A stretch of DNA of 39,759 bases from Planctomycetota bacterium (GTDB lineage: Bacteria; Planctomycetota; UBA8742; UBA2392), in NCBI GenBank assembly GCA_020847415.1, contig JADLBZ010000289.1, forward strand, positions 1 to 39,759, written 5' to 3'. Every line of letters begins with the position of its first letter. Position 1 is the first letter of the stretch. This document shows, one piece after another, positions 1-39,759 of the stretch. Made by a program: the position numbers and the translations under genes. Under the pieces are notes generated by a model. The model saw only the letters and a list, made by a program, of their open reading frames with translations, was not told where the DNA came from and made no database searches.

Positions 1-1425
1 ACCGTGGTGGCCCCCCGCGCCGGCGACACCGCCATCCGGGAGGCGGCCGCCTCCATGGGTGCGCTGGTCCATGCCGAGCGCATCATTGACCTTCATGCCC
101 GCGACAAATCCGGCGCCCTGCAAGAGCTGGTGCAGGCCGCTGCCCACTTGCTGGGTCTGGACCACGGCCAGTCTGTGGACCTCTCGGCCGCCGTGCAGGC
201 CCGCGAAGCCATGCTGAACAGCCAGCTTGGCCCCGGCTGGGCGGCACCGCACGCCACCCTGGACGTGGGCGAGGACCTGGCTCTGTTCGTGGGCCGCAGC
301 AACCGGGGCGTGGACTTTGGCCGCCCCGAATTCGGCCCGGTACACCTGGTGTTTCTGTTTGTGAGCCCGCCCCACGGGCATGACCGTTACTTGAAGGCCT
401 TGGCCCAGCTTGCCGGCGCGTTCAAAGACCCGGCTGGGCTCGGGCGCATGCGCCGCGCCGCCAAGGCCAGTTCGGCGCGCGGCATGCTGTCGGCCCTGGG
501 TGAATCTCTGCACGGGCGCCGCGTCACGGTATCGAGGCGCCTGCCGCCCCTGGCCCGCGCCCTGCTGAAGAACCTGCTGCGCTTTGCGGACGAGGTTAAC
601 GCCGGCACCATCCTGCTGTTCGGCGACGTGCCCCAGAACCCCGAGGTGCTGACCAGCTTCGTGGACAAGCGCATGGTGCTGGCCACCCGCGGCACGGAGC
701 TGCCGCCGGAGCTCTGCGAAAAGGCCCGCGGTGTGGTGCAAATCGGCACCAACGAGGCCGGCGACGAGGGCGCCGTGCAGCTTGCCCTGCTGTGGGCCGG
801 CGCCCGCGACCTGCTGGACGGCGGCCGCGCCGTGGCAGTCTGCGGCGTGGCCGGCAGCGACAGCTACGACACCGTGCGCATCGAGACGCCCCGCCCCCTG
901 CTGGCCCGCGTCTACGGCAAGGCCGGCAAGGATGCCGTCCAGCCGGAGGTATTCGAGCGCGCCATGCAACTGCTGCTGGAGATTGCCGAGGAAGGCCGCG
1001 AAGGGCACCCCATCGGCACCACCATGGTGCTGGGCGACGAAGAGGCGGTGCGACCCTTCTGCCAGCAGCTCACTATCAACCCGTTTCGCGGCTACAGCGA
1101 ACAGGAAAAGAACCTGCTGGACCCGGCGCTGGAGGAGACGCTGAAGGAGTTCTCGGTGCTGGACGGGGCCTTCGTGGTGGGCCGTGGCGGCGTGATTCAC
1201 AGCGCGGGCACATACTTGAACCCGCCCGCCGACGTGCGCGTGGAACTGGTCTCGGGCCTGGGCACGCGGCATCGCGTGGCAGCCACGCTGACCAAGGCCA
1301 CCCGCGCCATTGCGCTGGTGTTGTCCCAGAGCAGCGGTAAAGTCACGGTGTTCCGGGGCGGCAAAGTGGTGCTTTCGGTGGCGCCCTCGCGCAGCCGCGT
1401 CATGACCCCCGGCGAAGGGGAGTAA
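1..1425 (+). CDS. PTS EIIA-like domain fused to diadenylate cyclase (DAC), 5' truncated
   Basis: The reading frame is open to the left edge of the window, so the N-terminus is probably missing; GTG at 4 is only the first possible start. Counting from there, residues about 25-170 look like a type-2 PTS EIIA domain with the phospho-acceptor site WAAPHA (His83). Residues about 360-465 are a DisA_N/DAC domain with both catalytic signatures: DGA at 387-389 and GTRHR with R422-H423-R424. DAC domains condense two ATP into cyclic di-AMP, a second messenger for potassium and osmotic balance. The stretch between (about 175-350) is not recognised. No PTS enzyme gene lies nearby, so the EIIA part is probably a sensory or phosphorylation-responsive module rather than a sugar transporter part. 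The DAC call is strong and the EIIA call fairly strong. Confidence 0.85.
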   Translation, partial: TVVAPRAGDTAIREAAASMGALVHAERIIDLHARDKSGALQELVQAAAHLLGLDHGQSVDLSAAVQAREAMLNSQLGPGWAAPHATLDVGEDLALFVGRSNRGVDFGRPEFGPVHLVFLFVSPPHGHDRYLKALAQLAGAFKDPAGLGRMRRAAKASSARGMLSALGESLHGRRVTVSRRLPPLARALLKNLLRFADEVNAGTILLFGDVPQNPEVLTSFVDKRMVLATRGTELPPELCEKARGVVQIGTNEAGDEGAVQLALLWAGARDLLDGGRAVAVCGVAGSDSYDTVRIETPRPLLARVYGKAGKDAVQPEVFERAMQLLLEIAEEGREGHPIGTTMVLGDEEAVRPFCQQLTINPFRGYSEQEKNLLDPALEETLKEFSVLDGAFVVGRGGVIHSAGTYLNPPADVRVELVSGLGTRHRVAATLTKATRAIALVLSQSSGKVTVFRGGKVVLSVAPSRSRVMTPGEGE

Positions 1426-1484
1426 GTGCGCCAGAGGCCGTTTGCCGGTGCAAGCGGGCGGTGGTGAATCAGGGAACCTGAGCG

Positions 1485-3314
1485 ATGAACAAGAAGCGAA
1501 TTGGAGCAGCGTTGGTTGTGTTGGCCGTCTTTGCCCTGGGCGTGCGCAGCCAGGACGCGGAGCCGCCATCCGCAGATGACGCGTTGCTGGAGGCCTACCG
1601 GACCGGCAAGACGCTCGCGCAGCAGGCATTCTGGTCGCTCCACGGCAATGCCGGCGCAGGCCAAGGCGCCCGCTACCGGGATTTCGACGGCACCGAAACG
1701 ACCTATCGTGTGGCGTTCTTGCGCGGAAACGTGTGCACGGTCGAGCAGCAGTTGCGGGGCAGTGAAGTTGTGCTTGCGCTGGAATTCGAAGTGAACGGTC
1801 CGATAGACGAGCAAGTCCGTCGCGCTTGGGTCGGTCGCAGAGGTGAAGCACCCTTCGCCGCCAAGGTCGAACCAATGCACCGCGGGGCAGGCGGGGTTGG
1901 CGGCGGCGGCAACTGCACCGTGTCGCATGAGCGCTTTGCAGACCTGGATCAAGGTGGCCGCAAATGGAGTGGTAACCTCAAGACCACAAAGTACCGACGG
2001 CGCATCCGGGACAAGGAGTTCTATAAGTTCGAACGCATCTGGACTTCTGACGAGCACTGGTTCAACCACGCTATTCGTCAAGAGATCGAGGTAATCGGAC
2101 AGGAAATACAAGTTGCCGAACTGGTGGAGTGCTCGGACTCCATGGCTCCGCTGCTGGACTGGTCCGGTATTCCAGCACCGACTCCTGAAGAAGAGGCAGC
2201 TATCCGGGCGCCGTTGTTGCAGGTGGCGGTTCAACTCGACCTGCAGCGAATGATCAGCGGGAACTTGAGTTTCGGGAACCTCCGCGACCTGCACCCCGGC
2301 GCCAAGGTTGGCGACTGGGCCAGCTACGGCGGTGGAACCAAGACTCTCGTCAAGTTGGAACAAGGGCGCGGCATCATTGAGTCAGAAATCAAGTACGGCG
2401 ATCTCGTGCTTGTTGAGGCCGTAGAGTTCAACGTCACGGACGGCAAGGCCGGCGACCCTGTCGCCCGATGGGTCGGCATGAAAGGGACCGTGCCCCAAAG
2501 GGCCAAACTTGGCACGAGCACCTACACGGACGACCGCCCGTTAGAGACAACCGTTGGCGAGTGGAAGCAAGTGACCCTTGCCGGTCGCCAGTGGCGCGCG
2601 CGCGAGGTCGTCAACCGCAGGACGTCCAAGAACTCAGTTGTCGAGACGCCCCAAGTAGAAGTAGAGGAGCTCTTGGAGTGCGAAGAAGCCCCGTTTGGGC
2701 GGCACTTGAAGTACAAGCGCTACTGGACGTACTTGCTACATCAGACATACACGCGTGAACTCACGGCGTGCGGCGACGGCGGCACCGCGCTGCTCGACTG
2801 GTCGTCCTGGACGCCCAGTGTTCCCGCCCGGCCCTGGAAGGCGCCGTTTACCGCAGATGACGTCAAGGCCTTCGTCAAAGTCGGCATGCGCTGGCGCTAT
2901 AGCTTGGAGTATGACAAGGGCGCGGACGGCAAAGAGATGCAGTCCACCGAGTGGAAGGTCACCAAGGTGACCGAGAAAGGGTACGACGTCGAAGCTGTTT
3001 TCGATCTCGGTGTCGTGGATGGCGAAAATCGCACTGTAACCCAGATATTCTCCTACACATGGGACTACTTCGACGATCGGGTTGCAAGTTGGAGCGGCGG
3101 CACCATGGAGGATGAGAAGCTGAAGCTTGGCGATAAGGAGATCAGCGTTGTGATCTTCCGCTTCCGCTCTGGTCATCAGGCGCGGGCAGTTGGTTTGAGT
3201 GCAGACTTGCCGGGTGTCCAGATCCGCGTTGACGAGGAGGTCAACCCGTTCCCGACAAAAATGTGGCTAACCGAATTCCACTACCCCGACGAAAAACCGG
3301 CAGAGGGCAAGTAA
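1485..3314 (+). CDS. Secreted protein of unknown function with tandem internal repeats
   Basis: The 609-residue protein has an N-terminal signal peptide (basic MNKKR, hydrophobic 6-20, likely cleavage near S22-Q23). The mature part holds two homologous units of about 170 residues (about 55-225 and 265-440). In each, a beta-rich stretch contains 'ARWVG' or 'RAWVG', then a K/R/Y/W-rich stretch, and the unit ends in LLDWS (about residues 222 and 433). A third, more divergent unit (about 455-600) shares the WRY and YTWDYF type aromatic segments. No catalytic motif is visible. The gene starts 59 bp after the cyclase gene, with only a weak ribosome site, and runs convergently to within 33 bp of moaA. 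It is probably an envelope or extracellular beta-structured protein; I do not recognise the family. Confidence 0.8.
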   Translation: MNKKRIGAALVVLAVFALGVRSQDAEPPSADDALLEAYRTGKTLAQQAFWSLHGNAGAGQGARYRDFDGTETTYRVAFLRGNVCTVEQQLRGSEVVLALEFEVNGPIDEQVRRAWVGRRGEAPFAAKVEPMHRGAGGVGGGGNCTVSHERFADLDQGGRKWSGNLKTTKYRRRIRDKEFYKFERIWTSDEHWFNHAIRQEIEVIGQEIQVAELVECSDSMAPLLDWSGIPAPTPEEEAAIRAPLLQVAVQLDLQRMISGNLSFGNLRDLHPGAKVGDWASYGGGTKTLVKLEQGRGIIESEIKYGDLVLVEAVEFNVTDGKAGDPVARWVGMKGTVPQRAKLGTSTYTDDRPLETTVGEWKQVTLAGRQWRAREVVNRRTSKNSVVETPQVEVEELLECEEAPFGRHLKYKRYWTYLLHQTYTRELTACGDGGTALLDWSSWTPSVPARPWKAPFTADDVKAFVKVGMRWRYSLEYDKGADGKEMQSTEWKVTKVTEKGYDVEAVFDLGVVDGENRTVTQIFSYTWDYFDDRVASWSGGTMEDEKLKLGDKEISVVIFRFRSGHQARAVGLSADLPGVQIRVDEEVNPFPTKMWLTEFHYPDEKPAEGK

Positions 3315-3347
3315 CTGCGCTCGCATTGGTGTCGTGCATTCGCGGGG

Positions 3348-4322
3348 CTATCCGCCGATGGTGGACATGTCCGCCACACGGCGCGCCTCGTGGCGCTCGG
3401 GTTTGGCCAGCACTGCCGCCGACAAGCGCTCTTCCAGCCCCTGCGGGGTAAAGTCGCGGCTGCGCAGATAGGGCCGCAGGGCAAAGCGCTCGTCGTGAAG
3501 CAGGCAGGACTTCAGGTTGCCGTCGGCGGTCAGCCGCATGCGGTTGCAGCGGTCGCAAAAGGGCTGGTACACCGGGCTGATCAGCCCCACAAAGCCGGCG
3601 GCGCCGCGCAGTTGCACATAGCGGGCCGGGCCTTCGCCCGTGGGGCCCGAGACGTTTTCCTCAACGACGTACTTCTGCCTCAGGCGGGCCAGCATCTCGT
3701 CGCAGGCCACGGTGGGGTTGTCGCCGCCCTCGTTGCGGCGCCAGGCGCCCAAGGGCATGTACTCGATGAAGCGCACGGCAATGGGCTGTTCCAGCGTCAG
3801 GGCTGCCAGGTCCAGCAGTTCGTCGTCGTTGGTGCCGCGCACGATCACGGCGTTCAGCTTGATGTTGAAGCCGCCCCGCGCCATGGCCGCACGGATGCCC
3901 TGCAGCACGCGCCCCAGGTCTCCGCCCCGGGTGATCTCGCGGAAGCGCCCCGCCTGCAGCGAGTCCAGCGAGATGTTCAAGTGCCGCACGCCCGCGGCCT
4001 GCAGGGCGTCCAGGTTCTCGGCCAGCAGGCTGCCGTTGGTGGAAAGGCTCAGCTTGCGCACGCCGGGCATGGCAGCCACGCGCGCCAGCAGGCCGGTCAG
4101 GCCGGGGCGCACCAGGGGCTCGCCGCCTGTGAAGCGAAACGAGTCAAACCCCAGGCGCGTGGCCGCCGCGACCACCGTCTCCAGCTCTTGCAGCGTGAGC
4201 AACTCGTCCTCGGGGCGCAGGTTCAGCATGCGGCCCGATACGCAGTAGCTGCAGCGCATGTTGCAGCGGTCCGTGACCGAGATGCGCATGGAGTGGACGT
4301 TGCGGTTGAAGGCGTCGCGCAT
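3348..4322 (-). CDS. moaA: GTP 3',8-cyclase MoaA
   Basis: This radical SAM enzyme catalyses the first step of molybdenum cofactor synthesis, turning GTP into 3',8-cyclo-7,8-dihydro-GTP, which MoaC then processes. The N-terminal CNMRCSYC is the CX3CX2C motif for the SAM-bound [4Fe-4S] cluster. FTGGEP follows. Near the C-terminus CDRCNRMRLTADGNLKSCL binds the second cluster that holds GTP. The protein ends in the conserved double glycine (STIGG). The ATG chosen gives 324 residues, normal for MoaA, and has GGAG a few bases upstream; the frame stays open for another 1.2 kb upstream, but that part is a shadow of the coiled-coil gene opposite. No other moa or moe gene is in the window. It is divergent from the coiled-coil gene. 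Confidence 0.95.
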   Translation of the reverse strand: MRDAFNRNVHSMRISVTDRCNMRCSYCVSGRMLNLRPEDELLTLQELETVVAAATRLGFDSFRFTGGEPLVRPGLTGLLARVAAMPGVRKLSLSTNGSLLAENLDALQAAGVRHLNISLDSLQAGRFREITRGGDLGRVLQGIRAAMARGGFNIKLNAVIVRGTNDDELLDLAALTLEQPIAVRFIEYMPLGAWRRNEGGDNPTVACDEMLARLRQKYVVEENVSGPTGEGPARYVQLRGAAGFVGLISPVYQPFCDRCNRMRLTADGNLKSCLLHDERFALRPYLRSRDFTPQGLEERLSAAVLAKPERHEARRVADMSTIGG

Positions 4323-4560
4323 GGGTACTCCGGCGATTGAAGATAACCGTATCCGATTATCGCTGCAAGCGAGGGCCGGCAAAGTGGCCCTATGCGCGTT
4401 CCCGGGCTGTGCAACGCCTCGGCAGGCGACCGCAAGACGTTGGTGCGCAACTACTTGCGCGTGGCCAAGAATCCCGGGCAAAATCCGCGCTGGCTTTGAA
4501 CCGCCCGCCCCGAACCTGCGTAATACCTGTGCAAGAGTCGTATTCCCGATTGAGGATCCC

Positions 4561-7500
4561 ATGCCGAAACGCAACCGCTTCTGGAGCCGAGTCTTCCGCC
4601 TGGCCTGCTGCCTTGCCGTGGCGTTGCTGGCTGTCCGCGCGCCCTTGATTGCGCAGGACGCCGCGGATGACCCCGCCGGCGCCACCGCCAAGGAACGCCT
4701 CGAGAAGCTGGCCAAGAAGCAGGAGGCCATCAAGGCACAGCTGGAGAGCCTCAAGGAGCGCCTTGAGAAGCTGCTGATCGAGCTGGAAAACAGCGACGAT
4801 GCCTCCGAGCGCCGCCGGGTGCCGCACATCAAGGCCGCCCTGGACCGCCTTAACGAGTTGCGCATCGAAGACACCATGGGCACCACGGAAGAAAACATCC
4901 GTGAGGGCGAGGTGCGCACCGCCCTGGCCAAGGCCGCGGACATCGAGAAGCAGCTCAAGGAGATCGTGGACCTGCTCGAGAACGGGCAGAAGATCGGCGA
5001 AGACAAGGAGCTCAAGGCCAAAGAGGAGTTCCTGGAAGAGGTCAAGCGCATCCGTGAAGAGCAGGAGCGCGTGCGCACCGACACCAAGGAGATGCGCAAC
5101 AACGACCAGGCCCGCCGCCTGAACGAGCTGGAAAACCGCACCCGCCAGCTTCGCGACGACCAGCAGAAGCTGCTGGACCAGACCAAGGAGCTGGAGTCGC
5201 GCCAGGAGTCTGTCGAGCAGCAGATGAAGACGCTGGAGCAGCTTCGTGAGGAGCAGAAGCGCGCCGAGGAAGCCCTGAAGGAGCGCCAGTCCGAGGAGAA
5301 GCAGCGCGCCTCGGAACAGATCAAGAACCTTGAGAAGGCCCTGGACGAGCTGAAGAAGCTGGAAGAAGAAGCCCGCAACGCCCGCGCCAAGGATGAAAAC
5401 CTGAAGGCGCTGGACCAGATCAGCCGCGACCTGGAGCGCCTGTCCAAGGACGAGCAGGACGTGCGCAAGAACGCCGACAAGGCGGGCGAAGAAGCGACCC
5501 AGAAGGCCCTGGATGCGATTACCAAGGCCGCCGAGCAGGAGAACACGGCCTATCGCGGCACCCGCAGCGCGAACGCCCAGCGGCAGGGCGCCAACACGCC
5601 GCTTCCCAAGGAGCTGCAGGAGCAGCTCCAGCAGCAGCAGGATGCCGCCACGGAGGCGGTCAAGCAGGCCCGCGAGGAACTGAAGACCGCGCCCCAGACG
5701 CCCGAGGCCCGCAAGGCCGCCGAGGCCCTGAACAATGCCGAGGCCAAGGCCGCCGAGGCCGCCGAAGCACTTAAGAACGGCGATTCGGATGCTGCTGAGA
5801 AGGCCCAGGCCGAGGCTGCCAAGTCGCTCAAGGAAGCCGCCGACTCGCTGCGGCCGCAGGCCGAGCAGAACGGCGACCTCAAGCGGGCGCGCTCGGGCCA
5901 GGAAAATGCCGCCAAGAGCGCCGAGAAACTGAACAAGGAACTCAAGGCGCTGGCCAACGAGATTGCCAAGCAGCGCGAGCGCGAGGGCAGCAAGGAAGCC
6001 GGCAAGGCCAGCGAGGCCGATATGGCCCAGGGCGAGCTGGAGAACGCCCAGCGCGCCATGGAGGAAGCCCAGAAGGACCTTCAGGAAGCCGAGTCTGACA
6101 ATGCTTCGGCCAAGATGGGCGAGGCCCTGGAGTCGCTGTCCAAGGCGCGCGAACACTTGCAGAAGTCGGAGGGCATGAACGCCGAGGGCAAGCCGGATTT
6201 CAAGGCAGCCGCCGAGCGCCAGCAGGAACTGGGCAAGCGCCTGAATGAGCTGGGCAAGGCCGCCGAGCAACTGCCTGAGCCCGCACTGGACAACAAGGGC
6301 ATTGAAGACGCCATCCAGCGGGCACGGGAGTCGGCCAAGCCCCTGCAGAACTCTGAGGACCGCAACCTGCGCAACACGGCCAAGCGCATGGACCAGGCCC
6401 TGGAGCAGCTGCAGCAGGAGATGAAGTCCAGCGAGGGCAAGCCCTCGGCTGAGAGCCTGCGCAACGCCGCCGACGCAGCCCGCGCCATGCAGCGTGAGGC
6501 GGAACGCGCCGAGGGGGCTGAGGCCCGCCAGGCAGCCAACGACGCCAAGGACCTGGCCCGTCGCCTGGAAGAAGCCGCGGATGCCCGCGAAGGCGCCAGC
6601 CAGACCCGTGAGGGCCTGAAGAACGCCGCCGAAAAGACCGGCAAAGCCGCCGAGAGCATGCAGGGCCGCGATGCCGAAGCCGGCGTGCAGGCGGAAAGCG
6701 AAGCCCTGGACCAGATCTCCCGCGCCCGTGAGGGTTTGCAGCGGCGCCTGGACGCCGAGCGCGGCGCCCGTGCCCTGCAGGGCGAGGCTGAAGCCCAAGA
6801 GGACATGGCCCGCCGCGCCCAGAACGCGGCAGAGGGCTTACAGAAGTCCTCAAGCGAGTCCCCCAACGCCGAGGGCCGCGAGAATGCCTCGCAGGCATCG
6901 GAAGCCGCCGACGACGCAGCCAAGGCCATGCAGGAAGCTGCTGAAGCCCTGAAGGAGGCGGCCAAGTCCAGCCAGTCGCCCGGCGAAAGCAAACCCGGCG
7001 AAAGCAAGCCCGGCGAGAGCAAACCCGGCGAGAGCAAGCCCGGCGAGAGCAAGCCCGGCAGCGACCAGCAGTCCCAGCAGCGCTCGGAGCAGATGCAGAA
7101 GGCTGCTGAGGCCCAGCAGCGTGCCGGCCAGAAGCTGGACGAAGCCATGCAGAAGCTGCAGCAGGAGAAGGCGCGGCTGGAGAAGGAGCAGTCCGAACAA
7201 GCCGGCAAGCTGGCTGAGAACGAGCAGAAGCTGAAGGAAGGACTGGAGCAGGTGCGCGGTGAGCTGGAAAAGACGCCCGAGGGCCGCGAGCTGTCCCAGA
7301 CCGAGAAAGAAGCCCGCGACAGCCTGAAGCAGGCCGAAGAAGAGATGAAGCAGGCGGGCGAGAACATGCAGAAGTCCGAGCTGAAACCTTCAGCCGAGGA
7401 CCAGCAGCAGGCGATTGACCAGATGAACAAGGCCATCGAGAAGATGCAGGAGGCCCAGAACGAGAGCATTGACGAAAAGGACCGCCGCCGCTTCGACGAG

Positions 7501-8493
7501 CTGGAAGAGCGCCAGCGCAACCTGGAGCGTCGCCTGGATGAGCTGAACCGCAACCCCCAGAGCGGCAACAACCAGCAGGCCCAGAAGGCGCAGCAGGAAG
7601 CCCAGCGCGCCATGAAAAAGGCCCGCGAAGACCTGGGCCGCCAGAACTCCTCGGAGGCCGAGCAAAACCAGCAGGAAGCCGAAGAGAAGCTGGAAGAGGC
7701 TGAGCGCGCCCTGGAAGAGGAACTGAACAAGTACGTGGAGAGCCAGCAGGAACAGATGCTGGTACAGGTGGAAGAGAACCTGAAGCTGATGAAGGAGAAG
7801 CAGCTTGAGGTGAACGACGCCACCGTGAAGCTGGACCTGGAAGTGCGCCAGAAGGGCGGCCGCTGGAACGGCCCCCTGCGGCGCCGCGGCAAGGAACTGC
7901 TGGGCTCGCAGGAAGAAGTGAAGAAGACCGCCGACGAGACCCTCGAGGGCCTGAAAAACGGTAACTACGGCGGCTTCACCCGCAACATGGAGCTGATCCA
8001 GAAGCTGCTCGCCGAGATCATGGGCAAGCTGGAAGCCCGCGACCCCGAGGTGGGCGAAGGCACGCAACTGGACCAGGGCGAGGTGATCGAGAAGATTGAC
8101 CGCATGCTCAAGGCCGTGGAGGGCGAGCGCAAGCGCCTGGCCGAGAAGCGCAAGCAGCAGCAACAGCAGCAGCAGAACAACGGCCAGCAGGGCCAGCCGG
8201 CACCGGAGCCCCTGGTCAGCAAACTGGCCGAGATGGAGCTGGTCTACGAGGAACAGAAGGCCCTGGGCGAGAAGATTCGCAACCTGGGCGAGAAGGCCAA
8301 GTCCTATAACCGTGACGAGCTGCCTGAGTACTACAAGCGGCTGTACGAACGCTATGCGGCGGAACAGGCCGAGCTGAAGAAGGTGTGGGACGACCTGCGC
8401 AAGCAGATCCCCGGCGCCCCGGAAGAGGGCGGCGAAGAGGGCGAAGCGGCCCCCGAAGGTGAACAGCCGCGCCGTGGTGGAGACGGCGGATAG
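4561..8493 (+). CDS. Giant secreted coiled-coil protein
   Basis: The 1310-residue protein begins with a basic, hydrophobic signal sequence (about residues 1-33, ending near LIAQD). Almost all the rest is Glu/Lys/Ala/Gln/Arg-rich heptad-like sequence, predicted to be long alpha-helical coiled coil. A low-complexity linker made of PGESK units (about residues 806-833, tandem 15-bp repeats) interrupts it, and a polyglutamine tract lies near residue 1200. The C-terminal 200 residues are less repetitive and resemble the helical tails of DUF4175-like proteins from planctomycetes and relatives; that resemblance is from memory and weak. The start is supported by GAGGA at 4552-4556. The neighbouring gene 50 bp downstream encodes a shorter protein of the same style, so they probably form an operon. 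The likely role is envelope-structural; no enzyme motif is seen. Confidence 0.85.
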   Translation: MPKRNRFWSRVFRLACCLAVALLAVRAPLIAQDAADDPAGATAKERLEKLAKKQEAIKAQLESLKERLEKLLIELENSDDASERRRVPHIKAALDRLNELRIEDTMGTTEENIREGEVRTALAKAADIEKQLKEIVDLLENGQKIGEDKELKAKEEFLEEVKRIREEQERVRTDTKEMRNNDQARRLNELENRTRQLRDDQQKLLDQTKELESRQESVEQQMKTLEQLREEQKRAEEALKERQSEEKQRASEQIKNLEKALDELKKLEEEARNARAKDENLKALDQISRDLERLSKDEQDVRKNADKAGEEATQKALDAITKAAEQENTAYRGTRSANAQRQGANTPLPKELQEQLQQQQDAATEAVKQAREELKTAPQTPEARKAAEALNNAEAKAAEAAEALKNGDSDAAEKAQAEAAKSLKEAADSLRPQAEQNGDLKRARSGQENAAKSAEKLNKELKALANEIAKQREREGSKEAGKASEADMAQGELENAQRAMEEAQKDLQEAESDNASAKMGEALESLSKAREHLQKSEGMNAEGKPDFKAAAERQQELGKRLNELGKAAEQLPEPALDNKGIEDAIQRARESAKPLQNSEDRNLRNTAKRMDQALEQLQQEMKSSEGKPSAESLRNAADAARAMQREAERAEGAEARQAANDAKDLARRLEEAADAREGASQTREGLKNAAEKTGKAAESMQGRDAEAGVQAESEALDQISRAREGLQRRLDAERGARALQGEAEAQEDMARRAQNAAEGLQKSSSESPNAEGRENASQASEAADDAAKAMQEAAEALKEAAKSSQSPGESKPGESKPGESKPGESKPGESKPGSDQQSQQRSEQMQKAAEAQQRAGQKLDEAMQKLQQEKARLEKEQSEQAGKLAENEQKLKEGLEQVRGELEKTPEGRELSQTEKEARDSLKQAEEEMKQAGENMQKSELKPSAEDQQQAIDQMNKAIEKMQEAQNESIDEKDRRRFDELEERQRNLERRLDELNRNPQSGNNQQAQKAQQEAQRAMKKAREDLGRQNSSEAEQNQQEAEEKLEEAERALEEELNKYVESQQEQMLVQVEENLKLMKEKQLEVNDATVKLDLEVRQKGGRWNGPLRRRGKELLGSQEEVKKTADETLEGLKNGNYGGFTRNMELIQKLLAEIMGKLEARDPEVGEGTQLDQGEVIEKIDRMLKAVEGERKRLAEKRKQQQQQQQNNGQQGQPAPEPLVSKLAEMELVYEEQKALGEKIRNLGEKAKSYNRDELPEYYKRLYERYAAEQAELKKVWDDLRKQIPGAPEEGGEEGEAAPEGEQPRRGGDGG
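6979..7062 (+). repeat. Tandem 15-bp repeat encoding PGESK units
   Basis: Five consecutive copies of a 15-bp unit, cccggcgaaagcaaa with A/G third-position variants, encode five PGESK pentapeptides followed by PGSDQ. It lies within the coiled-coil gene and forms a flexible hydrophilic linker between two helical blocks. Such tracts change length by slippage, so copy number may vary between strains. Confidence 0.85.
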
Positions 8494-8543
8494 CCGCCAG
8501 CCGTGACCGTACGACACAAACCCGCAGCCCCTGGAGCAGAACC

Positions 8544-9476
8544 ATGAACCGGACGATGATCGCGCTCGCCTTTGCCGGCCTTGCCACGGCGGCACCCCTT
8601 GGCGCACAGGAAGTGGAACCGCCGGTCGGCGGCGAAGCCGAGAAGACGCAGCAGGAACGGCTTGCCGAGCTGCACAAGCTGATGAAGAAGGCCAGCGAGG
8701 ACATGGCTGAACTGGAGCGCGAACTGGCCAAGGCATCGCTCGCGTCGCCCAAGGCCGATGTGGTCAAGGAACGCATGGAGAAGCTGCGCGAGGCCATGCG
8801 CACCGGGAAGCTGGAGGAACTGCCGGAGGGCCTGAAAGAGGCCATCCGCGACAACCCTGAAGAAGTTGCCCGCGCCACCGGCAAGAGTGAAGAAGAGGTC
8901 CGCAAGCTGGCCGAAGACAGCGAGAAGCTCTCCGAGTTGCTGCGCCAGAACCCGGACCTGCTGAAGAAGCTCGCCGAGTCGGAAGACACCATGCAGAAGG
9001 TGCTGGAGAAACAGCACGCCGTGGAGAAGAAGCTGGCGGAAACCCTGCAGAAGCAGGAAGATGCCGCGGAAGGTGCCCTCAAGAAGGTGGACGAGTCCGT
9101 GGAGCTGGCCCACCAGCTGCGCCAGCAGGGCCAGGGTCAGGGCCAGGGACAGCCGGACAAGAACAAGCAGTCCACCCAGGACCCCAAGAACAAGGGCGAG
9201 AAGCAGGGCGATCCCAACAAGCCCAACAAGGGGGCCGAGGAAGGCTATCAGCCCGGCCCGGGCGAGAAGCCTGAGGATCATAGCACCGACGATTACGACC
9301 GTGGCGAGAAGGGCGGCTTCCAGGCCGACAAGAAGACCAAGGACGTTGGCGACGGCAGCAGCAACCAGGACAGCGGTGCTGCACCCGCCAAGTACAAGGG
9401 CTTCCGCGAAAAGTTTGAGCGCGAGACCCGCAAGAAGGGCGAGGAACGCAAGAGCACCGAGAACAAGGACAAGTAA
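8544..9476 (+). CDS. Secreted coiled-coil protein with disordered hydrophilic tail
   Basis: The 310-residue protein has a signal peptide (residues 1-21, cleavage after PLGAQ). Residues about 30-195 are Glu/Lys/Leu-rich and likely coiled coil. Next come a GQ-dipeptide tract (about residues 195-203) and a strongly charged Lys/Asp/Gly/Asn-rich tail that should be disordered. Start: ATG with GGAG about 8 bases upstream. It follows the 1310-residue coiled-coil gene by 50 bp on the same strand and shares its style, so the two are likely co-transcribed and may interact in the periplasm or at the surface. I do not recognise a family, and no catalytic motif is present. Confidence 0.8.
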   Translation: MNRTMIALAFAGLATAAPLGAQEVEPPVGGEAEKTQQERLAELHKLMKKASEDMAELERELAKASLASPKADVVKERMEKLREAMRTGKLEELPEGLKEAIRDNPEEVARATGKSEEEVRKLAEDSEKLSELLRQNPDLLKKLAESEDTMQKVLEKQHAVEKKLAETLQKQEDAAEGALKKVDESVELAHQLRQQGQGQGQGQPDKNKQSTQDPKNKGEKQGDPNKPNKGAEEGYQPGPGEKPEDHSTDDYDRGEKGGFQADKKTKDVGDGSSNQDSGAAPAKYKGFREKFERETRKKGEERKSTENKDK

Positions 9477-9517
9477 CCGCAGCAGTGGCGGGCGGTGTGC
9501 GTGGCGCAGGGTTTTTC

Positions 9518-9541
9518 GCGCGGGGTCTGTCGGCCCCGCGC
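9518..9541 (+). terminator. GC-rich hairpin after the coiled-coil gene pair
   Basis: Perfect 8-bp stem gcgcgggg/ccccgcgc with an 8-base loop, 41 bp after the stop of the second coiled-coil gene. The T-tract that should follow is poor (tctgcattt), so this is a weak intrinsic terminator candidate. Confidence 0.45.
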
Positions 9542-9580
9542 TCTGCATTTGCGGCCGGGCGGCAATCACAGGCCGGGAAT

Positions 9581-9744
9581 CTGATAATCAGACCCGATTT
9601 ACCAGAATTGGACCAAAGTGGTCCGCCATTGCGCGCAGAATCACGCCGCGCGGCCCGCACCACAGGCCGGTTCCGGGAACGCCTTTCCATTTGAAGGCAA
9701 GTTCAAGAATGGGGGTTTATCCCGCCCCCCCCGGTGTGTATACA
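9581..9744 (+). promoter_or_regulatory. Dyad-rich region upstream of the alternative complex III operon
   Basis: The 384-bp gap between 9476 and 9861 holds no convincing gene. It carries three dyads: CTGATAATCAG (9581-9591), GGACCAAAGTGGTCC (9610-9624) and TTGAA-N6-TTCAA (9691-9706). A weak promoter-like pair TTTATC (9716-9721), 17 bp, TATACA (9739-9744) follows. A TTGACA at 9761-9766 has no good -10 partner. Regulation of the respiratory operon from here is inference. Confidence 0.3.
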
Positions 9745-9860
9745 GCCCGCACCGAGTGCCTTGACAGAAGTACGCCCTCGACACAAGTCCTTGGCTGCCA
9801 CGGTGTCATGACGGCGGCGGGATTTGCGAACGGGGTTTCGCACCGGATGGAGGTGGGAAG

Positions 9861-10850
9861 GTGTTGCTCAAGACGCATCGCTGGCTGTTGCTGTTCGGCG
9901 CTGCAGCGTTTGTGTGCGCGGCGCTGTCGGTCAGTGCGGGCGTGGCCAGCGCCCAGGCGACAGACGATATTGAGGTAGTGCCCACCCCGGCGGATAACCC
10001 GAAGAACGTGGGCGAGTTCGCGCCGGTGAAGTGGGAGCCGGAACAGGGCGAGCACCCCGGCAAGAAGCTGTTTGCCTCGTGCGCCGCGTGCCACACTCTC
10101 GGCACGGACAAGAAGGTCGGCCCCGGCCTCGCGGGCATGGCGGAGCGCGTGCCGGAGCGCGAACGGCTGCTGAAGTTCATCGAGAATCCCAAGGCGACGG
10201 ACGGAGACCAGTACTTCAAGGATCTTCGCGCGTCGTTTGCCGACATGATGGCGGCTCAGGGCCGCGACGCGGGCGGAGCATTGACCCGCGAGCAGATCCT
10301 GCTGGTCATTGACTACATCTTCCGGCACCGCGCCAAAGTGCCGACCATGACGCCCGAGCAGCTTGAAGCCCAGGTCAAGTTGGGACGCGACCTGGTGAGC
10401 GGCGCCCGCGGCTTTGCGCAGGGCGGCCCGGCCTGCGTGGGCTGCCACACTATCGGCTCGGACAAAGACCTGCGCGGCGGCAACGTGGGACCCAACATCG
10501 CCCACGCCTACGTGCTGGCCCGCGCCAACGGCAGCAAGAAGGCCGCCAACTTTTCAGACGGCCTCGCGGTGGTGCTGACCGGGCCGGAAGCCCCCAAGAT
10601 GCACGAGGTCTTCCAGACCGCCGACAACAAGCCGCCCTTCACGGACGAAGAACTTGATGCCATGGCGGCGTTCTTTGAGCGGACGGCGCGCCAGGTGGGC
10701 ACCGAGCGGGAGTCAAACTACCTGCCGATCTTTGCACTGATCCTGGCGGCACTTGCGGTGCTGCTGCTCGACGGCTCGCTGTTCGGCAAGCTGTTCGTGA
10801 AGGAGAAGCACGAGTACGTGGACGGCCCTTACGCCGCGGACAAGCACTAG
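9861..10850 (+). CDS. Membrane-anchored dihaem cytochrome c
   Basis: The 329-residue protein has a signal sequence (about 1-32) and two c-type haem sites, CAACH at 74 and CVGCH at 192, each followed by a cytochrome c-like fold. One C-terminal transmembrane helix (about 290-312) is followed by a short charged cytoplasmic tail. The start is GTG with GGAGG at 9849-9853, seven bases upstream, which decides against the ATG at 9847 in another frame. It is the first gene of the respiratory operon, 21 bp before the NarI-like gene. It probably passes electrons between the complex III module and a terminal acceptor, or is an additional subunit. It differs from standard ActE, which is encoded separately at 17314. 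Confidence 0.88.
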   Translation: MLLKTHRWLLLFGAAAFVCAALSVSAGVASAQATDDIEVVPTPADNPKNVGEFAPVKWEPEQGEHPGKKLFASCAACHTLGTDKKVGPGLAGMAERVPERERLLKFIENPKATDGDQYFKDLRASFADMMAAQGRDAGGALTREQILLVIDYIFRHRAKVPTMTPEQLEAQVKLGRDLVSGARGFAQGGPACVGCHTIGSDKDLRGGNVGPNIAHAYVLARANGSKKAANFSDGLAVVLTGPEAPKMHEVFQTADNKPPFTDEELDAMAAFFERTARQVGTERESNYLPIFALILAALAVLLLDGSLFGKLFVKEKHEYVDGPYAADKH

Positions 10851-10871
10851 AAGGCGCGACGGGAGCACACC

Positions 10872-11702
10872 ATGGCAGGCGAGATACGCTTCAACCCGCA
10901 GCAGAACATTGACGCGATCGCGGACTTCTTCAACCCCATGCTGGACGGGTTGATCACCATCATCCCGTGGCTGCTGGTGATTACCCTGGGCGCCGGCCTG
11001 ATCCGCGCTGCCATGCAGTGGCGCAGCGCCGGCAAGGTGCTGCCGCCGATCATCCCCGGCACCTCGCTGCGCTTCGTCGTGCTGAGCCTGCGTCCGCTGG
11101 ACCTGACCGCACAACACGAGCGCGACCTGCGCTGCGTGCCGCTCAGCGTGGGCTTGTGGGGCCTGTTCTTCTACCACCTGTTGCTGGTGGGCCTGCCCGG
11201 TGTGGTACAGGTCATGGTGACCGATGCCGGAACCCGCGCCGCCCTTGAGGTGGTGGGCATCTCCCTGGCCTTCTTCACGCTGTTCGGCATTTTCAACCTG
11301 CAACTGCGGCACCTGCTGGACAAGTCCATCCGCCGGCACTTCACCGTGGTGGACTTTGCGGTCATCAGCTTCCTGATGGTGGCCCTGGGTGTGGGCATCT
11401 TCACCTGGGCCACCGTGCGGCACGCCAGTTTCTGGACCGGCCAGGTTGCTGGGCCGTTCTTTGTGGATGTGTGGCTGTTCCGCACGACCACCAACGCCGC
11501 CATCTATCACCTGCCGGTGATTGCCAAGCTGCATGTGCTGGCGGGTTCGCTGGCGCTGGGCGCTGCCCTGCACTCGCGCGTGGTGGCCCACACGCTGCTG
11601 CCCAACCTGCGGGCCTGGCGCGTGCACCTGGTAGACGGCAAGCCGGTGGACGCAGGAACGGTGGCAGCGCGGCTTTCAGGCGTGTCTGCGGAGCAGCACT
11701 AG
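10872..11702 (+). CDS. NarI-like membrane subunit (putative b-haem protein) of the complex III operon
   Basis: The 276-residue protein has an N-terminal amphipathic stretch and about five hydrophobic helices. The overall pattern recalls the gamma subunit of respiratory nitrate reductase and DsrM/QmoC-type quinone-reactive proteins. Histidines that could ligate haem b lie within or near helices (HLLL near 100, RHLLDK near 150, KLHVLAG and ALHSRVVAH near 225-240). The gene sits between the dihaem cytochrome and actA, with gaps of 21 and 41 bp, so it is surely co-transcribed. Standard act operons (actABCDEF) do not include such a gene as far as I know. The role as a quinone-reactive haem b subunit is inferred from fold similarity and position. 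Confidence 0.7.
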   Translation: MAGEIRFNPQQNIDAIADFFNPMLDGLITIIPWLLVITLGAGLIRAAMQWRSAGKVLPPIIPGTSLRFVVLSLRPLDLTAQHERDLRCVPLSVGLWGLFFYHLLLVGLPGVVQVMVTDAGTRAALEVVGISLAFFTLFGIFNLQLRHLLDKSIRRHFTVVDFAVISFLMVALGVGIFTWATVRHASFWTGQVAGPFFVDVWLFRTTTNAAIYHLPVIAKLHVLAGSLALGAALHSRVVAHTLLPNLRAWRVHLVDGKPVDAGTVAARLSGVSAEQH

Positions 11703-11743
11703 GCGTAACGGGTTAGGACCCGGGCCCAAGACGGGACCACGAC

Positions 11744-12334
11744 ATGAGCGCAAAACTGGCCATTCTCTTCCTGCTGCTGACCATCGCCTTCGGGCTGCCG
11801 GTGCTGCTTGCTTTCCGCACCGCCGACGACATCCAGCTCCCCGGCGTGCACACCGGCTACCAGCCCGAGCAGCCGATTCCTTACAGCCACCGCCTGCACG
11901 CAGGTGTGCTGAACATTGACTGCCAGTACTGCCACGCGGGCGTGGACGAAGGGCGCCATGCCACGCTGCCCAGCCTGTCGGTGTGCATGAACTGCCACAA
12001 CACGGTGGCGGGCAAGACGGATTCGGCCAAGGCTGGCATCAACACGCTGCGCGAGGCCTGGAACAGCGGCGAAGGCGTGGTGTGGAAGCGGGTGCACAAC
12101 AACCCGGACTTCGTTTACTTCAACCACATGGCCCACGTGCGCAACGCCCGCCAGGGTAAGGGCATTGATTGCGCCGAGTGCCACGGCGACATGACGGAAG
12201 CGGGGCTGGGGCTGCAGGCCAAGAACCGGACCATGGGTTGGTGCGTGAACTGCCACCGCGACGAGAACGCGAAGTACGAGCAGGAGGGGTTTGCCGCCAA
12301 GGCACCCCTGGACTGCGACGCGTGCCACCGCTAG
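11744..12334 (+). CDS. actA: Alternative complex III subunit ActA, pentahaem cytochrome c
   Basis: The 196-residue protein has an uncleaved or cleaved N-terminal hydrophobic segment (about 5-26) and five CXXCH sites: CQYCH (60), CMNCH (81), CAECH (143), CVNCH (167) and CDACH (191). IPYSHRLHAG upstream of the first haem and the length match ActA. In alternative complex III it is the periplasmic pentahaem subunit that accepts electrons from the ActB iron-sulfur chain and passes them to ActE. It lies directly upstream of actB (33 bp). Confidence 0.93.
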   Translation: MSAKLAILFLLLTIAFGLPVLLAFRTADDIQLPGVHTGYQPEQPIPYSHRLHAGVLNIDCQYCHAGVDEGRHATLPSLSVCMNCHNTVAGKTDSAKAGINTLREAWNSGEGVVWKRVHNNPDFVYFNHMAHVRNARQGKGIDCAECHGDMTEAGLGLQAKNRTMGWCVNCHRDENAKYEQEGFAAKAPLDCDACHR

Positions 12335-12367
12335 GCGACTGGGCGAGACAGGGAAACGGATAAGCGT

Positions 12368-15328
12368 ATGCAGATCGAGTTCAACCAGAACCCGCGGCCC
12401 GCGCAGGATGACCTTGCCGACATGCCGGCCGAGCTGCGGCAGGAGATGGAGCGGGTCAGCAAGTCGCGCCGCGACTTCATGAAGGTGACCGGCATGGCCG
12501 CCATGGGCGCCGTGCTGGCCGGCTGCACCGCCCCCGACCGGCTGGTGAAGCCCCTGCTGAAGAAGCAGGAGCACATCATGCCGGGCGTGGCCTACGACTA
12601 CGCCTCCACCTGCCAGGCCTGCAGCGCCAACTGCGGCACCTGGATGAAGGCGCGCGACGGCCGCCCCATCAAGGCCGAAGGTGCCCGCGACAACCCCCTG
12701 AACCGCGGCGGCCTGTGCGCCCGCGGCCAGGGCCAGCTCTGGGGCCTGTACGACAGCGAACGCCTGAAGGGCCCGCTGCAGAAGAGCAGCCCCGTGAAGT
12801 GGGAAGAGCTGGACGCCGCGGTTTCGGGCGCGGTCAAGGGCGGCGGTGCCGTGCTGCTGACCGGCACGGTCAACGGTGCCTGCGCTCGCGAGCAGATCCG
12901 CCGCTTCTGCGAAGCCACCGGCGCCCGCCACGTTGCCTACGACGCCATCTCAGCCTGGCCCATCGCGGCTGCCCACAAGGACACCCACGGCGCCGCCGTG
13001 CTGCCGCGCTATCGCTTTGAACTGGCCGAGGTAGTGGTGGCCATTGAGGCCGACTTCCTGGGCTCGTGGATCTCGCCGGTCGAGTACGCGGCCGGCTGGG
13101 CCGTGAACCGCGACCTGCGCAACGGCCGCCGCACGCTGAGCAAGCACTTCCAGCTTGAGGCCAACTACACCATCAGCGGCGCCAACGCCGACGAGCGCAT
13201 CAAGCTGCCCGCCGCCGAGCGCGGGGCCCTGCTGACTGCTCTTGCCAACAAGCTGGCCGGCAACACCCGCTTTGGCACGGCAGGCGCGCACAGCGTGCCG
13301 CCCGAGAAGCTGGACGACATCGTCAAAGCCATCAAGGATGCGCCTCGTAAGGCCCTGGTGGTGTGCGGCAGCGACGACGTGAAGCACCAGAAACTGGTCA
13401 ACGCCATCAACCACATGGCCCAGGCCTACGGCAACACGGTAGACCTGCGCAACGTCTCGCAGCAGAAGCTGGGCAACGACGACACCCTGGCCCAGTTGCT
13501 GAAGGACCTGGAGTCGGGCGCGGTGAAGACCCTCATCGTCTGGGGCGCCAACCCGGTTTATGAGCTGCCCGAGGGGGCGAAGTTCAAGGAGCTGCTGGCC
13601 AAGGTGGGCACCACCGTGGCAATCAGCGCCTTCCCCGATGAGACCACCACCGAGTGCAACTGGCGCGCCTCTGCCGACCATGCACTGGAAAGCTGGGGCG
13701 ACTTTGAGCCCGTGCGCGGCCTGCACTCGCTTTCGCAGCCGCTGGTGCGCCGCCTGTACGACACACGCAACCCGCTGACCAGCCTGCTGAAGTGGGCGGG
13801 CCACGCCGACGGCAACCGCGACTATCGCGAGGTGCTGGCGGATTACTGGAAGGCCAACGTGCTCCAGGGCGGCGCCTGGGAAGCCGCCGTCGAGCGCGGC
13901 TTTGTGGACGCCCAGGGCAGTGTGGTCACCAACATGCCGGTCATGAACGAAGGCGCCGCCACGGGCCTGAATGCCGGCGCGCTGGCCACCGGTGACGGGC
14001 TGGAAATCGTGCCTTACCAGTCCGTGCTCATGGGCGACGGCAGCCAGGCCAACAACGGGTGGCTGCACGAGGCCGGCGACCCGCTGACCCGCGCGACCTG
14101 GGGCAACTATGTGGCCCTGAACCCGCTGACCATGAAGGAGCTCGGCATCGCCGACGGCGACGACGTGACCCTGAGTGCTGAGGCCGAGGGCCGCAAGGTG
14201 GAGCTGAAGCTGCCCGCCGTGCGCCAGCCGGGCCTTGCCGGCAAGTCTGCCGCCGTGGCGCTGGGCTTTGGCCGCACCCAGGCCGGCAAGATTGTCTACG
14301 GTATGGGCACGGGCGCCCTGACCGGCGCTGAGGCGACCATCGGCGCCAACGCCTACCCGCTGCTGGCCCGCGGCAAGGTGGTGTTCGGCACGGTGGCCAA
14401 GTCGGGCGGCAACCGCAAGCCCGCGCGCATCCAGGAGCACGACTCGCAGGAGAAGCGTCCTCTGCTGAAGGAGACGACCCTGGAGCAGTGGCTGGGCAAG
14501 CCCGATGCGGGCAACGACCAGCACCTGCCGCCCGCCAACCTGACCCTGTGGCCCCGCTGGGAGTACAACGGCCACAAGTGGGGCCTGGTGGTGGACCTGA
14601 ACTCGTGCACGGGCTGCAGCGCCTGCGTGGTGGCCTGCAGCGTGGAGAACAACGTGCCCGTGGTGGGCCGCGAAGAAGTGGCCACCCGCCGCGAGATGCA
14701 CTGGCTGCGCATGGACGTCTACTACGAAGACGACCACAAGGACGGCCTGCTCACCGAGAACGAGAACCCGCTGGCGGGCTTCCAGCCCATGATGTGCCAG
14801 CACTGCGAGAACGCGCCCTGCGAGACGGTGTGCCCGGTGATTGCCACCAGCCACACCGAAGAGGGCCTGAACTCGATGACCTACAACCGCTGCATCGGTA
14901 CGCGCTACTGCGCCAACAACTGCCCGTACAAGGTGCGGCGCTTCAACTGGTTCCTTTACAAGCACAACGACTTGACCATGAACCTGGCACTGAACCCGGA
15001 TGTCACGGTGCGCACCCAGGGCGTCATGGAAAAGTGCAGCATGTGCGCCCAGCGTATCTACGAGGGCAAGCGCAATGCCGCGCGGGCCGGCGTGAAGCTG
15101 CCGGACGGTGCCATCCGCACCGCCTGCCAGAGCAGTTGCCCCACCAACGCCATCGCGTTCGGCGACGTGAACGACAAGGACAGCGTGGTGACGCGGTTGC
15201 TGAAAGACCCGCGTAACTACGCCGTGCTGGCTGAAATCAACACCCGCCCAGCCGTGACGTACCTGACCAAGGTACGCAACCGCAAAGCGCCCCCGGCGCC
15301 TGCGGACGGCCACGGCGGCGGACACTAA
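12368..15328 (+). CDS. actB: Alternative complex III subunit ActB (molybdopterin-enzyme-like domain fused to ferredoxin domain)
   Basis: The 986-residue protein starts with a twin-arginine-like signal (SRRDFMK, Arg34-Arg35) followed by a hydrophobic stretch ending LAGC (Cys53), so Tat export and perhaps lipid anchoring are likely. Residues about 70-710 follow the molybdopterin oxidoreductase fold. Residues about 735-960 are an NrfC/PsrB-like ferredoxin domain with four cysteine clusters, starting CTGCSACVVAC at 747 and including CQHCENAPCETVCP and CIGTRYCANNCP. It is the electron conduit between the quinone site in ActC and haem subunits ActA/ActE. Unusually, the first domain keeps a full C-x2-C-x3-C-x27-C motif (Cys82, 85, 89, 117). 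As I recall the better-studied ActB proteins lack it. Confidence 0.94.
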   Translation: MQIEFNQNPRPAQDDLADMPAELRQEMERVSKSRRDFMKVTGMAAMGAVLAGCTAPDRLVKPLLKKQEHIMPGVAYDYASTCQACSANCGTWMKARDGRPIKAEGARDNPLNRGGLCARGQGQLWGLYDSERLKGPLQKSSPVKWEELDAAVSGAVKGGGAVLLTGTVNGACAREQIRRFCEATGARHVAYDAISAWPIAAAHKDTHGAAVLPRYRFELAEVVVAIEADFLGSWISPVEYAAGWAVNRDLRNGRRTLSKHFQLEANYTISGANADERIKLPAAERGALLTALANKLAGNTRFGTAGAHSVPPEKLDDIVKAIKDAPRKALVVCGSDDVKHQKLVNAINHMAQAYGNTVDLRNVSQQKLGNDDTLAQLLKDLESGAVKTLIVWGANPVYELPEGAKFKELLAKVGTTVAISAFPDETTTECNWRASADHALESWGDFEPVRGLHSLSQPLVRRLYDTRNPLTSLLKWAGHADGNRDYREVLADYWKANVLQGGAWEAAVERGFVDAQGSVVTNMPVMNEGAATGLNAGALATGDGLEIVPYQSVLMGDGSQANNGWLHEAGDPLTRATWGNYVALNPLTMKELGIADGDDVTLSAEAEGRKVELKLPAVRQPGLAGKSAAVALGFGRTQAGKIVYGMGTGALTGAEATIGANAYPLLARGKVVFGTVAKSGGNRKPARIQEHDSQEKRPLLKETTLEQWLGKPDAGNDQHLPPANLTLWPRWEYNGHKWGLVVDLNSCTGCSACVVACSVENNVPVVGREEVATRREMHWLRMDVYYEDDHKDGLLTENENPLAGFQPMMCQHCENAPCETVCPVIATSHTEEGLNSMTYNRCIGTRYCANNCPYKVRRFNWFLYKHNDLTMNLALNPDVTVRTQGVMEKCSMCAQRIYEGKRNAARAGVKLPDGAIRTACQSSCPTNAIAFGDVNDKDSVVTRLLKDPRNYAVLAEINTRPAVTYLTKVRNRKAPPAPADGHGGGH

Positions 15329-15351
15329 GAGAGGGAGAGTGAGAGACCAAT

Positions 15352-16770
15352 ATGTCCGGCAACGCATGCTCTCCGCTACGTGAACCGCTGGTCCTCGGGG
15401 GCAAGAAACTCGGGGATATCACGCAGGACGTCTGCGGTTCCATTGAAGGCAAGCCCTCCACCCTGTGGTGGTTCGGGTTCCTGCTGGCGCTCACGGTGGC
15501 TGGTATCGGTGCAGCCACCATGGGGTACCAGATCTACACGGGTATCGGCACCTGGGGCCTGAACAAGACGGTCGGCTGGGCCTTCGACATCACGAACTTC
15601 GTGTTCTGGGTCGGTATCGGTCACGCCGGCACGCTGATCTCGGCGATCCTGTGCCTGTTCCGCCAGAAGTGGCGCACCTCGGTGAACCGCTCGGCGGAGG
15701 CCATGACGATCTTTGCCGTCATCTGCGCCGCCATTTTCCCGTTCATCCACATGGGTCGTCCCTGGTTCGGCGCCTTCTGGGCGCTGCCCTACCCCAACTT
15801 CAGGGGTCCCTTGTGGGTCAACTTCCGCAGCCCGCTGCTGTGGGACGTGTTCGCGATCAGCACGTACTTCACCATCTCGCTGGTGTTCTGGTTCATCGGC
15901 CTGATCCCGGACAACGCCACGGTGCGCGACCGCGCCAAGCACTGGCTGCGCCGGGCCTTCTACGGCACGGTGAGCCTGGGCTGGGACGGCTCGGTGAAGA
16001 AGTGGAACCACTACGAGACGGCCTACCTGATCTTTGCGGGCCTTTCGACGCCGCTGGTGGTCTCGGTGCACACCATCGTGTCCATGGACTTCGCCACCAG
16101 CGTGATCCCCGGCTGGCACACCACCATTTTCCCGCCCTACTTCGTGATTGGCGCCATCTTCTCGGGGTTTGCCATGGTGCAGACCCTGCTGCTCGTGGCG
16201 CGCAAGACCATGCGGCTGGAGAGCTACATCACGGTCAACCACCTGGAGGTGATGGCCAAGATCATCCTGCTGACGGGCTCGCTGGTGGGCCTGGCGTACG
16301 GCACAGAGTTCTTCATCGCCTGGTACAGCGGCAGCCAGTACGAGCAGTTTGCCTTCATCAACCGCGCCACGGGCCCGTTCTCGTGGGCCTACTGGATCAT
16401 GGTGAGCTGCAACGTGCTCAGCCCGCAGGTGCTGTGGTTCCGTGCCCTGCGCCGCAACCCGGTGGTGCTGTTCATCATGAGCATCTTCGTGAACATCGGC
16501 ATGTGGTTCGAGCGCTTCGTCATCATCGTCACCTCGCTGCACCGCGACTTCCTGCCCAGCAGCTGGTCGTACTACACGCCCACCTGGGTCGAGGCGGTCA
16601 CGTTCATCGGCACCTTCGGCATCTTCTTCACCTGCTTCTTCCTGTTCATTCGCCTGCTGCCGGCCATCGCGTTCGGCGAGGTGAAGGGCGTGATGAAGTG
16701 GGGCCAGCCCAAAGGACACAGCCACGACGCGGGCCACAGCCACGCGCACGGGGAGGTGAAGCATGCCTGA
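15352..16770 (+). CDS. actC: Alternative complex III subunit ActC, NrfD-like quinol-binding membrane protein
   Basis: The 472-residue integral membrane protein has about ten helices in the NrfD/PsrC pattern, with ActC-typical features: [13 protein letters not shown], the HMGRPW segment and the FEEDLxRF-like [12 protein letters not shown]. The C-terminal tail is rich in histidine ([13 protein letters not shown]). ActC holds the quinol oxidation site and, by structural work on the family, a proton path. The gene lies 23 bp after actB and overlaps actD by 8 bp (16763-16770), implying translational coupling. Confidence 0.95.
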
Positions 16771-17314
16771 GCTTCTGTATTGCGGGGTGTTCAAGGATGA
16801 CGAAGACGTGCTGGGCGCGGTGAAAGAGTGCCGCGAGGCGGGCTTTGACATCCACGACGTGTACACGCCCTACGCCGTGCACGGGCTGGACCGCGCCATG
16901 GGCCTGCCCTTCAGCAAGATCACCTGGGTGACGTTCGGGTGCGGCCTGGGCGGGCTGACGTTCGGCCTTTCACTGATGACCTATGTGACGGACTACGACT
17001 GGGCCATGAACGTCGGCGGCAAGTCATCGCTGCCGTTCCCGGCCTTTGTGCCGGTGCTGTTTGAACTGACGGTGCTGATCGGCGGCCTGTGCACCATGCT
17101 GGGGTTGTTCATCTTCTGCCGCCTGTACCCCGGCAAGAACCCGAAGATGAAGCACCCGCGCCTGACCGACGACCGCTTCATGATCGCGGTGAAGAAAAAC
17201 CAGAACTTCAACATCGGGCGCGCCAGCGAGCTGTTCCGGAAGTTCCACGCCGAGCAGATGCTGGACCTCGACAGCGAGTACGACTGCTTTGCCAGCCAGG
17301 GAGGGACCAGCTGA
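16763..17314 (+). CDS. actD: Alternative complex III subunit ActD (DUF3341)
   Basis: The 183-residue protein has the DUF3341 layout: an N-terminal soluble ferredoxin-like part with [13 protein letters not shown] and the [18 protein letters not shown] motif, then two transmembrane helices (about 53-75 and 92-118), then a C-terminal region that starts [16 protein letters not shown]. ActD is a membrane subunit packed against ActC with no cofactor. Overlap with actC (8 bp) and with actE (TGATG at 17312-17316, stop and start overlapping) shows a tightly coupled operon. Confidence 0.94.
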
Positions 17315-18024
17315 TGAGCGGCGGCAACAAGATGCTCGACGCCGTGATTGACATCCCGGCGAAGCAGCTCGACAAAGCCCGCGATGTGGCGATCAAGCTG
17401 CACAACACGTTCTCGGCCCGCACCTGGATCGGCGTAGCCACCCTGATAGCGGCGCTGGCTGCGGGCGGGGCGGCCTTCTACCTGCAGCGCGACTTCTCCA
17501 AGCGCAACGTCGAGATCGTGCCGATCCCGGACATGTCGCGCAGCGGCGCCGGCGAGTCCCAGATGGCGTACCCCGAGCTGGGCGGCGAAGGCGGCCCCTT
17601 TGCCGACGCCCGCGTGGACCGCGAGGCGCCCGTGGGCACGTTCTATCGTGGCCAGGGCGCGCGCACTTTCCCGCTGGGCACCGGCGAGGCCGAACGCATC
17701 AAGTCTCGTTCCCTGGTGAACCCCCATGGGGCGGCCACGGGTGCGGAACGCGACGCGGTCGTGGCCCGCGGCAAGCTGATGTACAAGGCGGTCTGCCAGG
17801 GCTGCCACGGCGTTGAGGGCGCAGGCGAGGCCCCGGTGACCGAGTACGGCATTGGCGCCCCCGGACTGGTGACCGGCAAGGCCGTGAACCTGACCGACGG
17901 CGAGATTTGCCACACCATTACCCACGGCTTCAACACCATGGCGCCGCACGCGGCGCACCTGAGCCTGGACGACCGCTGGAAGGTAGTTGCCTACCTGCGC
18001 TTCTTGCAGAAGGGGGGCCAGTAA
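17314..18024 (+). CDS. actE: Alternative complex III subunit ActE, monohaem cytochrome c
   Basis: Starting at the ATG that overlaps the actD stop, the protein has 236 residues; the frame extends upstream inside actD, but the start is fixed by GGGAGGGA just before it. A single N-terminal helix (about 38-58) anchors it. The soluble part has one haem site, CQGCH at 161, with a likely Met ligand in NTMAPHAAHL near the C-terminus. This is the class I cytochrome c subunit that hands electrons to the soluble or oxidase-bound acceptor. The actF start is 3 bp downstream. Confidence 0.92.
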   Translation: MSGGNKMLDAVIDIPAKQLDKARDVAIKLHNTFSARTWIGVATLIAALAAGGAAFYLQRDFSKRNVEIVPIPDMSRSGAGESQMAYPELGGEGGPFADARVDREAPVGTFYRGQGARTFPLGTGEAERIKSRSLVNPHGAATGAERDAVVARGKLMYKAVCQGCHGVEGAGEAPVTEYGIGAPGLVTGKAVNLTDGEICHTITHGFNTMAPHAAHLSLDDRWKVVAYLRFLQKGGQ

Positions 18025-18027
18025 CCC

Positions 18028-19263
18028 ATGAGTGAAGGCCACGAAGTTCATCACGACGAGCCCTCCACGTTTACCGCGCCCGCCCCGGTGAAGAGCCTCG
18101 CCATCGGCCTGATGGCCCTGGGCGGCGTAGGCTTCGGCCTGTCCTGGATCGGCGGCGCCAACATGGCCTGGTCCGGCTGGCTGATCGGCTCCTGGATTGC
18201 CCTGGGCTTTGCCCTCTTCGGCATCTTCTTCATCGCATCCACCTCGCTGGCCAACGGCGCGTGGCCGGCGGTTCTGAAGCGCGTGCCGGAAGCGATGACC
18301 CGTTACTTCCCGGTGGCGGCGCTGACGATCGGCGGCGTGGCCATCGGCCTGTTGACCAGCCACCTGTACGAGTGGACCCACCCCGAGCTGCAGGAAGGCG
18401 AGCATCGCCACCAGGTGGATGGCAAGAGCGCCTGGCTGAACACGCCCTGGTGGCTGATCCGCACGGTCATCTACTTCGCGATCTGGATCGGCTTCTCGTG
18501 GATGATTGTGGGCCTTTCGCGCAAGCAGGACGCCGACGGCAACGTGAAGCACACCTTCACGACCAAGAAGCTCTCGGCGGTTTTCTGTTTCTTCTTTGCG
18601 CTCACGGTCTCCGCCGCCAGCATTGACTACATCAAGTCCATCGAGCCGGTCTGGTTCAGCACCATGTTCGGTCCCTACCAGTTTGCGGGCATCTTTGAGA
18701 GCGGCTGGGCCATGCTGGCCATCCTGCTGATCCTGCTGCGCAAGAACGGCTACCTGAAGAACGTGGTTAACGAGAACCACTTCCACAACCTGGGCCAGTG
18801 GCTGGTGGCCAGCAGCACGTTCTGGGCTTATCTGTGGTTCTGCCAGTTCATGCTGATCTGGTACTCGAACATCCCGGAAGAAACTCAGCACTACTTTGCG
18901 CGGTGGGAGGGCCCCTGGTTCTGGGTCACCTTCGTGGTGAACCCGATCCTGAACTGGGTGATCCCGTTCCTGGTGCTGCTGCCTCGCTCCAACAAGCGCA
19001 ACATCCGGCTGGTGGGCATTGTCTCCGTGATCGTGCTGATCGGCCGCTTTGTGGACCTGTGGCAGTTCGTGCTGCCGCGTCCTCATGCGGGCCACGACGG
19101 CCCGGTGGCGCACTACCTGCCGCTGGAGTCCTTCGGTCTGGTGTTTGTCGCGGCCGGTTTTGTGGGCGCGTTCATCTTTGTCGTGATGAAGGCCCTGGAG
19201 AAGGCGCCCCTGCTGGCCAAGAAGGACCCCTTCTACGAGGAAAGCCTGCACCATCACCTGTAA
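18028..19263 (+). CDS. actF: Alternative complex III subunit ActF, NrfD-like membrane protein
   Basis: The 411-residue membrane protein has about ten helices and an overall pattern like ActC/NrfD but shorter loops. Family-typical segments include SIDYIKSIEPVWFSTMFG, the long WLVASSTFWAYLWFCQF helix and WYSNIPEET followed by WVTFVVNPILNW. The N-terminus is His/Glu-rich and the C-terminus ends in HHHL. ActF is the second large membrane subunit of the complex, paired with ActC and probably involved in proton translocation. It is the last gene of the operon: a strong intrinsic terminator follows 19 bp after the stop. No cytochrome oxidase genes follow, although they often do in other genomes. Confidence 0.94.
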   Translation: MSEGHEVHHDEPSTFTAPAPVKSLAIGLMALGGVGFGLSWIGGANMAWSGWLIGSWIALGFALFGIFFIASTSLANGAWPAVLKRVPEAMTRYFPVAALTIGGVAIGLLTSHLYEWTHPELQEGEHRHQVDGKSAWLNTPWWLIRTVIYFAIWIGFSWMIVGLSRKQDADGNVKHTFTTKKLSAVFCFFFALTVSAASIDYIKSIEPVWFSTMFGPYQFAGIFESGWAMLAILLILLRKNGYLKNVVNENHFHNLGQWLVASSTFWAYLWFCQFMLIWYSNIPEETQHYFARWEGPWFWVTFVVNPILNWVIPFLVLLPRSNKRNIRLVGIVSVIVLIGRFVDLWQFVLPRPHAGHDGPVAHYLPLESFGLVFVAAGFVGAFIFVVMKALEKAPLLAKKDPFYEESLHHHL

Positions 19264-19282
19264 CCCAGGTGCGACAGTACTC

Positions 19283-19308
19283 AAGGGGCGGCGGTTGCCG
19301 CCCCTTTT
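19283..19308 (+). terminator. Rho-independent terminator of the act operon
   Basis: Stem aaggggcggc/gccgcccctt (10 bp, perfect) with loop ggtt, followed by TTTTGCTTGTT. It lies 19 bp after the actF stop and ends the respiratory operon. Confidence 0.9.
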
Positions 19309-19326
19309 GCTTGTTCCGACAACTGG

Positions 19327-19354
19327 TTGAACACGGGCGCGGACTGCTTACAAT
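19327..19354 (+). promoter_or_regulatory. Sigma70-like promoter upstream of the HNH gene
   Basis: TTGAAC (19327-19332), 16-bp spacer, TACAAT (19349-19354). It lies just after the act terminator and points at the HNH gene, leaving a leader of about 165 nt before its ATG. Confidence 0.6.
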
Positions 19355-19360
19355 ACCGCT

Positions 19361-19513
19361 CCATGGAGTGTGTCAGGAAGACCGCCTACTCAGAGCATAT
19401 AGGGACCCGGGAGGGGCTCTCGGTGCTCATGGCTGTGCAGGCCAGGAGGGTCAATCCTGCAGGCAAGCGGGCTGTTGCGTGACGACCGGGAATATTCCCG
19501 GTCGCGCTGTTTT
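19361..19513 (+). ncRNA. Possible small RNA or attenuated leader upstream of the HNH gene
   Basis: Between a good promoter and the HNH start lies about 165 bp with no gene. It ends in a perfect 9-bp hairpin cgaccggga-atat-tcccggtcg (19483-19504) followed by CGCTGTTTT, which looks like an intrinsic terminator or attenuator. Inside are further dyads, for example GAGCA/TGCTC and TGCAGG/CCTGCA. It matches no RNA family I recognise; I compared it by eye with SRP RNA, 6S RNA and GEMM riboswitches and saw no match. It could be an independent RNA of about 150 nt or a regulatory leader. Confidence 0.3.
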
Positions 19514-19525
19514 CAGGAAACGAGC

Positions 19526-20104
19526 ATGCTGGACAACTCGGTTCTCGTGCTGAACAAGTCGTGGACGCCCATCGCCATCACCACGGTGAAGCGCAGCTTC
19601 AGCCTGGTGTTCCAGGACCACGCCCTGATTGTGCACCCGCACACCTACGAGATGCACAACTTCGAAAGCTGGCTGCTGGATAACTCTCGTGCTGTGGCGG
19701 AACTGGCCGACCATCCCGGGTGGCTGCGCACAGCCAGCCTGCTGATCCGCGTGCCCGAGGTGATTGTGCTGGGGCGCTACAATGGCGTCCCGCGGCGTGA
19801 GCTGGTGTTTTCGCGGCGCAATATCTACCGGCGCGACACATTTGAGTGCCAGTATTGCGGCTGCCGCCCGGGCCTGAAGCACCTCTCGATTGACCACGTA
19901 ACGCCCATCAGCCGCGGCGGCCTGACCAGTTGGGAGAACTGCGTTGTCGCCTGCATCCGCTGCAATACGCGCAAGGGAAACCGCACCCCCGACGAAGCCT
20001 CGATGCCCCTGCGCAGCCGGCCCGGCAAGCCAAACTGGAGTGATGGCGTGGGTTATGGCGAACGCGTGCCGGAAAGCTGGGCGCGGTTCGTGAAGGCAAG
20101 CTGA
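19526..20104 (+). CDS. HNH endonuclease family protein
   Basis: The 192-residue protein starts MLDNSVLVLNKSWTPI, typical of a widespread bacterial HNH family. The ATG has AGGA about eight bases upstream. The C-terminal half holds the nuclease: CQYC (Cys108, Cys111), LSIDHVTPISRGG with catalytic His124, the WENCVVAC segment and CIRC (Cys144, Cys147), so a four-Cys zinc site frames the beta-beta-alpha metal motif. The cellular role of this family is not settled. It is commonly found as a single chromosomal gene rather than in a restriction operon, and none is seen here. Confidence 0.9.
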   Translation: MLDNSVLVLNKSWTPIAITTVKRSFSLVFQDHALIVHPHTYEMHNFESWLLDNSRAVAELADHPGWLRTASLLIRVPEVIVLGRYNGVPRRELVFSRRNIYRRDTFECQYCGCRPGLKHLSIDHVTPISRGGLTSWENCVVACIRCNTRKGNRTPDEASMPLRSRPGKPNWSDGVGYGERVPESWARFVKAS

Positions 20105-20126
20105 GGCCATTCGGCCCGCCCGCCCA

Positions 20127-20168
20127 AAAACTTTAGTGTATTTTTCTGTTTTTGAGGTATTATTCGTC
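20127..20168 (+). promoter_or_regulatory. AT-rich promoter region of flhF
   Basis: A short AT-rich island in otherwise GC-rich sequence lies just before flhF and contains TATTAT (20158-20163) as a possible -10. No clear -35 lies 16-18 bp upstream, so the promoter class is uncertain. Confidence 0.35.
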
Positions 20169-20193
20169 TCGGTGGCGTGCTTAGGCGTAGCCG

Positions 20194-21381
20194 ATGGGTG
20201 TGAAAACTTTTACCGCCGCAACCTGGGAAGACGCGCTGGCAGCCGTCAAGCGCGAGCTTGGCGAGAGCGCCGTCATCCTATCCTCGACCAGCGTTCCCGA
20301 CAAAGAGCAGGGCGGCAAGGTCAGCATCACGGCCACCAACGATGCCGACGAAGTGGCCAAGGCGGGCGGGCGCACCAGCCTTGGGCGCCTGGAAGAGCGC
20401 ACCCGCGCCGGCTATGCCCGGCTGGTGCAGCGGGCCTATGCATTGGGGGCAGATCGCGCGCCCGAGCCCGCGCGTCCCGGCCAACCCGCCAACCCCGAGA
20501 ACCTTCGTCGCGACGTGGACGAGCTGAAAGAGCTGGTGCGGCGCCTGGCGGAACGCACTGAGGCCGGCGCCGTCGCGGACTACCCCGATACCGTGAAGGC
20601 TGTGTGGCGGCGGCTGGAGGCCGCTGACGTCGCGCCGGAACTGGCCCGACGCTTCTGCAACGACGTGCTGCGCAACCTCTCAGGCTCGCAGCTCGAACAC
20701 GAAGAGACGGTGCTGCAGGCGGCCCTGCAGACACTGGCGGGCGCCATCCAGGTGGCGGGGCCGGTGACGCTGTCGGCCGGGCGCACCCGCACCGTGGCGT
20801 TCGTGGGGCCCACCGGCGTGGGCAAGACCACCACACTTTCCAAGCTGGCGGCCAACTTCAAGCTGCGCGACCGCGCCACGGTGGGCTTCATCACCGTGGA
20901 CACGTACCGGCTGGGAGCCACCGAGCAGCTCAAGACCCTGGCGGGCATCCTGGAAGTGCCCGTGCGCATCGTGATGACGCCGGGGGAGATTCGCAGCGCC
21001 ATGGCAGAGCTGCGCGATCGCGACATCGTGTTCATTGACACCGCCGGGCGTTCGCCCCGCGACCAGCTTCGCATCAACGAACTGCGTGCGTTCCTCGATG
21101 CCGCCCAGCCCGACGAGACCCACCTGGTGGTCTCCGCCACCACGCACCCCCGCCACTTGGACAGTCTGCTGGAGCGCTTCGGCGGCGAGGCTATTCACAA
21201 GCTGGTCTTGACCAAGCTGGACGAGGCGGCCAGCTACGGCCCGGCCCTGGACGTGATCCTGGGCGCGGGCAAGCCGCTTTCTTACATCACCACAGGCCAG
21301 GACATCCCCGACGACATCGAGGTGGCCGACCGCATGCGTATTGCGCGGTTGATGCTGGGGCTGGACGAGCTGACGCGCTGA
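20194..21381 (+). CDS. flhF: Flagellar biosynthesis GTPase FlhF
   Basis: This 395-residue SRP-type GTPase has an N-terminal basic segment starting MGVKTFTAATWEDALAAVK, a variable linker (about 60-110), an NG-type helical N domain (about 125-195) and a GTPase G domain. Motifs seen: P-loop GPTGVGKT at 205-212, DTYRLGATEQL, DTAGRSPRD and TKLDE. FlhF normally places the flagellum at the pole and helps recruit FliF, usually with FlhG. No flhA, flhG or fliA flanks it here, which is unusual; the rest of the flagellar genes may be elsewhere, or this may be a lone copy. The start ATG is family-consistent but has a weak ribosome site. Confidence 0.92.
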   Translation: MGVKTFTAATWEDALAAVKRELGESAVILSSTSVPDKEQGGKVSITATNDADEVAKAGGRTSLGRLEERTRAGYARLVQRAYALGADRAPEPARPGQPANPENLRRDVDELKELVRRLAERTEAGAVADYPDTVKAVWRRLEAADVAPELARRFCNDVLRNLSGSQLEHEETVLQAALQTLAGAIQVAGPVTLSAGRTRTVAFVGPTGVGKTTTLSKLAANFKLRDRATVGFITVDTYRLGATEQLKTLAGILEVPVRIVMTPGEIRSAMAELRDRDIVFIDTAGRSPRDQLRINELRAFLDAAQPDETHLVVSATTHPRHLDSLLERFGGEAIHKLVLTKLDEAASYGPALDVILGAGKPLSYITTGQDIPDDIEVADRMRIARLMLGLDELTR

Positions 21382-21441
21382 CCGATCAGTGGTTCATGGC
21401 GATTGAATTGGGGGGTGGCTTCATCCATCGCCTGCGGTCGC

Positions 21442-21507
21442 TTCCGCGACAGCGAGCGGCAGAAACCCGCAGGGCGCGTGTCGCGAGCCCCCGTCGCGGC
21501 CTGACGC
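21442..21507 (+). repeat. Family A structured repeat, copy 1
   Basis: One of three 66-bp copies that align without gaps (others at 27654-27719 and 30668-30733). It starts ttccgcgacagcgagcg and ends gcggcctgacgc. CGCGACA near the 5' end can pair with TGTCGCG in the middle, or CCGCGAC with GTCGCGG near the 3' end, with a small CCC/GGG hairpin inside. It lies 60 bp after the flhF stop, in the same orientation as flhF. Confidence 0.85.
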
Positions 21508-21554
21508 GGATGCGGGACGGAACGGACACCCATGAATCCAATGTGGATGCAACA

Positions 21555-21703
21555 CTAGCAGGCCGTTGAAGAAGTCGCCTTTGCCGCCTTCCTCAACGGA
21601 AAGCAACTGCCCGGCTCGCGGCGTGAAGCCGCTCGCCGACCGGCCCGTGCAGCCGCGCGGGCCGGGCAGGGCGCTGAAACAGACTATTTCAACGGCCTGC
21701 TAG
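21555..21703 (-). repeat. Family B structured repeat element with terminal inverted repeats, copy 1
   Basis: This 149-bp element has perfect 16-bp ends: ctagcaggccgttgaa and its inverted copy ttcaacggcctgctag. Read on the minus strand it starts at the TAG stop of the UAP1-like gene (21702-21700) and is about 85% identical by eye to copy 2 at 30465-30614. Internal dyads give two end hairpins and a central GC-rich hairpin. It lies between the convergent flhF and UAP1-like genes. No coding sequence or transposase is inside. Confidence 0.85.
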
Positions 21704-23139
21704 ATTAGGCCTGCCAGCGATTCCGGCGTGACCAGCAGCGGGGCGTTCAGGTCCCAGCGGCGTGCCGCCGGGCTGCGGGCGATGATCTCCATCAGGTCGC
21801 GGGCATTCTCTGCCACCAGTGGGTCAACTTCGATGGCGGGCGGCATTTTGCCCAGCGCAAGCTCCACGGCGCGGCCCCAGTAGGCATGGTAGGCGGCGCG
21901 GAAGCCGTCGGGGCCGAAGGGGCCGTCGGCGTTCTTGAGGGGCAGGAACTGCTCGTCGCGGGGCACTTCCAGGGCCGCCACCTTGCCGGCCAGCGGGATG
22001 GCGTCAAACACGAAGCGCTCGAACTTCCAGGCGTTGGGGCCGGCGGGCTCAACGGCGATCCCGTCTGGCGACAAGAAGGGCACCTTCTTGTGGGCCGCGT
22101 GCAGGGGCAGGTCCACGCCGGTGTCGGCCAGGCGATTCAAGAAGTCCACACTGAAGGCGTGAACGGCGATGCTGCCCGCGCGATAGAGAAGGCCACCGTC
22201 CTGGGCGCGCAAGGCGGCCTGCTCGGCGCTGAATTCGGTGTACTCGACAATGCCGGGCCTCCCGTCATCCAGGCAGAAGATGCCCACCTTCTCGGCGGGG
22301 TCGTCCTTGCGCACGACTTTCAGGGAGACTTCTGCGCCTTCGGCCAGGTGCAGGCCCAGAAACGCCGGGTCCGCGGGCGGGATCTGGGCGTTGTCCACCT
22401 GGATGTAGCTGACCACCCGCACGCCGCGGCGGCGCAGGTCAGCCAGCATGCCCTTGACGCGTAAAGCCTGCAGCACGCCCCCGTGCCCGTCCGGGCCCAG
22501 GAACAGCCGGTCCTTGTCCTCCATCACCAGCTTGCCGGCTGCATCCAGGGCCGGCATCTCGCCCTGGGCAAAGAACTGCACCTGCTCGGCGGGCAACCCG
22601 AAGTACTCGTGCGTCGCCCAGAACTCTCGCGTCTCGGCCTCGTTCTGGTTGCTGACCATCACGTACAGGGGCGGAGTACAGCCGTACTCGCGGCTGACAC
22701 GCAGCAGCTTGCGGGCAAAGACCTCAAACAGGGTGCGGCGAGTGAGGGGCAGCAGGGGATAGCAGCCTTTGGGGGCGGGAAAGCCCAGGCGAGTGCCCTG
22801 GCCGCCCGCCACCAGCAGGCAGGCGACCTGGCCGCGCCGCAGGGCCTGCTCGCCCAAGGGAGCCACGGCCCGGGCGCCATCGGCGGCAAGGTAGGGGAAC
22901 TCCCGCGAGGCCAGCTCAAAGACCGGCGCCGGCGAAAGCACGCGCGGCTTGCCCTGCCCCAGGGCGGCGATGGCCGCCTGCATCTCGGGAAGGCGTGCAA
23001 GGTCCACCAGGGCCAGCTGGCGCAGCAGGCGGCGGCGGGCGCGCTCGGAAAGCTCGGGCCACCAGGCCAGCACGTGTTCCTGACCGGCGGCGCGCAGGGC
23101 CGACTGCGTGGTGGCGAAGTCCAGGGCAGGCTCACTCAT
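21700..23139 (-). CDS. UTP-dependent sugar-1-phosphate uridylyltransferase, UAP1-like (UDPGP family)
   Basis: The 479-residue protein belongs to the eukaryote-type UDPGP family. It has the nucleotide-binding loop LVAGGQGTRLGFPAPKG, the substrate-region motifs QVDNAQIPPADPAFLG and GHGGVLQAL, and NAWKFERFVFDAIPLA, which is close to UDP-N-acetylhexosamine pyrophosphorylase (UAP1/AGX1). It should form UDP-GlcNAc or a related UDP-sugar plus pyrophosphate from UTP and sugar-1-phosphate. The sugar preference cannot be told from sequence alone. The stop codon lies inside the terminal repeat of the family B element. The gene is 102 bp downstream of the proline-rich membrane protein gene with a hairpin between, so co-transcription is uncertain. 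Confidence 0.88.
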   Translation of the reverse strand: MSEPALDFATTQSALRAAGQEHVLAWWPELSERARRRLLRQLALVDLARLPEMQAAIAALGQGKPRVLSPAPVFELASREFPYLAADGARAVAPLGEQALRRGQVACLLVAGGQGTRLGFPAPKGCYPLLPLTRRTLFEVFARKLLRVSREYGCTPPLYVMVSNQNEAETREFWATHEYFGLPAEQVQFFAQGEMPALDAAGKLVMEDKDRLFLGPDGHGGVLQALRVKGMLADLRRRGVRVVSYIQVDNAQIPPADPAFLGLHLAEGAEVSLKVVRKDDPAEKVGIFCLDDGRPGIVEYTEFSAEQAALRAQDGGLLYRAGSIAVHAFSVDFLNRLADTGVDLPLHAAHKKVPFLSPDGIAVEPAGPNAWKFERFVFDAIPLAGKVAALEVPRDEQFLPLKNADGPFGPDGFRAAYHAYWGRAVELALGKMPPAIEVDPLVAENARDLMEIIARSPAARRWDLNAPLLVTPESLAGLI

Positions 23140-23178
23140 AATGATGCATCCGCGTTAGCGGCGTTTTGCCAAAGCAAG

Positions 23179-23201
23179 GCGGGCCGGACAAGCCGGCCCG
23201 C
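23179..23201 (-). terminator. Hairpin between the membrane protein gene and the UAP1-like gene
   Basis: Perfect 9-bp stem gcgggccgg/ccggcccgc with a 5-base loop, 41 bp after the stop of the gene at 23242. On the minus strand the sequence after it is CTTGCTTTGG, a modest T-rich run. A partial terminator is plausible. Confidence 0.5.
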
Positions 23202-23241
23202 GCTGGACTGCGCACTCTTAACCCCAACTTGGCGGGGCCGG

Positions 23242-25359
23242 CTACTCGTTGGCTGGCGGCGCTTCCTCGTTAGCAGGCGGCACTTCCTCGTTGGCAGGCG
23301 GCGTCGTGTTGTCAGCAGGTGCCGCATTGCCTGCGGGTTCGCCCGTCGGCTGGGTCTTCGCGGGCGCCGGCACGATCTTCTTGTAGATGGTCTCCACGTA
23401 GTCATAGACGGGCTTGGCCTGCGGGTTCTGGCGCAACTGGTCAAGCTGCGGGATCTTGCCGGGCAGCGCCACGGGCAGCACCAGCAGGGCAACCACTACC
23501 AGCAACAGCAGCACAAACAGCAGCAGGACACGCGAGCTCTTCTTCTTGGGTTTCTCCTCACCGGCAGCAAAAGGCTCGTTGCTGACCACGGGCTTTTCCT
23601 TGGCGCTGAGCTGCTTCTTGGGCAGCTCGGGCTTGCCGGCCTTGCCGGGCAGCTTGCCCGTCTTGCCGGACTTGCCCGGCGCCGCAGCCACAGGCTCCTC
23701 GGCCGGAATCTCGACTTCCGGCTCGGGCGCCCTGGCCACCTTGCCGGTGCCCTTGCGGCCCGAGGGCGCGGGGGCTTCCTGCGGCAGCTCTTCTTGCGGC
23801 AGTTCCTCGCCCGGCTCCTCCGGAACCGGTTGCGATGGTTGCTTCTTGGACGTGGTGCCGACGCCCCGGCGCAAGGGGTGTACTTCGTCGCCGGTAGCGG
23901 GGCCGGTGGGCAGGTCGTCCATGCGCTTGCCCACGGGCAGGTCCACCTCGCCGAAGTCATCGGCACCCTGGCGTCCCCTGGGGCCGGCCTTGCCAACGGG
24001 CTCGGCGGCTGCGCGACCCATGCCCGGAGGCGGCGGGCTGAAGACCGTCGCGTCCATGTCCGGCTTCTCGTCAAAACCGGGCGATTCCATGGACGGGCTT
24101 TCGCCCCAGTCATCGCCACCCACGGGGGCCGGTTCGGGTTCCGGCTCGGGCTCTGGCGCGCGGGCGGGCGCAGCCGGGCCTCGCGTGCCGCCCAGCTCGG
24201 GCGGGCGCGGGCTGAACATGGTCTTGTCCATGGCGCCGGGCTTGGTGCGGCCGCCGGCTGTAACGCCGGGGGGCGGCGGGCTGAACATGGTCGCGTCCAC
24301 GTTCGCCGAGCTGCCCAGCGGCATGGTGCCGCGCGTGGAGGGTGCGCTGCCCGCTTCCATCTCCTCGGGCGACATCAGGTCGTTGCCGAAGTTGTCAAAG
24401 CTGTCGCCGCCCATGGGCTCAGCCGCCATGGGTTCCGGTTCCGGCATGGGTGCCGGCGCCGCGTACCCGCCGCGGGCCGGGGGCACGGGTGCCGCGTAGC
24501 CGCCACGCGCGGGCGGTTGCGGGGCGCCGTAGCCGCCCCGGGCTGGGGCGGGTGCCGTGCCGTCAAAGCCGGCGCTGATGGTGGGAAGCTCTTCTTCCTC
24601 GGGCGAGGCAATACCCTGGTACTCGGCGCCCAGGCTCTGCAGCTTGGGGCTGGAGTCCATGCGCTCCAGAGACGGTGCGCTGTCGGGCGCGCCAAAAGGC
24701 TCGGGCTCGGGCAAGGGCTCATCGCCAAAACCCATGGGCTGCGGAGCAAGGTCCTGACCGGCAAAGGGGTCCATGGGCGCAAACGGTTCGGGTGCCATTT
24801 CGCCGCCGAAGGGCTCGGGGGCCATGGCGGGCGCCATGGGCTCAGGAGCCATGTCGCCGCCGCCCCCGCCAAAGGGGTCCGCGCCGAATGGGTCGCCGCC
24901 AAAGGGGCTGCCGGCGTCCTGGCCCATGAACGACTGGGCCTCCGCTTCCTGTTTGGCGCGCGCCGCGGCCTTGGCCTTGTCGCGCTCGGCCTTGATGCGC
25001 TGTTGCATGTCCGGCGGCGGCGGCTCAAACACTGTGGCGTCCGGGTTGGCGCCGTGCATGCCGCTGAACTCGGGCACCTCTTCGCCCGCAAAGTTCTGCG
25101 CGCTCACCGGGTGGGCCGGCTGGGCAGGCTTGGTGATCTTTGCTGTCTGCTTCTTGACCACCTTGATGTTCAGGTCCCGGTCCAGTTGCCCCAGCTGGTC
25201 CGGCGTGAGCAGCTTGGATTTCTCCAGGATCATGCGCACGCTGACCTTCTTGCCCTGCGCCTCAAGCTGCCGCTGCTTGGAAAGTACCTGCTGCAGCCGC
25301 TGGGAGGTCAAGAACCCACGCGCCACAGCCTGCTGCCCATATCGAAGGTTGATTGGCAT
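23242..25359 (-). CDS. Proline-rich membrane protein with GspE-N-like domain and four D-x-T-[V/M]-F motifs
   Basis: The 705-residue protein has a small helical N-terminal domain (about 5-70) resembling the N-terminal domain of type II secretion/type IV pilus ATPases, also seen fused to planctomycete kinases. A long low-complexity Pro/Ala/Gly/Glu region follows (about 75-600). One transmembrane helix (about 606-632) and a short Pro/Glu-rich tail with repeated PPANEE units close the protein. Within the disordered part are four copies of a D-[A/K]-T-[V/M]-F-[S/E]-P motif (near 106, 353, 376 and 435) and three ARGGY repeats. The Thr in these motifs may be a Ser/Thr kinase target and FHA ligand; that is inference. 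No enzymatic motif is seen. The 5' leader (25360-25531) carries a 16-bp palindrome at 25399. Confidence 0.82.
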   Translation of the reverse strand: MPINLRYGQQAVARGFLTSQRLQQVLSKQRQLEAQGKKVSVRMILEKSKLLTPDQLGQLDRDLNIKVVKKQTAKITKPAQPAHPVSAQNFAGEEVPEFSGMHGANPDATVFEPPPPDMQQRIKAERDKAKAAARAKQEAEAQSFMGQDAGSPFGGDPFGADPFGGGGGDMAPEPMAPAMAPEPFGGEMAPEPFAPMDPFAGQDLAPQPMGFGDEPLPEPEPFGAPDSAPSLERMDSSPKLQSLGAEYQGIASPEEEELPTISAGFDGTAPAPARGGYGAPQPPARGGYAAPVPPARGGYAAPAPMPEPEPMAAEPMGGDSFDNFGNDLMSPEEMEAGSAPSTRGTMPLGSSANVDATMFSPPPPGVTAGGRTKPGAMDKTMFSPRPPELGGTRGPAAPARAPEPEPEPEPAPVGGDDWGESPSMESPGFDEKPDMDATVFSPPPPGMGRAAAEPVGKAGPRGRQGADDFGEVDLPVGKRMDDLPTGPATGDEVHPLRRGVGTTSKKQPSQPVPEEPGEELPQEELPQEAPAPSGRKGTGKVARAPEPEVEIPAEEPVAAAPGKSGKTGKLPGKAGKPELPKKQLSAKEKPVVSNEPFAAGEEKPKKKSSRVLLLFVLLLLVVVALLVLPVALPGKIPQLDQLRQNPQAKPVYDYVETIYKKIVPAPAKTQPTGEPAGNAAPADNTTPPANEEVPPANEEAPPANE

Positions 25360-25398
25360 TTCGTTGTTCCGCCCTGGGCGTCAAACCGGCACGTCCCC

Positions 25399-25414
25399 GG
25401 GGGCCATGGCCCCC
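25399..25414. repeat. Perfect 16-bp GC-rich palindrome in the leader of the membrane protein gene
   Basis: GGGGGCCATGGCCCCC lies 40 bp upstream of the start codon of the proline-rich membrane protein. In RNA it could form a hairpin only if some central bases open; as DNA it is a dyad. Function unknown. Confidence 0.6.
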
Positions 25415-25531
25415 CAGAGCAAACCCTGCCGGAAGTCAAAACTTCTGTAGGGGCCAAGATATACGACCAAGGCCCCGCCATAAACGGCCAAGTATAGATT
25501 CCGGGAACAGGCCACCAAGGTAAGGGCGGTT

Positions 25532-26389
25532 TCAGAATGCAAGCTCTGCGGTCCCCGTACCCCTGAGCCGCTTCTGTGCCACAGCCACAGCGTCTGCACT
25601 GGTGTCCCATCCCACCGCAGAGCGGGACAGCGCCCGCGCCGCCACCAGTGCGGTGCCCGATCCGCAGCAGGGGTCCAGCACCAGGTCGCCGGGGTTGGTA
25701 AAGCACTCAATCAGCCGTGACAGCAACGCCAGCGGTTTCTGGGTGGGGTAACCGCAGGCCTCGTGCTGGTTGCCCCGCAAGGCGGCAATGTCCCAGACAT
25801 CGCGCATCGCCACCCAGGTGTAGGGGCCGCGCTCGTCATGCTCGATGGTGATGTTCGAGAAACCGTAGTGGTGGGCGAGGTAGCTTTTCTCGCGCAACAC
25901 ATGAAAGACGTAGTCGGGCCCGGCAGCGTAGACCAGGATGTTGTCGTGCTTGCGCCCCAGGTGGCGGCGGCTTCCGCCCCCGGTGCGGTAGGCCCAGATG
26001 ATCTCGTTGATGAAGCCCTTCTCGCCGAAAAGCCGGTCCAGTTCCAGGCGTGCCCAGTGGGTGGCGCGGTGGTCCAGGTGCAAGGCCAGCACGCCGTGCG
26101 GCGCCAGAAGCGGTGCCAGGCTGTTCAAGAGCGCACGCAGGAACTCAAGGTACTGGGTCAGGCCGCCCGGCCAGCGGTCATCGTAAGCCGGGCCCTGCGG
26201 CTGGTTGCGCCGCACGCGCCCCGAGAAGAACGGCGGGTCCACATAGGCCAGCCGGACCGTGCCGCGCGGGAAAGCCGGCGCCAGTTGCAGGGCGTCACCG
26301 TGTGTAACCGTGCACGTGGGCGGGCTGACGCGGGCTGGCCCGCCGGCCTGTGACGCGTTACTCTCGCCCGCGGACGGGAGGTGGGTCAT
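25532..26389 (-). CDS. DNA N6-adenine/N4-cytosine methyltransferase (beta-class order)
   Basis: The 285-residue protein has the catalytic motif IV first (DPPFFSGR, Asp51) and the SAM-binding motif I near the C-terminus (DPCCGSGTALVAAR, Asp239), the beta-class arrangement. The DPPF tetrad favours N6-adenine. TQKPLALLSRLIE just before motif I is typical of this family. No restriction enzyme or specificity gene is adjacent, so it may be an orphan modification enzyme. The best start is ATG at 26389; no other start codon lies in frame before motif IV. A run of G lies about 10 bases upstream. Its start codon overlaps that of the divergent gene at 26388. Confidence 0.9.
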   Translation of the reverse strand: MTHLPSAGESNASQAGGPARVSPPTCTVTHGDALQLAPAFPRGTVRLAYVDPPFFSGRVRRNQPQGPAYDDRWPGGLTQYLEFLRALLNSLAPLLAPHGVLALHLDHRATHWARLELDRLFGEKGFINEIIWAYRTGGGSRRHLGRKHDNILVYAAGPDYVFHVLREKSYLAHHYGFSNITIEHDERGPYTWVAMRDVWDIAALRGNQHEACGYPTQKPLALLSRLIECFTNPGDLVLDPCCGSGTALVAARALSRSAVGWDTSADAVAVAQKRLRGTGTAELAF

Positions 26390-27023
26390 GCTGGTCAATC
26401 CCCCCAAAGGGCCTGCCAAGGCCGGCGTTGTCCTTGTGCCCAAACGCTTTGCCGTTGACAAGGCGGTGCTGCACAGCGCCCAGGGCATTGCAGCCACCGG
26501 CTTTGCCGTGGAAGTGGTCGAGCTTGCCCGCCAGCCGCGCACGCTGGAGAACGTGACTCTGCGCGAGATCAACGACGCCGTGCCCACCGTGCGCGACGCC
26601 GCTCGTCGCATGCGCCGCGCGCTGAACGGCAAGAAGGTGGGCGGCGTGGGCGCGTGGCTGGGCGGCACGGTGTTGCTGCTGGCCTGCGATGCCGAGTTCG
26701 ACGCCTGCGCTGTGGTGTGCCCGTTTCTGCGGTTGCAGGTGGGCCAGCCCAAGGGGTTCCGGCAGCCGCTGGAGATGGTCCGCAGCGCCCGTGCCCCCAT
26801 TCTGGCGGTGTTTGGCGAACTGGACGGCGAAGTGCCCATTGAGGACGTGCGGACACTGGAGAAGGTTCTTTCGGCCAGCCCGGAAACAGATGAGAGCTAC
26901 ACCTACCCCGGCGTAGGCCACGCCTTCTTTGACAAGGAAGAGGGCAACACCGAGTACCTGGAGCCTGCCGAACGTGACTTGTGGATGCGCATGGATCGCT
27001 TCTTTGCTCACCGCATGGGGTAG
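26388..27023 (+). CDS. Dienelactone hydrolase-like protein lacking the nucleophile
   Basis: The 211-residue alpha/beta-hydrolase resembles the dienelactone hydrolase family in length and motif order. The usual nucleophile elbow G-x-C-x-G-G reads GAWLGG, with Trp90 where the catalytic Cys (or Ser) should be. The acid (Asp146 in GELDGEVP) and base (His178 in GVGHAFF) are in place. The start is ATG with GGGAGG at 26376-26381. Catalysis by the normal route seems impossible, so it is either a pseudoenzyme, perhaps ligand-binding, or uses another chemistry. It is divergent from the methyltransferase with overlapping start codons, and followed by a hairpin. Confidence 0.85.
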   Translation: MLVNPPKGPAKAGVVLVPKRFAVDKAVLHSAQGIAATGFAVEVVELARQPRTLENVTLREINDAVPTVRDAARRMRRALNGKKVGGVGAWLGGTVLLLACDAEFDACAVVCPFLRLQVGQPKGFRQPLEMVRSARAPILAVFGELDGEVPIEDVRTLEKVLSASPETDESYTYPGVGHAFFDKEEGNTEYLEPAERDLWMRMDRFFAHRMG

Positions 27024-27030
27024 TACCAGG

Positions 27031-27061
27031 CGTGGGGCGCGAATCACCCGGACGCCCCACG
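27031..27061 (+). terminator. Hairpin after the dienelactone hydrolase-like gene
   Basis: Stem cgtggggcg/cgccccacg (9 bp, perfect) with a 13-base loop, starting 8 bp after the stop. Only a weak T-rich stretch follows (catttgcgaatcttt). Confidence 0.5.
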
Positions 27062-27096
27062 GCATTTGCGAATCTTTCCGGATTGCCACTGGCAGT

Positions 27097-27127
27097 CTGT
27101 TCGTTGAACAGTTTACATGGACTGTTC
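27097..27127. promoter_or_regulatory. Operator-like array of three CTGTTC half-sites
   Basis: CTGTTC-GTT-GAACAG (27097-27111) is a perfect dyad. Its right half-site also pairs with a third: GAACAGT (27106-27112), 8-bp spacer, ACTGTTC (27121-27127). The array lies about 60 bp before the 117-residue gene and suggests binding by a dimeric regulator. It recalls LexA-type half-sites but does not match a known SOS box spacing. Confidence 0.5.
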
Positions 27128-27184
27128 CTGCGCTGCGGCGACTTGTGGCTGCGCGCGGGCAACGACACCGGGAGACAGGCAGTA

Positions 27185-27538
27185 ATGAGCAGCCAAACGA
27201 ATATTTTCATTGACGGCGAACACGCCGCGACCCTGAAGAACCTGCAGACGGACGCGCCCTGGCACTTCGGCACCCTGTTGCCCGGCGCTGCTTTCCAGGA
27301 ATTGTTGAACTCGCTGGAGACCGCGCCCTGGAGCACGAACCAGGAGGGCGCCGTGGAACTGGTGGCAGGCCAGGACACCGTGGACCGCGTGAGTTGGGGC
27401 GCCGAGGTGGACAGTTCGGAGATGATTACCCGCCTCACGCTGGCGCGTTTCACGCCGGACGGTGATTGGGAGCTTGAGTTTACCTGCGAGCAGGACGCCG
27501 CCGAGAATCCCGGCGCCACCAAGGAAAGCGCGGCTTAG
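27185..27538 (+). CDS. Small protein of unknown function
   Basis: A 117-residue acidic protein starting MSSQTNIFIDGEHAAT, with no signal peptide, membrane helix or cysteine pair. The start has GGAGA at 27171-27175, nine bases upstream. The composition (Glu/Asp/Trp-rich, alternating hydrophobics) suggests a small soluble alpha/beta domain. It is flanked upstream by an array of inverted half-sites and downstream by a strong terminator, so it is a single-gene transcription unit. Family unknown to me. Confidence 0.75.
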   Translation: MSSQTNIFIDGEHAATLKNLQTDAPWHFGTLLPGAAFQELLNSLETAPWSTNQEGAVELVAGQDTVDRVSWGAEVDSSEMITRLTLARFTPDGDWELEFTCEQDAAENPGATKESAA

Positions 27539-27553
27539 GTTGCACACGCAAGC

Positions 27554-27590
27554 GGGCGGCGGCCTTCTGGCCGCCGCCCTCGTTCGTTTT
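27554..27590 (+). terminator. Rho-independent terminator of the small unknown gene
   Basis: Perfect 11-bp stem gggcggcggcc/ggccgccgccc with loop TTCT, then tcgttcgtttt. It begins 15 bp after the stop. Confidence 0.88.
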
Positions 27591-27653
27591 GCCGGTACCG
27601 CGCCAGTGACCATGCCTGTTGAAGTTGTGGGTCAATGCCACGCTTGCGGCCGT

Positions 27654-27719
27654 TTCCGCGACAGCGAGCGATAGAAGCCCGAAGGGCGCGTGTCGCGAGC
27701 GTCCGACGCGGCCTGGCGC
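27654..27719 (+). repeat. Family A structured repeat, copy 2
   Basis: Second 66-bp copy, ungapped against copies 1 and 3. The inner hairpin is GCCC-GAA-GGGC; the outer CCGCGAC faces GACGCGG (one change from perfect). It lies 115 bp after the small unknown gene and before the prmC 3' end. About 40 bp on either side lie imperfect inverted flanks, catgcctgttgaag (27611-27624) facing the inverse of cttcaacgatcatg (27747-27760), which could mark the ends of a larger unit. Confidence 0.82.
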
Positions 27720-27776
27720 TTCGGCGGAGCGAATCAGGCGCACGGGCTTCAACGATCATGGCCCAGCAGGGCTTGT

Positions 27777-28631
27777 TCAATGGCTGGTCCAGCGCGCCGC
27801 CAGAACGCGCTCCATGCCGCTCAGGTCGCGGTGCAGGTCAGCCTCATAGCCCAACAGGGCGGCGGTCTTTGCCAGGGCCGGGCCCTGGTCCGCGCCGAAC
27901 TCCATCAACAGCCACGCACCCGGCGCCAGCACCGCCCGTGCCTGCTGCAGCACGGTACGGCCGGCCTGCAGGCCGTGCTCGCCTGAGAACAGCGCAGTAC
28001 GGGGTTCATGGGTGCTGACCTCAGGGGGCAGGTCGGCTTCAGCCGCCGGGTCAATGTAGGGGGGGTTGCAGACCAGCAGCGCCAGCCCGGCACCCGGCCG
28101 GACCGGCGCCAGCAGGTTGCCCCGGCAGCAGCGCACGCGTGCCTGCACGCCGTGGCGCCGCGCGTTGTCGGCTGCCACCCGCACCGGCACGGGCTCCAGG
28201 TCCAGGGCCAGCACGTGCAGGGCCGGAAACTCCAGCGCCAGCGTGACCGCCAGACAGCCGGAACCGGTGCCCACGTCGGCGGCCCATCCCGCCTGCCCCG
28301 GTGGTAGCAGCCGCTTGGCCAGCTCGATGATGGTCTCGGTCTCCGGGCGCGGCACCAGCACGCCCGGGCGCACGGAGAAGGTGCGGCTGAAGAACTCGCG
28401 CTCGCCCAAGATGTAAGCCAGGGGCTCACGGCGCAGGCGCCGCCGAGCCAGTTCGTGCAGGGCTGCCGCATGGGCTGGCGCAAGGGGCTCCTGCGTCAGG
28501 GCCAGCAGGCGCCCGCGGTCCACCTCCAGCACTCGTGCCAGCAGCAGCTCGGCGGTCAGGCGTGGGCTGTCCACGCCCGCGCCGACGAAGGCAGCGCGCC
28601 AGTGTTCGATACTCTCGCGTATGGTGGCCAC
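27777..28631 (-). CDS. prmC: Peptide chain release factor N5-glutamine methyltransferase PrmC
   Basis: PrmC methylates the GGQ glutamine of release factors RF1 and RF2 using S-adenosylmethionine. The sequence shows an N-terminal helical substrate-binding domain (TIRESIEHWRAAF, then SPRLTAELLLA), the PRPETE motif, SAM-binding VGTGSGCLAVTLA and the catalytic NPPY of N-methyltransferases. GTG at 28631 gives 284 residues and a family-typical start just before TIRES. A second GTG at 28670 would add 13 residues; neither has a clear ribosome site. It follows the MarR gene on the same strand and may share its transcript. Confidence 0.93.
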   Translation of the reverse strand: MATIRESIEHWRAAFVGAGVDSPRLTAELLLARVLEVDRGRLLALTQEPLAPAHAAALHELARRRLRREPLAYILGEREFFSRTFSVRPGVLVPRPETETIIELAKRLLPPGQAGWAADVGTGSGCLAVTLALEFPALHVLALDLEPVPVRVAADNARRHGVQARVRCCRGNLLAPVRPGAGLALLVCNPPYIDPAAEADLPPEVSTHEPRTALFSGEHGLQAGRTVLQQARAVLAPGAWLLMEFGADQGPALAKTAALLGYEADLHRDLSGMERVLAARWTSH

Positions 28632-28677
28632 GGGCAGAGTGTGGCATGGGCAACCAGCCGTGGCGAGCACGGGGCGT

Positions 28678-29136
28678 TCAGCGGCTGGCCGGCTTGCGCT
28701 CGTTCATCCAGTGGAAGACGGTCTCCATGGCCTTGACCACCTGGCCTGCCTCGCGTTCGCTGGCGTGCTCCAGGGCCAAGGCCACGCGGGTGGGGCCGAT
28801 GGGCTCGACGCTTTCCAGCACCTTCAAGGCCTTGGCAGTAAGGCGCAGCTCGCGTTTGCGCTTGTCCGCGGTGCTGGGTTCACGGGTGATGAAGCCATGG
28901 GCCTGCAGCCGGTTCAGCATCTGCGTGATGGCCGGCTGAGCCTTGCCCAGCAGCTCGGTGAGGCTGGACGTGGTGACGTCACGGGAGCGCTCCAGGGCGC
29001 GCAACAGGCCGTATTGCTTGGCTGTCAGGCCGTGGTGTGCCTCCAGGTCGCGGGACCAGGCCTCGTGGGCGTGTTCGTTGGCCCAGTAGAGGCGAAGGAA
29101 CTCGCGGACGTACTCCAGTGCGGTCTTGGTGTCCAT
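28678..29136 (-). CDS. MarR family transcriptional regulator
   Basis: The 152-residue protein has the winged-helix MarR layout: an N-terminal dimerisation helix, then QYGLLRALE, a recognition segment TSSLTELLGKAQPAITQMLNRLQAHGFI and the wing TADKRKRELRLT with the conserved R-K/R-x-LT ending, then C-terminal helices. ATG at 29136 is the family-typical start; the frame extends 27 codons upstream, into what looks like promoter. It is divergent from the O-methyltransferase, and a 14-bp palindrome in the gap is a likely operator for self-control and perhaps control of that gene. The ligand is unknown. Confidence 0.9.
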   Translation of the reverse strand: MDTKTALEYVREFLRLYWANEHAHEAWSRDLEAHHGLTAKQYGLLRALERSRDVTTSSLTELLGKAQPAITQMLNRLQAHGFITREPSTADKRKRELRLTAKALKVLESVEPIGPTRVALALEHASEREAGQVVKAMETVFHWMNERKPASR

Positions 29137-29190
29137 GAGAGGCCGGCGAGCATAGCCGGCCCGGCGGGGGTCGGCACGGAAGATAACGGG

Positions 29191-29225
29191 ATTATGTAGT
29201 TGGACTCCGCCGGTCAACGTTGACC
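29191..29225 (-). promoter_or_regulatory. Putative MarR operator and marR promoter
   Basis: A perfect 14-bp palindrome GGTCAACGTTGACC (29212-29225) lies in the gap between the divergent marR and O-methyltransferase genes. On the minus strand its half TTGACC can serve as -35, with CATAAT (29196-29191) as -10 after 15 bp, so a bound dimer would block marR transcription. The promoter spacing is short, hence the limited confidence. Confidence 0.5.
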
Positions 29226-29297
29226 CAAGTGGTACGGGTTGCCTCGCGTGCCTCGTCGCGCCATGATGGGCCCTAAACCAACCCCCAGGAGGGCGTC

Positions 29298-30467
29298 ATG
29301 GCGGCCCGACGCGGCAAACCGACCGGCAAGTCCGCTCGCAAGAACGGCAAGAAGAACGTGCGCCGGAGCGCGCGCCAGCCCAAAAGTCGCAAGGCCGCCA
29401 ACATCAAGCCGCGCAAGACCGCGCGCAAGCCGCGTCGCCACTCACCTCGCCAGGGCAAGCCCCCGCAGGTGCCGCCGGCCGGCGCGCTGATGCAGATGCT
29501 GACCGGCTACTGGCTCTCCAAGGCCGTTTCCACTGCCGCCCGGCTGGGCATTGCCGACAAGCTGGCCAAAGGCCCCCTGTACTACGTGGACCTGGCCGCG
29601 GCGGTCGGTGCCCACACCAAGACCCTGCACCGGTTGATGCGCGCGCTTGCTTCGGTGGGGGTGTTTGCCGAGCCCGCGCCCGGCCGCTTTGCCCTGACGC
29701 CCCTGTCGCAACTGTTGCGCGGCGATGTGCCCGGCAGCCTGCGCGACATGGCAGTCATGATCACCACCCCCAGCCACTGGTTGCCTTGGGGACGCCTGGA
29801 CGAATCCGTGGTCAAGGGCATCTCGGTGGCCGAGGATGTCTTTGGCAAGCCGCTCTGGGATTACTACCGCGAGAACCCCGAAGAAGGCGCCTGGTTCAAC
29901 GGCGCCATGAGTGCCTTCACCGCGATGACCGGCGAAGCGGTGGCAGCCGCCTATGACCTGTCCGGTTGCGAGCACATCGTGGATGTGGGCGGCGGCCACG
30001 GCTTGCTGCTGGCCACGCTTTTGCGGGCGGCGCCGGCTTCGCGCGGTGTGCTGTTCGACCTGCCCCAGACCGTGGCAGGCGCCGGGGCTTTCTTTGAGGA
30101 GGTCAGCAGCCGCGTCGATGTGGTGGGCGGCGATTTCTTCAAGGCTGTGCCCGCGGGCGGCGACTGCTACGTGCTGAAGCACATTTTGCACGACTGGGCC
30201 GACGCGCAGTGCGCGCAGATTTTGGCCAACCTCCGGCGCGCCATGGCGCCGGAGGGCCGCGTGCTGGTCATTGAGACGCTGGTGCCCGAGACGCCCGGCC
30301 CGCACCACGCCCACCTGATGGACCTGAACATGCTGGCCTTGACCCCGGGCGGCTGCGAGCGCACCGAGCGCGAATTCGCGGGCCTGTTTGCGCGTGCCGG
30401 CCTGCGCCTGCGCGAAGTGGTGCCCACCCAGAGCCCCGTCAACGTGATCGTCGCCGTGCCGGAATAG
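29298..30467 (+). CDS. O-methyltransferase with Lys/Arg-rich N-terminal extension
   Basis: The 389-residue protein is a SAM-dependent methyltransferase of the hydroxyneurosporene/acetylserotonin type. After a tail, residues about 62-170 form the winged-helix dimerisation domain and about 190-385 the Rossmann domain. Seen: SAM motif VDVGGGHG at 228-235 and HILHDWAD with likely catalytic His298. The first 55 residues are extremely basic (Lys/Arg/Ala/Ser/Pro), like a histone H1 or nucleoid-protein tail, which is unusual for this family. The start is firm: AGGAGGG lies just upstream of the ATG. The stop TAG is the first triplet of a family B repeat. Methyl acceptor unknown. Confidence 0.9.
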   Translation: MAARRGKPTGKSARKNGKKNVRRSARQPKSRKAANIKPRKTARKPRRHSPRQGKPPQVPPAGALMQMLTGYWLSKAVSTAARLGIADKLAKGPLYYVDLAAAVGAHTKTLHRLMRALASVGVFAEPAPGRFALTPLSQLLRGDVPGSLRDMAVMITTPSHWLPWGRLDESVVKGISVAEDVFGKPLWDYYRENPEEGAWFNGAMSAFTAMTGEAVAAAYDLSGCEHIVDVGGGHGLLLATLLRAAPASRGVLFDLPQTVAGAGAFFEEVSSRVDVVGGDFFKAVPAGGDCYVLKHILHDWADAQCAQILANLRRAMAPEGRVLVIETLVPETPGPHHAHLMDLNMLALTPGGCERTEREFAGLFARAGLRLREVVPTQSPVNVIVAVPE

Positions 30468-30614
30468 CAGGGCGTTGAGAAAGTCCTTCTCAACGCCCTG
30501 CCCGTCCCGCGCGACCGCACGGGCCGGCCGGCGAGCGGCTTCACGCCGCGAGTCGGGCAGTTGCTTTCTGTTGAGGAAGAGGCGCCCAAGGCGACTTCTT
30601 CAACGGCCTGCATA
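30465..30614 (+). repeat. Family B structured repeat element, copy 2
   Basis: This 150-bp element starts exactly at the TAG stop of the O-methyltransferase gene (tagcagggcgttgaga) and ends at ttcaacggcctgcatag. It is about 85% identical by eye to copy 1 when copy 1 is read on the minus strand. The 5' hairpin gcagggcgttgagaa/ttctcaacgccctgc is a perfect 15 bp with loop agtcc; the 3' arm can form a hairpin of its own or pair back to the 5' end. A GCGGC-TTCAC-GCCGC hairpin lies in the middle. There is no reading frame of note. Confidence 0.88.
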
Positions 30615-30667
30615 GCGGCCCATCCGGGATGAACGCACGGGCAGTTTCGTCCAACGATTACGGTCTT

Positions 30668-30733
30668 TTCCGCGACAGCCAGCGGCAGAAGCCCAGAGGG
30701 CTCGTGTCGCGAGCGCCCGTCGCGGCCTGACGC
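30668..30733 (+). repeat. Family A structured repeat, copy 3
   Basis: Third 66-bp copy, 54 bp after family B copy 2. The inner hairpin is GCCC-AGA-GGGC and the outer CCGCGAC/GTCGCGG is perfect. The rest of the gap to 30948 (30734-30947) has no gene or clear promoter that I can support. Confidence 0.85.
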
Positions 30734-30947
30734 AGCGGCGGGCGCGGCACACACCCCCGGTTTCACCACGAACGCGGCACAAGGGCTACGCGCGTTACCT
30801 GCCTGTGGCTGTGTCGTGTGGAAAAACCTGCGGCGCAGGCAAGGTTGCTGCGTAAGGTGTACAGGCCCCGGTTCCGGCAGAAGCACGCCATTGGCTGCGT
30901 TGCAGGTCTCGCCGTGAACCCGGGCTGCTTTGCCGCCGGAGGATGCC

Positions 30948-33900
30948 ATGAAGCGTGGCTTGGCCCTGATGCCCTTCGTGTTTGCCCTGGCCGTGGTGCC
31001 GCTGGCCCCTGTGCCGGCACCCGCCCAGCCCGCGGAAGCACCCGCCCCGGCAGTGCTGGACGCCGCAGAGCTGGCCATGTGGCAAGCCTGGTTGCGAGCG
31101 GACCTGCCGGCCAGCTACGCCGCCGCGCAATCGCTGCTGGAAAACCCGGGCCTGGAGGGCGAGCGCTTCCGTGTGGCGCTGGCGCTGCAGGGGCGCGCCG
31201 CCGACGAACTGGCCTGGAGTGAGGCCCAGTTGCGCGACCTTTCGGCACTGGTCCTGGCCCGCGAGGGGGAACCCGAGGGCGACCTGGCCCGTTGGGAGCT
31301 GATGGGCCGACTTCGCAAGCTGGGCCGGCTTGATGACATTGCCGGCCACACCCGCGCCCTGGGGCTGGTGACGAACTGCTGGGTCTGCGGCCCTTTTGCC
31401 AACGACCGCGGCCAGGGCTTTGAGGACGTGCTGCCGCCCGAGGAGGGCTTCTCGCCCGAGGGCGTCTATGAAGGCAAGGACGGCCGCCAGGTGCGCTTCC
31501 GGCGGCTGCCTGCCACGCCGCTGGACGGCACCATCAACCTGGGCGCCATGCTGCGCCCCAACGAAGAAGTGGCCGCGTTTGTGATGACGGCCTTCTTTGC
31601 GGACACGCCCTGCACCTTGACCCTGCGCGTGGCTGCGAGCGGGCCCGTGAAGATCTGGCGCCTGGGCCGAGTGGCTGTGGACGGCGAGGGCGCCGAGCTG
31701 GAAGCCGCTTCACCCCTTGGCGTGCCCGTGCTGGAGGAAGATGTTGAGCACCCGGCGGGCTTTGACCAGGCTTGCTGCGCGCTGAATCTGCGGCAGGGCT
31801 GGAACGTGCTTGTGCTGAAGGCAGGCATCGCTGAAGGCGACGGGCTGTTGCGCCTGCGCCTGCCCGGTGTGCGCCAGGCCGCCGATGACGCCGAGCTGGC
31901 CGCTGCCTTTGCGGCTGTGCGCGCCGCCCCCGAGTCGCCCGTCGTTGAAGATGTTCCCGCCAAGCCCGGTGAGTTCCATGCCGCCGCCGCCGAGCTGCTC
32001 TCACCGCGTCGCGACTCCACCAGCACCATGCCGCGCTTGTGGATGGACAACCTGCTGAACCGCCTGGGCAAAGGGCCGGCCCCGGCCGATGCTGCCGTGC
32101 TGCATTACATCGCGGCCTGGGCCAACCGGGCTTCCACTGTGGTGCTGGCGGGCAAAGAAGAAAACCGCCGGCACGAACTGCTCGAGCGTTGCCTGCAACT
32201 GGACCCCGCCGCGGCTCGCGCGGCGCTGGAGATCGCGCAGTACTACACCAACACCTTCAGCAGCCCTTCCAGCGCTGCCGAGTACGCCCGCCGGGCCGTG
32301 ACGCTGCGGCCGGGCTGGCTGGAGGCGCGGCTGTTTGCGTCGCGGGTGGTGCAGATGAAGGGCCTGACTACCGAAGTCGAGCGCGAGCTGCTGAAGCTGC
32401 AGAAGGACTTCCCCGACCACCCGGGTGTCCTCAAGTACGCGGGCTACTACGCGGGGCTGCGCGAGAACTACGCACTGAGCAACCAGCTGTTTGAGGCCGC
32501 CCTGCGCGCCGACCACACCGACGAATACGCGCGCGGGCGCCTGCTGGAGCGCGCCTGCCAGCGTGGCGACAGCGCGGCGGCCCTGCGCTTTGCCGCCCAG
32601 CAGCGCAGGCTGGACCCCTTTGACACCGGCGCCGCAAGTCTGCTGGCGGCCATGTTCCTGGCCGGCGGGCAGCATTCCCTGGCCGAGCGCGAACTGGAGG
32701 CAGCACTGCGCATTGCCCCGGAAGACGACGAGCTGCTGGCCCTGCTGGGCCGGGTGTATGCCTCCTGGGCTGCCGCCGAGAAGGGCGAGCGGGCCGCCGA
32801 GCTGCGCGGCAAGTCTCTGCAGGCGGTGCGCGATGCCCTGGCCTCCAACCCCAACCGGCAGGACCTGGAGCGCTACCTGGAGTTTGCCGACAGCGTGCGC
32901 CCGAAGTTTGAGGAGCTGTTGCAGGAGGATATCGATGCCCGCATCCGCGAGGCGCTTGCCGCGCCCGCGGGCGGCGATGACCCCTACGAGGTGGTCTATC
33001 GCGACACGATCACCGTGGTGAACGAGGACGGCACCACGGCCCAGTACCAGCAGCTTGCCCTGCGCGTGAACAACGACCTGGGCCGCGAGGCCTTGCAGAG
33101 CCATGGCGTGCCGGCAGGCGGCGACCAGCAGGGCCGCTGTGTGGGCGCGCGCCTGTGGCGTGCCGACGGCGCCGTCGAAGAAGGCCGCCGCAGCCAGTTC
33201 GAGGCCTCGTTCCCCCCGCTGGAGGTCGGCGACATCGTGCACCTGCGCTTCCGCGTTGCTGACCGCGAGCAGAGCTTCTTTGGCGAGTTCTATGGCGCGC
33301 TCGAGCCCGTGGGCGACTACGTGCCGGTGCGCGAGCAGCGCCTGGTGTGGGTTCTGCCCCCCGGTCGCGAGTTCTACGAGTACCGCACCGGCGCAGCCCC
33401 CGCCCGCGCGGAATCCACCGTGGAAGGCCGCCGCGTCTGGACCTACACGGCCCGCAATCTGGCCAAGCTGCCCGACGAGCCCCTGGCGCCGCCCATCCAT
33501 CAGCTTGCTCCCACGGTGCAGATCAGCACCTACCGCGACTGGAAGGAGTTCGGCCGCTGGTACTACAACCTCATCCGCAAGCAGATGGAGCCCACACCCG
33601 AGATGAAGGCCAAGGTCGAGGAACTGACCCGCGGCCTGAAGACCGAGCAAGAGCGTGCCCGGGCGGTCTATACGTGGGTTGTCACCCAGGTGCGTTACAA
33701 CGCGGACTGGCACTTCGGCGTGCACGGCTACAAGCCGTTCTCGGCCGGGGCAGTGTTTGCCCGCTGCATCGGCGACTGCAAGGACAAGGCCCTGCTCATC
33801 TGCACCATGCTGGGCATTGCCGGCGTGCGGGCCTACCCCGTGATTATCTCGCTGGAGCCCTTCCGCGGACAGGAGGACATCACGCTGCCCATGCCGCACC

Positions 33901-34715
33901 ATTTCAACCACGCCATTGCCTACATCGAGTACGCCGATGGCACCGGCCAGTTCGTGGACGGGACCGCCACCTACAACGGCATGGATGAACTGCCCGGCGG
34001 CGATGCCGGGGCCGCAGTGGTGATTGTACGGCCCGAGGGCGGCGTGGTGACCCGCGTGCCTACCCCGGCTGCAGCGGCGGACTGCGAGACGGACGAAATC
34101 GAGGCCGAGTTCGTGGCGGGCGGGGCGCTGCGCCTTACGGTGAAGCGCACCGCGGTGGGGGATTCCGCTTCCAGCCTGCGCGCGCAGTTTGAGCGCGAGG
34201 GCGACCGCAAGCGGCAACTTGAGATGGAATGGGCCGAGTTCTTCCCCGGCGCCCGCGTCTCGGGCATCAGCACCGGCGACCTGGCTGATCTGTCGGCCGT
34301 TCCTGAGATCCGCTACACCGTGGAGCTGCCCGGCGCCGTCACCGAGCGTGAGGGCAGCCGCGTGTTGCGCCTGGCCCCCAACCCGCGCGAGTGGGGCAAG
34401 ACCGCATTTGCCGCCTTGACCACGCGCAAGACCGCCCTGCTGTTGACCGCCCCGTTCTCCAGGCGCGCGGTTTGGCGCTTCCGGTTGCCCCAAGGCTTCC
34501 AGGCCGGGGCCTTGCCCGCTGCGCTGAAGGCCGAGCACGCCCGCGTGAGTTGTGCATTCTCGGCGGCGCTGGAAGAAGAGGGACGCGTGCTGCGCGTCGA
34601 GCGCAGTTACGAGATCCTGGGCGGAGCCGTGACTCCCGCCGAGTACGCCGAGTTTCGCAAGGTGCTGCAGCAGTTTGACCAGGCCGAGGCGCAGACCCTG
34701 GCCCTGAAGAAATGA
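30948..34715 (+). CDS. Secreted TPR/DUF3857/transglutaminase-like giant protein
   Basis: The 1255-residue protein has a signal peptide (ends near PAPAQPAE), a helical N-terminal part with TPR-like repeats (about 440-690), a DUF3857 beta domain (about 690-900) and a transglutaminase/protease-like core (about 900-1010). The core keeps the triad: Cys944 in GDCKDKA, His988 in FNHAIAYI and Asp1004 in FVDGTA. A DUF2569/DUF3858-like beta region closes it. Start ATG at 30948 has GGAGGA at 30938-30943. It overlaps the next gene by 4 bp (ATGA). Function unknown; such proteins act on or bind envelope protein or peptidoglycan substrates. A crosslinking or protease activity is possible, as the triad is intact. 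Confidence 0.88.
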   Translation: MKRGLALMPFVFALAVVPLAPVPAPAQPAEAPAPAVLDAAELAMWQAWLRADLPASYAAAQSLLENPGLEGERFRVALALQGRAADELAWSEAQLRDLSALVLAREGEPEGDLARWELMGRLRKLGRLDDIAGHTRALGLVTNCWVCGPFANDRGQGFEDVLPPEEGFSPEGVYEGKDGRQVRFRRLPATPLDGTINLGAMLRPNEEVAAFVMTAFFADTPCTLTLRVAASGPVKIWRLGRVAVDGEGAELEAASPLGVPVLEEDVEHPAGFDQACCALNLRQGWNVLVLKAGIAEGDGLLRLRLPGVRQAADDAELAAAFAAVRAAPESPVVEDVPAKPGEFHAAAAELLSPRRDSTSTMPRLWMDNLLNRLGKGPAPADAAVLHYIAAWANRASTVVLAGKEENRRHELLERCLQLDPAAARAALEIAQYYTNTFSSPSSAAEYARRAVTLRPGWLEARLFASRVVQMKGLTTEVERELLKLQKDFPDHPGVLKYAGYYAGLRENYALSNQLFEAALRADHTDEYARGRLLERACQRGDSAAALRFAAQQRRLDPFDTGAASLLAAMFLAGGQHSLAERELEAALRIAPEDDELLALLGRVYASWAAAEKGERAAELRGKSLQAVRDALASNPNRQDLERYLEFADSVRPKFEELLQEDIDARIREALAAPAGGDDPYEVVYRDTITVVNEDGTTAQYQQLALRVNNDLGREALQSHGVPAGGDQQGRCVGARLWRADGAVEEGRRSQFEASFPPLEVGDIVHLRFRVADREQSFFGEFYGALEPVGDYVPVREQRLVWVLPPGREFYEYRTGAAPARAESTVEGRRVWTYTARNLAKLPDEPLAPPIHQLAPTVQISTYRDWKEFGRWYYNLIRKQMEPTPEMKAKVEELTRGLKTEQERARAVYTWVVTQVRYNADWHFGVHGYKPFSAGAVFARCIGDCKDKALLICTMLGIAGVRAYPVIISLEPFRGQEDITLPMPHHFNHAIAYIEYADGTGQFVDGTATYNGMDELPGGDAGAAVVIVRPEGGVVTRVPTPAAAADCETDEIEAEFVAGGALRLTVKRTAVGDSASSLRAQFEREGDRKRQLEMEWAEFFPGARVSGISTGDLADLSAVPEIRYTVELPGAVTEREGSRVLRLAPNPREWGKTAFAALTTRKTALLLTAPFSRRAVWRFRLPQGFQAGALPAALKAEHARVSCAFSAALEEEGRVLRVERSYEILGGAVTPAEYAEFRKVLQQFDQAEAQTLALKK

Positions 34716-37700
34716 GCTTGCCCATGCCCGCCCGAATGCTGCTGCTTGTCCTGTTGCTGGCCTGCCCGCTGGCAGCGCAGGACTACGCCGCGCTGGAGAC
34801 GCTGTTCCTGCACGAGAGTATCCGCCGCCACGACCTGGACTCCCACGCCCAGGCCATGCTGAAGGTGCTGGAGGCCAGGCCCGACAGCGTGGAAGGCCTG
34901 TTGGCGCTTGGCCTGCTGGTGGACCTGCGCGAGGAACTGGCTGATGACCAGCCCCTGCATGATGCGTTGCAGCGCCTGAGCCCCGACGACTTCCGCGTCT
35001 GCGGGCGCTGGGCCGGCGAATACGCGCAGGCCTGGGTTACAGTGGCTCGCGAGCGCTCCAGCGACGTGGCCTGGCAGGCCGTGGCCCGGCGCTGGCGCGG
35101 CGTAACCGAGTTCGCGTGGGTCGGCCCCTTTGCCGAGGCGGGACCCGCTGCCCACGACGACTGCTTCGCGCCTGAAGCCGCGCTGGATTTCTCGGCGGTC
35201 TACGACGGTCCCTTCGGGCCGGTGCGCTGGCAGCCCGTGCGCCACTTTGACCCCCTGGACGAAGAACTCAACCTCTACCAGCAGCTTCGCCACCCCGGTT
35301 GCGGGCACTTCTTGGCTACTGTGCTGGTCAGCGAGGCCGACCGCCCCGTGGTGTTGAAGCTGGGCCTGGACAGCCCCTGCAAGCTGTGGCTGAACGGCGA
35401 GCCGCTGCTGGATGCCGACACCCGCCGCAACGACCTGCCGGATGCCGTGCTGAACGTGAACCTGCGCCGCGGCCGCAACACGCTGCTGCTGAAAGTGAGC
35501 GCCATCGGCTCGGTGGCGCTGCGCCTGCGCGAGCCGAGTGGCGCCCCGGCGGCGGGCGTGCTGGCCACCGTACCGGGTGCGGATGCGCCGCTTACGGCCG
35601 TTCGCAGCGGGCCGTTCCGGTTCACCACCGTCACGCCGCCGGAGGCCGAGCCGTTGCTGGCCGCCAACCCCACCGCCCCCCGCGAACGCGCCCTGCGCGC
35701 CCTGGCCCTGGGTTTGATCTACGGCGCCCACAACCTGCGCGAACAGAGCAGCGAGTTCATCGAGGAGGCCTTTGCCGCCCAGCCGCAGGACGCCCTGGTG
35801 CGGCTGCACTTCCTGCGCATGACGCAGGAGAGCCCGCTGTACGCACGGGGCGAACGGCAGCGCCTGCAGCGTGAGATTCCCGCTGCACTGCTGGCCGCCG
35901 AGCCGGCGCTGGTGCCGGCGCGCCTGCTGCTGGCGCAATCCCTGGCGCGTGACGACTGCTTTGCCGAGGCCGCGGCCCAGCTGGAGCTGGCTGCCAAGGA
36001 CGCGCCCGGCAACTTCCGCATCCCGCTGGAACTGGCGGCCCTGTTCCAGCGTGCGGGCTGGCCCGCCGAGTGGGGGGCTGCCCTGAACCGTGCGCTCGCC
36101 ATGACGCCCGAAGCCCCCGCCGTACGCAAGGCAGCCGCGCGCTTCTACAGCCTGAACGACGCCCTGGGCCGCGAAGTGGAACAGTGGCAGGCCCTGCTCA
36201 AGACTCACCCCGGCCACCGTGACGCCATGGCCACGCTGATCACGCGGCTGTTGCGCGTGGGCGACAACGCGGGCGCCCTGAAGCTGGCGCGCCAGCAGGT
36301 GGCGGCAGCACCCGGCAGCGACTTCGCGCTGCAACGGCTGGCCGAGGTGCAGGTGGCCTCGGGCGCGCTGGCCGCTGCCTTGGAGTGCTACGAAGAGCTG
36401 GCCCGGCGGAGCGTAACGCCTGAGGAAGCGCTGCACGACGCCGCCCGGGCCTGCCTGCAACTGGGCGACGACGCCCGCGCGCAGGAGCTGCTGGCCCGGG
36501 TGCTGAAGGCCGCCCCGGAGCGCCACACCGCCCGCCGCCAGTTGCAGCACATGCGCGGCGAGAGCGAAGACTGCTGGTCGGCCCACGCCGTGACGCTGGA
36601 TGAAGCCCGCCGCCACGACATCAAGGCCGCCGACTTCCCCCGTGCCAATTCGTGCCTGTTGCTGGATGAGCTGATCCAGTACGTTTACCCCGACGGCAGC
36701 TCGCTGTCGTTTGTCCACCAGGTGCGCAAGGTGCTGACCCAGGCCGGCGTGGACGAGCGCGGTCGCGAGCGCCCGGCAGGCGAGATCCTGTGGGCTCGCA
36801 CCATCAAGCCCGACGGCCGCGTGCTTGAACCCATTACCCACGCGGGCAACCAGATTGAGTATCCCGGCGTCGAGATCGGCGCCCTGCTGGACCTTGCCTA
36901 CCTGGTGCGCACCGAGAGCAACGCCTGGTCCAGCCTGATGGGCGACCGTTTCTTCTTCGGCGACGACGAGCTGCGCGAGCCCTTTGCCATCAGCCGTTTC
37001 GTAGTCAACGCGCCCTCCGGCATGCGCCTTGAGCCGCGCCTGCACAACCTGCAGCCGGGGCCGGGTGTCACCATCAAGCGCGAAGACACGGACGGGCGGG
37101 TGGTTCTCACGTGGGACGTGCGCAAGCCCAGCCACCCCGAGCAGGAGGTGTTCATGCCCTCCGCGCTGGAGTTCATCCCCTGGGTTGAATTTGTGCTGCC
37201 CCGCGATTGGCGCCGCAAGGGCCGCGAGCTGGCCGACGAAGCGCTGCCGCTCATGCGCACTACTCGTGCCCTGCGCGAGCACGCCCTGGCACTGACCGCC
37301 GGTCTGGCCACCGACGAGGCCAAGGCCCGGGCCATCTACCAGTGGGTAAACGCGACCCTGACCACCACAGGCGATGCCTCGAATGCCCACCAGGCGCTCA
37401 AGGCCAAGGCCGGCAGCCGCGAGGACCTGTTTGTCGCCCTGTGTGCCGGCGCCGGCGTGCGGCTTGGCTTTGCCCTTGCCGACCAGGCAGCACCGTTTCG
37501 CGCCCCGGAGGAAGAGGACCTTGCCCTGCCCTTCTGGATGTACCCGCGACTGAAGGACTTCGAGCGCCGCTTTGTCGTGCTGCGCGGCGACAACGGCCAA
37601 CCGGTCTATCTCACGTTGTCGGAGCGCCTGCGGCCCTTTGGCGACGTGCCCGCCCGCTGGGCGGGAGCCTCCGCCATAGTGTGGCAGGACTCGCGCCTGG

Positions 37701-38377
37701 CACTGACGCAGCTTCCCGGCGGCAGCGCCCGGCGCGACCGTTTCGAGAACCGGGCTGTCATTGAGCTTGCCGCCGATGGCAGCGCCGGCTTGAAGGGCAG
37801 CATCACGCAGTCCGGCGACCGCTGCTGGAACGACAAAGACGCCTTGCGCTCGGTGCCCCAGGATGAACTCTGCACGCGCCTGGAGCAGGAAATCGCCGGT
37901 ATCTTCCCGGGCTTTGAAGTCGAGCGCTGCCTGTTCCCCGACCTGGAGTCGGCGGGCACACCACTGGCTCGCGAGTTCGAGGGCCGCCTGCCCGCCCTGG
38001 CGGAGGCCCGCGACGGCGGCCTGGTGCTGGACCTTCCCGCCGAGAAGCTGGGTGCCTTGCTGGCGGTGCTGGTGGGGCAGGAGACGCGCAAGACCGACAT
38101 CGTGCTGGACTTTGAGCTGCACCAGGACGACGAGGTGCGTATCAAGGCTCCTCAGGGATATGTGTTCCGCAACCTGCCCGCGGACGTGGTCTTCCCGACC
38201 GCGCCCGTGCTGTACTCGTTGACCTACCGGCTGGAGGGGGACGATCTGGTCATCCGCCGTACCCTGGCACTGGGTCCCGGTCGCGTGGGGCCGCACGTCT
38301 ACGGTTTGCTGGTCGAACAGGTGCGCAAAGTGCGCGAAGCAGAAGGAGTGCGGCTGGACCTTGCCAAGGCTGAATAG
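34712..38377 (+). CDS. Secreted TPR/DUF3857/transglutaminase-like paralogue with degenerate active site
   Basis: The 1221-residue protein has the same plan as its upstream neighbour: signal peptide (ends near LAAQD), helical TPR region (about 400-640), DUF3857-like domain (about 650-850) and a transglutaminase-like fold (about 860-990). The position of the catalytic Cys reads AGSREDLF, with Ser902 in place of Cys, and I cannot find the matching His and Asp. It is likely a non-catalytic partner or scaffold. The start overlaps the stop of the upstream gene by four bases (ATGA), so the two are translationally coupled. They arose by duplication. Confidence 0.86.
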   Translation: MSLPMPARMLLLVLLLACPLAAQDYAALETLFLHESIRRHDLDSHAQAMLKVLEARPDSVEGLLALGLLVDLREELADDQPLHDALQRLSPDDFRVCGRWAGEYAQAWVTVARERSSDVAWQAVARRWRGVTEFAWVGPFAEAGPAAHDDCFAPEAALDFSAVYDGPFGPVRWQPVRHFDPLDEELNLYQQLRHPGCGHFLATVLVSEADRPVVLKLGLDSPCKLWLNGEPLLDADTRRNDLPDAVLNVNLRRGRNTLLLKVSAIGSVALRLREPSGAPAAGVLATVPGADAPLTAVRSGPFRFTTVTPPEAEPLLAANPTAPRERALRALALGLIYGAHNLREQSSEFIEEAFAAQPQDALVRLHFLRMTQESPLYARGERQRLQREIPAALLAAEPALVPARLLLAQSLARDDCFAEAAAQLELAAKDAPGNFRIPLELAALFQRAGWPAEWGAALNRALAMTPEAPAVRKAAARFYSLNDALGREVEQWQALLKTHPGHRDAMATLITRLLRVGDNAGALKLARQQVAAAPGSDFALQRLAEVQVASGALAAALECYEELARRSVTPEEALHDAARACLQLGDDARAQELLARVLKAAPERHTARRQLQHMRGESEDCWSAHAVTLDEARRHDIKAADFPRANSCLLLDELIQYVYPDGSSLSFVHQVRKVLTQAGVDERGRERPAGEILWARTIKPDGRVLEPITHAGNQIEYPGVEIGALLDLAYLVRTESNAWSSLMGDRFFFGDDELREPFAISRFVVNAPSGMRLEPRLHNLQPGPGVTIKREDTDGRVVLTWDVRKPSHPEQEVFMPSALEFIPWVEFVLPRDWRRKGRELADEALPLMRTTRALREHALALTAGLATDEAKARAIYQWVNATLTTTGDASNAHQALKAKAGSREDLFVALCAGAGVRLGFALADQAAPFRAPEEEDLALPFWMYPRLKDFERRFVVLRGDNGQPVYLTLSERLRPFGDVPARWAGASAIVWQDSRLALTQLPGGSARRDRFENRAVIELAADGSAGLKGSITQSGDRCWNDKDALRSVPQDELCTRLEQEIAGIFPGFEVERCLFPDLESAGTPLAREFEGRLPALAEARDGGLVLDLPAEKLGALLAVLVGQETRKTDIVLDFELHQDDEVRIKAPQGYVFRNLPADVVFPTAPVLYSLTYRLEGDDLVIRRTLALGPGRVGPHVYGLLVEQVRKVREAEGVRLDLAKAE

Positions 38378-38439
38378 GGGCGGCGCCTGCGCTGCCTCTG
38401 CGCCCTTGTCGCCAACCCTTGCCGCGCTATGGTGCAGCC

Positions 38440-38829
38440 ATGGCAAACTGGACTGAAGCCCAACGGCAGGACATCGTAAAGCGGCTGCAGGAGCGGGGCG
38501 TGAGCCGTCCCTGCTCGCGCTGCGGCAGCGACAAATTCGCGCTGGTCGAGGGCTATGCCGTGTTCGGCATGGTTCCCGCCCTGGAAGCCGAGAGCGTGCA
38601 GAACCTGGTGCCCAGCGCCGTGGTGGCTTGCGGCCGTTGCGGCTACCTGACCTTCCATGCCCTGGGTGCTTTGGGCCTGCTCAGCAAGGACCAGCCCTTG
38701 CCCCCCGGTACGCGGCAGGAAGTCGTGGATGCGGGTACGAAGCAGGAAGCCGTGGACTCCGGCACGAATCGCCCGCCGGCCGTCCAGCCCCCGACTTCGG
38801 CGGAGCGTCCCGCACCAGCACGCTCGTAG
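38440..38829 (+). CDS. Zinc-ribbon protein of unknown function
   Basis: The 129-residue protein has two CXXCG knuckles, CSRCGSDKF (about 25) and CGRCGYLTFHALG (about 65), forming a zinc ribbon as in many small bacterial proteins. The C-terminal tail is Pro/Thr/Glu-rich and holds a duplicated nine-residue unit ([R/K]QE[V/A]VD[A/S]GT). ATG at 38440 is preferred to an upstream TTG in the same frame. No ribosome site is clear. It follows the transglutaminase-like pair by 62 bp and may be the last gene of that unit. The role is not known; related zinc ribbons sit in regulators and ribosome-associated factors. Confidence 0.75.
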   Translation: MANWTEAQRQDIVKRLQERGVSRPCSRCGSDKFALVEGYAVFGMVPALEAESVQNLVPSAVVACGRCGYLTFHALGALGLLSKDQPLPPGTRQEVVDAGTKQEAVDSGTNRPPAVQPPTSAERPAPARS

Positions 38830-38932
38830 CTGTTGGCGAACCCGGCGAAGTGTGGCCTGTACGGCGCCCGGCTATTGGCCCGCGCACACTACGACGCACG
38901 CATCGCCGGCGTATGGACAGGCTGCATCGGCG

Positions 38933-39229
38933 CTAGTTCACGCCGCCCGAAACCACGGCGCCGCCCGTTGCGCTTACTGTGTTGTTGGCAGGTGCCGAAG
39001 CTTTGCGCAGCACGGCGTCCGCAATGTGCACCGCCTCGGTCGCGATCTTGTCGTGCGTGGCTGGACCGGGGCCGTTTTCAGCCATGATTGCGGGCGCAAT
39101 GGCAGCCGCAATGGCTACCGCCGCGCACTCGCGCTTGGTCATGCCCGGCTGGGTGGGATAGTTCTGGCCATCGGCTTTGTGGCTGGCCAGGGGAAACGCA
39201 GCGCCGAGGTTGGGGCCGGTGTTGGGCAC
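38933..39229 (-). CDS. Small protein of unknown function (GMTKRE family)
   Basis: A 98-residue protein from GTG at 39229, which has AAGGA six bases upstream; ATG at 39262 is a possible alternative in the same frame. The sequence PTQPGMTKRECAAVAIAAAI followed by a helix with IADAVL matches the pattern of short proteins (often G[L/M][T/S]KRE[Y/W]xA) common in phages and in bacterial genomes next to phage genes. Function unknown. The gap 38830-38932 holds nothing I can identify. Confidence 0.6.
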   Translation of the reverse strand: MPNTGPNLGAAFPLASHKADGQNYPTQPGMTKRECAAVAIAAAIAPAIMAENGPGPATHDKIATEAVHIADAVLRKASAPANNTVSATGGAVVSGGVN

Positions 39230-39342
39230 GGATGTTCCTTGCAAGTGCTTCAGCCGCAGCATAGGGGCTGCTGCCGCCAAAGGCCGCACCGTGCAGCAAA
39301 TGTTGACATGCGGCACAACGCACGAAGCGCACAGCCGGCGCG

Positions 39343-39759
39343 TTACCGAATCAGGTGTTGGGGCGGGCCTTCGCGCAGCAAAGCTATCGCGTCGGCAGCC
39401 AGCAGTCCCGTCTCCAGGTGATAGCCCTCAGCGTGGGCACAGCCGCACTTCAGGCCGTAGGCTGACGTGATGCTTAGAAACTGATCCACAAAGCCCGGCC
39501 GTGACATGCGTGTAAGCGCCTCGCCCGCGGGCGTCGCGGCGGTCACGAACTGGCTGCGATAGGCCAGGATCGCCGCCTTCTTGGTCTCGATCACGGCCGA
39601 GATGTCCACGTAGAAGCTGGGCTCGAAGTGCCGGCTGTAGCGCGCGTGCACCAGGCGGCGGGTGGGGGGGGGCGGCTCGGGCAGCGAGTAGCCCTTGAGT
39701 GCCGCAAAGTGCACGGCGCGGCGCACCAGTCGTGCCGCCGCCTCGTGGTCCGGGTGGTG
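39343..39759 (-). CDS. bshB1: BshB1-like N-acetylglucosaminyl-malate deacetylase, 5' truncated
   Basis: The reading frame runs into the right edge of the window, so the N-terminal part is missing; the visible 138 residues are the C-terminal half of an LmbE-family zinc deacetylase. Visible features: HHPDHEAA at the window edge (a metal-site region), then RRAVHFAALKGY, FYVDISAVIETKKAAILAYRSQF and AYGLKCGCAHAEGYHLE, which is the BshB1-type pattern. BshB1 removes the acetyl group from GlcNAc-malate in bacillithiol synthesis. If correct, the host makes or once made bacillithiol. The family match is good, but the substrate is inferred. Confidence 0.8.
   Translation of the reverse strand, partial: HHPDHEAAARLVRRAVHFAALKGYSLPEPPPPTRRLVHARYSRHFEPSFYVDISAVIETKKAAILAYRSQFVTAATPAGEALTRMSRPGFVDQFLSITSAYGLKCGCAHAEGYHLETGLLAADAIALLREGPPQHLIR

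Follow-up and report, generated by a model that had tools for sequence, protein, structure and literature searches.

A YTAG-flanked repeat at gene ends in a Planctomycetota genome: a probable non-autonomous MITE with IS5/IS1182-like ends

Within a 39,759-nucleotide stretch of Planctomycetota DNA (the window), two copies of a structured repeat each begin at the TAG stop codon of a neighboring gene, and the locus raises the question of whether the repeat is anchored to the stop codon as such or to something that stop codons happen to contain. The initial annotation offered three candidates: a MITE-like unit targeting TAG or CTAG, a terminator or protector of transcript 3' ends, and an RNA element. 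Overall, we believe the repeat to be a non-autonomous MITE of about 141 bp that carries the ends, and uses the target, of the IS5/IS1182-like group, a reading to which we assign a probability of roughly 0.87. The first candidate is the one that fits, as the terminal repeat and the 4-bp YTAG duplications match those of IS5/IS1182-type insertion sequences.

The window copies and their family

Copy 1 lies on the minus strand, where sequence and family alignment place the element proper (CAGG...CCTG) at 21559–21699. The CTAG at its 5' end (21700–21703), where the first hairpin, H1, is located, includes the TAG stop of a UDPGP/UAP1-like gene (PF01704; 21700–23139, minus strand), and a second CTAG at the far end (21555–21558) is the other half of the target-site duplication. 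Copy 2, delimited in the same way, occupies 30468–30610 on the plus strand. Its H1 end abuts an ATAG (30464–30467) containing the TAG stop of an O-methyltransferase gene (PF00891; 29298–30467, plus strand), and the matching ATAG at the far end (30612–30615) follows one additional C at 30611. The two copies are indeed related (88% identity; a repeat search pairs a 115-nt arm at 89% and a 32-nt arm at 94%), and the TAG at each is the stop codon of the gene named. The perfect terminal repeats originally described for copy 1 need trimming: the inverted repeat stands (CTAGCAGGCCGTTGAA...TTCAACGGCCTGCTAG), and the outermost four bases on each side, CTAG, belong to the target-site duplication, not to the element.

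Defined in this way, the element proper is a CAGGSYGTTGAARAAGTC... inverted repeat of about 141 bp, with terminal repeats CAGGSYGTTGAARAAGTC at both ends and NTAG, mostly CTAG, on each side. The window's own genome is a Planctomycetota MAG (G000; 3.58 Mb in 327 contigs, 85% complete, 67% GC), in which blastn with copy 2 as query finds 40 places above 160 bits, and the 15-base end pattern TAGCAGGNYGTTGAA, allowing one mismatch at most, matches 132 times against a single match for a reversed-pattern control. The roughly 725 kb of this genome that were sampled hold 58 full or near-full copies and 9 solo hairpins, and the size of the family is well beyond chance. Elsewhere the spread is patchy: there are 25 matches in the related genome G008 and none in the congener G004, and the copies in two further relatives (G005 and G009) are 72–75% identical. 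Six places in GTDB 220 match the element core exactly, all of them in Planctomycetota MAGs (SJ383, PLA1, H3_PLA7, Bin_91R), and a DNA search of a plasmid collection with the element gave no match.

The flanks carry a constant 4-bp duplication. In a hand tally of 27 complete copies, the two flanking 4-mers are identical in 14 (11 CTAG, 2 ATAG including copy 2 of the window, and 1 CTGG) and one base apart in a further 11, typically as CTAG/CCAG, CTAG/CTGG or CTAG/CTAA. Since CTAG accounts for most of the duplications, only a few cases are informative, namely the two ATAG and the CTGG, and the many imperfect duplications count against the MITE reading. Spread by recombination or gene conversion, as for a common dispersed repeat and without transposition, would accommodate the range of identity among copies (about 72 to 99% to the query consensus) and perhaps also the short forms, notably solo H1 hairpins about 34 bp long with CTAG/CTGG flanks; a deletion between the 3' arm of H1 and the right end could yield them, and one (C122) does resemble a hybrid of just those two parts. 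However, the ends are exact, the flanks are 4 bp and the surroundings are unrelated at every copy, and intact insertion sequences described below have the same ends. We give this explanation almost no credence.

Target preference and stop codons

Stop codon use was assessed in the same 725 kb, which come from contigs mostly chosen for carrying copies and in which a simple codon-usage caller called 591 genes. One end of the element falls exactly at the stop of a called gene in 34 of the 58 full or near-full copies and in 6 of the 9 solo hairpins. The association seen in the window is thus genome-wide, and placement relative to stop codons is not random. Among TAG stops, the element occupies 27 of 70 that read CTAG and 8 of 25 that read TTAG, as against 4 of 34 ATAG and 3 of 150 GTAG; the last is the commonest TAG stop type, yet it is almost never used. 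For YTAG versus RTAG stops the odds ratio is 14.8 (p = 1e-12), and the other stop codons are occupied at 0 of 88 TAA and 1 of 190 TGA. Enrichment of the sample for copies raises absolute occupancy above the genome average, but does not bear in that way on the contrast between tetramers. Because the base before the stop lies outside the stop codon and yet governs occupancy, the target is the tetramer YTAG and not the stop codon.

CTAG occurs 209 times against a Markov expectation of 633, threefold below, and the CTAG sites that lack the element comprise 42 at stops, 61 in intergenic sequence and 37 within genes. Set against the non-coding CTAG background, the use of stops by the element (34/58 versus 42/103) is enriched only twofold (p = 0.034), though this slight excess is a point against a target preference alone. 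The anchoring to stop codons is a by-product of a CTAG target and not a property of stop codons themselves.

Relatives of the host genes indicate that the TAG was there before the element and was not brought by it. These relatives belong to different species or genera, and the sites they offer are unoccupied orthologous positions, not empty sites in the strict sense. For example, a copy in G008 follows the GAC-TAG of a VWA-type gene whose ortholog in G004, at the same codon and with no element, reads GAC-TAA; a second G008 copy lies after a TTAG stop, where the orthologs in G004 and G000 have GTAG at the aligned position and no element. Ten orthologs of the window's methyltransferase gene lack the element, 8 of the 10 being co-terminal to within about one codon and one of them having ATAG, and the UAP1-like orthologs of 11 relatives stop, where the end is readable, at most about 10 codons away from that of the window gene.

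These observations bear directly on a second explanation, in which the repeat is a REP- or BIME-like palindrome moved by a RAYT (a Y1 tyrosine transposase) and the TAG is its own conserved tetranucleotide tag. Hairpins beside a TAG, placement after genes and a solo hairpin form are all features of this kind, Y1_Tnp domains occur in the bacterial family, and the termini of GTAG-REPs have been reported often to give flanking ORFs their TAG stop (Di Nocera et al. 2013, PMC3733652). The initial annotation's statement that no described element is anchored in this manner does not survive that precedent. GTAG-REPs share with the window element a palindromic form, a position after genes and a TAG that is often the stop codon of the neighboring ORF. 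However, their GTAG tag stands at one end and is part of the repeat, whereas in the window element the TAG is target sequence, duplicated so that each end has one. Here the flank is YTAG rather than GTAG, it is present at both ends, it pre-exists in relatives, and in some copies both flanks change in step (ATAG/ATAG, CTGG/CTGG). No element end lies within the seven Y1_Tnp loci checked, G004 has 16 Y1_Tnp matches and zero elements, and G000 has just 4 weak matches. The tetramer preference and the pre-existing TAG largely refute movement by a RAYT, which we consider very unlikely.

The four-hairpin interior

The interior of the element is highly structured. In copy 2, on the plus strand, fold and covariation delimit four hairpins: H1 (30467–30501), which has the left terminal repeat as its 5' arm; H2 (30502–30527), which alignment also shows to be almost invariant between genera; H3 (30529–30556), variable in sequence with compensatory changes; and H4 (30568–30606), whose 3' arm is a portion of the right terminal repeat. 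Predicted folds of both window copies beat dinucleotide shuffles by a wide margin (z about -7). Across 37 aligned copies from four lineages, 96.6% of cells are paired in this local fold, and 16 of its 46 pairs show changes on both sides, a count reached in none of 500 shuffles and in no slid version. Of the two alternative folds proposed at the outset, the local one is upheld by this covariation, while long-range pairing of the 5' and 3' termini shows covariation no greater than shuffles. In further genomes of the family, H2 (CCGGCCCGCGCGRCYGCACGGGCCGG) recurs with other H1, H3 and H4 partners.

Such features might be expected of a functional 3'-end RNA element, a terminator or exonuclease block held at the stop codon by selection. 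In its favor are the location of copies after stops, the four GC-rich hairpins with their compensatory changes, the near-invariance of H2 and a mild excess of convergent gene contexts (p = 0.054). At the same time, the stopped gene is faced by either end, H1 in 20 cases and the far end in 14, with no significant bias (p = 0.39), and this weakens the RNA-element and terminator candidates alike. No run of T follows any hairpin at the element's end in the sequences of all copies. In addition, occupancy tracks the base before the stop rather than the gene, the same genes are without the element in all relatives checked, and a search of Rfam 15 returned no family above the gathering score. We regard a role of this kind as improbable.

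Compensatory change does not by itself prove RNA function, because templated mutation, or ends that act as double transposase sites, can also keep palindromes. Against the main reading, covariation this strong and an H2 so nearly invariant exceed what a MITE moved by a DDE transposase should need. It is conceivable, if doubtful, that the interior, and H2 above all, is selected for a job of its own, either binding of a host factor or of the transposase or provision of a benign transcript 3' end by which insertions at stop codons become tolerable, which would make the element a stop-codon-compatible 3'-UTR module.

Matching insertion sequences and a route to gene ends

Matches to the ends of the element lie in insertion sequences of other genomes. 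Of 392 Planctomycetota genomes, 12 contain the exact end CTAGCAGGNYGTTGAARAAG, against none for the control, and in several of the 12 it bounds repeats of about 160 bp whose interiors are unrelated to that of the window element. In one Planctomycetota genome (G266), a DUF772 transposase gene begins 76 bp past CTAG-CAGGGTGTTGAAAAA; its product is nearest in NCBIfam to IS1182 (190 bits, short of the cut-off of 270) and IS5, and the loci of related proteins, on plasmids and elsewhere in the Planctomycetota, carry CAG[GC]CCGTTGAMGAAGTCG at their boundaries. The ends of two such loci, L224 and L226, came first from an unbiased inverted-repeat search and those of the others from a later consensus scan. 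Identical 4-bp flanks surround L204 (CTAG/CTAG), L227 (TTAG/TTAG), L226 (GTAG/GTAG) and L228 (TTTG/TTTG), duplications which confirm that these ends are real insertion-sequence ends; at L202 (CTAG/TTAG) and L224 (CTAA/CTAG) the two flanks do not match perfectly. At its right end, the window element agrees with L224 at 19 of 21 positions and with L228 and L208 at 18 of 21, where 20,000 shuffles gave a maximum of 13. Thus the DUF772 IS5/IS1182-like elements (L224 on Sphingobium pCHQ1, L226, L227, L228, L202, L204 and L208) share with the window element a terminal repeat (up to 19/21) and a YTAG-like 4-bp duplication, and differ from it in coding for a transposase of about 450–470 amino acids, whereas the window element codes for nothing and has a structured interior.

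We infer that a transposase of this group moved the element. Domain matches and tblastn found no cognate DUF772 transposase in G000 (85% complete), G008, G005 or G009, which counts against the inference; a resident partner is not treated as a required feature of a MITE, given that the MAG is 85% complete and that partners can be lost. Other candidate partners were set aside. IS5-type elements of G008 end in AGAGGCTGTTTCAAAACC beside TTA and do not match; an apparent autonomous copy in G000 (C11:3523-5507) encloses a gene for a metallo-beta-lactamase/rhodanese protein and is read as two separate insertions; and loci in other Planctomycetota with longer spacing between the terminal repeats contain ordinary genes and no transposase.

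A route to gene ends can be proposed. An IS5/IS1182-like DDE transposase, acting in trans, would recognize the end CAGSCYGTTGAARAAGTC and insert the element into YTAG, mostly CTAG, duplicating those 4 bp. In this genome of 67% GC, CTAG is rare within genes, and a large part of the CTAG sites that remain are C-TAG gene ends. Consider an insertion at such an end: one copy of the duplication would preserve the stop, and the protein would stay intact, so that copies could survive and accumulate beside stop codons, while purifying selection presumably removed insertions within genes. The four-hairpin interior may have been kept by ends that act as palindromic double sites, or may have been tolerated as a transcribed 3' tail.

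Several parts of this picture are already described, among them MITEs that duplicate CTAG, an IS5 that prefers CTAG and repeats that provide TAG stops. MITEPsy1 of Pseudomonas syringae pv. phaseolicola (PMC3189936) is a gene-less MITE of about 100 bp that duplicates CTAG or YTAA and whose ends relate it to a full insertion sequence, ISPsy2. Both it and the window element are short, gene-less and CTAG-duplicating; their terminal repeats differ, and MITEPsy1 is not known to have a four-hairpin interior or stop-codon statistics reported for it. IS5 of E. coli, a DDE element, duplicates Py-T-A-Pu, most commonly CTAG (PMC5493358); it is likened to the window element by this target, being itself autonomous and about ten times longer. 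Literature searches on CTAG MITEs in Planctomycetes and on IS1182 with CTAG found nothing relevant.

What the present analysis adds is a quantitative demonstration that a simple YTAG preference, in a GC-rich genome poor in CTAG, gives rise to an apparent link with stop codons. It is at once a warning that repeats at gene ends should not be read as functional from their place alone, and an indication that YTAG targeting is a route by which MITEs build up without breaking genes. In this context, the many different repeats of about 160 bp that share an end in scattered Planctomycetota take on a common aspect, and one transposase group may therefore explain a broad class of the non-coding repeats of this phylum.

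A second repeat family beside the element

Downstream of both window copies of the element, at a distance of about 40 bp or less, lies a repeat of about 104 bp that we call D3, present in the window at 21413-21516, 27625-27728 and 30639-30742, its copies 77-82% identical. In other contigs (fetched loci L010, L015 and L017), an end related to D3, TGTTGCATCCACATTGAA..., begins immediately past the element's CTAG, which suggests that D3 is a second MITE-like family, using or abutting the same sites.

Possible rearranged and reduced forms

The core formed by the second and third hairpins, H2-H3, was also found with differing flanking hairpins (L047, L061, L068, L094), as if the interior of the element were a module exchanging its ends. 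Solo copies of the 5' hairpin, H1, of about 34 bp and with CTAG or CTGG on either side (L158-L162, L171, L176), are possibly minimal two-arm MITEs, or else deletion products of the full element.

Stop codons and CTAG in the host genome

In the 725 kb sampled from the element's own 67% GC genome, mostly contigs chosen for carrying copies, TAG is the most frequent stop (279 of 557 called stops) and GTAG its most frequent context (n=150), a predominance that is unusual at this GC content if the simple gene caller is correct. CTAG is depleted threefold there relative to Markov expectation; flanks of the element that, on the side away from the stop, have decayed to CCAG or CTGG would be consistent with T-to-C pressure on CTAG.

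Shared and unrelated ends

An IS5-type element in four near-identical copies (L300, L301, L303, L305) in G008, an element-carrying genome from a related genus, was considered and rejected as the partner of the ~141-bp repeat, to which it is unrelated: its ends are AGAGGCTGTTTCAAAACC, adjoining TTA. The element's own ends, CTAGCAGGCCGTTGAAAAAG, also bound repeats of about 150-190 bp with unrelated interiors in scattered Planctomycetota (L127, L130, L133, L139, L140, L147-L149, L152, L153), which are likely MITE families of the transposase group proposed for the element.
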